A DNA stretch of 47,686 bases. Origin: Hallerella porci. GTDB lineage: Bacteria > Fibrobacterota > Fibrobacteria > Fibrobacterales > Fibrobacteraceae. Within the stretch, counting starts at the first letter, position 1. The number at the start of each line of letters is the position of its first letter. Both the position numbers and the translations under genes were made by a program. Under the pieces are notes generated by a model. That model was not told where the DNA came from. It was given only the letters and a program-made list of their open reading frames with translations, and did not search any database. Location: positions 1 through 47,686 of the forward strand of contig NZ_QGHD01000018.1 in assembly GCF_003148885.1 (NCBI RefSeq), written 5' to 3'. Shown here piece by piece: positions 1 through 47,686 of this stretch.

Positions 1-579
1 AAGGACAAGGTCTATTCGCTACACGAGCCCGAAGTGAAATGCATCGGCAAGGGCAAGGAACACAAGAAATACGAGTTCGGCAACAAGGTGTCAATCGCCC
101 GGAGCTACAGCGGCATCATTGTCGGCGCGGTCTCGTTCCGGGACGAGTATGACGGACATACGATAGACGATACGCTTGACCATGTTGAACAAATGCTTGG
201 ATTCAGGCCGAGCCAGGCCGCATGCGACCGAGGCTACCGCGGACAAAAGGAATCCGGCACGACAAAGATCGTGATACCGGACGTTCCGAAGAAAAACGCG
301 ACTTACTACCAGAAGAAAAAGGCTCACAAGCTTTTTTGCAAGAGGGCTGGCATCGAACCAATCAATGGTCACTTGAAAAGCGATCACCGCATGGGTCGCA
401 ACTTCTACAAGGGAATCTTTGGCGACATGCTCAACGCAAAGCTTGCAGCAGCGGCGTTCAACTTCAAGAGGGCCATGAGGCGTTTTTTTGTCCTGTTGGA
501 ATGGCTGTACTGTTGCTTCCTTTGCCGGGAAGGGGTGAATAAAAACGGCGAACCTCCTTATCCTGCGCTCGCGAAGTGA
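1..579 (+). CDS. IS5-family DDE transposase, C-terminal part (5' truncated by window edge)
   Basis: This is the C-terminal portion of a DDE transposase that cuts and rejoins the IS ends. The frame runs from base 1 without a start codon; the first ATG, at 34, is internal. Family hallmarks are the IGKGKEHKKYEFGNK block, a catalytic Asp in ACDRGYRG, and the catalytic Glu region EPINGHLKSDHRMGRN near the end. This arrangement is typical of the IS5 group whose proteins carry a 'HAPEVxCIGKGK' motif. The first catalytic Asp lies upstream of the window. The gene reads toward the ABC transporter genes, so read-through from the element could reach them. What is visible looks intact, with no internal stop. 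Confidence 0.85.
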   Translation, partial: KDKVYSLHEPEVKCIGKGKEHKKYEFGNKVSIARSYSGIIVGAVSFRDEYDGHTIDDTLDHVEQMLGFRPSQAACDRGYRGQKESGTTKIVIPDVPKKNATYYQKKKAHKLFCKRAGIEPINGHLKSDHRMGRNFYKGIFGDMLNAKLAAAAFNFKRAMRRFFVLLEWLYCCFLCREGVNKNGEPPYPALAK

Positions 580-598
580 CTTTTTAAGGGTCAACTAA
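1..598 (+). mobile_element. IS5-like insertion sequence, right-hand part only
   Basis: The window opens inside an insertion sequence: the transposase frame is already open at base 1 and ends at 579. The right end of the element probably lies within the next 20 bases, around CTTTTTAAGGGTCAACTAA (580-598), followed by the next gene at 603. The left end is outside the window, so neither the inverted repeats nor the target duplication can be confirmed. A CTAA at 594-597 would fit the short A/T-rich targets common in the IS5 family, but this is only suggestive. Codon use here (AGC, GGC, AAG, GAC) is more G/C-ending than in the neighbours, which favour AAA, GAA and ATT, consistent with separate ancestry. 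Confidence 0.75.
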
Positions 599-602
599 AT
601 AC

Positions 603-1370
603 ATGATGGATCCAATTCTTTCGATTCGGCATTTGCGCCGCGATTTTAAAATGGGCGACGAAATCGTTCACGCTTTGCGAGGCGTGAGTTTTGATGTGCA
701 CGCCGGAGAATTTTTAACCATCATGGGAACGAGCGGATCAGGAAAAAGTACCATGCTCAATATTCTCGGTTGCATGGACAAGCCCACCGCGGGCGAATAT
801 ATTTTAGACGGCGAACATATTGAAAAATTAAAAACGGAATCGCTTGCGACAATTCGCAGCCGCAAATTGGGATTTGTTTTTCAGAGTTATAATCTGCTTT
901 CGAGAACAACCGCCGTCGAAAACGTAGAACTTCCGCTTCTTTACAATTCAAAAATTCCCGCAGACGAACGCCGCGAACGCGCTGTAAATGCATTAAAACG
1001 CGTCGGACTGGAAAGCCGATTAAATCATCTTCCGAATCAACTTTCTGGCGGGCAGCAACAACGCGTCGCCATTGCGCGCGCACTCGTCAACGATCCCGTC
1101 ATCATTCTCGCGGACGAAGCAACCGGCAATTTGGATACGCGGACAAGTTACGAAATCATGGAAATTTTTCAAGAGCTCAATTCCCGCGGAAAGACAATTG
1201 TATTCGTCACCCACGAGCCCGATATCGCAACATTTAGCAGCCGCACATTAGTTCTGCGCGACGGACAAATCAAACGCGACAGCCGCAACGAAAATATTCA
1301 AAATGCCAAGGCTGCATTCGAAGCGCTTCCGCCGCCCGAAACTTTTGAAGACGAATCGGATGAGTCATGA
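603..1370 (+). CDS. MacB/LolD-type ABC transporter ATP-binding protein
   Basis: This is the nucleotide-binding subunit of a MacB/LolD-class (type VII) ABC system, which uses ATP to drive periplasmic mechanotransmission rather than classical transport. Its 255 residues carry Walker [10 protein letters not shown] (42-50), a Q-loop FVFQ (91-94), signature LSGGQ (147-151), Walker B ILADE (168-172) and the H-loop His at about 204. The length is typical; an acidic tail ([12 protein letters not shown]) follows the ATPase core. The start is ATG 603 or the adjacent ATG 606. The next gene overlaps by 4 nt (ATGA), so the two are translationally coupled. A MacA-like adaptor would normally sit upstream, but here the IS ends only about 5 bases before the start. 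The substrate is unknown. Confidence 0.9.
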
Positions 1371-2581
1371 GTCCATTTACTTTAATCAAAATTGCCTTCC
1401 GCGCTCTTCTTCGCAATCGTATGCGCACTTTCCTTTCGGTTTTAGGAATCGTCATTGGAGTCGCTGCCGTCATCACGATGGTCGCGATGGGCGAAGGTTC
1501 CAAGCAATCGATTAAAGCAAAAATTACCGCGATGGGCACAAATGCAATCGTCATCATGCCAAATGTCGAACGCCGCGGAGGCATCCAACTCGATGCGAGT
1601 TCTTCTACGCAAACTCTCGAAGAAGCCGATGTCATCGCACTCCGAAACGAAGCGCATTACATTAACGGAGTCTCGCCCGTGGTAAACGCAAACGGTCAAG
1701 CTATCGCAGGAAATCGCAACGAAGCGGTTTCTCTCACCGGCGTCAGCGCGGACTATTTGAAAATTCGCAATTACGAAATTGAAGACGGCATTTTATTTGA
1801 CGATGAAGCGGATCGCATCGCAAAAGTTTGCGTCATCGGACAAACCGTTGTGAATACGCTTTTCCCCGGCGAAGATCCCATCGGAAAAACCATCCGCTAT
1901 AAAAATATTCCCTTAAAAGTCATCGGCACATTAAAAGCCAAAGGCTCCGGCGATTTCGGGCAAGATCAAGACGAAGTTATTTTAGCGCCCTATCAAACGG
2001 TGATGAAACGTTTCAATGCGACGACCGACATTCGCACCATTTACGCAAATTCAATCGGCGAAGGATTTGCGACAAAAGCGAGCGAAGAAATTCTCACGAT
2101 TTTAAAAGAGCGACGTTCGTGGACAAGTGAAAAAGAACCTTTCCGCGTTCACACGCAAGAAGAAATGATCGAAATGATTACGAGCACTTCGGATTTACTT
2201 TCTCTCGTTTTAACAGCAATCGCAGGCATCAGTCTTCTCGTCGGCGGCATTGGCATTATGAATATCATGTATGTTTCCGTCACCGAACGCACCCGAGAAA
2301 TCGGGCTTCGCATGGCGATAGGCGCCCGCGGGCGCGACATTCTTTTGCAATTTCTTTTTGAATCGGTGATGATTAGTTTACTCGGCGGACTCGCTGGAAT
2401 TTTACTCGGCGTCGCTGCCGCATCGACAGTCAAATTCATTTTAAATTGGCCGATGAGCATTACCATTTCAAGCGTCGTCGTAAGTTTCGGCGTATGCTTT
2501 GCCACAGGAGTTTTCTTCGGTTGGTATCCCGCGCGGAAAGCGAGCCGTTTAGATCCGATCGAAGCTTTGCGATTTGAATAA
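1367..2581 (+). CDS. MacB-type ABC transporter permease (MacB_PCD + FtsX domains)
   Basis: This inner-membrane permease partners the upstream ATPase (ATGA overlap). Its 404 residues show the MacB layout: a cytoplasmic start, one TM helix at about 21-43, a large periplasmic core (about 45-270) and three C-terminal TM helices (about 275-300, 325-350, 365-390) forming the FtsX domain. The segment GGIGIMNIMYVSVTERTREI and the ending ARKASRLDPIEALRFE are strongly conserved in this family. Such pairs export peptides, lipids, lipoproteins or antibiotics with an adaptor and an outer-membrane channel; neither partner is visible here. The downstream gene is 90 bp away, so the unit may end here. Confidence 0.9.
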   Translation: MSPFTLIKIAFRALLRNRMRTFLSVLGIVIGVAAVITMVAMGEGSKQSIKAKITAMGTNAIVIMPNVERRGGIQLDASSSTQTLEEADVIALRNEAHYINGVSPVVNANGQAIAGNRNEAVSLTGVSADYLKIRNYEIEDGILFDDEADRIAKVCVIGQTVVNTLFPGEDPIGKTIRYKNIPLKVIGTLKAKGSGDFGQDQDEVILAPYQTVMKRFNATTDIRTIYANSIGEGFATKASEEILTILKERRSWTSEKEPFRVHTQEEMIEMITSTSDLLSLVLTAIAGISLLVGGIGIMNIMYVSVTERTREIGLRMAIGARGRDILLQFLFESVMISLLGGLAGILLGVAAASTVKFILNWPMSITISSVVVSFGVCFATGVFFGWYPARKASRLDPIEALRFE

Positions 2582-2671
2582 TTCAAAAATCTGCGTTTTC
2601 ATTTTATCGCTGCATTTTTTTCGTTTGAATTATTTAAATTTTTTAACGATCATTTGACAAAGGCTGCAATT

Positions 2672-3163
2672 ATGGAATTGACTCCGCTTGACATTCGCAA
2701 TCAAACATTTCACTCCAAGCGCTTTGGCGGTTTTGACCCCGAAGAAGTCAAAGCATTTTTAGAAACTGCAGCCAAATCTTTTGAAGAATCTGGACGCATC
2801 CGCACCGATTTAACGGAACGTTTAAAAATCGCCGAAGAACGCGTGAACTATTACAAGCAAATTGAAAAAACGATTCAAGACGCTGCCGTAACCATGCAAA
2901 AAACGATGGACGAAATCAAACGCAACGCCGAAAAAGAAGGCGAGCTCATCGTCGCCGAAGCGAAAACGCGCGCCCAACACGAAATTGAAAACACCAAACA
3001 CGAAGCCGAAAAACTCCGCGCCGAAATCGAAGAATTAAAACAACTTCGCACAAATTATTTCATCCGCATTCGCGCAATGGTCAAAAGCCAAGCCGACCTT
3101 TTGAACGCGATGGAAAAAGAACAAAACCCCGAAATTTCTGAAAACGGTCCAGTCGTTTTTTAA
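2672..3163 (+). CDS. DivIVA-domain coiled-coil protein
   Basis: The N-terminus (MELTPLDIRNQTFHSKRFGG, then FDPEEVKAFLETAAK) matches the DivIVA/GpsB lipid-binding module, in which a short N-terminal segment is followed by a long coiled coil. Residues 30-150 are heptad-like and rich in E, K and R, ending at about 163 residues. DivIVA proteins mark curved or polar membrane and organise growth or division factors; outside Gram-positives the role is less clear. An in-frame TTG at 2654 would extend the protein, but ATG 2672 begins the conserved domain and has AAAGG 8 nt upstream, so I prefer it. The DUF167 gene follows after 8 bp. Confidence 0.8.
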   Translation: MELTPLDIRNQTFHSKRFGGFDPEEVKAFLETAAKSFEESGRIRTDLTERLKIAEERVNYYKQIEKTIQDAAVTMQKTMDEIKRNAEKEGELIVAEAKTRAQHEIENTKHEAEKLRAEIEELKQLRTNYFIRIRAMVKSQADLLNAMEKEQNPEISENGPVVF

Positions 3164-3171
3164 TTTTTTAC

Positions 3172-3390
3172 ATGCGCATCGAAGTCAAAGTTCACGCCAA
3201 AAGCAAACGCGAAAGCGTTGTGCCGCAGCCTGATGGCTCCTATAAAGTCGATGTAAAAGCGCCGCCCGTTGAAGGCAAAGCAAACGAAGCCGTCTGCGAA
3301 GTCATCGCAGAATTTTTCAAAAAGCCAAAGCGCTCTGTCCGCGTTGTAATGGGTTCTACAAACAGTCGCAAAGTCGTTGAAATCGACTAA
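3172..3390 (+). CDS. DUF167 / YggU-family protein
   Basis: This small basic protein of 72 residues has the DUF167 (YggU) signature: VKVHAKSKRE near the start, the central VDVKAPPVEGKANEAV block and the end VRVVMGSTNSRKVVEID. The family is widespread, with solved alpha/beta structures but no firm function. It is full length for the family. It follows the DivIVA-domain gene by 8 bp, and the YggU-DivIVA neighbourhood recalls clusters near YggS/YggT/DivIVA in other bacteria. It converges with the lipoprotein gene on the other strand, with 5 bp between stop codons and no obvious terminator. Confidence 0.88.
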   Translation: MRIEVKVHAKSKRESVVPQPDGSYKVDVKAPPVEGKANEAVCEVIAEFFKKPKRSVRVVMGSTNSRKVVEID

Positions 3391-3395
3391 ATAGA

Positions 3396-4844
3396 TTACA
3401 ATTCACACGGAAAATTTTTCAGCGAAAAAGTAATCGTATCGCCGAAGAATTGCGAATACGGTTCCCGCTTAAAAGCGACTAAAGAATTTTCAAAAAGCAA
3501 TTCATTGGAATTTTTAAGAATCGTCGCGCACTTTCCATTCGAAAGTAAAATCGGTTTCTGCGCACTTCCCGAATTCAATTCCAAATAAACTTCGCTCGCA
3601 TTTTTATACGTCACCCGTTCCAAAAAATTGAGGAAAATCGTTCCCGGAACGCGTCGCAAATAATGACAAAAAACTTGTTTCTGATTCGGTTCACAATACA
3701 TCGCCGAATCCGGAGAAGAACGGAAAAATTCATCAGCGGTGAGAGACGCAAGCGAAGGCTTTTCCTTGGACGAAACGGAATTTTCTAATTCTTCGCCATA
3801 ATAATGAATTTCGCGGACAATGCGTTCGGCATCATACGATTCCGCAGTGCCGTCTGCGCCTTCATAAACAAAGGAATCAAAGGTTTCTGCAAACGTAGCG
3901 TTACCCAAAGAATCATAAACAATTGACGATTCCAATTCACCGTGACGATAAGTATTCTTCGTCGAAAAATCGGCGCTATCTTTATAAACATAACGCACCG
4001 TATCATTTTGCGGCGACCACGCTTTGGAATGTTTCGTCACAATTTGCACAATTCTTCCCTTCGAATCGTACTCGTAATTTTTCGTATAATTCAAAAGATC
4101 GGGATAAAAAATACGTTCGTCAAAACGGAATTTTTCGGATTGCAAAAAATGATTTTTAAAAGTGCGTTCAAACGATCCGCGTTTTTTCCCCGCAGCATCG
4201 TAAGCGATAATGCGCACAAGCGAATCATTTTCATCGTATTCGTAAATGTGGCGATATTGCACACTCGGCGTTACGCCCGTTGCCGCAATAATTTGATGTT
4301 TGCTGTTTTCTTCCCACGAGAAATGTCCATCCGCAGAATTCCACGAACCATCTACAGGACTTTTGCGATAAAACGGATTTGTTTCTTCTTCGATGACGCG
4401 ATTATCATTTGCTAAATAATAAACGTAATCTCGATTCGATTCAAAAAGATGCACATAAATTTCGCGGCGATTTGCTTTGTGAATGACGAGCGCAAGCGTG
4501 TTTAACATTCCCGTACTATCGTAACTTGCAAAGTCCGCCATTTCTCCGCTAGGCAAATAATGAATTTTCACAGTTCCCGAAAAATGCGGATCCAAAAGAT
4601 TTCCATTTTCATCTTTTTGAATCATATAACTTTTCTGCAAAATCGATTCGACGGGTCCGTGAATATTCTGATATTTTTTCGCTTCTAAATTTCCTAAAAT
4701 CACTTCATACGCCGACTTAATATTCGGCGGTGTCGTATAACTAAACTGCAATCGTTCTGCGCCCCGCGTATCAAATTCCGTACTGCAGCCGAGCAAAAAT
4801 GCAGTCACCAAAATCGCGGGAATTTTCACAAACGAAAATTTCAT
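3396..4844 (-). CDS. Large lipoprotein with YD/RHS-like repeats, function unknown
   Basis: The protein has 482 residues. It starts with a lipoprotein signal peptide (MKFSFVKIPAILVTAFLLGC), so Cys20 should be lipidated and the protein anchored in an outer or inner membrane leaflet. The body contains repeated strand-turn units such as YEYDENDSLVRIIAYDAAGK and YEYDSKGRIVQIVTKHS, which resemble the YD/RHS-type beta repeats found in shell-forming or wall-associated proteins. Here they are few, with no RHS core cleavage motif and no toxin tail. I do not recognise a closer family. It is divergent from the RidA gene, and a -10-like TATATT lies 7 nt before its start with no Shine-Dalgarno sequence. 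Confidence 0.75.
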   Translation of the reverse strand: MKFSFVKIPAILVTAFLLGCSTEFDTRGAERLQFSYTTPPNIKSAYEVILGNLEAKKYQNIHGPVESILQKSYMIQKDENGNLLDPHFSGTVKIHYLPSGEMADFASYDSTGMLNTLALVIHKANRREIYVHLFESNRDYVYYLANDNRVIEEETNPFYRKSPVDGSWNSADGHFSWEENSKHQIIAATGVTPSVQYRHIYEYDENDSLVRIIAYDAAGKKRGSFERTFKNHFLQSEKFRFDERIFYPDLLNYTKNYEYDSKGRIVQIVTKHSKAWSPQNDTVRYVYKDSADFSTKNTYRHGELESSIVYDSLGNATFAETFDSFVYEGADGTAESYDAERIVREIHYYGEELENSVSSKEKPSLASLTADEFFRSSPDSAMYCEPNQKQVFCHYLRRVPGTIFLNFLERVTYKNASEVYLELNSGSAQKPILLSNGKCATILKNSNELLFENSLVAFKREPYSQFFGDTITFSLKNFPCEL

Positions 4845-4851
4845 CGCCTAG

Positions 4852-4857
4852 AATATA
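4852..4857 (-). promoter_or_regulatory. Putative -10 box for the lipoprotein gene, leaderless arrangement
   Basis: On the minus strand TATATT is followed by 7 nt (CTAGGCG) and then the ATG at 4844. A possible -35 TTGTAA lies at 4881-4876, giving an 18-bp spacer. Transcription would begin at or within a base or two of the start codon, and no Shine-Dalgarno sequence is present. Confidence 0.5.
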
Positions 4858-4885
4858 AAAAATTCCGAACGCCTGTTACAAAGAA

Positions 4886-4926
4886 AGGAAAGTTTCCTAA
4901 AATTATAAAGCGGAGATTGATTCTCC
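4886..4926. promoter_or_regulatory. Two inverted repeats in the divergent lipoprotein/RidA spacer
   Basis: AGGAAA-G-TTTCCT (4886-4898) is a perfect 6-bp inverted repeat. GGAGA-TTGAT-TCTCC (4912-4926) is a second, hairpin-like repeat 28 bp before the RidA start. Both lie between divergent genes, where an operator or a leader hairpin would be expected. Neither matches a regulator site I know. Confidence 0.3.
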
Positions 4927-4953
4927 CTAAAAATTTTTTCGAAGGATTTGACA

Positions 4954-5463
4954 ATGACAGAAATTCAGAAAAAAGTTCAAGAACTCGGGCTCGTTCTCCC
5001 GAATTGCCCTGCTCCTCTCGCTGCATACGTTCCCGCCACTCGCTTTGGCGATACCATTATCGTTTCGGGGCAACTTCCTTCGGTCAACGGTGATTTTTCT
5101 GCGTTCTGCGGAAAAGTTCCCACAGAATTAAGCGTTGAAAAAGCAAAAGAAGCCGCAGCCATTTGCCTTTTGAATAATCTCGCTGCAGCGATTAGCCTTT
5201 TAAAAGACGGCGAAACTTTGCGCCTTGTGCAAATGCAAGGATTTGTAGAATCCGCAGAAGATTTCCACGAACAGCCCGCAATTCTCAACGGTGCTTCGGA
5301 ACTCGCCGTAAAAATTCTCGGCGATTACGGTCGTCACGCGCGCACCGCAGTCGGCGTTTCTTCTCTCCCGAAAAATGCCGCAGTCGAAATCAGCTGCACC
5401 TTCCAAGCGGTCGCAGGAAAACTCACATTTAACGGCCGTTACAACTGGATTGAACAAAAATGA
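4954..5463 (+). CDS. RidA family protein (YjgF/YER057c/UK114-like)
   Basis: This 169-residue member of the RidA superfamily belongs to the longer bacterial branch (about 150 residues). Visible family features are GDTIIVSGQLPSVNG in the first third, AAAICLLNNLAAAI, and the closing HARTAVGVSSLPKNAAVEIS block, where an Arg binds the carboxylate of the imine or keto acid in true RidA. RidA hydrolyses reactive enamine/imine intermediates from PLP enzymes, but members of this branch are not all proven deaminases. ATG 4954 is chosen over the in-frame TTG 4948 because GAAGGA lies just upstream. The stop overlaps the pyrC start by 4 nt, so the two genes are coupled. Confidence 0.85.
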   Translation: MTEIQKKVQELGLVLPNCPAPLAAYVPATRFGDTIIVSGQLPSVNGDFSAFCGKVPTELSVEKAKEAAAICLLNNLAAAISLLKDGETLRLVQMQGFVESAEDFHEQPAILNGASELAVKILGDYGRHARTAVGVSSLPKNAAVEISCTFQAVAGKLTFNGRYNWIEQK

Positions 5464-6461
5464 AAACTTTAACTCTTCCGCTTCCCGATGATTTTCATGT
5501 GCATCTGCGCCAAGGTGAACTTCTCAAAAATTATGCAAAAACTGTCGCCAAAGAATTCGGGCGCATTCTCGTTATGCCGAATACGGTTCCACCGATTGCA
5601 AGCGCAGAAAACGTCCGCGATTATTACGCACAAATTAAGTCAGCCGCACCGCAATTAGATTTGCTGATGACTTTCAAATTGAATGCGAAAATTTCTGCCG
5701 ATGAACTCGTGAAAATGAAAGAAGCCGGAGTTGTTGCGGGAAAATATTATCCCGCGGGCGTCACGACAAACAGCGAAGATGGCGTCTCGGAATTTGAATC
5801 CATTTTCCCCGTCGTCGCCGAAATGGAAAAACTCGGACTTGTTCTCTGCATTCACGGCGAAGAACCGTCTGCATTTTGCTTAGACCGCGAAAAAGAATTT
5901 ATTCGCCGCGTAGAAATTTTAGCCGAACGCTTCCCGAAATTGCGTATCGTTTTCGAGCATCTTTCAACCGCTGCCGCAGTCGAAGCCGTTAAACGTTTAC
6001 CCGCAAATGTCGCTGCAACAATTACCGCCCACCATTTAATTCACACTCTCGACGATGTTATCGGCGGCTCTCTGCAACCGCATCATTTTTGCAAACCGCT
6101 TCCCAAGCGCCCCGAAGATAGAAAAGCTCTCCGCGAAGCCGCCTTCAGCGGGAATCCCAAATTCTTCTTCGGTTCAGATTCCGCCCCGCACGCCCAAAGC
6201 AAAAAAGAATGCTGCTGTGGTGCTGCCGGCGTGTACTCTGCCCCCGTCGCCATTCCCGTCTTAATCCAGCTTTTCGAAAGCGCAAACGCCCTCGACAAAC
6301 TGCCCAATTTCATCGCCGGCTTCGGCGCCGACTTCTACGGCATCCCTCGCCCCACCAAAACCGTCACCTACATCAACTCCCCTTGGACAGTCCCCGCAAA
6401 CGTTGACGGCGCAGTTCCCCTCTTCGCCAACCAAACCCTAAATTGGCAAAGAAAAGAATAA
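5460..6461 (+). CDS. pyrC: Dihydroorotase (class II, PyrC type)
   Basis: The enzyme cyclises N-carbamoyl-aspartate to dihydroorotate, the third step of pyrimidine synthesis, in the cytosol. At 333 residues it has the size of the E. coli-type homodimeric form. Zinc ligands are visible: H13 and H15 in DFHVHLRQG, the carboxylated Lys at about 95 (VAGKYYPAGVTTNS), H132 in CIHGE and H167 in FEHLST. The catalytic Asp is at about 240 (FFGSDSAPHAQ). The ending NSPWTVP is also conserved. The start overlaps the RidA stop (ATGA). The repeat array begins about 30 bp after the stop, with no clear terminator between. Confidence 0.95.
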   Translation: MKTLTLPLPDDFHVHLRQGELLKNYAKTVAKEFGRILVMPNTVPPIASAENVRDYYAQIKSAAPQLDLLMTFKLNAKISADELVKMKEAGVVAGKYYPAGVTTNSEDGVSEFESIFPVVAEMEKLGLVLCIHGEEPSAFCLDREKEFIRRVEILAERFPKLRIVFEHLSTAAAVEAVKRLPANVAATITAHHLIHTLDDVIGGSLQPHHFCKPLPKRPEDRKALREAAFSGNPKFFFGSDSAPHAQSKKECCCGAAGVYSAPVAIPVLIQLFESANALDKLPNFIAGFGADFYGIPRPTKTVTYINSPWTVPANVDGAVPLFANQTLNWQRKE

Positions 6462-6492
6462 CACCAAGCCCAAAGCCAAAATGAAAAATTTT

Positions 6493-7003
6493 CGCCGAGC
6501 CAAAGGCAAGGCGAATTCCCACAAAACAAGCCAAGCGAAGCGATGACGAAACAAAAAAGCGAAACCGCGCAAGATGACGAAATGAACAACCCGAAATCGC
6601 CGAGCCGAAAAGGCGAGGCGAATGCCCGCAAAACAAGCCAAGCGAAGCGCTGGCGTAAAGAAAAAGTTTCGTCAAACGAAGTGACGACGAAACTAAAAAA
6701 GCGAAACCGCGCAAGATGACGAAATGAACAACCCGAAATCGCCGAGCCGAAGGCAAGGCGAATGCCCACAAAACAAGCCAAGCGAAGCGCTGGCGTAAAG
6801 AAAAAATTTCGTCAAGCGAAGCGATGACGAAACAAAAAAGCGAAACCGCGCAAGATGACAAAATGAACAACCCGAAATCGCCGAGCCGAAGGCAAGGCGA
6901 ATTCCGCAAACAAGCCAAGCGAAGCGCTGGCGTAGAGAAAAAGTTTCGTCAAGCGAAGCGATGACGAAACAAAAAAAAGCGCCGAGCCGAAAAGGCGAGG
7001 CGC
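6493..7003. repeat. Degenerate tandem repeat array, period about 140 bp
   Basis: Five copies of CGCCGAGCC start at 6493, 6598, 6740, 6879 and 6980, each followed within a few bases by GGCGAGGCG or GGCAAGGCG. The two full units are 142 and 139 bp; the two flanking ones are about 105 and 101 bp because they lack an internal segment. Shared blocks include GCGAAACCGCGCAAGATGAC (6559, 6701, 6840), ACAAGCCAAGCGAAGCG and TTTCGTCAAGCGAAG. Unit lengths are not multiples of three and differ from each other, so overlapping open frames on the minus strand are by-products. No gene or RNA is recognisable. Together with the palindrome that follows, this fills the 670-bp gap between pyrC and the carboxyltransferase gene. 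Confidence 0.85.
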
Positions 7004-7026
7004 AAAATTCTGCGGTTAGCAGTTAC

Positions 7027-7136
7027 AGTAATTTGGCTTAGAGGCGAGCAAGACTAGGCGCGTGCCCCGCAGAACATACTCACGTATGTCAAGGGGCGCG
7101 CAACGACGTATTGCGAAGCCTATAAGACAAATTACT
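7027..7136. repeat. 110-bp imperfect palindrome, REP/MITE-like
   Basis: The outer arms are AGTAATTTGGCTTAGAGGC (7027-7045) and the near-complement ending at 7136, matching at 17 of 19 positions. Further in, GCCCC and GGGGC pair around a perfect inner hairpin ACATAC-TCAC-GTATGT. The result is a long two-level stem. Its right arm includes the stop codon of the carboxyltransferase gene at 7132-7134. The size and symmetry resemble a repetitive extragenic palindrome or a small non-autonomous mobile element. It could also serve as a strong RNA structure or transcription terminator for the minus-strand gene, although there is no T-run. Confidence 0.65.
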
Positions 7137-8730
7137 TGAGAGTGCTGACTTGGACGTCCCAACTCTGTCCGTTCAAAGCCACACGATACGTATTCGTACC
7201 TTGGACTTTCATGCCTGCCGTATTGACGGCAGCAGCAGCCGGTTTTGCAGCGGCAGCCGGAGCAGCGTTCGGGTCTTTTTTCGGAACGCCGATATGACGA
7301 TTTCCCTTGAGGAAGTCGATACCCTTGTTTCCGCCCTTCGTTTGGAGGCAGCCGGTGATGAAGATATTTTCATCGTTCACCGGAAGGTTATTTTCTTCCA
7401 AAAGTTTCTTCGCTTTCGGAATGCCCGGTTCGAGAATTTCTGCAGCGCACTTGACGCCCGGATAAGCTTCAGCAAACGGCTTCTTCTTCATCTGGTCTGC
7501 AGCGATCTTCACGAGTTCTGCATCCGGTTCGCACGGAGTCTTTCCGAGATAGCCGAGAATCATGTTGCCATAACCTTCGGTCATCTTATGCCACGTATCC
7601 AAGCCCTTCGACTTGTTCACGGTATTCACATAAGCTTGCTGGAAGTAGTACTGCGAAACCGGCGTCACCGACGAAGCAAAACCACCACGACGAACGCATT
7701 CGCTCATATTCGCAATCACCTGCGGATACAAGTGGAAAGTCTTCGTTTCGCGCATCATAAGAGTGTTTGCGGTCAAAGCACCCCCCGGCATCGGGGAGAA
7801 GATAACTTCCGAAGAAGTCTGGAGAGCTTCTGGCGGGAAGTTGTAATCCTTCAAGCATTCCACAGCCACATTGTTCGCTTCCATGAGCTTAGGAATTGCA
7901 TTGTCATCAACAATACCATCTTCGCCGAGAGCAAGCGCGTAATCTGTACCCTTGAGCGCATGATACATGCTGAAAAGATCCGGCTGAGAAGTTCCACCCG
8001 AAAGCGGTTTACGAGCGAGGTCAATACCATCAGCACCGCCTTCAATAGCTGCGACATATTGACGAAGACCCGTTCCACAAGTTTCGTGCGAGTGAATGCG
8101 AAGTTCCACTTTATCGCCGAGGAGTTTGCGGGCACGCTTAAAGGTTTCGTAAACTTTCATCGGGTTTGCGGTACCCGAAGCATCCTTAAAGCAAACAGAA
8201 GCAAACGGAACGCCTGCGTCCAAAATGCTCTTCAAAACTTTTTCATAGAAATCCGGATCGTGTGCGCCTTTGCAACCGAGCGGAAGTTCCATCATCGTCA
8301 CCACGACTTCGTGTTCCAAACCTGCATCGGTAATGCACTTACCCGAATAAATGAGGTTGTTCACATCGTTCAACGCGTCGAAGTTACGAATGCGGGTCAT
8401 GCCGTGCTTCTTAAACATCTTTGCGTGGAGATCGATCATATCATACGGCTGCGGAGCGAGAGCCACCACGTTAATGCCGCGGGCAAGAGTCTGCAAACGA
8501 GCCTTCGGGCCGACAGTCTTGCGGAAAGTATCCATCATATCAAATGCGTCTTCACCGCAGTTTTGGTAAAGAGCTTGGAAACGAGCACCGCCACCTGCTT
8601 CGAAGTGAGTAATGCCAGCTGCAGCTGCTGCTTCAACCGCCGGCATAAAGTCTTTCATAAAGACGCGGGCACCGAAGATGGACTGGAATCCATCACGGAA
8701 AGAGGTATCCTGAAAAAGAATTTTCTTCAT
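7132..8730 (-). CDS. Biotin-dependent carboxyltransferase (OadA/PycB-like), biotinyl domain incomplete
   Basis: This 532-residue protein is related to the oxaloacetate decarboxylase alpha and pyruvate carboxylase B subunits, which move CO2 between biotin and pyruvate/oxaloacetate. The TIM-barrel domain opens with DTSFRDGFQS (8-17; usually DTTLRDxxQS). It has the catalytic Lys at about 182 (CFKDASGT) and the metal-binding HxH at 213-215 (HSHETCG). The conserved carboxylase domain continues to about 485, followed by an Ala/Pro linker. The last 19 residues (TYRVALNGQSWDVQVSTLK) look like the first strands of a biotinyl domain, but the protein stops there, with no AMKM biotin site. A separate carrier protein would be needed. 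The stop codon lies inside a palindromic repeat. Confidence 0.8.
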   Translation of the reverse strand: MKKILFQDTSFRDGFQSIFGARVFMKDFMPAVEAAAAAGITHFEAGGGARFQALYQNCGEDAFDMMDTFRKTVGPKARLQTLARGINVVALAPQPYDMIDLHAKMFKKHGMTRIRNFDALNDVNNLIYSGKCITDAGLEHEVVVTMMELPLGCKGAHDPDFYEKVLKSILDAGVPFASVCFKDASGTANPMKVYETFKRARKLLGDKVELRIHSHETCGTGLRQYVAAIEGGADGIDLARKPLSGGTSQPDLFSMYHALKGTDYALALGEDGIVDDNAIPKLMEANNVAVECLKDYNFPPEALQTSSEVIFSPMPGGALTANTLMMRETKTFHLYPQVIANMSECVRRGGFASSVTPVSQYYFQQAYVNTVNKSKGLDTWHKMTEGYGNMILGYLGKTPCEPDAELVKIAADQMKKKPFAEAYPGVKCAAEILEPGIPKAKKLLEENNLPVNDENIFITGCLQTKGGNKGIDFLKGNRHIGVPKKDPNAAPAAAAKPAAAAVNTAGMKVQGTNTYRVALNGQSWDVQVSTLK

Positions 8731-8742
8731 AGGTATTCCAAT

Positions 8743-8759
8743 GGGGGAATCACACCCCC
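8743..8759 (-). promoter_or_regulatory. G5/C5 hairpin in the leader of the carboxyltransferase gene
   Basis: On the minus strand GGGGG-TGTGATT-CCCCC forms a 5-bp all-GC stem, ending 12 nt before the ATG at 8730. It would lie in or next to the ribosome-binding region and could affect translation or RNA stability. The start has no clear Shine-Dalgarno sequence, only GGAAT about 8 nt upstream. Confidence 0.4.
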
Positions 8760-8794
8760 TGTCTGAGGGTCAATTTTTTGGGCAAATATAAAAA

Positions 8795-8986
8795 TTAAAT
8801 CTCTTCATTATTCGAAGGTTCTTCTTCGGCGCAGTTCGGGGAACCCGGATCATTTGCGCATTCATCCGAAGTATTTGAAGAACTGGACTTTGCCGAATCA
8901 TCTGAACTAGAACTGTTATCGCAAGCGGTAAAAGCGAGCGCTGCGACAGAGAGAATTAAAAATGCAAGAGTATAGATTTTTTTCAT
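8795..8986 (-). CDS. Small Ser/Asp-rich lipoprotein
   Basis: The protein has 63 residues: a lipoprotein signal peptide (MKKIYTLAFLILSVAALAFTAC), then a short polar tail of Ser, Asp, Asn and Glu with two Cys in DECANDPGSPNCAEEE. After processing, only about 40 residues would remain on the lipid anchor. No family is recognised. Small Ser-rich lipoproteins of this kind often come from longer surface proteins that keep only the anchor and linker, so it may be a remnant, but it has an excellent TATAAT box 6 nt before the ATG and an intact frame. It stands alone, 64 bp upstream of the carboxyltransferase gene. Confidence 0.7.
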   Translation of the reverse strand: MKKIYTLAFLILSVAALAFTACDNSSSSDDSAKSSSSNTSDECANDPGSPNCAEEEPSNNEEI

Positions 8987-8992
8987 GTTGCT

Positions 8993-8998
8993 ATTATA
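8993..8998 (-). promoter_or_regulatory. TATAAT box 6 nt before the small lipoprotein start
   Basis: On the minus strand a perfect TATAAT is followed by AGCAAC and then the ATG at 8986. The expected transcription start therefore falls on the start codon. No convincing -35 at 16-18 bp and no Shine-Dalgarno sequence are present, so this is a candidate leaderless promoter. Confidence 0.5.
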
Positions 8999-9135
8999 GA
9001 TTTTTTTCTTCCAAAAAGCCCGCCGCCCATCCGAAAATTTCCGTTATTGACGCTTGAAAATTGATGAATGCGCCAGAAAAAATTCCATATTTGTCACAAG
9101 TTCACTTTTTCGTTTTCCCGAGAAAATTTTTCCAA

Positions 9136-9166
9136 CAAAAAAGACCCGCACAAGCGAGCCTTTTTT
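9136..9166 (-). terminator. Intrinsic terminator downstream of the HU gene
   Basis: On the minus strand GGCTCGC-TTGT-GCGGGTC (9160-9143) forms a 7-bp stem with one wobble pair, followed by a run of T (A-run 9136-9142 on the plus strand). T6 on the plus strand at 9161-9166 makes it potentially bidirectional. It lies 20 bp beyond the HU stop codon. Confidence 0.8.
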
Positions 9167-9186
9167 GCATTTCGAAAATCGTCGAA

Positions 9187-9483
9187 TTACTTCTTCGGAG
9201 CCTTGGACTTCTTAGCGGTTTCCTTGAGTTCGGAACCGACCTTGAAGGAGACAGCCTTAGTAGCCTTGATTTTAATCGTTGCGCCAGTAGCCGGATTGTG
9301 GCCAGTGCGAGCCTTACGTTCCTTCACGCTGAAGGTGCCAAAGCCGATGAGCTGAACCGGGCCACCCTTCTTGATGCCTTCGGTGATGCCGTCGAGGACA
9401 GCGTTGACAGCAGCTGTTGCAGCCACTTTCGTTTCGATGTTTGCAGCCTTCTGAACGAATTCAATGAGGTCTTGCTTATTCAT
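9187..9483 (-). CDS. HU-family nucleoid DNA-binding protein
   Basis: This 98-residue histone-like protein binds and bends DNA in the nucleoid as a dimer. The start MNKQDLIEFVQKAANI, the dimerisation core GFGTFSVKERKARTG and the DNA-binding arm HNPATGATIKIKATKAVSFKVG are characteristic. The Pro at the arm tip (NPATG) that intercalates DNA is present. A short Lys-rich tail (KKSKAPKK) follows the arm. Translation signals are strong: AAGGAG 8 nt before ATG 9483, and a near-consensus promoter (TTGATT, 16 bp, TATAAT) about 40 bp upstream, fitting an abundant protein. A terminator follows. HU and IHF subunits are hard to separate by eye, so no symbol is given. Confidence 0.95.
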   Translation of the reverse strand: MNKQDLIEFVQKAANIETKVAATAAVNAVLDGITEGIKKGGPVQLIGFGTFSVKERKARTGHNPATGATIKIKATKAVSFKVGSELKETAKKSKAPKK

Positions 9484-9525
9484 AGGATTGTTTCTCCTTG
9501 ATAGATTTTGGATTTTGATGTATTT

Positions 9526-9553
9526 ATTATACCTTTTTTCTGCCGTAAATCAA
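9526..9553 (-). promoter_or_regulatory. Sigma-70-type promoter of the HU gene
   Basis: On the minus strand TTGATT (9553-9548), a 16-bp spacer and TATAAT (9531-9526) lie upstream of a leader of about 35 nt and a strong AAGGAG ribosome-binding site. It is the clearest conventional promoter in the window, in contrast with the leaderless-type starts seen elsewhere. Confidence 0.8.
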
Positions 9554-9589
9554 GAGTTTTTCGCAGAAAAATTGTATAAAAGCCTTATT

Positions 9590-10801
9590 TTATGGGGATT
9601 TTGTGTCCTCTGTTACGCTAGAATCCTTTCTGCGACGCGGAAATATGCGATGTTCCACGTATTCTTGAACCACAGCGATGACGATACAAGTAAACGGAAT
9701 TGCACAAACGAGCCCGATAAATCCCAATAATTTTCCCCAAACGGAAATGGAAAGCAGGATTAAAACCGGCGGTAAATTCATCTCGGTGCCGACGATGCGC
9801 GGAATAATCAACATATCTTCGATGATTTGAATGACCAAGTAAATTGCCGCAATCATGAGGATAACTTCCCAGAACGGAATGCCCGTATCAAAGGAATAAA
9901 TGATTCCGAGGAAAAACGCCACCGGCATACTTGCAATTTGCAAATACGGCACCATATTCAAAATGCCGATAAAAAGTCCGAAGACAATGCCCATCGGAAA
10001 TCCGAGGACACCAAATGCGATGGAATATAAAATGCCGACGATGAGGGCGACCAAACTTTGACTGCGAAAATACGCTTTCATCAACTGATTTGTTTTGCGG
10101 AGAAAATCCGGTTTTTCGTTGTTTTCAATCGGCATTAAAACGCGAATTTTGCGGGCAATTTTCGGCATATCCATCATCAAAAATGTGGTGTACATAATGA
10201 TGAAAACAATGCTCACCAAAGTGAAAACAATTGACGCTGTTCCCGAAAGAACTCCCATTGCGCCCGGTAAAAGTTTTCCAATCATCGACTGCGCAGTTTC
10301 CCAAAAGTTGATATCTTGCAACGATTCTAAGAAGCGCGCGCCCGCTGTAAAGTTCTGCAATTCTCCGCGCCAATCCGATGGAATGAGAGCAAGAATTTCT
10401 TGAATCCACGCGGTATCGGACATAAATTTTTTGATGAGATAACCGAAGTGGCTAAATTCTTCGCTGATTTGCGGAATAAAAATTAAGCAGAAACTCGTAA
10501 TCACCGAAGCGACTAAAATGAGAGTCACAATCGTCGCAAAAATGCGCGCAGCTCGTTTCGGAATGCGGCGCAGTTTTGGTTTTCGCAAAAGGATACGGAA
10601 CCATTCTTCAATTTTATCGACGACCGGATTTAAAATGTAGGCGATTAAAAATGCCCCGACAAAAGGAGCGAGAACATTTCGCAAATAATACAATAACGCC
10701 GAAGCGCAAATCGCCACAATTAAAATGGTGAAATACTTTAATTTGATTCTTGTGTTGAGCGACGAATCTGTAGTTTTTTCAACGCTGTTTTTTTCTTCCA
10801 T
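9590..10801 (-). CDS. AI-2E family transporter (PF01594), permease-like membrane protein
   Basis: This 403-residue integral membrane protein belongs to the AI-2E/UPF0118 family. It has two N-terminal TM helices (about 24-58, including YYLRNVLAPFVGAFLIAYIL), a helical cytoplasmic region, then a C-terminal set of about five to six TM helices with the conserved GILNMVPYLQ and LLSISVWGKLLGFIGLVCAIP segments. Members are linked to AI-2 export (TqsA), Na+/H+ antiport or peptide/folate transport, so the substrate cannot be given. The N-terminus overlaps the 3' end of the upstream gene by 23 nt. It is last in the four-gene set 12732 to 9590; the HU promoter follows. Confidence 0.85.
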   Translation of the reverse strand: MEEKNSVEKTTDSSLNTRIKLKYFTILIVAICASALLYYLRNVLAPFVGAFLIAYILNPVVDKIEEWFRILLRKPKLRRIPKRAARIFATIVTLILVASVITSFCLIFIPQISEEFSHFGYLIKKFMSDTAWIQEILALIPSDWRGELQNFTAGARFLESLQDINFWETAQSMIGKLLPGAMGVLSGTASIVFTLVSIVFIIMYTTFLMMDMPKIARKIRVLMPIENNEKPDFLRKTNQLMKAYFRSQSLVALIVGILYSIAFGVLGFPMGIVFGLFIGILNMVPYLQIASMPVAFFLGIIYSFDTGIPFWEVILMIAAIYLVIQIIEDMLIIPRIVGTEMNLPPVLILLSISVWGKLLGFIGLVCAIPFTCIVIAVVQEYVEHRIFPRRRKDSSVTEDTKSP

Positions 10802-11513
10802 AACGAATCATCCCCAGTATGTAAAGACCTGTGAAAAGAATAAATAAAACAAGACTTGTCCCGATGACAAATCGATTGGGTCCAAAAAATTCTAAATGAG
10901 AAATTTCAATTTCGGACGGAAGCCCAAGAAGTGTTCCTCGTCCAGTTTCGACGGCGACTTGCACCACATGATTCATATACAAATTCGAATCCGGTTCTAC
11001 GCCGTGAATGTCAAACCAAATTTTATTCGGACGAATTTTTGCAAGCGATAAACGATGCTCCGTATAATAACGCGTCGCAGGGATGTCTAAGCGGAGCGGG
11101 CGAAGAGAAAGCGGATCGCCGATGTGAGATGCTACGGGATCCGTCACGCCGAGAACGAGCGCAATATCCGAACTCGCCCGAAAACGAATTATCACCGAAT
11201 CCATATTGGAAAAATCAACGCCGTGAAGCGAAAGCGCATTCATTCCTCTTCCCATCGGAAATTCCACGCCTGCATGCGGATGATAAATGCCCGAATTTAA
11301 AACGATTCGAAGCGCAACCGCACTATCGCTTTCAAAAAATTCCGCAGTCGAAAATCCCTCTTCGCGACTATCCGTATAAATTCGCGGAGGATTATATTCT
11401 GGCTCTTTTGGCCAAACGCAAATATGTTCTTCGCGAAAAACAAAAAAGAAAACGCCTAAGAGAAGAAACGCAACCGCATAAACGACCGAAAATTTAACTC
11501 GATTATTTTTCAT
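10779..11513 (-). CDS. Membrane-anchored periplasmic beta-rich protein, unknown function (copy B)
   Basis: An upstream in-frame ATG at 11561 exists, but ATG 11513 gives a proper N-terminus (MKNNRVKFSVVYAVAFLLLG) and an ATGA overlap with the previous gene, so I start there (244 residues). Layout: one TM helix (about 8-28), a periplasmic domain of about 180 residues rich in beta strands, and a C-terminal TM helix (VIGTSLVLFILFTGLYILGM) with a basic tail. The middle domain, with strands such as MDSVIIRFRASSDIALVL, recalls the jelly-roll of carbohydrate-binding or CIA30-like modules, but this is by eye only. The next upstream gene has the same TM-domain-TM plan and looks like a diverged paralogue. 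Confidence 0.7.
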   Translation of the reverse strand: MKNNRVKFSVVYAVAFLLLGVFFFVFREEHICVWPKEPEYNPPRIYTDSREEGFSTAEFFESDSAVALRIVLNSGIYHPHAGVEFPMGRGMNALSLHGVDFSNMDSVIIRFRASSDIALVLGVTDPVASHIGDPLSLRPLRLDIPATRYYTEHRLSLAKIRPNKIWFDIHGVEPDSNLYMNHVVQVAVETGRGTLLGLPSEIEISHLEFFGPNRFVIGTSLVLFILFTGLYILGMIRYGRKKQR

Positions 11514-12208
11514 TTTTTCTTCTTCAAAAATCCGAGAGCGATGACGACGATGACGACGCACGCGATTAAGAAAATCGCTAATTCAATAGAGCCTGTTCCC
11601 TTCGCAGCAATTTTCGTAAAGCGGAAATGCATCGGTTCGCCGCGTTTTACATCCCAGCCCGGAGTCACTTCAAACCGCGAAACATGTTCTTTGTGACGTT
11701 GCATCAATTCTTTGGCAACGCCATTTTTCTGGAACCAAAAATCGGGAACGTAAAATTCTTGAAAAGGAATTGCGATGTGATTTTCGCCTTTTTTCAAAGG
11801 GATTTCTTTGAGCAGTTGACGAAAAGTGGTGAGAGAATCTTTGTTCGTCACATCGGGATCATACGTCCAAACTTTTGCGATAATTTCTGTTTCGGTTTCC
11901 GAATAAACATCTAATAAAATCGAATCGACAAGGCTCCAATTTTCATAATTGAATTGCCAAATGACGCCGCACCAAGCGCCTTTCGAAGTATCCATTCCTA
12001 GTGTGCAGCGAAAATCTAAAACCGAATCCGACAATTCCATTTTTGCTTTCGAAGATCCACCGTCCGAAAGGTCGTCGTAAGCCATCAATTTTTCGGTCGC
12101 GGAAAGCGGAAACACTTGCACTAAAAATTCACGCTTCGGAATTAACACGTAAGCGATGAACATACAAATAATGGCTAAGGAAAGGATTGCGAGTTTTTTC
12201 GCCATCAT
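11510..12208 (-). CDS. Membrane-anchored periplasmic beta-rich protein, unknown function (copy A)
   Basis: The protein has 232 residues with the same plan as its downstream neighbour: an N-terminal TM helix (LAILSLAIICMFIAYVLIP), a periplasmic beta-rich domain with DFRCTLGMDTSKGAWCGVIW and KKGENHIAIPFQEFYVPDFW, and a C-terminal TM helix (ELAIFLIACVVIVVIALGFL) ending in KKKK. The middle part again suggests a ligand-binding jelly-roll of the CIA30/CBM type (aromatic-rich, with a 'GENHIAIPF' strand), but no family is certain and no catalytic motif or signalling output domain is present. Start ATG 12208 or 12205; the ATGs overlap the stop of the zinc-ribbon gene. The sequence supports coupled synthesis of all three proteins. 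Confidence 0.7.
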   Translation of the reverse strand: MMAKKLAILSLAIICMFIAYVLIPKREFLVQVFPLSATEKLMAYDDLSDGGSSKAKMELSDSVLDFRCTLGMDTSKGAWCGVIWQFNYENWSLVDSILLDVYSETETEIIAKVWTYDPDVTNKDSLTTFRQLLKEIPLKKGENHIAIPFQEFYVPDFWFQKNGVAKELMQRHKEHVSRFEVTPGWDVKRGEPMHFRFTKIAAKGTGSIELAIFLIACVVIVVIALGFLKKKK

Positions 12209-12732
12209 TTCTCCGCGGGCTTTTCGAGAATTTCCTGAAATTTCATTTTGTATTGCATCGTTTCAAATGCATCTTCTTCGGGTGCGCCCGATCCAAAAAT
12301 TTTATCCACGATTTTGGAAAGGAAAACGATAAAACCAAAATGATGTTTTTGTTTGGACGAAAGAAACATTTCGTCCGAAGGCGAGCCGACCATTCTGCGT
12401 AAAATCGTATGCATCGTCGATGCGGGAAGCTGAAACATTTCGCAGCAAGAAGCGACTTTTCCCGGAATGCCGTAATCGGGCAATTTTCCGTCGACGAGTT
12501 TTTCGCCGTGATCAATGCAAACCGAATTTTCATCGGCTTCGACCCAATCCGCATTGCGTTCTTCTAATGCTTTCAGCCAAAGTTCGCGAGTTTTATCATA
12601 AACTTCTCGCCGAAATGCCATCGTTTTATCGCTCGGAAAAAATGTTCCTAGGCAATGCGGACAAATGCGCAGGTCAAAGCGGGAAAGTTCGACTTTTTTC
12701 GTTTCGGATTTACAGAAGGGGCATTGGCTCAT
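12205..12732 (-). CDS. Zinc-ribbon protein, function unknown
   Basis: The 175-residue protein begins with a four-Cys zinc ribbon (MSQCPFCKSETKK then ICPHCLGTFFPSDKT), close to the TFIIB-type ribbon (zf-TFIIB) of small bacterial proteins. A polar middle carries further possible metal ligands (VCIDHGEK, ASCCEMFQLPAS), and a hydrophobic patch (HHFGFIVFLSKIVDKIFG) near 130-150 could be a membrane-associated helix. There is no signal peptide. It is first in a four-gene set with two membrane beta-proteins and an AI-2E-type permease, joined by overlapping start and stop codons, so it may act with them in the membrane. Its start codon is only 29 bp from the divergent YbbN-like gene. Confidence 0.7.
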   Translation of the reverse strand: MSQCPFCKSETKKVELSRFDLRICPHCLGTFFPSDKTMAFRREVYDKTRELWLKALEERNADWVEADENSVCIDHGEKLVDGKLPDYGIPGKVASCCEMFQLPASTMHTILRRMVGSPSDEMFLSSKQKHHFGFIVFLSKIVDKIFGSGAPEEDAFETMQYKMKFQEILEKPAEK

Positions 12733-12741
12733 CGTTCTTAG

Positions 12742-12754
12742 AAAATAGTAAATT
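12742..12754. promoter_or_regulatory. Back-to-back -10-like boxes in a 29-bp divergent spacer
   Basis: TAAATT (12749-12754, plus) is followed by 7 nt and ATG 12762. TATTTT (12747-12742, minus) is followed by 9 nt and the ATG at 12732. The whole divergent spacer is 29 bp with no Shine-Dalgarno sequence on either side, leaving essentially no room for untranslated leaders. The -35 region of each promoter would have to lie inside the other gene. Confidence 0.45.
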
Positions 12755-12761
12755 TTAGTCT

Positions 12762-13586
12762 ATGGCAAAAGTAATCTCTGTTACAGTTCAAAATTTTCAG
12801 TCCGAGGTGATGACCGAAGCGGAAACACGCCCCGTTGTTTTGACCTTTGCATCTTCTCAGATGCCCGACTGCGCTTCTTATAATCAAATTCTCGAAAAAC
12901 TTTCTTCGGAACTCGATTTCACTTTAGGCGAAGTGAGTTTGGATGAACCCGATAATATGGCGTTCGTGCAATCTTTCCGCATTCAAAATTTACCGTTTGT
13001 CGTCGTCCTTTCAAAAGGCGAAATGGCTGATGCCATTCAAGGCGCACTCCCCGAAGATGAACTCAAAAAGCGCTTGTCAAAATTTTTCATTTCCGATGAA
13101 GAGCGCGCAAAAATGGCGATGGAAGATGCAATCGCCGAAGGAAATTATGCGGAAGCGCTTCCGCTTGTGCAAAGCGAAATGGCGAAAAATCCAAGCGATG
13201 ATCATCTGAAAATTCTTCTCGCCAAATGCGAACTCGGGCTCGGTAACGCCGAAAACGCCAAAGAAATTTTGCAAAAAATTTCGGAAAATAGCGCAGAATT
13301 TGCAACCGCAAAATCTCTGCTCGATTTGATGGATTTACTCGTCGAAGCGGCGAAAACAAATCCGGTCGAAGGCGATGCAAAAAAATTCCGCGACGCCTGC
13401 AAAGACGCTGCCCGCAAAGATTATCGTTCTGCGCTCGAAGGATTTTTTCAGCTGGCTCTTTCGAATCCCGATTTTCAAGATGGCGCACCGAAAAAATCGA
13501 TGCTCGTTCTCTTCAGCGCTCTCGGGCCCAAAGAACCGCTCACTTGGGAATATCGCAGTAAACTGAACACATTCCTCTTCATTTAA
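12762..13586 (+). CDS. YbbN/CnoX-like thioredoxin-fold + TPR protein
   Basis: This 274-residue protein has the YbbN (CnoX) layout: an N-terminal thioredoxin fold (about 1-108), then TPR-type helices (about 112-200) and a C-terminal helical domain. In E. coli CnoX is a chaperone-like holdase working with DnaK and GroEL. The thioredoxin active site is degenerate: SSQMPDC stands where WCxxC would be, leaving one Cys, so redox activity is unlikely. The cis-Pro loop is kept (IQNLPFVVVLSKGE). No signal peptide is present, so it is cytosolic. No Shine-Dalgarno sequence is seen; a TAAATT box lies 7 nt before the start. The M16 protease gene follows by 6 bp. Confidence 0.82.
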   Translation: MAKVISVTVQNFQSEVMTEAETRPVVLTFASSQMPDCASYNQILEKLSSELDFTLGEVSLDEPDNMAFVQSFRIQNLPFVVVLSKGEMADAIQGALPEDELKKRLSKFFISDEERAKMAMEDAIAEGNYAEALPLVQSEMAKNPSDDHLKILLAKCELGLGNAENAKEILQKISENSAEFATAKSLLDLMDLLVEAAKTNPVEGDAKKFRDACKDAARKDYRSALEGFFQLALSNPDFQDGAPKKSMLVLFSALGPKEPLTWEYRSKLNTFLFI

Positions 13587-13592
13587 TTTTTT

Positions 13593-15047
13593 ATGCGTCT
13601 TCAACTTCTTCTCTCCGCTTTGATTTTTCCCGCAGCCATTTCGGCTGTGGATTTTCCGATTCACAAAGAGGTTCTGGATAACGGTTTAACCGTTTTGCTT
13701 TACCCCAATTCTCAAGCGCCTACCGTGAGCTGCCGGCTGTTTTATGTCACCGGTTCTGTAAACGAAGTGCCTGGGAGTTCGGGGCTCGCTCACATTTTGG
13801 AGCACGAACTTTTCAAAGGAACGAAAAAAGTCGGCGTAACGGATTTTGCAAAAGATTCCGTTTTGATGGCGAAAGAAGATTCGGTGATGGCGCTTTCGCA
13901 AGCGTCCGCAGTCGCTGGCGATTCGATTTCTGCAAAAAAATTCCGCGCCGAATACGATTCTTTAGTGGAAGAAGAACGCAAATTCATGGTCAAAGAAGAA
14001 TTGTGGAGCGCGTATCAGCAAGCGGGCGGAACAGGATTAAACGCTTTTACAACGGATCTCATGACAGCGTATATCGTAACGCTTCCGAAAAATCGCGTTG
14101 AACTTTTTCTGTATCTCGAATCCGATCGAATGCAAAATGCCATTCTACGAGAATTTTATTCGGAACGCGATGTCGTCCGCGAAGAACGTCGTATGCGCTA
14201 CGATGACAGGCCTTCGGGCCGTTACTTTGAAACGCTGAACGGTCTTATTTACGAAGCGTTTCCATACCGCGTTCCCACAATCGGTTGGCCTTCGGACATT
14301 ATGAATCTCACGCGAGAACAAGCCGCCGAACATTATCGCAAATATTACAAACCGCGAAATGCAATTCTCGTTTTAGCAGGCGATTTGGATACAACGCAAA
14401 CGATGAATTTGGTGAAAAAATATTTTGCAGAAATTCCTTCGGGCGAAGCCTTTGCACCGATTACCGTTCGCGATCCAGAACCCGCCGGAGAAAAACGTTT
14501 AACCGTTTACCGCCCCGATGCACCGCACCGAATGGATTTTTGCTTTAAAACTCCTGGAGTTGGCGACAGTTCTCTTTATGCGCTCGACATCGCCGAAGGC
14601 GTTTTGAACGGACGCTCCGGAAGACTTTACAAAAAACTCGTCGAAGAAAAAAAGTTAGCCGTTTCAGCAAGCGCAGGCAATAGCGTCAACAAATACGTTT
14701 CTGAATTTTACATCTCCGTGACGCTGCGCCCCGATGCAAATCCCGATTCTGTCGAAGCTATCGTTTGGAGTGAACTTGAAAAATTGAAAAATGAACCGGT
14801 CTCTGCCCGCGAATTAGAAAAGGTGAAAAATCGGGCGATGATGGGACTTGTCGAAAGTTTCCTCGATATGGAAAATGTCGCAACGCAACTCGCTTGGTAT
14901 GAAATGTTCGGCGATTACAAAATCCTTTTAAATTGGCCGGATCAATTAGGAAAAGTTTCTCCCGAAGCGGTACAAAATGTGGCGAAGAAAACTTTTAAAC
15001 ACAAGAATGCCACCGTGGGACTTTTGCTCAAAGGGGAGGAACGCTAA
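13593..15047 (+). CDS. M16-family zinc protease, catalytic subunit
   Basis: This 484-residue pitrilysin-type metalloprotease has a signal peptide (MRLQLLLSALIFPAAISA), so it acts in the periplasm. The inverted zinc motif HxxEH is intact at 67-71 (HILEHELFKGT), and the downstream zinc-ligand region ERDVVREERR is at 191-200. Residues beyond 230 form the second M16 half, which lacks the motif, as usual. It abuts a second M16 gene (TAAATG) that lacks HxxEH, which fits the known heterodimeric pairs of one active and one inactive half. An insert of about 45 mostly acidic or polar residues between the HxxEH motif and the LNAFTTDLMTAY strand is longer than in typical members. Substrates are unknown peptides. 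Confidence 0.92.
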   Translation: MRLQLLLSALIFPAAISAVDFPIHKEVLDNGLTVLLYPNSQAPTVSCRLFYVTGSVNEVPGSSGLAHILEHELFKGTKKVGVTDFAKDSVLMAKEDSVMALSQASAVAGDSISAKKFRAEYDSLVEEERKFMVKEELWSAYQQAGGTGLNAFTTDLMTAYIVTLPKNRVELFLYLESDRMQNAILREFYSERDVVREERRMRYDDRPSGRYFETLNGLIYEAFPYRVPTIGWPSDIMNLTREQAAEHYRKYYKPRNAILVLAGDLDTTQTMNLVKKYFAEIPSGEAFAPITVRDPEPAGEKRLTVYRPDAPHRMDFCFKTPGVGDSSLYALDIAEGVLNGRSGRLYKKLVEEKKLAVSASAGNSVNKYVSEFYISVTLRPDANPDSVEAIVWSELEKLKNEPVSARELEKVKNRAMMGLVESFLDMENVATQLAWYEMFGDYKILLNWPDQLGKVSPEAVQNVAKKTFKHKNATVGLLLKGEER

Positions 15048-16565
15048 ATGAAAAAAAATTCTCTGATGTTATTGTCGGCGGCATTTTTCGCTGCGTGCTC
15101 GGGCACAAAACAGCAAACCGCCGAAAAAGTTTCTGTTGAAAATCCGCAGAAAATTTCTGCAGATACTTCTGCAAAAAATTCTCAAGCATCGATTGAAAAA
15201 TCCGCCGAATTTCCAGCGACTTATAAAGACATCGCTTTCCCCGAATTTCATTATCAAGCGCCGTATCCCGCAGATTCGCGCGTGAAATTTTCCGAAAAAA
15301 TTACCGGCTACGTCATCGAAGATAGAACTCTTCCTCTCATTCATTTTAACATCTTTTTTGATGAGCCGTTCGTCACCGATAGCATTCAAAATGAAGCCGC
15401 ACATTCGCTTCTTTCGGCAATGTTCCGCCGCGGTGGTTCACAAAAACTTTCGCCGCAAGCATTGGACGATTCGTTAGAATTTATCGCAGCAACTCTCGCG
15501 GGATCTGTCGGCACATTTACCAGTGCGATTAGCGTTGAATGTATGACGAAAGATTTTCCGCAAATGATGAATTTGACAAAAGAAGTTTTCTTAACGCCAG
15601 CGTTTGATTCTTCTGCGCTTGAAATTCAAAAGGCAAATGCGGCGAACGCTTACGAGCATCGCTACGACACGCCTGCGGCAATTCTTTCGGCTTTAGATGC
15701 AAAAGTGAATTACGAAAATAATCCGCGTTTGTGGAGCGCAACCGCTGACGAATACCGCAAAGTTTCGCGGAATGATTTGTTGAAAATTGCACAAGGTCGT
15801 TTTCGCAATGGACGCATCGTCTTCGCCATCGCGGGCGATTTTCCGCGGGATTCGATGACTATAGAACTCAAAAAATATTTTGCGTCTTGGCCCGCAGATA
15901 ATCCAAACAATATTTCGATTCCGCCAATTCAACTTTCAAAGAAAACGGGAATTTTCCTCGTCGATAAAGAGATTACGCAAGCGAACATTTGCATGAGCGC
16001 GCCATTTGTCAAGCGTCCGCATCCCGATTATTATCCGACAGCAGTAGCGAGTTTTATTCTCGGCGGTGGCAGTTTTTCTTCAAGGTTAATGGCGAAAGTG
16101 CGTTCGGATAACGGACTCGCTTACAGCATTCACAGTTACGCTGAAAACGATTATCGCGATCAAGGCCGCGTTCTCATTTCCTTGCAAACCAAAGTAGAAT
16201 CCGCAGCCAAAGCAATTGACTTAATCCAAAAAGAAATTGAAAAACTCGCACAAGAAGGTCCAACCGAAGACGAATTAAATCAAGCGAAAAAAACTCTCAT
16301 CGAAAGTTTGCCGAGTTTATTTGATTCGCCAGCGAGCACAACCGTTCTCTTCGCCCGCGATGAATTATTGGGCAAAAAAGATTCGCACTACATCGATTAT
16401 GTCAAAGCGATTGAAGCGGTAACGCCCGAACAAGTGAAGCAAATGATCGCAAAATATTTCAACAAAAATGCGATGACAATTTCGATTGTCGGCCCCGCCG
16501 AAAAATTAAAAGATGTCGGAAACTTTACCGTAATTCCGCTCGACAGTTTAGACTTTAGAAAGTGA
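15048..16565 (+). CDS. M16-family protease-like lipoprotein, inactive partner
   Basis: This 505-residue M16 homologue is a lipoprotein (MKKNSLMLLSAAFFAAC, lipidated Cys at about 17) with a Ser/Thr/Lys linker before the fold. The position of HxxEH reads NEAAHSLLSAMFRRGG, so the zinc-binding motif is lost while the surrounding helix is kept. The C-terminal half retains the 'R/Y' substrate-binding region (MAKVRSDNGLAYSIHSYAEN). By analogy with heterodimeric M16 pairs it supplies substrate-binding elements to the active subunit encoded just upstream. The lipid anchor would tether the complex to a membrane. The start immediately follows the upstream stop (TAAATG). Confidence 0.9.
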   Translation: MKKNSLMLLSAAFFAACSGTKQQTAEKVSVENPQKISADTSAKNSQASIEKSAEFPATYKDIAFPEFHYQAPYPADSRVKFSEKITGYVIEDRTLPLIHFNIFFDEPFVTDSIQNEAAHSLLSAMFRRGGSQKLSPQALDDSLEFIAATLAGSVGTFTSAISVECMTKDFPQMMNLTKEVFLTPAFDSSALEIQKANAANAYEHRYDTPAAILSALDAKVNYENNPRLWSATADEYRKVSRNDLLKIAQGRFRNGRIVFAIAGDFPRDSMTIELKKYFASWPADNPNNISIPPIQLSKKTGIFLVDKEITQANICMSAPFVKRPHPDYYPTAVASFILGGGSFSSRLMAKVRSDNGLAYSIHSYAENDYRDQGRVLISLQTKVESAAKAIDLIQKEIEKLAQEGPTEDELNQAKKTLIESLPSLFDSPASTTVLFARDELLGKKDSHYIDYVKAIEAVTPEQVKQMIAKYFNKNAMTISIVGPAEKLKDVGNFTVIPLDSLDFRK

Positions 16566-16572
16566 GAATTTT

Positions 16573-17523
16573 TTGAAACGCATCGCTCTTTGCATTTTCG
16601 TTTTTTCGCTTTCTCTTTTTGCAGCAGACAAAGAAGATTTGTCGCACAATGCGTGCGCCGCGGCGAAAAAATGTTTGAACTTCATTCTTCCGCGCTGTTC
16701 AGAAGCAGAATTTGAACCCGTTCCCGATGTAGAATATAATGCGGAATTTTGTTCTGCATTTTTGGATTTACAAAAACGCGGAATCGATTTAAAAAGTCCT
16801 GTAACCAAAGAAATTTTCGGGCATCTCGGAGGACGTTACCGCGTCACTTACGAAACCGATGGCGAGCTTCCTGTCAATGGACCGATGATGAGTTATCTCT
16901 TCGATCATTTTCCATTTACAACCGCACTCGTCAACGCCATTCAAGAAACGAATTATACGATTCATTACAATTCTCCAGATCAACGCATTTTTAGCGGCGA
17001 CAACGGAGGAAATCTTTTCGGCGATTTTTATTGGACTTTGCAAGATAGTGCAGGAACCGGACTCGGATTTCACAATGTCTTTTACGGCAGCGGTCGCTGC
17101 AAAATTCTGCGTTGGAATTTACACGGAATCGCCATCGCCATTTTAGATATGTATCCCAGCGGAAACAAAACGCGTTACCGTTTTAAAGCAATCGTTTTCC
17201 CCGCAAATGCAGTTCTCAATTCGATTATGAAAATGGGATTTTTCCGCGATGTGGTCAAATCTAAAATTTCTGAAATCATAAAAAATATTTCGGAATCGTC
17301 GGAAAGTTACGTCAACGGAAATCATGAGCCCGTAAAAAAATCCGAGACGATTAAAAAATATTACACAAAAAATCTCGAAGAATTTCAGCAAGTGGACGCG
17401 GGAAAAATTCCGTGGACCGTCGGCGATGCGGTGAAGAAAAAACGCGAAGAAAGTCAACGGCAAAAGCCGCAATTCGTCACCGAAACCCAAATGATTTTTA
17501 AACAAAATTTCCCAGCAAAATAA
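16573..17523 (+). CDS. Secreted protein of unknown function
   Basis: The 316-residue protein has a signal peptide (MKRIALCIFVFSLSLFAADK) and starts at TTG 16573; no ATG is near and the signal peptide begins right there. The mature part has several Cys in the first 60 residues (ACAAAKKCLNFILPRC, EFCSAF), suggesting disulfides. A middle segment is rich in aromatic and Gly residues (DNGGNLFGDFYWTLQ, GLGFHNVFYGSGRCKI), and the C-terminal 90 residues are helical and charged. No family or catalytic motif is recognised. It sits 7 bp after the M16 pair and 9 bp before trmH, so it is co-transcribed; a role as partner or substrate of the protease pair is possible but untested. Confidence 0.7.
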   Translation: MKRIALCIFVFSLSLFAADKEDLSHNACAAAKKCLNFILPRCSEAEFEPVPDVEYNAEFCSAFLDLQKRGIDLKSPVTKEIFGHLGGRYRVTYETDGELPVNGPMMSYLFDHFPFTTALVNAIQETNYTIHYNSPDQRIFSGDNGGNLFGDFYWTLQDSAGTGLGFHNVFYGSGRCKILRWNLHGIAIAILDMYPSGNKTRYRFKAIVFPANAVLNSIMKMGFFRDVVKSKISEIIKNISESSESYVNGNHEPVKKSETIKKYYTKNLEEFQQVDAGKIPWTVGDAVKKKREESQRQKPQFVTETQMIFKQNFPAK

Positions 17524-17532
17524 AGGGCAATT

Positions 17533-18216
17533 ATGATTGAGTATTCTTATTCTTCTCCCGAAATGCAAGCAAAAATCGAAGCGCTTCTTCCCAAAATTAC
17601 GGAACATCGCCGCGATCTTTTGATGAAAGTGGTGCAAAATCGCACGCGACATTTTTGCATGGTTCTCGAAGATCTTTTTGATCCGCACAACATTTCTGCA
17701 GTCATCCGCACCGCCGAAGTTTTCGGGCTCGAAGATGTCCACATCATCGAAGAAGTGAATCCGTATAAAGTGAATAAATCCATTTTAAAAGGCTCGATCA
17801 AATGGATGAATCTTTACTTGTATGAAAAGCGCAAAGCGTGCATGGAACATTTGCGCAAAAAAGGTTACCGCATCGCTGTCGCAAGCACGAATACGGAAAA
17901 TTCTGTTTTGGATTTGGATTTATCCCAGCCGACTGCATTCTATCTCGGCAGTGAATTTACGGGAAATCATCCGGACACTTTGGCGGCTGCCGATTGTGAA
18001 TTTAAACTTCCGCAATATGGCATCACCGAATCGATGAATGTTTCGGTTGCCGGCGGCGTTCTCATGTGTTACTTGGATCACTTTATGCAACAACATGGAA
18101 GAAAGAATTTTACGCTTCCGCCCGCTGAACGTGATGCGCTTCTCGTCGAATGGCTCGAAAGACATATAAATGACGATACCGCATCTAGTTCCATTACGCG
18201 AATCGCCTGCGAATAA
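17533..18216 (+). CDS. trmH: tRNA (guanosine-2'-O-)-methyltransferase, SPOUT family (TrmH type)
   Basis: This 227-residue SPOUT methyltransferase uses SAM to methylate the 2'-O of G18 in tRNA. The three family motifs are visible: motif 1 HNISAVIRTAEVFGLEDV (including the catalytic Arg), motif 2 FYLGSEFTGNHPDTLAAAD, and motif 3 ITESMNVSVAGGVLM, which forms the trefoil knot and SAM site. Length and the C-terminal helical tail fit TrmH (229 residues in E. coli) rather than the longer RlmB. ATG 17533 has AAAGGG upstream. A different SpoU-class substrate cannot be excluded by eye. Confidence 0.88.
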   Translation: MIEYSYSSPEMQAKIEALLPKITEHRRDLLMKVVQNRTRHFCMVLEDLFDPHNISAVIRTAEVFGLEDVHIIEEVNPYKVNKSILKGSIKWMNLYLYEKRKACMEHLRKKGYRIAVASTNTENSVLDLDLSQPTAFYLGSEFTGNHPDTLAAADCEFKLPQYGITESMNVSVAGGVLMCYLDHFMQQHGRKNFTLPPAERDALLVEWLERHINDDTASSSITRIACE

Positions 18217-18233
18217 ACTAAATTGAATTTGAG

Positions 18234-19142
18234 ATGAAAAAATATACCGGATTATATCTCGCTGTCGGTCTTGTTGTCCTTCTGGCAATTATCATCCTGA
18301 TTTTCGGTCTGTTCTTTTTGAACGATAAGGACCCGCGGGAAGTTTTTGACACATACTATCTGCGCTTTCCGCAGGTGAGCACATTAACCCTCGACGACCC
18401 CGTAAAAATTAACGGCGTTAAACTCGGCAAAGTTGAAGACATTCACTTGGCAGGTCACCGCGTTCTCGTGGTCGTGCGCATTCGAAACGATGTCAAAATT
18501 CCTGTCGGTTCCGAAATCCGCGTGCAAAATATCGGCATCATGGGCGAACGTCAAATCGGAATTATCTTGTGCGATTCGGCAAAAAATTATGCGCCGCACG
18601 ATACGATCGACGGTCAATTCGATGCGGGCATCGCCGAAGCTCTCGGTCTCGCAGGCGAAATTATCGATTCCACAAAAATTCTCATTACTTCAGTTCATCA
18701 GGTAATGGATTCGACGATTGCGAATCCAGAATTCCGCGACAAATTCCGCGTGATGATGAACAAAGCAGAATCTTTGGAAGATCGTTTAGCAAAAATGCTC
18801 GCCGATACCGATCCGCAAATCAAAACGAGTTTGAACAATTTGAATACCGCAACAGTGAAAGTGAACGCATTGCTCGATACGGTGCAAACGCCTATCAGCG
18901 GGCTTCTTTCGCAAGCGAGCGGCCTCATGCAAGATGCGGGCGGCGTCATTTCTAAATTGGATTCGGTGACGAATCGTTTATCCGCAATCACCGCAAAGCT
19001 TCAAACCAAAGACAATACGGCGGGAATTCTTCTTAACGACAGAACTCTTCACGATGATTTGGTGAAAACATTACATTCTGCAGATAGTCTTTTCCAAATT
19101 ATCCTTCACGATGGTTTGGATGTCAACGTAGATATTTTCTAA
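18234..19142 (+). CDS. MCE-domain protein (MlaD-like lipid transport component)
   Basis: The 302-residue protein has an N-terminal TM anchor (about 7-29, LYLAVGLVVLLAIIILIFGL) and one MCE/MlaD domain (about 38-120; VKINGVKLGKVEDIHLAG is characteristic). A long helical tail of about 170 residues follows, with coiled-coil and Ser/Thr-rich repeats. MCE proteins form hexameric rings that move phospholipid between inner and outer membranes with an MlaE/MlaF transporter. The partner ABC genes are not next door, since HPr follows. The length and helical tail place it among simple single-MCE proteins that can build needle-like channels. Confidence 0.9.
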   Translation: MKKYTGLYLAVGLVVLLAIIILIFGLFFLNDKDPREVFDTYYLRFPQVSTLTLDDPVKINGVKLGKVEDIHLAGHRVLVVVRIRNDVKIPVGSEIRVQNIGIMGERQIGIILCDSAKNYAPHDTIDGQFDAGIAEALGLAGEIIDSTKILITSVHQVMDSTIANPEFRDKFRVMMNKAESLEDRLAKMLADTDPQIKTSLNNLNTATVKVNALLDTVQTPISGLLSQASGLMQDAGGVISKLDSVTNRLSAITAKLQTKDNTAGILLNDRTLHDDLVKTLHSADSLFQIILHDGLDVNVDIF

Positions 19143-19160
19143 TCCGGAAATGGTATCGCT

Positions 19161-19436
19161 ATGCATAGCAAAGAAATTGTTGTTACAAATAAACTCGGAG
19201 TTCACGCCCGCCCCGCAGGCATGATCGTCGATATCACGGGAAAATCCGAAAGCGATGTCACGCTCGAATACGAAGGCACGAAGGTCAATGCCAAAAGTAT
19301 TTTGAATGTGATGATGCTCGCAATTACTCCCGGTTCCACGGTGAAATTCACCGCCGAAGGAAAAGACGAGGAACAAGTGTTAGATCAACTGGAACAACTT
19401 TTCCGCGAAAATTTCCATGAAGAACAAAACGACTAG
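19161..19436 (+). CDS. ptsH: Phosphocarrier protein HPr
   Basis: This 91-residue HPr carries the phosphoryl-accepting His15 in GVHARPAG and the regulatory Ser46 in AKSILNVMML. It accepts phosphate from Enzyme I, encoded by the overlapping downstream gene. Ser46 and its context match HPr proteins controlled by HPr kinase, so both transport-type and regulatory phosphorylation are possible. No EIIA/B/C gene is in the window. In organisms lacking sugar-PTS permeases, HPr and EI form a regulatory phosphorelay linked to carbon and nitrogen status. The tail EEQND overlaps the ptsI start by 20 nt. Confidence 0.95.
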   Translation: MHSKEIVVTNKLGVHARPAGMIVDITGKSESDVTLEYEGTKVNAKSILNVMMLAITPGSTVKFTAEGKDEEQVLDQLEQLFRENFHEEQND

Positions 19437-21240
19437 CAAACAAAAGACCCGCACCGTTTTGGTCGGCGTCGCAACATCTCCGGGTTACGCTTACGGTCCT
19501 GTCCGGAAAATTGAAACGCGGAAATATTCGCTAGATTCTTCTGCGCTCCCGGCGAGTGCGCTCGAAGCAGAAGAAGCGCATTTTTTAAAAGCGGTCGATA
19601 CCGCCGCCAAAGAAATTGAAAAATTAAAATCGGTTACAAGCGAACGCTTGGGCGAAGAAGAAGCTCGCATTTTTGATTCGCATTTAATGATGCTTCACGA
19701 TTCGATGGTAATAAATCCAATCGTTCAAAGCATCCGCAAAGAAGGTCACAATGCACGTTGGGCGGTACACAGCACACTCTCTGCGCTAATCGCTCAATTT
19801 GAAAGCAGTAAAATGGAACTCATGCGTGAGCGCACCATGGATCTGCGCGAAATTTACAGCCGCCTTCTCGCCGCTCTCGACGAAGCCGCGCCCAAAACAA
19901 AGCGCGAAAAATTTTCGGAACCGGGAATGATCGTTTCGCACGAACTCACTCCGGGCATGCTCATGTCGATTGAGAAAGATGAAGTGCTCGGATTTGCGAC
20001 CGATATCGGCGGCCGCACAAGCCACATTTCCATTTTGGCTCGCGCGATGCAGCTTCCAGCAGTTTCTGGTCTCCGCAATATTTCCGTCATCGCAGAAGAC
20101 AACGATATGCTCTTCATCGACGGAACCGGCGGCATGGTCATCGTCAACCCGAACGAAGATGACTTAAATCGCTACGAAGAAAAGCTTGCTGTTTACAATA
20201 AGCAAAAGCAAGAACTTTTCACGATGCGTCAATTAGAGCCGATGACTCTTGATGGCAAATACATTACTCTTCATGCGAACATCGAACTTCCGATGGAAGC
20301 GGATACCGTTTTGGATTTTGGCGCAACCGGCATCGGGCTTTATCGTTCCGAATTTTTATTCTTCCGCAAAGGAACTCCGACTTGCGAAGAACAAGCAAAA
20401 GCTTACTCGCACATTTTGAGCAAACTTTCACCGCATCCGGTCGTCATCCGTACATTAGACGCTGGCGGAGACAAACTCGTTTCTGATATTTCTGTCGCCG
20501 ACGAAGCGAATCCATTTATGGGTTGGCGCTCTATCCGCGTTTGCTTAACGCGCAAAGATATTTTCCGCGAACAGTTGCGGGCACTTCTTCTCGCCAGTCG
20601 CTCGGGACATTTACGCATTATGTTCCCGATGATTAGCAGCCTCGACGAACTGCACGAAGCGAAAGCGCTTTATCAAGAATGCCGCACGCAACTTTTGAAC
20701 GAAGGCGTTGAACTGCCCGAAGTCAAAGTAGGCTGCATGATCGAAGTTCCTGCTGCCGTGATGATGGTCGAAGCCCTCGCCAAAGAAGTGGATTTCTTTA
20801 GCATTGGAACGAACGACTTAATTCAATTTACTCTCGCCGTGGACCGCACAAACGAACTCATTGCGAATATGTTTGAGCCGCACCATCCCGCGGTTTTGAA
20901 TATGATTCGGCGCACGGTCCGCGCAGCGCATCGCGAAGGAATTCCTGTTTGCGTTTGCGGTGAAATGAGCTCGGATCCGCTTTCAACTCTTGTCCTCGTC
21001 GGGCTCGGAGTCGATGAACTTTCCATGACGCCGTGGAGCATTATGGAATGCAAAAAAATCATTCGTTCTGTGAACTACGAAGATGTAAAAGCGACGGCGA
21101 ATGCGGTTCTCAAAATGGATACCGCAGCAAATGTCAATCGCTACTTGCGTCAAAAGTATTTGCAAATGATTATCGATCTCGGCATTTCGAGTTTCATCAC
21201 TTCTCACGAAGTCAAAAATCCATTGGGGAAAAATGCTTAA
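19417..21240 (+). CDS. ptsI: PEP-protein phosphotransferase, Enzyme I
   Basis: At 607 residues this is a full Enzyme I, which phosphorylates HPr from phosphoenolpyruvate. The active His is at about 203 in GGRTSHISILARA. The PEP-binding barrel is marked by GIGLYRSEFLF, RTLDAGGDK, GWRSIRVCL and the Cys in VCVCGEMSSDP. A 10-residue basic leader (MKNKTTSKQK) precedes the usual start VLVGVATSPGYAYG. The start at 19417 overlaps ptsH. The stop overlaps the lytic transglycosylase start by 8 nt, so HPr, EI and a cell-wall enzyme are on one message. Confidence 0.95.
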   Translation: MKNKTTSKQKTRTVLVGVATSPGYAYGPVRKIETRKYSLDSSALPASALEAEEAHFLKAVDTAAKEIEKLKSVTSERLGEEEARIFDSHLMMLHDSMVINPIVQSIRKEGHNARWAVHSTLSALIAQFESSKMELMRERTMDLREIYSRLLAALDEAAPKTKREKFSEPGMIVSHELTPGMLMSIEKDEVLGFATDIGGRTSHISILARAMQLPAVSGLRNISVIAEDNDMLFIDGTGGMVIVNPNEDDLNRYEEKLAVYNKQKQELFTMRQLEPMTLDGKYITLHANIELPMEADTVLDFGATGIGLYRSEFLFFRKGTPTCEEQAKAYSHILSKLSPHPVVIRTLDAGGDKLVSDISVADEANPFMGWRSIRVCLTRKDIFREQLRALLLASRSGHLRIMFPMISSLDELHEAKALYQECRTQLLNEGVELPEVKVGCMIEVPAAVMMVEALAKEVDFFSIGTNDLIQFTLAVDRTNELIANMFEPHHPAVLNMIRRTVRAAHREGIPVCVCGEMSSDPLSTLVLVGLGVDELSMTPWSIMECKKIIRSVNYEDVKATANAVLKMDTAANVNRYLRQKYLQMIIDLGISSFITSHEVKNPLGKNA

Positions 21241-23473
21241 AAAAATTCTTCTTGTCGGATGTCTCATCGGCTCGGCTTGGTGCGCGACAGATTCTGCGCA
21301 AGCGCTTATTCCTGGCTATGACTTTCAAAATAAAGTTATCCGATATGAACGCAACAAGAAGAATTGCGATTCTCTTTCGACGGGACTTGACAAAGAATTT
21401 GCATGCGCTGCAGCCGCTTACTATAACGGCGAATTTGCAAAATCACTTTCCCAATATCAAAAACTCATCGGCAAAGATTCGAGTTTAGACAAAAGCATTC
21501 TTTCGCGAATTGCTCGCTCTCAATTCGAAGAAAAAGAATTTGCCAAAGCCCGCAAGACTTTGTCCACGGGAGATTCTCGTTTTCAAAATGACGCCGAATG
21601 GAAAGAATTTGCAGACCGCATCCGTTTGGATTTGACACTCGAAGATCCGAATATTAAACCAAAAGCGAAAGCAGATTCCATCGACATTTTTTTGAAGAAT
21701 TATGGCAACGATCCTCGCGTTCCTCTTTTGCGTTATAAAAAAGGAACTCTCCTCGAAAAAGCGAAATGGTATAAAGCGGCGAAGAACGCTTACCTTTACG
21801 TCATCGCGCATCCGTCGGAATACGGAGACGCAGCGTGGAAAGCCTTGCGCCGCATCCGTTCGGAATCGATTAACGAAACCCTCGACGAAAAAATCACTTA
21901 TTCCGGAAAACTTTGCAGCAAAGGTTTTCACGAAGAATGCATCGCCCTAATTGATTCCATTTTCGTCATCGATCAGGCGAAGGCACCTGCCCGCGATACA
22001 ACGAAAAAGCCAAAGCTCAAAACGAGCGAAGATTCGTTGAATTTTAAATTGCCGCCGAGCACGATTACATTAAAAAATCGCATTTCTCTTTGGGAAAATC
22101 GAGCCGCTGCGTATAAAAATTTGAAGAAAGATTCCGCGGCCATTTCCGCTTACGAATTTTTAACCGATAGCGTCGAAGCCCGCGCGAACTGGCTGCAATC
22201 GCTGATTCGCCTTTACCGCGCAAACGGTATGGATTCTCTCGCTGCAAAAATCGATGATTTATTCCAAACAAAATTCCGTTTCACTTTACAAAATGCGAAT
22301 AACATTTGGGTGCGCGCTTTTGAATTGGAACAAGCCGGAAAATTTGACGAAGCCATCGCCAGCTATGATTCGCTTTCTAATCCGCGTTTTAAAAACAGCA
22401 ACAAAGTCAAATGGGTTTCTTTCCGCATCGCACTTTGTTATTTGAAACAAAATAAAATTGATTCGGCGATTGCCGCATTCCAAAAAGCGAAAAGCGAAGA
22501 TTTCTTGTGGAGTTCAAGCGGCGCACGGATGTTCCTCGGAAACATTTACCTTGCACAAGGAAAACTCGAAGAAGCGAAAGCCGAATATCTCGATTGCATT
22601 AAAGATTTCCCTGTCGGCTATTACGCTCACCGTTCCCGCATAAAACTCGTCGAAAATAAATTGCTCGATTCTGCAGCCGTTCCTTGGCTTGCGCCGCAAG
22701 ATATTTCGGACTCGGCAACTCTTGCGTGGATTCGTTCCATTCAAAATGGTTCCGCCGATTCTTCGCATAGCATTGGCCGTTACAACATGGTGAAACGCCT
22801 TTTGGATTTAGGCTTTGCCGAAGAAGCATTTGACCTTTTCACCTTTGCGAAAAAGAAAAATAGCGGGCGCTTGGATTTCTTGTATTCTTACGGTTCTCTT
22901 TTCCAAACTTACGGAGAACTCATCCCCGGTTACGCACTCGCTAGAAATTTTCAAAATGCAATTCCGCGGGCTTATCTCGGCGAAGCGCCGCGCAGCGTGA
23001 TGAAATTTTTATACCCGAAACCATTTGAAGATAAAGTTCTCGCCGCGGCAGATACATCCATCGATCCGTTATTTGTTTACAGCGTGATGCGTCAAGAATC
23101 GACCTTTAATTATCTCATTACAAGTCCCGCCAATGCGTGCGGACTTTTGCAAATTATTCCGCCGACCGCAAAAAAATTAGCAGCCGCCGAAGGCATTCAA
23201 AACTTTTCGCAGAATTTACTTTACAATCCTTATATGAATATTCGCCTCGGCGTGCGTTATTTAAAAGATCTTCTCGTCGAATACGAAAATGATCCGATGT
23301 ATGTTCTCGCCAATTACAATGCAGGGCCGCGTCCCGCCAAGCGTTGGCAAGCCGCCGGCAAAGAAATGACTTGGGATTTACGCGCCGAAGAAATCAGCTA
23401 TTGGGAAACGCGCGATTACGTAAAACGCTGCATCGGCAATTATTGGGTTTATTCCGAAGTCTGGGCACGTTAA
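21233..23473 (+). CDS. Soluble lytic murein transglycosylase-like protein (SLT domain)
   Basis: The 746-residue periplasmic enzyme has a signal peptide (MLKKILLVGCLIGSAWC). A long helical superhelix with TPR-like pairs (about 60-590) resembles the doughnut domain of Slt70. The C-terminal SLT catalytic domain (about 605-740) has the catalytic Glu at about 622 (VMRQESTFN), followed by ANACGLLQIIPPTAKKLA and VLANYNAGP. It cleaves the MurNAc-GlcNAc bond of peptidoglycan with formation of the 1,6-anhydro end. The family usually has GLMQLMP where this protein has GLLQIIP. It is longer than Slt70 (about 640), with an extended TPR region. The 8-nt overlap with ptsI suggests translational coupling. 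Confidence 0.92.
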   Translation: MLKKILLVGCLIGSAWCATDSAQALIPGYDFQNKVIRYERNKKNCDSLSTGLDKEFACAAAAYYNGEFAKSLSQYQKLIGKDSSLDKSILSRIARSQFEEKEFAKARKTLSTGDSRFQNDAEWKEFADRIRLDLTLEDPNIKPKAKADSIDIFLKNYGNDPRVPLLRYKKGTLLEKAKWYKAAKNAYLYVIAHPSEYGDAAWKALRRIRSESINETLDEKITYSGKLCSKGFHEECIALIDSIFVIDQAKAPARDTTKKPKLKTSEDSLNFKLPPSTITLKNRISLWENRAAAYKNLKKDSAAISAYEFLTDSVEARANWLQSLIRLYRANGMDSLAAKIDDLFQTKFRFTLQNANNIWVRAFELEQAGKFDEAIASYDSLSNPRFKNSNKVKWVSFRIALCYLKQNKIDSAIAAFQKAKSEDFLWSSSGARMFLGNIYLAQGKLEEAKAEYLDCIKDFPVGYYAHRSRIKLVENKLLDSAAVPWLAPQDISDSATLAWIRSIQNGSADSSHSIGRYNMVKRLLDLGFAEEAFDLFTFAKKKNSGRLDFLYSYGSLFQTYGELIPGYALARNFQNAIPRAYLGEAPRSVMKFLYPKPFEDKVLAAADTSIDPLFVYSVMRQESTFNYLITSPANACGLLQIIPPTAKKLAAAEGIQNFSQNLLYNPYMNIRLGVRYLKDLLVEYENDPMYVLANYNAGPRPAKRWQAAGKEMTWDLRAEEISYWETRDYVKRCIGNYWVYSEVWAR

Positions 23474-24343
23474 ATGCTGTTCTTCATTTTAACCCTCGGC
23501 GCTGCCGTTTGCTTTGCCTTTGGCAATGTGCTTTCCAAATCCGGCGTCGCCAAGTCCGGAGAAAAAGCCGACATTCATCATCCTTTCAAATTTATTCTCA
23601 GCTTTCTTACTTCGAAACGTTGGTGGACAGGATTTTTACTTTCGGCGTGCGGAAACGCAGGCAATTACACGGCGATGGCTTTATACAATTTAAGCCTTGT
23701 CAAACCAATTTCTGCGCTCAATCCCGTTCTCACCGCAATCTTCGGCAGAATCTTTTTGAAAGAGCCCATCAACCGTCGCGTCATCGCGGCTATCGTCTTC
23801 GTTCTTTGCGGGCTTCTTTTTGCATCCGCAGAAGTGGGCGAAAAAGCGGGCACGCAAAATATTCCTGCGCTTTGGATTTTCTTTTTTATTCTTCTTGCCT
23901 TTGCATTTACAAGCCATTTTATTTTTCACCGCGATGAAGTCAGCGATTCACTCGTCATGGGAACTTGCTACGGACTTTCCGATGTGATTTATAAAAGTTT
24001 AGCGATTGATGCGACAGCCAAAGGCATTGAACTTTCTGCAAATGAACTCGCGTATTGGCTTTCGGACATTCGCGTTTGGGCGTTTGCTGTAACCTATCTC
24101 ACCGCATTTGTTTTTACGCAAGTTGCATTTTCTCGCGGGCGCGCACTTTTTGTGATTCCCTTTAGCGCAGCCATCGGCGCGGTCGTTCCCATTCTTGCGG
24201 GTGCACTCATTTTTGCAGAGCCTTTCCCACCGATGAAAATCGTAAGCATCGCGATGGTCATTTTAGGTTCTAGTTTATTCATCGCAAGTCCGCGGCAAAT
24301 GCTTCGGAAAACATTCAAAAGGAATTCTCATGCAAACAAATGA
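23474..24343 (+). CDS. EamA/DMT-family transporter
   Basis: This 289-residue inner-membrane protein has about ten TM helices in two EamA repeats, each closing with a conserved segment (PVLTAIFGRIFLKEPIN in the first half; VVPILAGALIFAEPFPPMKI in the second). Drug/metabolite-transporter members export amino acids, nucleotides or other small metabolites; the substrate cannot be read from sequence. The start follows the upstream stop directly (TAAATG). The 3' end overlaps prmA by 14 nt. Confidence 0.88.
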   Translation: MLFFILTLGAAVCFAFGNVLSKSGVAKSGEKADIHHPFKFILSFLTSKRWWTGFLLSACGNAGNYTAMALYNLSLVKPISALNPVLTAIFGRIFLKEPINRRVIAAIVFVLCGLLFASAEVGEKAGTQNIPALWIFFFILLAFAFTSHFIFHRDEVSDSLVMGTCYGLSDVIYKSLAIDATAKGIELSANELAYWLSDIRVWAFAVTYLTAFVFTQVAFSRGRALFVIPFSAAIGAVVPILAGALIFAEPFPPMKIVSIAMVILGSSLFIASPRQMLRKTFKRNSHANK

Positions 24344-25175
24344 TGTTTGGTTTAAAGCAACCGGTCATTGCAAACCCGAAGATTATGAACTGGCGACTTA
24401 TTTTTTAATGGAAGCCGGCGTCGGCGCATTAGAAGAATTAGAAACATCCACCGCTGAGCGCACCGATTTTTGCTTTTACACCGGCGAAAAAAATGCCCGC
24501 GATGCAATCGTCAAAAAATTTCCCGAATATCATTTCACCCCCGAAGACGAAGAAGCTAAAGATTGGGATCGCTGGTGGCGAGACCGCGCAACTCCCGTCC
24601 ACGTTTCCCATCGCGTTTGGGTACGTCCGCCTTGGGTTGAATTTACTCCGCCCGAATCCGACGCCATTCTTCTCGTTCTCGAAGCGAAAAGCGCTTTTGG
24701 TACAGGCGATCACGCAACCACAGCGCTCATCTCGGGCATGATGGAATCGCTCGATTTGAAAAATAAAACCGTTCTCGACATCGGCACCGGAACCGGAATT
24801 CTTTCGATGATTGCGGATAAACTCGGCGCAAAAAAAGTCATCGGAACCGAAATTGATTTGCTCGCACTTCCTTGCATTGCGGAAAATTTTAAGCAGAATC
24901 ACTGCGAAAATTCGCGGGCAGTTTTCGGCTTTTTGGACACATTCCAAGACGATGCTCGCTTCGATGCAATCGTCTGCAATATGATTCGCACCGAATTTTG
25001 GCCGATGAAAAAAGACGTCGAACGCATGCTCAAAAAAGGCGGGCATTTCCTTTTAACCGGTCAACTTACCGCTGAGAAAAATTACGTTCTCGATTGGTTC
25101 CAAGAAGCGGGCTTTAAAACTCTCCGCGAAGAAACCCGCGACGAATGGTGGTGCGTTGACGCTATCCGCGAATAA
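24330..25175 (+). CDS. prmA: Ribosomal protein L11 methyltransferase
   Basis: This SAM-dependent enzyme methylates ribosomal protein L11. Its 281 residues have the PrmA plan: an N-terminal substrate domain, a linker, and the Rossmann methyltransferase domain with AFGTGDHATT (the GTG(X)H motif), motif I DIGTGTGILSMIA and motif IV ICNMIRTEFWP (NIL/NPPY-like). Motif IV reads CNMI rather than the usual ANIL, a mild deviation. The RBS AAGGA lies 6 nt before ATG 24330, inside the 3' end of the EamA gene. hemE follows 3 bp after the stop. Confidence 0.88.
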   Translation: MQTNDVWFKATGHCKPEDYELATYFLMEAGVGALEELETSTAERTDFCFYTGEKNARDAIVKKFPEYHFTPEDEEAKDWDRWWRDRATPVHVSHRVWVRPPWVEFTPPESDAILLVLEAKSAFGTGDHATTALISGMMESLDLKNKTVLDIGTGTGILSMIADKLGAKKVIGTEIDLLALPCIAENFKQNHCENSRAVFGFLDTFQDDARFDAIVCNMIRTEFWPMKKDVERMLKKGGHFLLTGQLTAEKNYVLDWFQEAGFKTLREETRDEWWCVDAIRE

Positions 25176-25178
25176 AAA

Positions 25179-26195
25179 ATGGAAACTCTCTTTGTCAAAA
25201 GTGCCCTCGGCAAGACGACCGAAAAACCAGTTTGGATGATGCGCCAAGCGGGACGTTACTTGCCCGAATACCGCGAACTGCGCAGTCGCTTTCCAGACTT
25301 TCTTTCCTTTGTCCGCGATGCCGATGCCGCCGCCGAAGCGACTCTTCAGCCGACAAATCATTTTGACATCGACGCAGCAATTCTCTTCAGCGATATTCTC
25401 GTAACGCTGCCGTATATGGGATTTGATTTGCGCTTTGAATCGGGAAAAGGTCCGATGATTGCAAATCCTTTCCGCAGCGCAAAAGAAATTTCTCAATTAA
25501 AAAACGTTTACTTAGACCGCGATTTAATTTACACGAAAAATGCACTGCAAAAAGTTCGAAGAAAATTATCCGAAGAAAAATCGCTTCTCGGTTTTGTCGG
25601 CGGTCCGCTGACGATTGCTTCTTACGCCATCGAAGGCGGCACATCAAAAACTTTACAGCAAACAAAAACTCTTTTTTACCAAGACCCCGAAGCTTATTCT
25701 GCGTTGCTTTCTCACATTGCAAAAATCACGGGCGAATATCTCGTAAAGCAAGCGGAATGGGGCGCAGACGCGCTCGTCATCATGGATTCGTGGGCCGGAA
25801 ATTTATCGTTACGCGATTATCAGCAAATGGCGAAACCCTTTACCGAAATCGTCATTCAAAAAGTCCGCGAAAATTCAAACGCTCCGATTATTCATTATGC
25901 AAACGGAGCAGCGCATCTCATTTCTGCTTTTGCAAATCTCTCGGTCAATGTCATCGGAGTCGATCACCGTTCCGAACTTTCGGATTTATTGACTGCGTAT
26001 CCGCAGAAAATTTTCCAAGGCAATTTAGATCAAGCGTTATTGTTTGCGCGCCCCGAAATTATTTGCGCCCGCACCCAAGAAATTTTAGAGCTCACAAAAA
26101 ATCGCCCGCACATCATGAATCTCGGGCACGGCATTCTTCCCGAGACGCCGATTGCAGGCGTTCAAGCTTTTGTAAAAACGGTTCGCGGAATTTAA
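25179..26195 (+). CDS. hemE: Uroporphyrinogen decarboxylase
   Basis: The cytosolic homodimeric enzyme converts uroporphyrinogen III to coproporphyrinogen III in haem synthesis. The 338 residues begin with the diagnostic PVWMMRQAGRYLPEYRELR, whose Arg residues bind substrate carboxylates, followed by AILFSDILVTLPYMG with the catalytic Asp, GFVGGPLTIASY, and the end MNLGHGILPETPIAGVQAFV. Length is normal (about 340-355). It is last in the long plus-strand run starting at 12762, and its stop overlaps the converging RgpF-like gene by 4 bp, with no terminator visible between them. Confidence 0.95.
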   Translation: METLFVKSALGKTTEKPVWMMRQAGRYLPEYRELRSRFPDFLSFVRDADAAAEATLQPTNHFDIDAAILFSDILVTLPYMGFDLRFESGKGPMIANPFRSAKEISQLKNVYLDRDLIYTKNALQKVRRKLSEEKSLLGFVGGPLTIASYAIEGGTSKTLQQTKTLFYQDPEAYSALLSHIAKITGEYLVKQAEWGADALVIMDSWAGNLSLRDYQQMAKPFTEIVIQKVRENSNAPIIHYANGAAHLISAFANLSVNVIGVDHRSELSDLLTAYPQKIFQGNLDQALLFARPEIICARTQEILELTKNRPHIMNLGHGILPETPIAGVQAFVKTVRGI

Positions 26196-27076
26196 GCGCT
26201 TTTGCGTTTCGCTTTCCACGCCGACAAAATCCAGCGGAATTTATAATACGCAAAGCGGAGAGAATCCGCCAAGCGATCGCGGGAATTTTTCGGCGGCTCC
26301 TCGAGCCATTTTAAATCAAAGTCTTGATCCGGCGCACCTTTTTCTCGAATCCAACGCGGATAATCGAGCATTAACGCTTCGCCTGCTTGATTATCCCAAA
26401 AGAAATAAGCTTCGCCACGCGTCCAACGCTTTTGCAAAAATTTTCGTTTTACAAATCCATGTTTTTCTGCAATCAAATCCGGATACGAAAAAAGCACTGG
26501 TTTCGGCGTATGAATCAACGCTTGCAGAGAAAGCCCCGCTTGACGCAGCGCAACGCTCGAACCGATTTCCATCCGATTCACGGTATCGTAAAAATTTTTT
26601 CCTTCTTCTTCGTGCAAAAGCCGTTCGCAAAATGGTTTAATCGCTGACGGTTTTAAATACAAGAAGAATGATTGCAAATGCGGCGCCACTTCCGAATTTT
26701 CCGTTAACGAAATCATGTCAGCAGACATTTCTTCGGCAGCGCTGAAAATTTTGACAAATCGATTTTGAAAATAAATTACCGAATCGTTAATGAGAACCAA
26801 ACGTTCCCATTCTTCGCGGCGGAACTGCGCCGTATATGTCAAATAACGACGCCACATTCCGAAATCGTAGCCGTGATTTTCGGTAAAGAAAAGTTCGATA
26901 TGATGTGAATCCAAAAACGCATGCGACGATGCGTCTAAATCTCGCCCGTTCGTCAAATAGACAACAGAAAATCCCGTTTGACAAAGACCTTCTAATGCAT
27001 ATCGGATGTAACCGGGCAGAGATTCTCCAGTTTGAAAAGAAGCGTAAAGAACTTTTTTCAGGCTAGTTCCGCTCAT
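26192..27076 (-). CDS. RgpF-like polysaccharide biosynthesis protein
   Basis: The 294-residue protein resembles the RgpF family (rhamnan/O-antigen assembly; glycosyltransferase-related fold). Family-like segments are the start LKKVLYASFQTGESLPGYI, TENHGYDFGMWRRYL (family 'ENxGyDfgaw'), ERLVLINDSVIYF ('NDS' motif), and APHLQSFFLYLKPSAI. It probably adds or positions sugars in cell-surface glycan synthesis. The C-terminal 80 residues are rich in Arg, Lys and aromatics and may sit on the membrane. The start lies 3 bp after the rnr stop, so it is co-transcribed with RNase R. No other glycan genes are adjacent. Confidence 0.75.
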   Translation of the reverse strand: MSGTSLKKVLYASFQTGESLPGYIRYALEGLCQTGFSVVYLTNGRDLDASSHAFLDSHHIELFFTENHGYDFGMWRRYLTYTAQFRREEWERLVLINDSVIYFQNRFVKIFSAAEEMSADMISLTENSEVAPHLQSFFLYLKPSAIKPFCERLLHEEEGKNFYDTVNRMEIGSSVALRQAGLSLQALIHTPKPVLFSYPDLIAEKHGFVKRKFLQKRWTRGEAYFFWDNQAGEALMLDYPRWIREKGAPDQDFDLKWLEEPPKNSRDRLADSLRFAYYKFRWILSAWKAKRKSA

Positions 27077-27079
27077 CGT

Positions 27080-29425
27080 TTATCGCTTTTTCGAATTGAT
27101 GCGTCCGGAGTCGCGACGAGAATTTCCAAACGAAGATTTCTTTTTCCGGGCAAATTTTTTCCCGCGAGAATTTTTACGTTCTCCGTCCTCTTCGCGGAAA
27201 TTTTTTCCGCTGCTCTTTCCGCGTGTGCTGCGACCACGTCCGTATTCTGCGCGTTCCGATTTCCGCTTGTTCGCTTTGCGATCTGCGCCATACGATTCAC
27301 GGATTTTGCGACGTTCACTCGGGCGAATCGATTCGTATTCACTTTCATCGGGCTGCGTCACAAGTCCTAATTCTTCGGCGGCTTCGGCGCGGTCTTTTTC
27401 CATCATCTTCGAAGTCCGTCCATCCGAAATCTTTTCGAGAATGGCAAAATCGGCTTCTCCGCGGACAGGATTTGCGCGTAAAAGTCTCACGCGCACTTTA
27501 TCGCCGCGCGCAAAAGTTTTGCTGCTGCGTTTTCCGCAAACGATTCCTTTGTCTGGATTAAAGACGTAATAGTCCGAGCCTGCAATATCGCGGAAACGTA
27601 CAAGGCCTTCGGCTTGCGGGTCATCAACGCCCACATAAATGCCCCATTCTTGCACGCCGGTGACAGTCGCTTCAAATTCTTCGCCCAAGTGTTTCCGCAA
27701 AAGCCAAGTCGCACAAACTTTGAGCGACATGCGTTCGGTCTTTTGATTCTTCACTTCGTTCGCAGAAATTTCGGAGCAGACAGCAACCACATCCCACGCG
27801 CGTTTTGCATCGGTTTCATCCGGCGTTTTACGCGAAAGTTCGCGGTGACACCAAAGGTCGGCATAACGCCGAATCGGACTTGTAAAGTGCGCGTAATCTT
27901 GCCAATTCAACGCAAAGTGTCCAAAGCAGTTGCTATCGTAATGCGCTTTCTGCATACTGCGCAAAATTCGCATCACAATTTCATCATCGCCTTTCGCACG
28001 TTCTACCAAATGCTGATACAATTTGAAAATTTCCGGATTCAAATTCGTATCACCGCGGCGCGGTTTACCGAGTTCACGAAGAGAAATCGGACTATCCTTA
28101 AACAAATCCGGCATCTGGTAATAAAGTTCCATAATGTCTTTTGTATCAGGAGCTTCATGAATACGATAAACGCCTTGTAAATGTCTGCGCTGGAGTTCTT
28201 GGGCGCAGCATTTATTGGCGATCAACATGCATTCTTCAATCCAATGATCCGATTCATTTTCTTCGCGCGGAACGATTTTTTCTGGTTCTCCATTTGCATC
28301 AAATTTACAACCGAGTTCGGTGCTGCCGAGTTCCAAGATGCCCGTTTTTTTGCGGTTAGCGCGCAAAAGGTCTGCGACTTCTTGAAGAGCTTTTACATGT
28401 TCATCGCCCGCTTCCAAACGGCGAACGGCTTCGGCATACGTAATGCCCGCAGTGATGTTGACCAAACTCTTTTTGAATTCAAACGATTCCACATTTGCAT
28501 CTTTATCGAGTTCCATCATGCAGCTGAACGCTAAGCGGTCAACGCCTTGATGCAATGAACAGAGATCGCTCGAAAGACGATCGGGAAGCATCGGCACAGC
28601 CGTCCACGGCAAATACTGCGTAAAGCTACGCGTAAGCGCTTCGTCATCGAGTTCGCTGCCTTCGGGCACATAATGACTCACATCGGCGATATGCACGCCT
28701 AAGTGGAATCCGCCATCGGGACGCTTTTCCACCGAGATAGCATCGTCATGATCCATTGCTCCATCAGGGTCCACGCAAAGGATGTAAAGATTCCGCATAT
28801 CCACGCGGCCATCTTTCAAATCAGCTTCGGTCGGTTCCTTTTCACTGTTCACAAAATCCATAATCGCATCCGAGAATTTCGCCGGAAGCGATGCGTCTTT
28901 CATAAACTGTTCCGTCACTTCTTTCCAAGTGAGATCGCCTTCCATCGCCGAATGGTCAACTTTGGCGAGCATTGAATGTTTGAGTTTCGGATGCGGATAA
29001 AGTGTAAACGCAATCGTATCGCCATCTTTTCCAGGAGCTATACTGCGATGCGCCATCGGATAAACTTTTCCGGTTTCGACTTCGGTGACCTTCCACCAAT
29101 CATTTCCATCGGGCGAAAGAACGCCGCGATGCACACGACTTTCGTCATCGTCGTAAGTTGCCTTGCGACGACTCGTTGCAGCCGGTCTCCGGTTGTCTTC
29201 TTCGAAATCTTCATCTTCTTCAAACTTCGGTTTTCCTGTTCCCGGAGTATACTGCTTATTGCTAGTGCGGGCGAGAGATCCTTCGCTCACCATTTCGGCA
29301 AGCAACTGCTTAAAAGCGAGTTTCTTGTGTTTTGTAATGCCCATCGCACGACGTAACTGACTGCCAACCATCGGTTCATCGCGTACAACGGCGATAATCT
29401 GTTCTTTAGTGGGCAAATTTTCCAT
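27080..29425 (-). CDS. rnr: Ribonuclease R
   Basis: This 781-residue 3'-5' exoribonuclease degrades structured RNA. Domains: an N-terminal winged-helix and cold-shock OB region (about 1-215), the RNB catalytic domain (about 220-560), an S1 domain (about 605-690), then a strongly basic low-complexity tail of about 80 residues (KRKSERAEYGRGRSTRGKSS and onward). The four catalytic Asp are present with the right spacing in VDPDGAMDHDDAIS (positions 2, 8, 10 and 11 of this motif). ATG 29425 has AGGAG 8 nt upstream. The tail resembles the Lys/Arg-rich end of other RNase R enzymes that aids RNA or ribosome binding, but is unusually rich in Ser, Gly and Arg. Confidence 0.95.
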   Translation of the reverse strand: MENLPTKEQIIAVVRDEPMVGSQLRRAMGITKHKKLAFKQLLAEMVSEGSLARTSNKQYTPGTGKPKFEEDEDFEEDNRRPAATSRRKATYDDDESRVHRGVLSPDGNDWWKVTEVETGKVYPMAHRSIAPGKDGDTIAFTLYPHPKLKHSMLAKVDHSAMEGDLTWKEVTEQFMKDASLPAKFSDAIMDFVNSEKEPTEADLKDGRVDMRNLYILCVDPDGAMDHDDAISVEKRPDGGFHLGVHIADVSHYVPEGSELDDEALTRSFTQYLPWTAVPMLPDRLSSDLCSLHQGVDRLAFSCMMELDKDANVESFEFKKSLVNITAGITYAEAVRRLEAGDEHVKALQEVADLLRANRKKTGILELGSTELGCKFDANGEPEKIVPREENESDHWIEECMLIANKCCAQELQRRHLQGVYRIHEAPDTKDIMELYYQMPDLFKDSPISLRELGKPRRGDTNLNPEIFKLYQHLVERAKGDDEIVMRILRSMQKAHYDSNCFGHFALNWQDYAHFTSPIRRYADLWCHRELSRKTPDETDAKRAWDVVAVCSEISANEVKNQKTERMSLKVCATWLLRKHLGEEFEATVTGVQEWGIYVGVDDPQAEGLVRFRDIAGSDYYVFNPDKGIVCGKRSSKTFARGDKVRVRLLRANPVRGEADFAILEKISDGRTSKMMEKDRAEAAEELGLVTQPDESEYESIRPSERRKIRESYGADRKANKRKSERAEYGRGRSTRGKSSGKNFREEDGERKNSRGKKFARKKKSSFGNSRRDSGRINSKKR

Positions 29426-29465
29426 AACAACGTCTCCTACTTACATTTAGAAAATATGAAAAATT

Positions 29466-29560
29466 TTGACAAAAAGGAAAATTTTCCATTTTTTGTTTTT
29501 GCGGGCTTTTTCATTTTCTTTGGAAAAAGAGTATCCGAAAAACTTGCAAAATTCTATTTT
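29466..29560 (+). promoter_or_regulatory. Palindrome and promoter-like elements upstream of the aldolase gene
   Basis: TTGACA (29466-29471) is followed directly by the perfect 12-bp palindrome GGAAAATTTTCC (29476-29487), in the position of a -35 to -10 spacer. Nearer the gene, TATTTT (29555-29560) is followed by 6 nt (CATTGT) and the ATG at 29567, with no Shine-Dalgarno sequence. The second arrangement matches the leaderless pattern seen at other operon heads; the palindrome could be an operator. Confidence 0.4.
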
Positions 29561-29566
29561 CATTGT

Positions 29567-30208
29567 ATGCAAAAATTTTTGAATTTTTTACACGATGTTC
29601 CTGTCGTAGGAATTCTCCGCGACATTCCTCAAGGCGCCGAAGAAGCTTGCGCCAAAACCGCTGCCCAGTGCGGCCTCAAAGCAATTGAAGTCACGATGAA
29701 CACAAGCGCCGCTGCCGAAATCATCGCCAAGCTCAAAGCCTGTGCAAAGCCTTACGGCATTCAAGTGGGCGCAGGCACAGTTCGCAATCTCAAAGATTTA
29801 AAAATCGCACTGAACGCGGGCGCAGAATTTATCGTCTCGCCCAATACCGTCGAAGCCGTAATCAAAAAATGCGTCGAAGAAAATATTCCCGATATTCCAG
29901 GCGCGCTTTCTCCGACCGAAGTGCAAAACGCATTTGATTGGGGCGCAACCTGCGTGAAAATTTTCCCCGTCGGAAATGTCGGCGGACCTTCTTACATCAA
30001 AGCGCTGCGCGGACCTTTCCGCGATATTCCGCTTCTCGCATGCGGTGGCGTTTCAACCGATAATGTCGCCGATTATTTTAAAAGTGGCGTAAACCTCGTC
30101 GCCTTTGGCGCAAGCATTTTTAAGCCCGCGCTGATGCAAGCAAACGATTGGGAAACGATTGGCAAAAATTTGTCAGCGTTTTTAGAAAAAGTCAAAGCGT
30201 GCGTTTAA
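29567..30208 (+). CDS. eda: 2-keto-3-deoxy-6-phosphogluconate / 4-hydroxy-2-oxoglutarate aldolase
   Basis: This class I aldolase splits KDPG into pyruvate and glyceraldehyde-3-phosphate. Its 213 residues show the catalytic Glu at about 41 (AIEVTMNTSAAA), GAGTVRNL, and the Schiff-base Lys at 131 (TCVKIFPVGNVGG); ACGGVSTDN closes the phosphate site. An open frame extends upstream to 29456, but those 37 residues are Phe/Lys-rich and unlike the family, which starts at MQKFLNFLHDVPVVGILR, so ATG 29567 is used. No edd or gluconate genes are near, so the role could be hexuronate catabolism or hydroxy-oxoglutarate turnover. The stop overlaps the converging mqnA stop by 4 bp. Confidence 0.9.
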   Translation: MQKFLNFLHDVPVVGILRDIPQGAEEACAKTAAQCGLKAIEVTMNTSAAAEIIAKLKACAKPYGIQVGAGTVRNLKDLKIALNAGAEFIVSPNTVEAVIKKCVEENIPDIPGALSPTEVQNAFDWGATCVKIFPVGNVGGPSYIKALRGPFRDIPLLACGGVSTDNVADYFKSGVNLVAFGASIFKPALMQANDWETIGKNLSAFLEKVKACV

Positions 30209-31023
30209 ATTTTGGGAAGAAATTCTAAGCGCGGTTCTTCCGGAAGAATTCCCTCCTTTACACACAAATTAAAGTATAGCGAAAGGGAACGTTTGCGTTC
30301 TTCGGTAAATTCGTAATCCAAAGAATCGTAGTAAAACTTTAATTGTTCTGCGCTAAAAGGAACCGGATAAATTTTCTTCCACGCAGAAATTGCCTTCGTT
30401 GGATTCTCACGAAATTCGGCAATCGATTGCCGTAAATTTTCCAAAAAAATTTTGAGCAGCGGGAGAAGTTCTGCGCTTAACGCAGAGCGATGAACACTCC
30501 AAGCGCCGAATACAAACGGCAAATTTTTCCATTCACGCCAAAGCTTCGCCAAGTCAAAACAATACGGCCAATCGTTTTGCATTTTTCTTTTTAACGCTTC
30601 GTCGCCGATGAAAAGGGCGGCGTCGGCATCCGCTAGATCGCTTACGTATTCGGGTTGAATTTGAAAATATTGCGAACAGAGAACGCGTAATAACGCAACC
30701 GACGTTCCACTTTGCGCGGTCAAATAAATGCGTTTCTTCGAAAGTTTTTCCATCGGATATTTTGAAAATAATTCGACGGAATGCACTTCGAGATTGCAGC
30801 TTGTGCAGATATCGGGAACAAGAATTAATGACTTCGGATCTTTTGCGTAGGCGATGGATGACGCTGGCGCCAAATGAATTTTCCCGGTCCAAAGCATTTG
30901 ATTGAGCGCACTCGGAACGCCATCGACAAAAGAAATGCCCTCGAATCGGCGGTTTTCATCCAAAAAATGATGAAAAAACGGAGCACACACTAAAAAAGGA
31001 ATCTTTCCAACTCGCAAGTCCAT
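30205..31023 (-). CDS. mqnA: Chorismate dehydratase, futalosine pathway (MqnA family)
   Basis: The 272-residue protein has the two-lobed binding-protein-like fold of MqnA/MqnD. Family features: LRVGKIPFLVCAPFFHHF at the start, FVDGVPSALNQMLWTGKIHL, APASSIAYAK, SCNLEVHSVELFSK and RIYLTAQSGTSVALLRVL. MqnA dehydrates chorismate to 3-[(1-carboxyvinyl)oxy]benzoate, the first step of the futalosine route to menaquinone, so anaerobic electron transport with menaquinone (as in fumarate reduction) is suggested. The related MqnD is less similar in the SSxxYA region. A TAAATT box lies 6 nt before the start. Convergent with eda (4-bp overlap). Confidence 0.85.
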   Translation of the reverse strand: MDLRVGKIPFLVCAPFFHHFLDENRRFEGISFVDGVPSALNQMLWTGKIHLAPASSIAYAKDPKSLILVPDICTSCNLEVHSVELFSKYPMEKLSKKRIYLTAQSGTSVALLRVLCSQYFQIQPEYVSDLADADAALFIGDEALKRKMQNDWPYCFDLAKLWREWKNLPFVFGAWSVHRSALSAELLPLLKIFLENLRQSIAEFRENPTKAISAWKKIYPVPFSAEQLKFYYDSLDYEFTEERKRSLSLYFNLCVKEGILPEEPRLEFLPKI

Positions 31024-31029
31024 GAGAAA

Positions 31030-31035
31030 AATTTA
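31030..31035 (-). promoter_or_regulatory. -10-like box 6 nt before mqnA
   Basis: On the minus strand TAAATT is followed by TTTCTC and the ATG at 31023. The divergent spacer to the next gene (31048) is only 24 bp and has no Shine-Dalgarno sequence for mqnA. Confidence 0.4.
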
Positions 31036-31047
31036 ACTTTTCTGCGT

Positions 31048-31332
31048 ATGGCAAAATTTCATGTTAAAAGAACACTATTTGGTGAAGACCAAAAAAGTCT
31101 AGTTTTCCGTGGAAACATCTTGGACGGCGATGTCCAGAAAGGGATGTCCATAAAAATTCCCGTTACCGATAAAGCGGTCATCGACGTGCAGATTGACGAC
31201 GTCGTGGAATTAGAATCGCATGAATCGCCCGAGAAGCGAACAGGTTTGGTTGCTCGCTTCTTAGAAGAACCCGAAGCATTAGAAATCGTCGCCTCGTTAA
31301 ACGTCGCCGACGAAGATTTAACCGTCGAATAA
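31048..31332 (+). CDS. Small conserved-looking protein, unknown function
   Basis: This 94-residue acidic protein has no signal peptide or TM helix. The pattern MAKFHVKRTLFGEDQKSLVF, VFRGNILDGDVQKGMSIKIP and DVQIDDVVELESHES suggests a small beta-barrel like domain II of translation GTPases (a 'GxVxxGxVxxGdxv' pattern), here without a GTPase. This is a structural guess by eye only. It stands alone between divergent mqnA and a bidirectional terminator, so it is transcribed as a single gene. The start codon is 24 bp from the mqnA start. Confidence 0.65.
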   Translation: MAKFHVKRTLFGEDQKSLVFRGNILDGDVQKGMSIKIPVTDKAVIDVQIDDVVELESHESPEKRTGLVARFLEEPEALEIVASLNVADEDLTVE

Positions 31333-31355
31333 AAAATCTTTTTGCAAAAAGAAAA

Positions 31356-31380
31356 GCCCGAATTGATTCGGGCATTTTTT
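31356..31380. terminator. Bidirectional intrinsic terminator
   Basis: GCCCGAA-TTGA-TTCGGGC (31356-31373) is a perfect 7-bp stem with a T6 run on the plus strand and an A-rich flank giving T residues on the minus strand. It separates the plus-strand gene ending at 31332 from the minus-strand operon ending at 31388. Confidence 0.9.
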
Positions 31381-31387
31381 GTTGGCT

Positions 31388-31869
31388 TTATAATTCTAAA
31401 AGTAATCCGCAGCGAAAGTAAACGTAATCACCGGTCTTCTTTAAATTTTGATAGCCGCTTAAAAGTAAAATCGAAGAATAGCGTCCGAGCTTAATGTCAA
31501 AGCCTCCGCCAGCTTTCCACATCATCTGCGAATCGTCGCCGAACGCATACCCGAAGTCAAAGGTGCCGACAGGCATCATCACGCTTCCAAACGGAAGCCG
31601 CACATAAGCGCTCGCAAGCGCCGGCACCAAAGTAACATCGCCAAAGCGCTGATAGTCCAAGCCCACGCCGAGGAAAACCATTTGATCGAGCGGATACCAA
31701 AGATGAATTGATGTCGAAAAATTGAAGTCCGAAAATTCTTCGGTAAAATTCGTAGAGCCCACGCTGAAATCTGCAGTCAAAGCTTCTGCCGGTTTAAAAG
31801 TTAGCAGAGACAAAGATACAATTGCAGCAAGCAAAAACGAAATCGTTTTAGAAGCGGGAGATTCTTCAT
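31388..31869 (-). other. Likely separate outer-membrane beta-barrel-type protein, out of frame at its 5' end
   Basis: On the minus strand ATG 31869 opens MKNLPLLK in the frame next to the glycosyltransferase frame. At the A4 run (31849-31846) one extra A would join it to TISFLLAAIVSLSLL and the rest of the beta-rich domain, giving a clean signal peptide ending in AEALTA and a secreted protein of about 160 residues. Its strands alternate and end in an aromatic/aliphatic pattern (YVYFRCGLLLEL) typical of small outer-membrane barrels. As sequenced, this ATG reaches a stop after 22 codons. Either a base is missing or the two genes have fused. Confidence 0.55.
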
Positions 31870-33007
31870 CGCCGCGAGCTTCGCGTTTCCAACCGCCGCC
31901 GTGTTCTTTCTTAAACGAAAGTAAACTGCCTTTGAGCATCGCAAAATTCATGAGCAAAAAATAGTAAGCGCTCGAAGAAATTTTAAAGAGCGCAAGAATA
32001 AAGAAGAGCGCAATAAATCCAAAAGTCACATAGTAAACCGGCTGTTTCGCCGAAAGTAAAATCGCATTCAAAATAATCGTCAAAATTGTGATATGTGGAG
32101 TTAGCCAGCGAAGAAGTTTATGCGAAAGAAACAGATACGCAGTAATCGGACGCAGCGGATTTAAAAGTGGAATATACGAAAGCAAGTAATTGAAATTGGC
32201 GCGTCCAATGCGCACTTTACGACGATATTCGCCAATGCCTTCTTTCGAAGTTTGTTCTGTTCCAATTGCGCTCGAATCAAAAGTGCAAAAGAATCCTTTT
32301 TGCAAAACTTTCACCGCGATAAAGAAATCATCCATCACGCTTTTCTTTATCGGAAGTTCTGTATAAAGCGATTTGCGGATAGCGTAAAGCGCGCCGTTTC
32401 CGCCGACAAGCCGATCTAAAATGCCTTCAAATTTTTTGATTTCCGATTCCAAATCCCAATAGCTGCGTTCACCCGAGCCGAGCGGACTTCCACTTTTATC
32501 GGTTAAAATCAAATGCCCGCAGACACAACCGATTTTCGGATCGCAAAAAGGTGCGACGAGTTTTCGCACCACATTCGGAAAGAACATCGTATTCGCATCG
32601 CAGAACACGAGAATTTCTCCTTGCGCTAATTTCTGCAAACGATTTAACATCGCCGCTTTTCCCGCATTCTTCGGCGCTTTCACCAAAGTAATTCCGCGGT
32701 CTGCATAACGCGAAATAATTTCTGCCGTTTTATCAGCCGAGCCATCGTCGCCGATTAAAATTTCGAGCAATTCTCGCGGATAATCCAATTCCAAAAAATT
32801 CTGAATTTTCTTTTCGATAACAGCTTCTTCGTTAAACGCCGAAACGAGAATTGAAACTTTGGGAAGTTTTCCTTTGCCTTCGACTTTGCGATCTTTGCGA
32901 CAAAAAATTTCGCTCACAAACGGAAGCGTTACCGGAAAGAGCACGTAGCAGTGCACCAAAAGAAAAAGCAAAATCCAAAAAGCGATTTCTAACGGCAAAT
33001 AATTCAT
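31388..33007 (-). CDS. Family 2 glycosyltransferase with an apparent C-terminal outer-membrane-protein fusion
   Basis: Residues 1 to about 380 are a membrane GT2 enzyme. They include an N-terminal TM helix, VSILVSAFNEE, a nucleotide-binding IGDDGSADKT, the DxD region FCDANTMFF, the acceptor/base motif VMDDFFIAVKVLQKG and RRKVRIGRANF (in the Q/RxxRW position), then three to four C-terminal TM helices. It should polymerise or transfer a sugar at the inner membrane. From about residue 382 the frame continues into a signal-peptide-like stretch (KTISFLLAAIVSLSLLTF...AEA) and about 135 residues of beta-strand-rich outer-membrane type. An ATG with a perfect signal peptide starts in another frame at 31869, so the fusion may be a one-base artefact. 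ATG 33007 overlaps the thioredoxin stop (ATGA). Confidence 0.8.
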   Translation of the reverse strand: MNYLPLEIAFWILLFLLVHCYVLFPVTLPFVSEIFCRKDRKVEGKGKLPKVSILVSAFNEEAVIEKKIQNFLELDYPRELLEILIGDDGSADKTAEIISRYADRGITLVKAPKNAGKAAMLNRLQKLAQGEILVFCDANTMFFPNVVRKLVAPFCDPKIGCVCGHLILTDKSGSPLGSGERSYWDLESEIKKFEGILDRLVGGNGALYAIRKSLYTELPIKKSVMDDFFIAVKVLQKGFFCTFDSSAIGTEQTSKEGIGEYRRKVRIGRANFNYLLSYIPLLNPLRPITAYLFLSHKLLRWLTPHITILTIILNAILLSAKQPVYYVTFGFIALFFILALFKISSSAYYFLLMNFAMLKGSLLSFKKEHGGGWKREARGDEESPASKTISFLLAAIVSLSLLTFKPAEALTADFSVGSTNFTEEFSDFNFSTSIHLWYPLDQMVFLGVGLDYQRFGDVTLVPALASAYVRLPFGSVMMPVGTFDFGYAFGDDSQMMWKAGGGFDIKLGRYSSILLLSGYQNLKKTGDYVYFRCGLLLEL

Positions 33008-33477
33008 TGAGAAATCCATTCCTTTTCCTTTTCAAGGAATTGCATCAAAAGCATGCGCAGTTCATCGGAAGAAAGTTTCCCCGAATACGTGAGAATCGAA
33101 AGTCCCTTCGGCGCAATGAGCACGTAAGAGGGAACTGCTTGCAAATTCCAAACATCGAAGAAGCAACGATTCGCGGGCAATTTTTTGTCATCGCAAATAA
33201 TCGAATCTTGAACTTCTTGATTTAAACGCACCGCGTGAAACCGCGAATTTAAAAGAGTAATCACCGATTTATCGCGATAAGTCGTCTTATCCATTTCGCG
33301 ACAAGGCACGCACCAGTCCGCGACAATGTCCACGAAAATCAATTTATGATCGCTTTTCGCAGAGGCGAGCGCTTCGCTATAATTTTCCCAGCGCACAGAA
33401 TCCGCAGAAACTTTTCCCGATTTTGCAGCAAACAAAATTCCGCAAAAAACGAAAATGCAAAAAACGATGCGTTTCAT
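33004..33477 (-). CDS. Periplasmic thioredoxin-fold protein with CxxC
   Basis: The 157-residue protein has a signal peptide (MKRIVFCIFVFCGILFAAKS) and a thioredoxin-like domain with the active site VADWCVPCREMDKTTY and a cis-Pro loop NLQAVPSYVLIAPKG. The WCxxC context and the following 'T' resemble DsbD-gamma/DUF255-type thiol-disulfide proteins, so it probably handles periplasmic reduction or oxidation. The longer frame starting at 33585 is rejected, because its first 36 residues read through the preceding gene in another frame and the signal peptide begins at ATG 33477, which overlaps the upstream stop (ATGA). The stop in turn overlaps the glycosyltransferase start. Confidence 0.85.
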   Translation of the reverse strand: MKRIVFCIFVFCGILFAAKSGKVSADSVRWENYSEALASAKSDHKLIFVDIVADWCVPCREMDKTTYRDKSVITLLNSRFHAVRLNQEVQDSIICDDKKLPANRCFFDVWNLQAVPSYVLIAPKGLSILTYSGKLSSDELRMLLMQFLEKEKEWISQ

Positions 33478-33830
33478 TTTTTTCCTTTCGAAGGAGTTGG
33501 CTGAGGCCGCGGCGGCGTAATCGCATCTGCAGCAATCGCTAACGAATCGATGTATTCCGAAACCGCGACTTGAAACGGTTCCCACAAATCCGAATGCGTT
33601 TGAATTCTTTCTGCAATCGAATCAAAACGTTCTGCGGTATAACCGTATTTTTCGAGGATTCTCACCCGCACAATGCGACCATCGGGAGAAATTTCTCCAA
33701 ACTCGCGTTCTGCAACCCGCAGATCACCGTATAAGCGAACAAATTCCGGCGGAACAGAAGCCCGATCGGAACACGCTGCGTAAAAAAGCGCAAGCGCTCC
33801 GAAAACGAGTTTATTCCTTAAAGAGCCCAT
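33474..33830 (-). CDS. Small lipoprotein, DUF4296-like
   Basis: The 118-residue lipoprotein has signal MGSLRNKLVFGALALFYAAC. The mature part is helical (VPPEFVRLYGDLRVAEREF, ILEKYGYTAERFDSIAERIQ, LWEPFQVAVSEYIDSLA), resembling the DUF4296 lipoproteins of Bacteroidota, which have a Pro after the anchor and a 'kkygltxexFd' helix. This match is by eye. The tail is Pro/Lys-rich (TPPRPQPTPSKGKK). ATG 33830 or ATG 33836 lies inside the ftsY end (about 20 bp overlap); the larger frame starting at 33941 reads through ftsY and is rejected. The stop overlaps the thioredoxin start. Confidence 0.7.
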   Translation of the reverse strand: MGSLRNKLVFGALALFYAACSDRASVPPEFVRLYGDLRVAEREFGEISPDGRIVRVRILEKYGYTAERFDSIAERIQTHSDLWEPFQVAVSEYIDSLAIAADAITPPRPQPTPSKGKK

Positions 33831-34713
33831 CGACATATTCCGCCTTATTAAAAGGCACGAGTTGGTCGATGCGTTCACCCATTCCGACCCAAAGGATAGG
33901 AACTTTGAGCGAGCTCGCAATCGAAAGGACAGAACCGCCATGAGCTGTGCCGTCGAGTTTCGTTACCACGAGTCCCGTTAACGGAAAACTCTGATTGAAA
34001 ATTTTAGCTTGATTAATCGCATTCTGTCCGGTGTTACCGTCGATGACGAGCAGCATATCGTGCGGATAAGCAACGTCTTGCTTTTTCAAAACGCGGACGA
34101 CTTTGGCGAGTTCTTCCATCAAGTAATCTTTGTTCTGCAAACGTCCAGCCGTATCGATGAAGACGATGTCGCAGCCACGGGCTTTTGCTGCAGCGCAAGC
34201 GTCAAACGCAACCGCCGCCGGGTCTGAACCTTCTGCGTGATGCACAAATTCTGCGCCCGCTCGTTCCGCCCAGACTTGAAGCTGTTCAATTGCCGCCGCG
34301 CGGAATGTATCGGCAGCAGCAATCATCACCTTATGACCTTCGTCTGCGAATTTTTTGGCAAGCTTTCCAATCGTCGTCGTTTTCCCTGCGCCGTTCACGC
34401 CGATGACAAGAATAACGTGCGGATTTCCTTTAAATTCAAACTTCGGCGGATCCATTAAAAAACGTTCCGCTTCAGAGCGAAGAATATCCAACACTTCATC
34501 TTGAGAAAGCGATTTTCCGAGCGCTTCTTCGCGGAGGGCATCCGTCAGCGTGAACGCAGCGCTTGTGCCCACGTCCGCTTTGATCAGACGCTCTTCCAAA
34601 TCTTCGAGCATTTCATCGGTGACTTTGCCTTTGCCAGCAATGCCTTTAATTTCGCCGAGAATTGCATTGCGGGTTTTCGCGAGCCCGCTTTTAATTGCAG
34701 AAAAAAATCCCAT
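33811..34713 (-). CDS. ftsY: Signal recognition particle receptor FtsY
   Basis: This SRP-type GTPase docks ribosome-SRP complexes at the membrane. Its 300 residues consist of a short N domain (about 20-95) and the G domain: G1 GVNGAGKTTTIGKLA (105-119), the insert-box region DTFRAAAIEQLQVW, G3 DTAGRLQN (187-194), G4 TKLDGTAHGG, and the end WVGMGERIDQLVPFNKAEYV typical of FtsY rather than Ffh. The long acidic A domain of E. coli FtsY is absent, as in many compact versions. The start shares TAATG with the clpP stop. Confidence 0.96.
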   Translation of the reverse strand: MGFFSAIKSGLAKTRNAILGEIKGIAGKGKVTDEMLEDLEERLIKADVGTSAAFTLTDALREEALGKSLSQDEVLDILRSEAERFLMDPPKFEFKGNPHVILVIGVNGAGKTTTIGKLAKKFADEGHKVMIAAADTFRAAAIEQLQVWAERAGAEFVHHAEGSDPAAVAFDACAAAKARGCDIVFIDTAGRLQNKDYLMEELAKVVRVLKKQDVAYPHDMLLVIDGNTGQNAINQAKIFNQSFPLTGLVVTKLDGTAHGGSVLSIASSLKVPILWVGMGERIDQLVPFNKAEYVDGLFKE

Positions 34714-35306
34714 TAGAGAATGCTCTTCACTTCATCGACAAGACCGTAAGCTTTCGCTTCTTCTGCCGACATAAAATTATCGCGTTCCGTATCGCGGTCC
34801 ACTTCTTCTGCGGTTTTGCCTGTTGTCTTCGCAATAATTCCCGATGTAATCGAACGGATGCGAAGCATTTCTTCGGCTTGAATTTTAATATCGCTCGCCG
34901 GGCCTTCCATTTGACCTTGAATTAACGGCTGATGAATCATAATCCGCGCCGACGGCCAAGCGTAACGTTTTCCTTTTGCGCCTGCGGTTAAAAGGACTGC
35001 GCCCATCGAAGCCGCTTGTCCGCAGCAAACCGTAACCACATCGCTTTGGATGGCGTTCATGCAATCGTAAATGGCGAGGCCGCTCGAAATCACGCCGCCC
35101 GGGCTATTGATGTAAAAAGTAATGTCGTCGTGCGAAAGCGAATCGAGATAAATCAACTGCTTTACAATTTTTTCTGCGCTTTCATCATCGACTTGATTCC
35201 ACAAAAAGACTTTGCGACTATTCGAAAAATACTCTTCGGCTTTTTTCATAAAGTCTGGAAGTTGTTCTTTCGCTTGATCTTTTTCTGTTTTCTTCGCGGC
35301 GTTCAT
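34713..35306 (-). CDS. clpP: ATP-dependent Clp protease proteolytic subunit
   Basis: This serine protease forms the tetradecameric barrel used by ClpA/ClpX-type unfoldases. The catalytic triad is visible: Ser100 (GQAASMGAVL), His125 (RIMIHQPL) and Asp172 (VDRDTERDNFMSA). FYINSPGG, at the oligomer face, is conserved. Length is 197 residues from ATG 35306, which has GGAG 4 nt upstream. The upstream in-frame TTG at 35336 lacks support. The N-terminus before FLWNQVDD is Lys/Glu-rich and longer than usual, so the mature form may be processed. First gene of the overlapping operon down to 31388. Confidence 0.95.
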   Translation of the reverse strand: MNAAKKTEKDQAKEQLPDFMKKAEEYFSNSRKVFLWNQVDDESAEKIVKQLIYLDSLSHDDITFYINSPGGVISSGLAIYDCMNAIQSDVVTVCCGQAASMGAVLLTAGAKGKRYAWPSARIMIHQPLIQGQMEGPASDIKIQAEEMLRIRSITSGIIAKTTGKTAEEVDRDTERDNFMSAEEAKAYGLVDEVKSIL

Positions 35307-35395
35307 AAGACTCCATCTGAATTGTTTTTTCTTCAATTTAAAAATTTTTCTTTTTTTGTTTTGGGGATTTTCTGCGGCGCTTTGCGCTACAAGGA

Positions 35396-35425
35396 AAATT
35401 TAGCCGTTTAATTAAATCTAAATTT
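35396..35425. promoter_or_regulatory. Inverted repeat and -10-like box upstream of mnmE
   Basis: AAATTTAG (35396-35403) and CTAAATTT (35418-35425) form a perfect 8-bp inverted repeat around a 14-nt loop in the clpP/mnmE divergent spacer. The right arm contains TAAATT (35419-35424), followed by 7 nt and the GTG start of mnmE. It could be an operator over a leaderless promoter. Confidence 0.4.
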
Positions 35426-35431
35426 CATCTC

Positions 35432-36775
35432 GTGGAACAAACAATCGTCGCCCCTGCAACTCCGAACGGAACTTCTGCGCTTGCCGTGATTCGCGTAAGC
35501 GGAAATGAATCGCGAACCATTTTGCAAAAAATGCTCGGCGTAAAAAACGCAATTCCTCGCACAGCAAATCTCGCCGAGATGCGTCATCCCGAAAGCGGAA
35601 AATTGTTGGATTCTCTCGTTTATATTTTTTATCAATCGCCGCATTCTTATACCGGCGAAGATTCTTTAGAACTTTTTCCGCACGGAAATCCGTTAATCGT
35701 TCGCAATATTCTTCAAGCGATGTGCTCAATTCAAAATGTGAGAATCGCATATCCCGGCGAATATACGAAGCGCGCTTTTTTAAATGGGAAAATGGATTTG
35801 GTGCAAGCGGAATCCGTCGCCGAAGTCATCCACAGTCAAACTCTCGCGGGCGTTGAAAATGCGCACAAACTTCTCTCCGGAAAATTTTCTTCCGACATTC
35901 ACGCTCTCGCACATCAGCTGAAAAATTTATACGCAAGCATTGAACTCGACGTAGACTTTGTCGAAGAAGAAGCGGACCCCGATGTTTCAGGCTGGAAAGA
36001 ACGCTTTGACGAAATTCAAAATCGCATTCAAAATTTAATTGCGCATTTTAAAAATTCGGGAACGCTTAATCGCAATCCGCGCGTCGTTTTTTACGGAGCC
36101 CCAAACGCCGGAAAATCCAGTTTGCTCAATGCGCTCTTAAAAGAAAATCGCGTTCTCGTAAGCAATATTCCTGGCACAACTCGCGACTTCATCGAAGCGA
36201 CGTTGCATCTTTCTTCGGGCGATGTTACTCTCATCGATACCGCAGGCATCGCAGACATTCCGCAAAACGAACTCGATAAACGTTCGATGGAACAAAGCGA
36301 ATCGGCAATTGAATCCGCCGATCTTTCCATTTGTCTCGTAGACATTACAAGCGTTCAAACCGAAGAATCGCAAAAGCTTTTGGCAAAAGCCCGCGCTAAA
36401 AAAAGTTGGATTATTTATTCCAAAAAAGATTTGAAGGAAAATTTTTCCGAGACGAATTCTGCTGATGAAATTTTTCTTTCGGCAAAAACGGGCGAAGGCT
36501 TGGAAAATTTTTGCAAAAAATTAGAAGCCACACTTTTCCCACAAGGTGAAAGCAGCGACGAATATTGGATTACAAGCGAACGCGAATGCGCCGCTTTGAA
36601 AGAAGCCTCCGCGGGAATTGACCGCATCCAAATTCTTTTACGCGAAAATCCCGCAGCAGAACTCATCGCTTTTGAAATGCGACAAGTCACAAATGCGCTC
36701 GCATCCATCATCGGAGAAATTTCTTCCGAAGATGTTTTGCAAACGATTTTCAGCGGATTTTGCATCGGCAAATAA
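35432..36775 (+). CDS. mnmE: tRNA modification GTPase MnmE
   Basis: With MnmG it makes the 5-carboxymethylaminomethyl group on U34 of certain tRNAs. The 447 residues have the N-terminal folate-binding domain (TIVAPATPNGTSALAVIRVSG), a helical domain and an inserted G domain: P-loop GAPNAGKSS (about 223), G2 IPGTTRD, G3 DTAGIAD. It ends with the obligatory FCIGK, whose Cys is catalytic. Start is GTG 35432, reading V/MEQTIVAPATPNGT at the conserved N-terminus. No Shine-Dalgarno sequence is present. The G4 region reads YSKKDLK instead of the usual NKxDL, a mild deviation. A terminator follows within 20 bp. Confidence 0.95.
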   Translation: MEQTIVAPATPNGTSALAVIRVSGNESRTILQKMLGVKNAIPRTANLAEMRHPESGKLLDSLVYIFYQSPHSYTGEDSLELFPHGNPLIVRNILQAMCSIQNVRIAYPGEYTKRAFLNGKMDLVQAESVAEVIHSQTLAGVENAHKLLSGKFSSDIHALAHQLKNLYASIELDVDFVEEEADPDVSGWKERFDEIQNRIQNLIAHFKNSGTLNRNPRVVFYGAPNAGKSSLLNALLKENRVLVSNIPGTTRDFIEATLHLSSGDVTLIDTAGIADIPQNELDKRSMEQSESAIESADLSICLVDITSVQTEESQKLLAKARAKKSWIIYSKKDLKENFSETNSADEIFLSAKTGEGLENFCKKLEATLFPQGESSDEYWITSERECAALKEASAGIDRIQILLRENPAAELIAFEMRQVTNALASIIGEISSEDVLQTIFSGFCIGK

Positions 36776-36794
36776 ATTCTCCCCAAATGGAAAA

Positions 36795-36812
36795 ACCCGG
36801 CCGAAGCCGGGT
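36795..36812. terminator. Bidirectional terminator between mnmE and the sigma factor gene
   Basis: ACCCGGC-CGAA-GCCGGGT is a perfect 7-bp GC-rich stem; on the minus strand the loop is UUCG, an extra-stable tetraloop, and it is followed by T5. The minus-strand side fits the sigma gene; the plus-strand T-run (GTTTACT) is weaker. Confidence 0.88.
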
Positions 36813-36830
36813 TTACTAGAAAGGAGAGAG

Positions 36831-36863
36831 ATGAAAAACGTTTGGGTAAAAAGACGCAATTAA
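36831..36863 (+). CDS. Possible 10-codon micro-ORF with strong RBS
   Basis: AGAAAGGAGAGAG precedes ATG 36831 by a near-ideal distance, and the frame encodes MKNVWVKRRN before TAA. It lies between a terminator hairpin and the end of the sigma gene on the other strand, and its stop is antisense to the sigma gene stop. The RBS is better than that of most genes here, but a 10-residue peptide gives no coding statistics, and transcription would have to pass the terminator at 36795. Treat as a candidate only. Confidence 0.25.
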   Translation: MKNVWVKRRN

Positions 36864-37684
36864 GCGGCGTCTAACACTTGGTCAATTTTTGTGCTGCGGA
36901 GCTTTGCCAATGCGCGTTCTTTCACTTGGCGAACGCGTTCCTTCGAAAGTCCCACCATTTTGCCGATTTCTTTCAAATTCAAATCAGCGTCCATGTCCAA
37001 GCCATAATAAAGTCCGAGAACGCGATGTTCTTGTTCCGTCAAATTTTCTTTTAACAAATTGTTGAGAGAAGCTTGTTCGCCGTTCTTGGCTGCGAGCGCA
37101 TCTGTCGCTTCGGTATCTGCCGGCAAGCATTCGCCGAGAGTCGAATCGCCATCTTCGCCGACAGGAGAATCGAGAGAAGAAGAACGTGCGCCCATCTGCA
37201 AAATTTTTTCAATTTCTTTTGCATTGTAACGGCTTGCGCCTTCGAGGCTTTCGGGGTCAATTACCATTTGACCGCCGACAACTTGACGCGTCTTTGTCGA
37301 AAGACGATTGAAGCGACGAAGCACCAATTCTTTTTCGGCGCTAATGCGCACCAAGCGAGCTTTTTCCGAAATGGCGCGGATAATATTTTGACGAATCCAC
37401 CAAACCGCATAACTGATAAATTTGATTTTCTGATTCGGATCAAAACGGCGAGCGGCTTCGATTAAGCCCATATTGCCTTCGTTAATGAGTTCGCCAATGT
37501 CCAAGCCTTGGCCTTTATACAAGTTTGCAATGTTAACAACAAATTTCAAATTGGATTTTACAAGGAGATCAATCGCGCGACGATTGCCTTGATGGGCAAG
37601 AGGAATTAAAACTTTTTCTTGTTCGCGTGTGAGGAGCGGATACTTTGCGATGTCATTCAAGTATTGAAAGTAAATAGAATTCAT
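36860..37684 (-). CDS. Sigma-70 family RNA polymerase sigma factor (RpoD/RpoS-like)
   Basis: The 274-residue sigma factor has regions 1.2 to 4 and no region 1.1. Region 2 includes VKSNLKFVVNIANLYKGQGL and the -10-binding KIKFISYAVWWIRQNIIRA. Region 3 follows, and region 4 (LTEQEHRVLGLYYGL, LNLKEIGKMVGLSKERVRQV) binds the -35. The compact length suits a group 2 or a short primary sigma as in several anaerobic phyla; by eye I cannot say whether it is the housekeeping factor. A Ser/Asp-rich insert (SSSLDSPVGEDGDSTLGE) separates regions 3 and 4, as in RpoD-type proteins. ATG 37684 has GAGGT 8 nt upstream. Confidence 0.9.
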   Translation of the reverse strand: MNSIYFQYLNDIAKYPLLTREQEKVLIPLAHQGNRRAIDLLVKSNLKFVVNIANLYKGQGLDIGELINEGNMGLIEAARRFDPNQKIKFISYAVWWIRQNIIRAISEKARLVRISAEKELVLRRFNRLSTKTRQVVGGQMVIDPESLEGASRYNAKEIEKILQMGARSSSLDSPVGEDGDSTLGECLPADTEATDALAAKNGEQASLNNLLKENLTEQEHRVLGLYYGLDMDADLNLKEIGKMVGLSKERVRQVKERALAKLRSTKIDQVLDAA

Positions 37685-37704
37685 CTGTCGTTACCTCTTT
37701 ATTT

Positions 37705-37734
37705 TTTATAGCGACCTTTTCGCTACGCCTTGAA
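37705..37734 (-). promoter_or_regulatory. Promoter and palindrome upstream of the sigma factor gene
   Basis: On the minus strand TTCAAG (37734-37729), an 18-bp spacer and TATAAA (37710-37705) precede the GAGGT ribosome-binding site. The perfect inverted repeat TAGCGA-AAAGG-TCGCTA (37725-37709) fills the spacer and touches the -10, as expected for a repressor operator. Confidence 0.5.
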
Positions 37735-37858
37735 TTTAAAGCCAAAATCCGGGTGAAGTGTCAGAAAGAGCCCTAGTTTTGGCAAAAGCTTCATCGCCTT
37801 TTTGTCTTTGTTTATCGTTTTTTTGTCATTATTCTGTCATTTTCCAAAAAAAAGTCCC

Positions 37859-37864
37859 TATATT
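37859..37864 (+). promoter_or_regulatory. TATATT box 6 nt before the histidine kinase start
   Basis: TATATT is followed by GTGGAC and ATG 37871, so transcription would start at the start codon. A weak -35-like CTGTCA lies at 37834-37839 (19-bp spacer). No Shine-Dalgarno sequence is present. Confidence 0.45.
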
Positions 37865-37870
37865 GTGGAC

Positions 37871-39058
37871 ATGAAAACGATTAAGCAGAAAGAAAAATTG
37901 TCTTTGAGCGATTTTGAAAATTTTAATGCGATCAATTCTCGCCGAAAAATTCCCGAATGGCTCAGCGGAAGAAAGCCCGTTTCTGCGACATCGATGCGCA
38001 TCATGATGCTTTTATTCTTTTTAGCGGTGGGTTATGTGGCAGCTTCTGCGGGAAGCATAGAGCCTTCATTTTCCAATAAAAATATCATCGCCGCATTTAT
38101 CTGCGTGTTAAATTTTTTCCTCGGATTTTTTCTCAACCAAACTTTATTCGTTCCCAAATTTTTCTTTAAGCGAAAATTTGTCCTTTTCGCCTTTGTCAAT
38201 GTTTTATTTCTCGTAGAATCTTCTCTCGTTCAAGATTTATTCATCCTTTGGGTAAGCGGATCTTGGGGACCTTTACTCGGTTCTTTTTACAGAATCGATT
38301 CGGTTGGACGCGCTTTATTTTTGTTCTTAATTTTCTTCATCATCACATTAATCGTTTGCACATTTAATGTGCTCTTCCGCTTAGGTGGTTTACATGCGCA
38401 AGAAGTATTCCAAAAACGCATCCAAGAAAATTTTTATTTGCAAGCAGACCTCGCATTCTTAAAGCAACAGCTTTCGTCGCACTTTCTTTTTAACACATTA
38501 AACAACATCACCGCTCTCGTTGATATCGATCCGAAACTTGCGCAAAAATCGATGATTCGCCTTTCTTCGGTTCTGCGGCAAATGTTACACGAATCCAAAG
38601 AAGAGAACGTTTCTCTTGAAACCGAACTTGACATTTTGCAAAAATATTGCGAATTAGAAAAATTGCGATTTGGTCCAAATATGCAATTCTCATTTACAAC
38701 CGATGTGAAAGATCCCGAGAAACAAGTAGCGCCACTTTTCATGATGCCGCTGATTGAAAATGCGATTAAATATGGCATGCATCCCTCTGCGCCCTGCCGC
38801 ATTGAAATTGCGATTTTTGAACAAAACGATGTTTTAAAATGTCACGTGGAAAATACCATCGCCCCGAAGACGGCCTCGACTCAAGTGAAAAGTGGAATCG
38901 GACTTTCCAATCTCAAGCGCCGCCTCGAAGTTTGTTATCCCGGCAAATACCTTTACAAAGCGGATAATTCGGCGGGCATTTACACGGCGGATTTACACAT
39001 TGAACTCAATGGCTTTCAAACGCCAAGTGTAAAAGACTTTTCAATTTATAAAAATTAA
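37871..39058 (+). CDS. LytS/YehU-type sensor histidine kinase
   Basis: This 395-residue membrane sensor kinase has about four TM helices in residues 45-180 (for example AAFICVLNFFLGFFLNQTLF and ALFLFLIFFIITLIVCTFNV). A HisKA_7TM/His_kinase domain follows, with the phospho-accepting His at about 204 (QQLSSHFLFNTLNNI), and an ATPase region with the N-box PLIENAIKYGMHP and the G-box GIGLSNLKRRLEVCYP. These kinases pair with LytTR response regulators, but no regulator gene is adjacent, so its partner is elsewhere. The frame can be extended upstream to 37802, but the conserved start and the promoter-like TATATT favour ATG 37871. A terminator follows. Confidence 0.9.
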   Translation: MKTIKQKEKLSLSDFENFNAINSRRKIPEWLSGRKPVSATSMRIMMLLFFLAVGYVAASAGSIEPSFSNKNIIAAFICVLNFFLGFFLNQTLFVPKFFFKRKFVLFAFVNVLFLVESSLVQDLFILWVSGSWGPLLGSFYRIDSVGRALFLFLIFFIITLIVCTFNVLFRLGGLHAQEVFQKRIQENFYLQADLAFLKQQLSSHFLFNTLNNITALVDIDPKLAQKSMIRLSSVLRQMLHESKEENVSLETELDILQKYCELEKLRFGPNMQFSFTTDVKDPEKQVAPLFMMPLIENAIKYGMHPSAPCRIEIAIFEQNDVLKCHVENTIAPKTASTQVKSGIGLSNLKRRLEVCYPGKYLYKADNSAGIYTADLHIELNGFQTPSVKDFSIYKN

Positions 39059-39095
39059 AGCCGTCAATTCCTGAAAAATTTCCAAACAAAAAATA

Positions 39096-39121
39096 CCCGA
39101 GCTTTTGGCTCGGGCATTTTT
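39096..39121. terminator. Bidirectional terminator between kinase and rplT
   Basis: CCCGAGC-TTTTG-GCTCGGG (39096-39114) is a perfect 7-bp stem followed by CATTTTT on the plus strand and preceded by an A-run (T on the minus strand). It ends the histidine kinase transcript and the infC-rpmI-rplT transcript. Confidence 0.9.
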
Positions 39122-39138
39122 AGAATCACTTCTCTTCG

Positions 39139-39492
39139 TTAAGCAGAAGCCTTCACCTGGTTCACGACGGCAGCAAATGCTTCCGGATCGCTCACAGCGA
39201 GGTCAGCGAGAACCTTACGGTTGATGCTGATGTTCGCCTTGGACAACAGATGGATGAATTGGCTGTAGCTTAAATCAAATTCACGCACAGCTGCGTTCAA
39301 GCGGGTGATCCACAAAGTGCGGAATGCGCCCTTCTTGTCGCGACGGTGAGCGTATGCATATTGACCAGCATGAGCAACAGCGTCTTTCGCAAGACGAATG
39401 TTCGACTTACGACGGCCGTAGAAGCCCTTTGCAGCTTTGAGAATGTTCTTGCGGCGTGCGCGAGAAGGAACTCTAGTCTTAGAACGTGGCAT
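39139..39492 (-). CDS. rplT: 50S ribosomal protein L20
   Basis: The 117-residue L20 binds 23S rRNA early in 50S assembly. The start [58 protein letters not shown] and [14 protein letters not shown] are all diagnostic. It is full length. It follows rpmI by 13 bp with AAGGAG before ATG 39492. The order infC-rpmI-rplT is the conserved operon. In E. coli and Bacillus this operon is autoregulated by L20; no leader structure was verified here. Confidence 0.98.
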
Positions 39493-39505
39493 TCTTACTT
39501 ACTCC

Positions 39506-39703
39506 TTATGCTTTGACAAGCAGACGCTTGACTCTGTATTCATCGGATTTCTTGACGGTTCCGGCTTTACGCAAATTGCGCTTACGCTTTGTCGTCATCT
39601 TGGTAAGAATGTGGCGAAGACCAGCGCGTTTGAACTTCACGTGGCCGCTGCCGGTCACGCGGAAGCGCTTCTTAGCACCACCGTGGGTTTTCATCTTAGG
39701 CAT
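39506..39703 (-). CDS. rpmI: 50S ribosomal protein L35
   Basis: This small basic 65-residue L35 begins [20 protein letters not shown] and contains the conserved [28 protein letters not shown]. Length is standard. Its start overlaps the infC end by 8 bp, with GAGGT just upstream, giving coupled translation. Confidence 0.98.
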
Positions 39704-40334
39704 TGTTTACCTCTTCGGTTTGTTGTGTAGCCTCACCTGCTGCCTTTGGCTCGGTTGCGGGCTTTTGCGGTGCAGCCTTAGGAGCTACTCCGCGACGTGG
39801 ACCGTAGATGTAGAGAAGAGTATTCCCTTCCATCCGCGAATCCGTTTCCAATTCGCCGACATCTGCCAAATCTTCTTTGGCGCGTTCCATCAGTCGGCGG
39901 CCGTAGTCCATGTGCGCCATTTCGCGTCCACGGAACTGCATAATCAAACGAACTTTCATGCCATCTTCGAGGAAGCCGCGAATTTGCTTGATACGATACA
40001 AGTAATCGTTTTCTGCGGTCTTCGGATGCATTTTAATTTCTTTCAGCTTGACCACATGCTGCTTTGCTTTTGCAGCCTTTGCTTTCTTCGCTTGTTCGAA
40101 CTTGTATTTGCTGTAATTGATAATACGGCAAACTGGCGGTTTCGCATTCGGCGAGACTTCCACCAGATCCAGTCCGGCGTTCTTTGCCATCTGCAAAGCT
40201 TTGCGCGTATCAATGACTTCTTGGGTTCCGTCTTCTTTGATTACGCGAACCGGAGAAATGTGAATGGCTTCGTTGATACGGGTGCCGTCAGCAGGACGGT
40301 TCGGCATTTGCCTCAGACGCGGATTAGGAAACAA
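39696..40334 (-). CDS. infC: Translation initiation factor IF-3
   Basis: IF-3 binds the 30S subunit and checks start codon and initiator tRNA. The 212 residues include the N-terminal domain ([56 protein letters not shown]) and the C-terminal domain ([36 protein letters not shown]), plus an Ala/Pro/Thr-rich tail of about 35 residues beyond the usual end. Start choice: TTG 40334 has GAGGT 8 nt upstream, while ATG 40307 has GAGG only 3 nt upstream. I favour TTG, since a non-AUG start is common for infC and allows IF-3 to repress itself. Confidence 0.93.
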
Positions 40335-40420
40335 GTTCTACTACCTCATGAAAATGGTTGAATTTGTCCGAAAATTTAGCAAAGATATGGAAAAAGTTCA
40401 ACTTTTTCTTCTCTTCCCCT

Positions 40421-40448
40421 TTGGAATTTACCGTTTTTTTTGTATAAT
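40421..40448 (+). promoter_or_regulatory. Promoter of the tRNA-Gly gene
   Basis: TTGGAA (40421-40426), a 16-bp spacer and a consensus TATAAT (40443-40448) end 10 nt before the tRNA 5' end at 40459. The arrangement is typical of stable-RNA promoters. Confidence 0.75.
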
Positions 40449-40458
40449 TGTGTTCGCT

Positions 40459-40530
40459 GCGGCGGTAGCTCAATGGTAGAGCTTTAGCCTTCCAAGCTAA
40501 TGGTTGCCGGTTCGATCCCGGTCCGCCGCT
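40459..40530 (+). tRNA. tRNA-Gly (UCC anticodon)
   Basis: The acceptor stem is GCGGCGG (40459-40465) with CCGCCGC (40523-40529) and discriminator T at 40530. The D arm begins at TAGCTC. The anticodon stem TTAGC/GCTAA holds the loop CTTCCAA with anticodon TCC. The T loop is TTCGATC. The 72-nt body is canonical. CCA is not encoded (CGA follows), so it must be added enzymatically. Expressed alone from its own promoter, ended by a terminator 8 nt downstream. Confidence 0.97.
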
Positions 40531-40537
40531 CGAAAAA

Positions 40538-40566
40538 GCCCTCGGAAATTCTCCGCGGGCTTTTTT
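40538..40566 (+). terminator. Terminator after tRNA-Gly
   Basis: GCCCTCGGA (40538-40546) pairs with TCCGCGGGC (40552-40560) with one mismatch, followed by a T6 run. It ends the single-gene tRNA transcript and may also stop minus-strand transcription from 40602. Confidence 0.8.
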
Positions 40567-40601
40567 ATTTTCCCTTTTCATTTTGCAGCGCTTTGCGCCC
40601 G

Positions 40602-40946
40602 TTAATTCCGAATCATCGGTTTTTCGGTTTTTACCACCGTAAACGATTCCAAGACTCCCGATTTCCAAACAAAGAAAACGGCGAGGAAAAATAAAAGCAC
40701 CAAAAGAATTGTGCCGAAATTTGATTTCTGCGGTTCAAGTCCGCGAATGCGAGCGGTTTGCACTTTATTTTTGAATCGAGAATCGACAGCGTCGATCGTC
40801 ACATAATCGCCGATGATAGGCTCGCGCGGAATACGCCCAAAGGCGCTTTTTGTAACGCCATAAGTTTTGTGAGTTGCCTCGGAATAAATCGTCCCCGTAT
40901 GATTTGACGCATTCCAAGATGAAATTTTACCGATATCGACAACCAT
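40602..40946 (-). CDS. OB/cold-shock-like domain protein with a C-terminal TM helix
   Basis: In this 114-residue protein, the first 70 residues (MVVDIGKISSWNASNHTGTI, FGRIPREPIIGDYVTIDAVD) resemble a cold-shock/OB beta-barrel (GxIxxWNxxxxTGxI pattern). The nucleic-acid-binding aromatics of true CspA (KGFGFI) are replaced by HTGTIY. A single TM helix follows (FGTILLVLLFFLAVFFVW), with a short basic end. DUF1294-type proteins join a CSD to membrane helices in the same way, but the match is only by layout. ATG 40946 has an excellent GGAGG 6 nt upstream and is preceded by a TATATT. It may tether nucleic acids or ribosomes at the membrane, which is speculative. Confidence 0.7.
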   Translation of the reverse strand: MVVDIGKISSWNASNHTGTIYSEATHKTYGVTKSAFGRIPREPIIGDYVTIDAVDSRFKNKVQTARIRGLEPQKSNFGTILLVLLFFLAVFFVWKSGVLESFTVVKTEKPMIRN

Positions 40947-41018
40947 AAATGTCCTCCGTACTTTTTTACAATATACAAAAGCATTTTTGTGGGCATTTTA
41001 TTCTCGGGAAAAAGCACA

Positions 41019-41050
41019 AAAAAAGCGGCCTTCGAAAAGACCGCTTTTTG
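41019..41050. terminator. Terminator of the fabV operon
   Basis: AAGCGGCC-TTCGAAAA-GACCGCTT (41023-41046) is an 8-bp stem with one wobble pair, flanked by A-runs and T-runs on both sides. It lies about 20 bp beyond the fabV stop on the minus strand. Confidence 0.82.
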
Positions 41051-41070
41051 CTTGGAAATGTTTCCGAAAA

Positions 41071-42264
41071 TTAGATCGTATCCATTCTTTCGACGTCTTT
41101 TTCGTAATCGACGCCAGCGATGTCAAAGCCATTTGTCGCGAGGAAGTCGTGACGATAACCTTGAAGGTCGCCGAGTTCTGCGATGTTATTTTCGTTGACA
41201 ATCGCCATATATTTTGCGACTTCTTCTTGCACCTTCGGATCCAATTCGAGTTCGTCGATGCGGATGCGCTTTTCGTCATCGGTCGGCACCGCTTTACCCG
41301 TGTAAAGGCGTTCTGCAAACAAACGTTCCATCTGTTCGATGCAACCTTCGTGAGTGCCGTTTCTCTTCATAATTTTGAAGAGAATGGAGATGTAAAGCGG
41401 AATCAGAGGAATCACCGCCGAAGAACGGGTGACAAGGCCTTTGTTCACCGAAATGTAAGCTTCGCCGTTCAAAGACTTCTTGAGAGAAGCGTCAATTTCG
41501 CGGGCAGTGCGTTCGATATCTTTCTTCGCAGCTCCGATCGTACCGTCGCGGTAAATAGCATGCGTATAAGTCGGTCCAATGTAAGAGTAAGCAACCGTCT
41601 TCACGCCTTCGGCGAGAACGCCCGCTTCCGAAAGTTGTTGAATCCAACGTGCCCAGTCTTCGCCGCCCATGACTTTTACCGTCTGACGCTTTTCTTCTTC
41701 ATTTGCCACTTCTGCGGTAATAATTGAGAACTTTCCGGTCACCACGTCCATCGTTGCGCCCGAGAACGTTTTCGTTAACGGCTTCAAAACGCTGCGGTAT
41801 TTTTCGCCCGTCACCGGATCCACGCGGACAGCACTTGCCACACTGTAAATCACGAGGTCAATTTTTCCGAATTGCTTCGAAGCTTCGATAACTTGTTTCC
41901 GCATTTCGTCGGAGAATGCGTCACCATTAAATGTGACGCAGCCAAGACCCTTTGCCTTTGCAGCACGGTCAAATGCCATGTTGTTGTACCAGCCCGGGGT
42001 TCCGCTCTTCGATTCTGTGCCTTCTTTTTCGAAGGAAACGCCAATCGTATTTGCGCCGCATTCAAAAGCTGCAGCAATACGACTTGCAAGACCATAACCG
42101 GTGGAGCAACCGAGAACGAGGACGTTCTTCGGAGCACTCGGAAGTTTGCCGCGTTCTGCCGCCTTCTTTTCGACATAAGCGATTTGGTTTTCCACTTCTT
42201 TCGCACAGCCAATCGGATGAGCGTTAATGCACATGTTGCTGCGGATGAGAGGCTTGATAATCAT
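41071..42264 (-). CDS. fabV: FabV-type trans-2-enoyl-ACP (CoA) reductase
   Basis: This 397-residue NADH-dependent enoyl reductase of the FabV/TER class catalyses the last step of a fatty-acid elongation cycle. Diagnostic features: MIIKPLIRSNMCINAHPIGC at the N-terminus, the Rossmann VLVLGCSTGYGLASRIAAAF, and the catalytic signature YSYIGP (226-231) with Y238-x8-K247-K248. FabV is insensitive to triclosan and differs from FabI in its Y-x8-K spacing. ATG 42264 has AAGGAG 7 nt upstream. It follows fabF by 14 bp and is the last gene of the operon before the terminator. Related TER enzymes use crotonyl-CoA, so CoA substrates are also possible. Confidence 0.95.
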   Translation of the reverse strand: MIIKPLIRSNMCINAHPIGCAKEVENQIAYVEKKAAERGKLPSAPKNVLVLGCSTGYGLASRIAAAFECGANTIGVSFEKEGTESKSGTPGWYNNMAFDRAAKAKGLGCVTFNGDAFSDEMRKQVIEASKQFGKIDLVIYSVASAVRVDPVTGEKYRSVLKPLTKTFSGATMDVVTGKFSIITAEVANEEEKRQTVKVMGGEDWARWIQQLSEAGVLAEGVKTVAYSYIGPTYTHAIYRDGTIGAAKKDIERTAREIDASLKKSLNGEAYISVNKGLVTRSSAVIPLIPLYISILFKIMKRNGTHEGCIEQMERLFAERLYTGKAVPTDDEKRIRIDELELDPKVQEEVAKYMAIVNENNIAELGDLQGYRHDFLATNGFDIAGVDYEKDVERMDTI

Positions 42265-42278
42265 AAGGTTGCTCCTTG

Positions 42279-43529
42279 TTAATCCTTAAACTTTTTGATG
42301 ATAACGACGCCGTTGTGCCCGCCGAATCCAAGAGATGCGGACGCTGCACAATCGATGTTTCCAGCAATTCCCACATTCGGCGTATAATCCAAATCGCATT
42401 CCGGATCTGGATTTTCCAAATTGATTGTTGCAGGGTAGAATGAATTGGTAATGGCGAGAGTCGTGATAATCGCTTCAATTGCGCCAGCAGCACCGACGCA
42501 GTGACCCGTCATACTCTTCGTACTCGAAATTTTGATTTTCTTTGCGTGATCGCCGAGCGCAATTTTAAGCATTGCGGTTTCGGTCAAATCATTCAAATGC
42601 GTCGATGTACCATGCGCATTGTAATACTGAATTTCTTCGGGCTGAATTCCCGCATCTTGGATGGCGCGAGTTAATGCTTTCGCACAAGTTTCTCCACCCG
42701 GACGCGGACTCGTAATGTGATACGCATCCGCAGATGCACCGTAGCCGGCGAGTTCTGCATAAATGCGAGCACCGCGAGCCTTTGCGTGTTCCAATTCTTC
42801 GAGAACTAAAATGCCTCCGCCTTCGCCCATCACAAAACCGGAGCGGTCTTTATCAAATGGGCGCGAAGCTTTTTCTGGTGCGTCGTTGAATTTATCGGTA
42901 AGCGCATGCATTCCCGCAAAACTCTTGATGGAGAATTCGGTAATGCCACTTTCCGAACCACCCGCAAGACAAACATCTAAACGTCCAGAACGAATTGTGT
43001 CAAAAGCAAGGCCAATCGCATCGGTTCCCGAAGCGCAAGCGGTCGCAATCGTCCACGCGCAGCCGGTAATGCCAAGCGCAATTGAAACATTTGCGCCCGC
43101 TTCGTTTGCGATTAATTCGGGCATCGCAAGCGGCGATGCACGACGCTTTCCGCATTCGATGTACTTGGCATACGAGGCGTCAAAGACATCCATTCCGCTG
43201 AGGCCGTTTCCGGCAACGATTCCCGTTTTTTCGGCAGCGAGATCTTCTTTCGAAAGCTTTGCGTCGGCAACAGCTTCATTGGCTGCAGCGAGCAAAAACT
43301 GCGTAAACCGAGACATGCGGCGCGCTTCTTTCGGATCAATCCCGTGTTCTTCGGGCTTAAAATCCTTGATTTCTGCCGCAATTTTCACCGGGCAATTACT
43401 TGCATCAAAAAGCGTAATCGGAGCGACTCCGCTTTTTCCTTGTTGAATGGCCTTCCACAGCGAAGGAACCGTTTTTCCAATCGGAGAAACTGTGCCCATT
43501 CCCGTGATTACAACGCGTCTTTTGCTCAT
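42279..43529 (-). CDS. fabF: 3-oxoacyl-[ACP] synthase II (FabF type)
   Basis: This 416-residue ketosynthase condenses malonyl-ACP with an acyl primer. The catalytic Cys165 (TACASGTDA), His306 (NAHGTSTHLND) and His343 (KSMTGHCVGAAGA) are present. The gatekeeper and glycine-rich end (SLGFGGHNGVVIIKKF) fit FabF/KAS II. The gene begins right after the acyl-CoA synthetase stop, with no spacer, so translation is probably coupled. No FabD, FabG or ACP gene is here, so this is a dispersed or supplementary fatty-acid module. Confidence 0.93.
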   Translation of the reverse strand: MSKRRVVITGMGTVSPIGKTVPSLWKAIQQGKSGVAPITLFDASNCPVKIAAEIKDFKPEEHGIDPKEARRMSRFTQFLLAAANEAVADAKLSKEDLAAEKTGIVAGNGLSGMDVFDASYAKYIECGKRRASPLAMPELIANEAGANVSIALGITGCAWTIATACASGTDAIGLAFDTIRSGRLDVCLAGGSESGITEFSIKSFAGMHALTDKFNDAPEKASRPFDKDRSGFVMGEGGGILVLEELEHAKARGARIYAELAGYGASADAYHITSPRPGGETCAKALTRAIQDAGIQPEEIQYYNAHGTSTHLNDLTETAMLKIALGDHAKKIKISSTKSMTGHCVGAAGAIEAIITTLAITNSFYPATINLENPDPECDLDYTPNVGIAGNIDCAASASLGFGGHNGVVIIKKFKD

Positions 43530-45215
43530 TTAATTCGCCTTGTCTTTCGGTTGTTCCTGCTTGTCTTTTTCACGAATCGCCACCCGCCGGATTTTTCCGC
43601 TGATGGTTTTCGGAAGTTCTGTGACAAAGTCAATGATACGCGGGCTCTTGTAAGATGCCGCCACTTTCTTTGTGAACAGTTGAATGTCCTTTGCGAGTTC
43701 CTTGGATGCGGTATAACCGCTCTGCAGAACGATTGTCGCCTTAATCGCTTGTCCGCGCGAAGCGTCTTCGACGCCCGTCACCGCGACTTCCAAAACCGCC
43801 GGGTGCTTCAAAAGAACTTCTTCGACTTCAAACGGACTGATGCGATAGCCGGAACTTTTAATCAAATCGTCCGTGCGCCCGACAAACCAGCAATAACCGT
43901 TCTGGTCGCGCCATGCGGTATCGCCCGTATGATACACGCCGCCTTCGAAAACTTTCTGCGTGCGTTCTTCGTCACGGTAATAACCGCCGAACATTCCGAA
44001 CGGTTTTCCGCCATCGATGCGAATAATGATTTCACCGACTTCTTCTGCTTTACACGGCTTTCCTTCGGTATCCACGATATCGATGCGATAACCCGGAGAC
44101 GGCATTCCCATCGAGCCCGAACGCGGATCTTTCCACGGATAATTTCCCATGGTGAGAGTGAGTTCCGTTTGACCGTAACCTTCGTACAATTTGATGCCGG
44201 TTTTCGCAAGCCAGCGATCGTAAATATCCGTGTTGAGAGCTTCGCCAGCAGTCACGCAATATTTGAGACTCGACAAATCATACTTCGCAGGATCATGCTG
44301 CAAAAGATAACGATAAACCGTCGGCGGAGCGCAGAATGTCGTGATTTTATATTCGGACATTTTTTCCAAAAGTTTGCCCGGAATAAAAGTGTTCATATCA
44401 TAAGTGAACACAGCGCTTCCCGCGATCCATTGCCCGTAAATTTTTCCCCAGAGAGCTTTTGCCCAACCGGTTTCTGCAACGGTTAAATGACGCCCGTCAT
44501 CGACGACATTTTGCCAATACTTCGCTGTCACAATGTGGCCAAGCGGATACGTAAATGTATGCGCCACCATTTTCGGATTGCTCGAAGTTCCGCTCGTAAA
44601 ATAGATGACCATAATGTCATCATTTTTAATGGCGTCTTCGCCTGTCGGGCGTTCAAATTTCGAAGAGCAAATTTCGTAATCATCGTAGAAAGAAATCCAA
44701 CCCTGACGCGGTTGACCAATAGCGACAAGGCTTTCGAGCGAAGGCGCTTTTTCTTTGGCAACTTCGATTTCTTTTTGCAAATTCGGATCATCGTATGCGA
44801 CGACCATTTTAATTTCTGCCGCATTAAAGCGATATTCCAAATCCGCAGAAGTTAACATATTCGTTGCCGGCACAGCGATAGCGCCGATGCGATGCAAAGC
44901 CAAAAGGAAGAACCAGAATTCATAACGGCGGCGGAGCATTAACTGCACCCGATCCCCTTTCCGGATTCCGTGCTGCTTTAAGAAATTCGCAGTCCGCTTT
45001 GACGCAAGCGATAAATCCTTGAACGTAAAAATATGACGTTCATCATTATCATCGCACCAAACGAGAGCTTCTTTTTTGGGGCAAGTCTGCGCATAGTCGT
45101 CAACGACATCAAACGCAAAGTTAAAGTTTTCAGGAACGTGAATTTTGAAGTTCTCGTATAAATCTTCGTAAGAACTATATTCCACGCGATCGATAAATTT
45201 GAGAAGTTGATTCAT
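43530..45215 (-). CDS. AMP-forming acyl-CoA synthetase (ACSM/medium-chain type)
   Basis: The 561-residue ANL-family enzyme activates a carboxylic acid as acyl-AMP and transfers it to CoA. The P-loop-like IYFTSGTSSNPKMVAHTF, the adenine motif YEGYGQTELTL, the hinge YHTGDTAWRDQNGYCWFVGR and DDLIKSSGYRISPFEVEEVL are intact, as is the catalytic Lys near the end (LPKTISGKIRR). Length and motifs match acetyl/butyryl/medium-chain (ACSM-like) synthetases rather than long-chain FadD. It sits between a deacetylase-like gene (23 bp) and fabF (0 bp). In a rumen-type anaerobe the natural substrates may be short or branched volatile acids used as fatty-acid primers; that is an inference. Confidence 0.88.
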   Translation of the reverse strand: MNQLLKFIDRVEYSSYEDLYENFKIHVPENFNFAFDVVDDYAQTCPKKEALVWCDDNDERHIFTFKDLSLASKRTANFLKQHGIRKGDRVQLMLRRRYEFWFFLLALHRIGAIAVPATNMLTSADLEYRFNAAEIKMVVAYDDPNLQKEIEVAKEKAPSLESLVAIGQPRQGWISFYDDYEICSSKFERPTGEDAIKNDDIMVIYFTSGTSSNPKMVAHTFTYPLGHIVTAKYWQNVVDDGRHLTVAETGWAKALWGKIYGQWIAGSAVFTYDMNTFIPGKLLEKMSEYKITTFCAPPTVYRYLLQHDPAKYDLSSLKYCVTAGEALNTDIYDRWLAKTGIKLYEGYGQTELTLTMGNYPWKDPRSGSMGMPSPGYRIDIVDTEGKPCKAEEVGEIIIRIDGGKPFGMFGGYYRDEERTQKVFEGGVYHTGDTAWRDQNGYCWFVGRTDDLIKSSGYRISPFEVEEVLLKHPAVLEVAVTGVEDASRGQAIKATIVLQSGYTASKELAKDIQLFTKKVAASYKSPRIIDFVTELPKTISGKIRRVAIREKDKQEQPKDKAN

Positions 45216-45238
45216 AAAAACCCAGTAAAATTAAAGGA

Positions 45239-46069
45239 TCAAAGATCTCTGTAAAAGATTTTTTCGCGTTTCGAAAGTGCATAGCGCACCAAATTCAAGA
45301 TGCGTTTTTCACCGATGGAAGTAAAGTCCACATGGTGAATCGTAAGGCGCGGCGTTCCCAGCGGCGCTTGAATCGTAAGGCACGCAGACGTTTGCGCAAT
45401 TCCCAAAGAAATATCCGGAAGACCTGCAAAGCTAATTCCCATCGAAAGGAATTTTTCTACCGGCTTTTCTTCCGCTTTCTTTTCCGTCGATTCGTCGGCA
45501 TCTTCATGGACCGACACAATCAAATCGCGCTTTTTATAAATCGTCGTGCGATCTTCGTAAGTCTTAAATTTTTCAAGAATTTGATCTTTCAAATAATTGT
45601 TATCATACCACGCCGGCGGGACGTAACCAATCGGCAATTCTTCTTGGCCGAGCGCATACCAAAGCGCAATAGAACGATCGAGAAGAGTCTGCGATTCTTC
45701 TTTCGAAAGTCCCGCAAATTCGGCGACATTGCTCGAAAGCATCAAAGCGCTTTTACCAAACACCGAGCGTTCTTTGCTCAAGTTTGCAGCATGACGCGCA
45801 CCGTGCAACAAAAGTTCGTGGCCGTCTGCTTTTAATTTGGCAACCGCTGCGCAAAAATTTTCGCGTTCTTCTTCGGGGGCAGCTCCCACAGCGGGCACAA
45901 CCGCAACCGAAATCGGGGAACCAGCAGTGCTTGAAATCTGATCGATTTGCACTAGAGCTTTTTCAAAGTTCCGAATGTTGAAATCGTGGTAGCAAAGAAT
46001 AAATCTTTTGCCTTTAAAATTTTCTGCCTCAGCTGCAGAAATGTCGGCGATATCTTTGTTCAGTTCCAT
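45239..46069 (-). CDS. DUF2334-like polysaccharide-deacetylase-fold protein
   Basis: The 276-residue cytosolic-looking protein (no signal peptide) has the barrel pattern of DUF2334/NodB-like deacetylases: YHDFNIRNFEKALVQIDQI, SVAVVPAVG, LKADGHELLLHGARHAANLS (the HxxxH-like metal motif) and GYVPPAWYDN. In NodB enzymes D/H-H residues hold a metal; here the Asp of HDF, and the His of LLHGARH, could serve. A Glu/Lys-rich insert (DADESTEKKAEEKPVEK) is near 200. The substrate is not evident. First gene of the four-gene operon to fabV, with AAGGAG 7 nt before ATG 46069. A link to lipid or surface-glycan modification is suggested by position only. Confidence 0.75.
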   Translation of the reverse strand: MELNKDIADISAAEAENFKGKRFILCYHDFNIRNFEKALVQIDQISSTAGSPISVAVVPAVGAAPEEERENFCAAVAKLKADGHELLLHGARHAANLSKERSVFGKSALMLSSNVAEFAGLSKEESQTLLDRSIALWYALGQEELPIGYVPPAWYDNNYLKDQILEKFKTYEDRTTIYKKRDLIVSVHEDADESTEKKAEEKPVEKFLSMGISFAGLPDISLGIAQTSACLTIQAPLGTPRLTIHHVDFTSIGEKRILNLVRYALSKREKIFYRDL

Positions 46070-46540
46070 TCAAATTCTCCTTTTTGCGGTAAAATAGAAA
46101 AAGCTGCAAAAAAGCGCCTTCAAAATAAAAACACATTCCACTTGCAAAAGCGTTTCCCGTCCCTTTTTCAAAAACGGCGGGATTATTTTCGCCGATTTCG
46201 CAAGCCGCATTTCCAAAGAACAGATGTAATTAACGAAGGATTTAATTAACGGGGATTTAGTAAAGGTCTGAAAAAAATGAAGGATTCACAAATTCTACTG
46301 GAACCATTAAAAACCGCTCCTTATATCCTAAAAAAGCCACAATCCCTTCAATAATGGACGGTTATGGAATTTCAGTTCACGAGTCTGCCGAACTAGTTGA
46401 AGAATAATCGATAAATTTATCAAATTCTCTTCGCCATAATGGTTCACGCTAAAGATGGCTTTATGAAAGCAATTTCAACACGATCATTGGCAAAATAAAC
46501 TTTTTTGCTATTTTTTGAAACGTTTTTTACGGCGTATGGA
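46070..46540. other. 471-bp intergenic region without a convincing gene
   Basis: This A/T-rich stretch contains only scraps of open frame: MKDSQILLEPLKTAPYILKK (ATG 46278, 25 codons), MDGYGISVHESAELVEE (ATG 46353) and MVHAKDGFMKAISTRSLAK (ATG 46439, 19 codons). None has a good RBS and none matches a family, but several in a row may be the eroded remains of one gene. A tandem 16-bp repeat, TAATTAACGAAGGATT / TAATTAACGGGGATTT, lies at 46227-46258. The promoter of the minus-strand lipid operon should lie in the first 150 bases; I see no strong match. Confidence 0.5.
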
Positions 46541-46783
46541 ATGACAAAACAAATCCTGTGCATTTTTTTGACAATGTTCGCTTTTTCCTTTGCGGAAAAG
46601 GATTTTGACAACGCAAAAGAGGAATTTGTAAGCGAACCGAAAAGTGGCGAAGAGGCGGCGAAATATATGACAGATTCCGAAGGAAATGTCTTGTTTGGAA
46701 AAGTTCCTTCGGTGGAAGAATGCAAATCCTACGATGGTCCCAAATTGCTGACCGAATTTGCATGGGGAGGGGACGAACGGTGA
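46541..46783 (+). CDS. Small secreted protein, unknown function
   Basis: In this 80-residue protein, MTKQILCIFLTMFAFSFAEK is a signal peptide with cleavage near FSFA/EK. The mature part is about 62 residues, acidic and hydrophilic (NAKEEFVSEPKSGEEAAKYM, VEECKSYDGPKLL), with a single Cys. The in-frame upstream extension to 46505 (Phe-rich) is less likely. The stop TGA overlaps a GTG that, allowing for one missing A, starts the next lipoprotein, so the two were probably an operon. No family is recognised. Confidence 0.6.
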   Translation: MTKQILCIFLTMFAFSFAEKDFDNAKEEFVSEPKSGEEAAKYMTDSEGNVLFGKVPSVEECKSYDGPKLLTEFAWGGDER

Positions 46784-47225
46784 AAAATTAAAGTACTGCG
46801 TGACGTTTTTGTTTATGCTCGCCATTTTTGCTTGTTCTGAAAATACAGGCACGTCGCCCGGCAAGGTTGAAGACAACACACCCTTCGGATGGTTGGAAGG
46901 GGGATTTACTCCCGAGACAAGGTTCGATCGCGGCGGGGGTCTTCAAAAAGTAGCCCATTCCGGCGATTGGATTGTGTTAATGGATGCCTGGACAAGCCCG
47001 GTGGACAGCAACGATACCCTGTTTGGAAATTATACATACACGCCCAGACTGTTTATTTCCAAGATTGGCTCCGATCCGGTCGTTCCTCCACCAAAAACGC
47101 GCGTCAGAATGCTTTACGCTGATGAGGGAGGCATCTATGTGGGGACGTATGCCTCTGCCGAAATTCTTCAGTATCATCCTTTTGAAAAATTATGGAACAT
47201 AAAAAAAATTATTAGTGTCCGGTAA
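46780..47225 (+). pseudogene. Lipoprotein gene, frameshifted at its start and truncated by an IS
   Basis: The frame reads KLKYCVTFLFMLAIFACS (a lipoprotein signal), then a mature part with ETRFDRGGGLQKVAHSGDWI, NYTYTPRLFISKIGSDP and GIYVGTYASAEILQYHPFEK, resembling a repeated-blade beta-propeller. GTG 46780, overlapping the upstream stop, is a natural start, but the A5 run at 46783-46787 puts it out of frame; A6 would give M/VKKLKYCV. In-frame alternatives are the non-ideal TTG 46758 and GTG 46798. At the other end the frame runs into TGTCCGGTAAAA, the apparent IS edge, and stops in it at 47225 after only about 145 residues, so the original gene was probably longer. Confidence 0.65.
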
Positions 47226-47259
47226 AACTTTTTAATTCAACCTGAAATCTAACAAAAAA

Positions 47260-47285
47260 GGCGACTTCCGTTTCCGGGAGCCGCC
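47260..47285 (+). terminator. Hairpin between the IS edge and the transposase start
   Basis: GGCG-A-CTTCCG-TTTC-CGGGAG-C-CGCC pairs over ten positions with one mismatch and one wobble, preceded by A6 and followed by GCTTTT. It resembles the structures some IS elements use to block transcription entering from outside, which keeps transposase low. Confidence 0.6.
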
Positions 47286-47333
47286 GCTTTTGACTATAGT
47301 TTCTTTTGCACATAAAACAAATTCAAAAGCACT

Positions 47334-47686
47334 ATGGAATGTAGAAATTTTACCGGACAGCCGATATACGCACAAATCACAAAATACCTCTCTAAAGGCG
47401 AAATTCTGGGGCAATCCCGCAGCGTTGGCGGGGAACGCTATGTCAAGAAGTTCGACGGGTTCCAGCACCTGCTCGTGCTGTTGTTCGCTGTATTCAAAAA
47501 TTACAGGTCCCTGCGCGAAATCCTTACGGGAGTGAACACGGAAGCGAGGCACCTGTGGCACGCCGAGTTCACGGGACCGCTGAAGATGAGCACTTTCTCA
47601 GACGCGAACAACAGACGCCCCTGCAAGTTCTTCGAGGCCGTCTACAAGTCGCTCTACGAAAAGTTCGGCCGTTTTTTACCGGACAG
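47334..47686 (+). CDS. IS4-family transposase, N-terminal part (DUF4372 domain)
   Basis: The frame is open to the window end (117 codons, no stop). It starts MECRNFTGQPIYAQITKYLS and shows the DUF4372 pattern found at the N-terminus of many IS4-type transposases: ERYVKKFDGFQHLLVLLFAV, NYRSLREILTGVNTEARHLW, STFSDANNRRPCKFFEAVYK and an end resembling 'LxDS' (FLPDS). In the family, ST-DAN(x)RR is the most conserved stretch. The catalytic DDE domain would follow outside the window. A shorter overlapping frame from TTG 47290 is a by-product. Confidence 0.8.
   Translation, partial: MECRNFTGQPIYAQITKYLSKGEILGQSRSVGGERYVKKFDGFQHLLVLLFAVFKNYRSLREILTGVNTEARHLWHAEFTGPLKMSTFSDANNRRPCKFFEAVYKSLYEKFGRFLPD

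Follow-up and report, generated by a model that had tools for sequence, protein, structure and literature searches.

The window, the whole stretch of 47,686 nucleotides analysed here, covers positions 1–47,686 of contig NZ_QGHD01000018.1 from Hallerella porci (Fibrobacteraceae), and its reverse strand carries a carboxyltransferase (CT) gene that ends within a palindrome. The features at this locus are the following.

7132–8730, reverse strand: CT gene of the 5S/OadA/PycB type, 532 aa, without a biotinyl domain (profiles and structure model)
7198–7278, reverse strand: codons of a Pro/Ala-rich linker, about residues 485–511 (model; residues 491–510 below pLDDT 50)
7144–7197, reverse strand: codons of a putative terminal β-hairpin, residues 512–529, resembling the start of the free carrier described below (model, low confidence)
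7132–7134, reverse strand: stop codon of the CT gene, within the right arm of the palindrome (sequence)
7027–7136, no strand assigned: 110-bp imperfect palindrome (inverted-repeat scan and folding)
6971–7003, reverse strand: terminator-like stem-loop with a T run, beyond the palindrome (recognized by eye; absent from the scan output)

The encoded protein ends in TYRVALNGQSWDVQVSTLK followed directly by the stop codon and contains no biotin site, as the first-pass annotation had noted; Pfam searches (E value up to 1) matched PYC_OADA and HMGL-like and found no Biotin_lipoyl domain in it. The protein scores 173.5 bits against the profile of the transcarboxylase 5S subunit (NF008984; curated cut-off 827) and 187.6 bits against that of the oxaloacetate decarboxylase alpha subunit (TIGR01108; cut-off 756.5), thus falling under both cut-offs, and it lacks the biotinyl domain of the alpha type. 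A structure model built from a 40-row alignment has a mean pLDDT of 81.9; its top matches reach Z scores of 38–43 over 441–458 residues and comprise pyruvate carboxylase, OadA, and the 5S subunit of transcarboxylase. Against the 5S fold the Z score is 39.6 over 458 residues at about 25% sequence identity. K182, H213, and H215 are invariant in the 40-row alignment and align with the corresponding Lys and two His residues of 5S; we take them to be the catalytic Lys and His pair. The protein therefore has the makeup of a 5S-type subunit, that is, a CT fold with the Lys and His pair and no biotinyl domain. In the model its last 42 residues form the disordered linker and the low-confidence β-hairpin. 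The H. porci genome gave a single match to this CT, the window gene itself.

The palindrome has arms of 19 nt at 7027–7045 and 7118–7136 that match at 89% of positions. When the 121-nt stretch 7022–7142 was folded and compared with 200 dinucleotide shuffles, it reached z values of −6.2 as RNA and −6.75 as DNA, and none of the 200 shuffles was as good in either case. The palindrome is thus real, and its right arm contains the stop codon, as observed earlier; it had been proposed that insertion of a mobile palindrome, or a deletion at it, removed a biotinyl domain in this genome. A search of the H. porci genome for further copies (E value up to 10) matched only the palindrome itself, which is unlike a dispersed REP/MITE-like element with several copies per genome, and no Rfam family was found at this site. 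The palindrome is also absent from the 109 other CT loci examined, at least three of which run into a contig end ahead of the stop codon. Diverged relatives occur beside other genes in four other Fibrobacteraceae genomes (G016, G014, G020, and G027), the one in G016 being 74% identical over 100 bp (E value 4e-10). In three g2 loci (L019, L023, and L024) small palindromes of the form TAATTTG...CAAATTA overlap or adjoin the stop codon of the same CT gene, suggesting that the 3′ end of the gene is prone to acquiring such sequences. Farther downstream, between the CT gene and the next gene, presumably one for a dihydroorotase-like protein, lies a tandem array (6532–6976) of 3.2 copies of a 140-bp unit with 93% matches; it was not found in the eleven other loci compared.

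In the sister species Fibrobacter intestinalis ATCC 43854 the CT is 95% identical and has the same terminal residues, and behind it comes an ordinary flank without the palindrome. Among 80 orthologous CT loci, 56 encode the short form, 20 a form with a biotinyl domain, three are cut by contig ends, and one has a broken frame; none of the 56 short orthologs has the window palindrome. Removal of the domain by the palindrome, for which the position of the stop codon speaks, is refuted by these orthologs, and we give it practically no weight. The alternative raised in the same annotation, that this lineage normally has the short form, is instead supported both by these counts and by a tree of 52 CT rows. 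On this tree the short form requires two changes, in the simplest case a single loss that preceded the split of the Propionivibrio, Fibrimonas-like, and Fibrobacter rows and a regain in G038. The short CT is thus the normal, inherited half of a putative two-part enzyme, with a single ancestral loss of the biotinyl domain, and the palindrome is an unrelated later arrival, by insertion or expansion, just behind the gene. The short form is not universal in the family: G011 encodes a long CT that branches just outside the short rows, together with a normal AccC. Long-form relatives adjoin a gene for OadB.

Alignment with long orthologs places the cut. The window CT ends with a segment of the pattern Y-x-V-x-(L/V)-x-G-x-x-(Y/W/F)-x-V-x-V, and in long orthologs a linker comes after this segment and precedes a whole biotinyl domain. 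Hence the cut lies before the domain, of which nothing is left, and not inside it as first described. The free carrier of H. porci begins with a segment of the same kind, TLRISFEGKSYDVEVEVL (local score 46, compared with 30 for the best of 500 shuffles). This shared segment may be a docking hairpin common to CT and carrier, a suggestion made tentative by the low model confidence in this region.

A carrier encoded elsewhere in the genome, which the first-pass annotation had anticipated, does exist. H. porci has one free biotin carrier of 131 aa (C2:83048–83440), and the only other proteins of this genome that match PF00364 are a urea carboxylase and an efflux-type protein. Gene families in the surrounding operon were read on both the F. 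intestinalis copy and the H. porci copy, and the order is CoA-transferase, PCC-beta/MmdA-like CT, OadG-like protein, carrier, and OadB, so that the PCC-beta/MmdA-like gene lies two genes upstream of the carrier with the OadG-like gene between them. The genome thus holds both potential holoenzyme partners of the window CT, an acyl-CoA CT and a free carrier. In G015 the corresponding operon additionally contains a glyoxalase-family, epimerase-looking gene and two mutase subunits, and this genome has a separate accB-accC-accD-accA operon (names partly assigned by eye); by comparison, the Fibrobacter operon resembles one for propionate that has lost epimerase and mutase. No relatives of the carrier were found on viral contigs. 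Among 25 core genomes (g1–g5, g8, and g10) drawn from 60 relatives, the free carrier is clear in 22 and missing in G001, G018, and G023.

The H. porci genome lacks a stand-alone biotin carboxylase (AccC). We surveyed PF02785 (Biotin_carb_C) in 99 genomes of the phylum that are at least 90% complete, H. porci included, and sorted the matches by open frame. Nineteen genomes encode an AccC-sized protein (450–677 aa), three have only a protein of 507–527 aa, 11 have only one of about 1,200 aa, and 66 have none. For the 54 near-complete core genomes (g1–g5 and g8) the respective numbers are 0, 0, 11, and 43, which means that a stand-alone biotin carboxylase is absent from all 54 of these Fibrobacteraceae genomes; of the 14 control genomes, 13 matched the same model. 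In agreement, the AccC protein of G015, used as a query, gave no match better than an E value of 8e-13 in genomes without PF02785, and these weak matches look like other ATP-grasp enzymes. The protein of about 1,200 aa in H. porci (L171:1479–5069, G000:C32) is a urea carboxylase (1797 bits, cut-off 1304), an identity established on the H. porci protein among the 11 genomes that encode one of this length. Proteins of this size are present, as the sole biotin carboxylase, in all g1 genomes listed and in a few g2 genomes. Urea carboxylase was considered as a general source of carboxybiotin and rejected because PF02785 matches nothing in 43 of the 54 near-complete core genomes. Three f9 genomes (G061, G062, and G063) encode an AccC-sized protein, although AccC-less genomes belong to the same family.

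All 25 core genomes nevertheless encode fabD, and in H. porci it lies in a fatty-acid cluster of the order plsX-fabD-fabG-acpP. With fabD present and AccC absent, malonyl-CoA is needed and the usual enzyme for its synthesis is missing. Exactly one Carboxyl_trans protein is present in 24 of the 25 core genomes, the exception being G023 (74% complete), which has none. The window-type CT was likewise found in 24 of the 25, as fragments in G018 and G020; G017 has none. In G033 (L163:5541–7952) fabD is immediately followed by the only PCC-beta gene, and a gene for an acyl carrier protein is adjacent. This adjacency is not a rule, since it was seen in that one genome among the six g2 genomes inspected and not in G006, G021, G025, G029, or G031.

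The identity of this single acyl-CoA CT bears on its substrate. At the position corresponding to residue 422 of Streptomyces coelicolor PccB, PCC-beta has Ile in each of the 19 mutase-less genomes examined, of which 13 have the MmdA-type protein and six, from g2, another paralog; the one PCC-beta read from each of eight mutase-bearing genomes has Leu in all cases. A betaproteobacterial row outside the mutase test (L081) also has Leu. In the alignments the 12S subunit of Propionibacterium shermanii has Leu at this position, and 1vrg and 1x0u, which we take to be the Thermotoga maritima and Sulfolobus proteins, respectively, have Ile. The substitution D422I in Streptomyces PccB widens substrate use to acetyl-CoA, according to the sections of PMC7835884 consulted. 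Ile is therefore suggestive of an acetyl-type pocket in the core PCC-beta; because the Ile/Leu split within the MmdA-type branch amounts to one evolutionary change, it counts once and is suggestive only. The same residue weighs against the idea that these genomes retain a Propionibacterium-kind transcarboxylase acting on methylmalonyl-CoA and pyruvate. The P. shermanii enzyme (5S + 12S + 1.3S) likewise consists of a separate CT without a biotinyl domain, a separate carrier, and a separate acyl-CoA CT, its 5S subunit is among the best structural matches of the window CT, and mutase-bearing relatives share the same parts. Here, in contrast, the pocket residue has changed from Leu to Ile, OadB and OadG are encoded in the carrier operon, and methylmalonyl-CoA mutase was found in none of the 25 core genomes (PF01642 is absent from H. 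porci itself), and we regard such a residual enzyme as very unlikely.

Two further arrangements were found in AccC-less genomes of the phylum. In seven genomes from f7, f8, and f9 (G053–G059), all without PF02785, open frames of 650–696 aa join an OadA/PycB-type CT at its C-terminus to an AccB-like carrier, which has the AccB thumb and the motif EAMKL(F/Y)NEI; the AccB profile gave 122.8 and 109.3 on two of the seven (cut-off 115.2). The fusion adjoins accD and accA in six of the seven genomes, whereas G053 has these two genes on a separate contig. G037 and G038 lack accC, and both encode, in front of accD-accA, an AccB stub that has no biotinyl domain. The stub has a Cys/Asp-rich tail in place of the biotinyl domain (L156:2708–3352 in G038 and about 3261–3610 of L157 in G037). 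The CT of G038 has its own biotinyl domain and adjoins OadB, and that of G037 is represented only by a fragment at a contig end. Compared with the AccABCD enzyme, f7–f9 thus keep AccB and AccD-AccA and f2 keeps AccD-AccA with the AccB stub; what differs is that AccC is absent and that in f7–f9 AccB is fused to an oxaloacetate-type CT.

From the gene content, gene order, domain boundaries, short-form ancestry, and pocket residue described above we infer the reactions, their direction, and the physical contact between the parts. We consider it probable that the window CT is the oxaloacetate/pyruvate half of a split transcarboxylase that replaces ATP-dependent acetyl-CoA carboxylase. The window CT would strip a carboxyl group from oxaloacetate, release pyruvate, and load the biotin of the separate 131-aa carrier, which would then swing to the single PCC-beta/MmdA-like CT, where the carboxyl group would pass to acetyl-CoA to give malonyl-CoA for fatty-acid synthesis. 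The sum, oxaloacetate + acetyl-CoA → pyruvate + malonyl-CoA, is near equilibrium. The OadG- and OadB-like neighbors might vent surplus carboxybiotin as CO2 with Na+ export or, in reverse, help loading; OadB would set the level of carboxybiotin. The set probably derives from a propionate-type methylmalonyl-CoA decarboxylase/transcarboxylase after loss of epimerase and mutase. The strongest argument for this reading, in our view, is that in the absence of AccC an oxaloacetate-type CT accompanies an acyl-CoA CT in each of three arrangements. Speaking against it, the genes for CT and carrier lie on separate contigs, G017 encodes carrier and PCC-beta with no CT match, G011 within the same family combines a long CT with a normal AccC, and in g1 the free carrier might in principle receive its carboxyl group from urea carboxylase.

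A plain oxaloacetate decarboxylase that pumps Na+ would account for the OadB and OadG neighbors just as well. If CT, carrier, OadG, and OadB formed only such a pump, malonyl-CoA would have to come from some unrecognized enzyme. The CT fold and the OadB- and OadG-like genes beside the carrier agree with the known pump (OadA/OadB/OadG), as does the proximity of OadB to long-form relatives. However, the alpha subunit here has no biotinyl domain, and this explanation leaves unaccounted for the PCC-beta gene beside OadG and carrier, the acetyl-type residue, the missing AccC, AccA, and AccD, and the accDA-linked CT-AccB fusions elsewhere in the phylum; we think it improbable. Similarly unlikely in our view is a Na+-gradient-driven carboxylation of pyruvate, in which reversed OadB would load the carrier, the CT would make oxaloacetate for succinate, and the carrier would also feed malonyl-CoA synthesis. 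The half-reactions are reversible in principle. In addition, passages of Suen et al. 2011 (PMC3079729) name a pyruvate carboxylase, Fisuc_0845, which may be the ortholog of the window CT, as a source of oxaloacetate in F. succinogenes and place fatty-acid synthesis in supplement Text S3. This scheme is at odds with the f7–f9 accDA-CT-AccB stretches, where no OadB-like gene was recognized among the open reading frames listed.

Extending the transcarboxylase reading, we lean towards the view that most of the phylum lives without ATP-dependent biotin carboxylation and supplies fatty-acid synthesis through oxaloacetate:acetyl-CoA transcarboxylation, which would tie the making of membrane lipids directly to the oxaloacetate pool of succinate fermentation and to a Na+ pump. 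As part of this same view, the route would exist in three architectures: a split CT with a free carrier and a repurposed MmdA, a CT with biotinyl domain alongside AccD-AccA and an AccB stub, and a CT-AccB fusion in an accD-accA operon. A comparable principle has reportedly been described in Giardia intestinalis, where, as Jordan and colleagues are said to have proposed in 2003, an acetyl-CoA carboxylase without biotin carboxylase is joined to a pyruvate-carboxylase CT and was predicted to make malonyl-CoA by transcarboxylation. That enzyme is a fused eukaryotic protein, whereas the bacterial parts described here are encoded separately or as a CT-AccB fusion next to accD-accA. We found no account of oxaloacetate-driven malonyl-CoA synthesis in Fibrobacter in the open-licence PMC literature, and we make no claim that it is absent from print. 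The main text of PMC10308913 contains neither "acetyl-CoA carboxylase" nor "malonyl", and the sections of PMC8100219 searched contain neither "malonyl-CoA" nor "transcarboxylase".

The ATP-dependent acetyl-CoA carboxylase route to malonyl-CoA is treated as near-universal in bacteria. If our reading is correct, a major group of rumen cellulose degraders would couple lipid synthesis to its succinate pathway, it would be wrong to include a standard acetyl-CoA carboxylase in metabolic models of them, and biotin carboxylase inhibitors should not affect these bacteria. Thanks to the CT-AccB fusions, a single purified operon would allow a direct test of this idea. The sections of Lombard and Moreira (PMC3199775) consulted describe Thermotogales and Spirochaetes as lacking acetyl-CoA carboxylase and leave Fibrobacter unmentioned. 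Among our control genomes, that of Thermotoga maritima matched Carboxyl_trans and fabD and did not match PF02785, and from this gene pattern T. maritima may use the same route.
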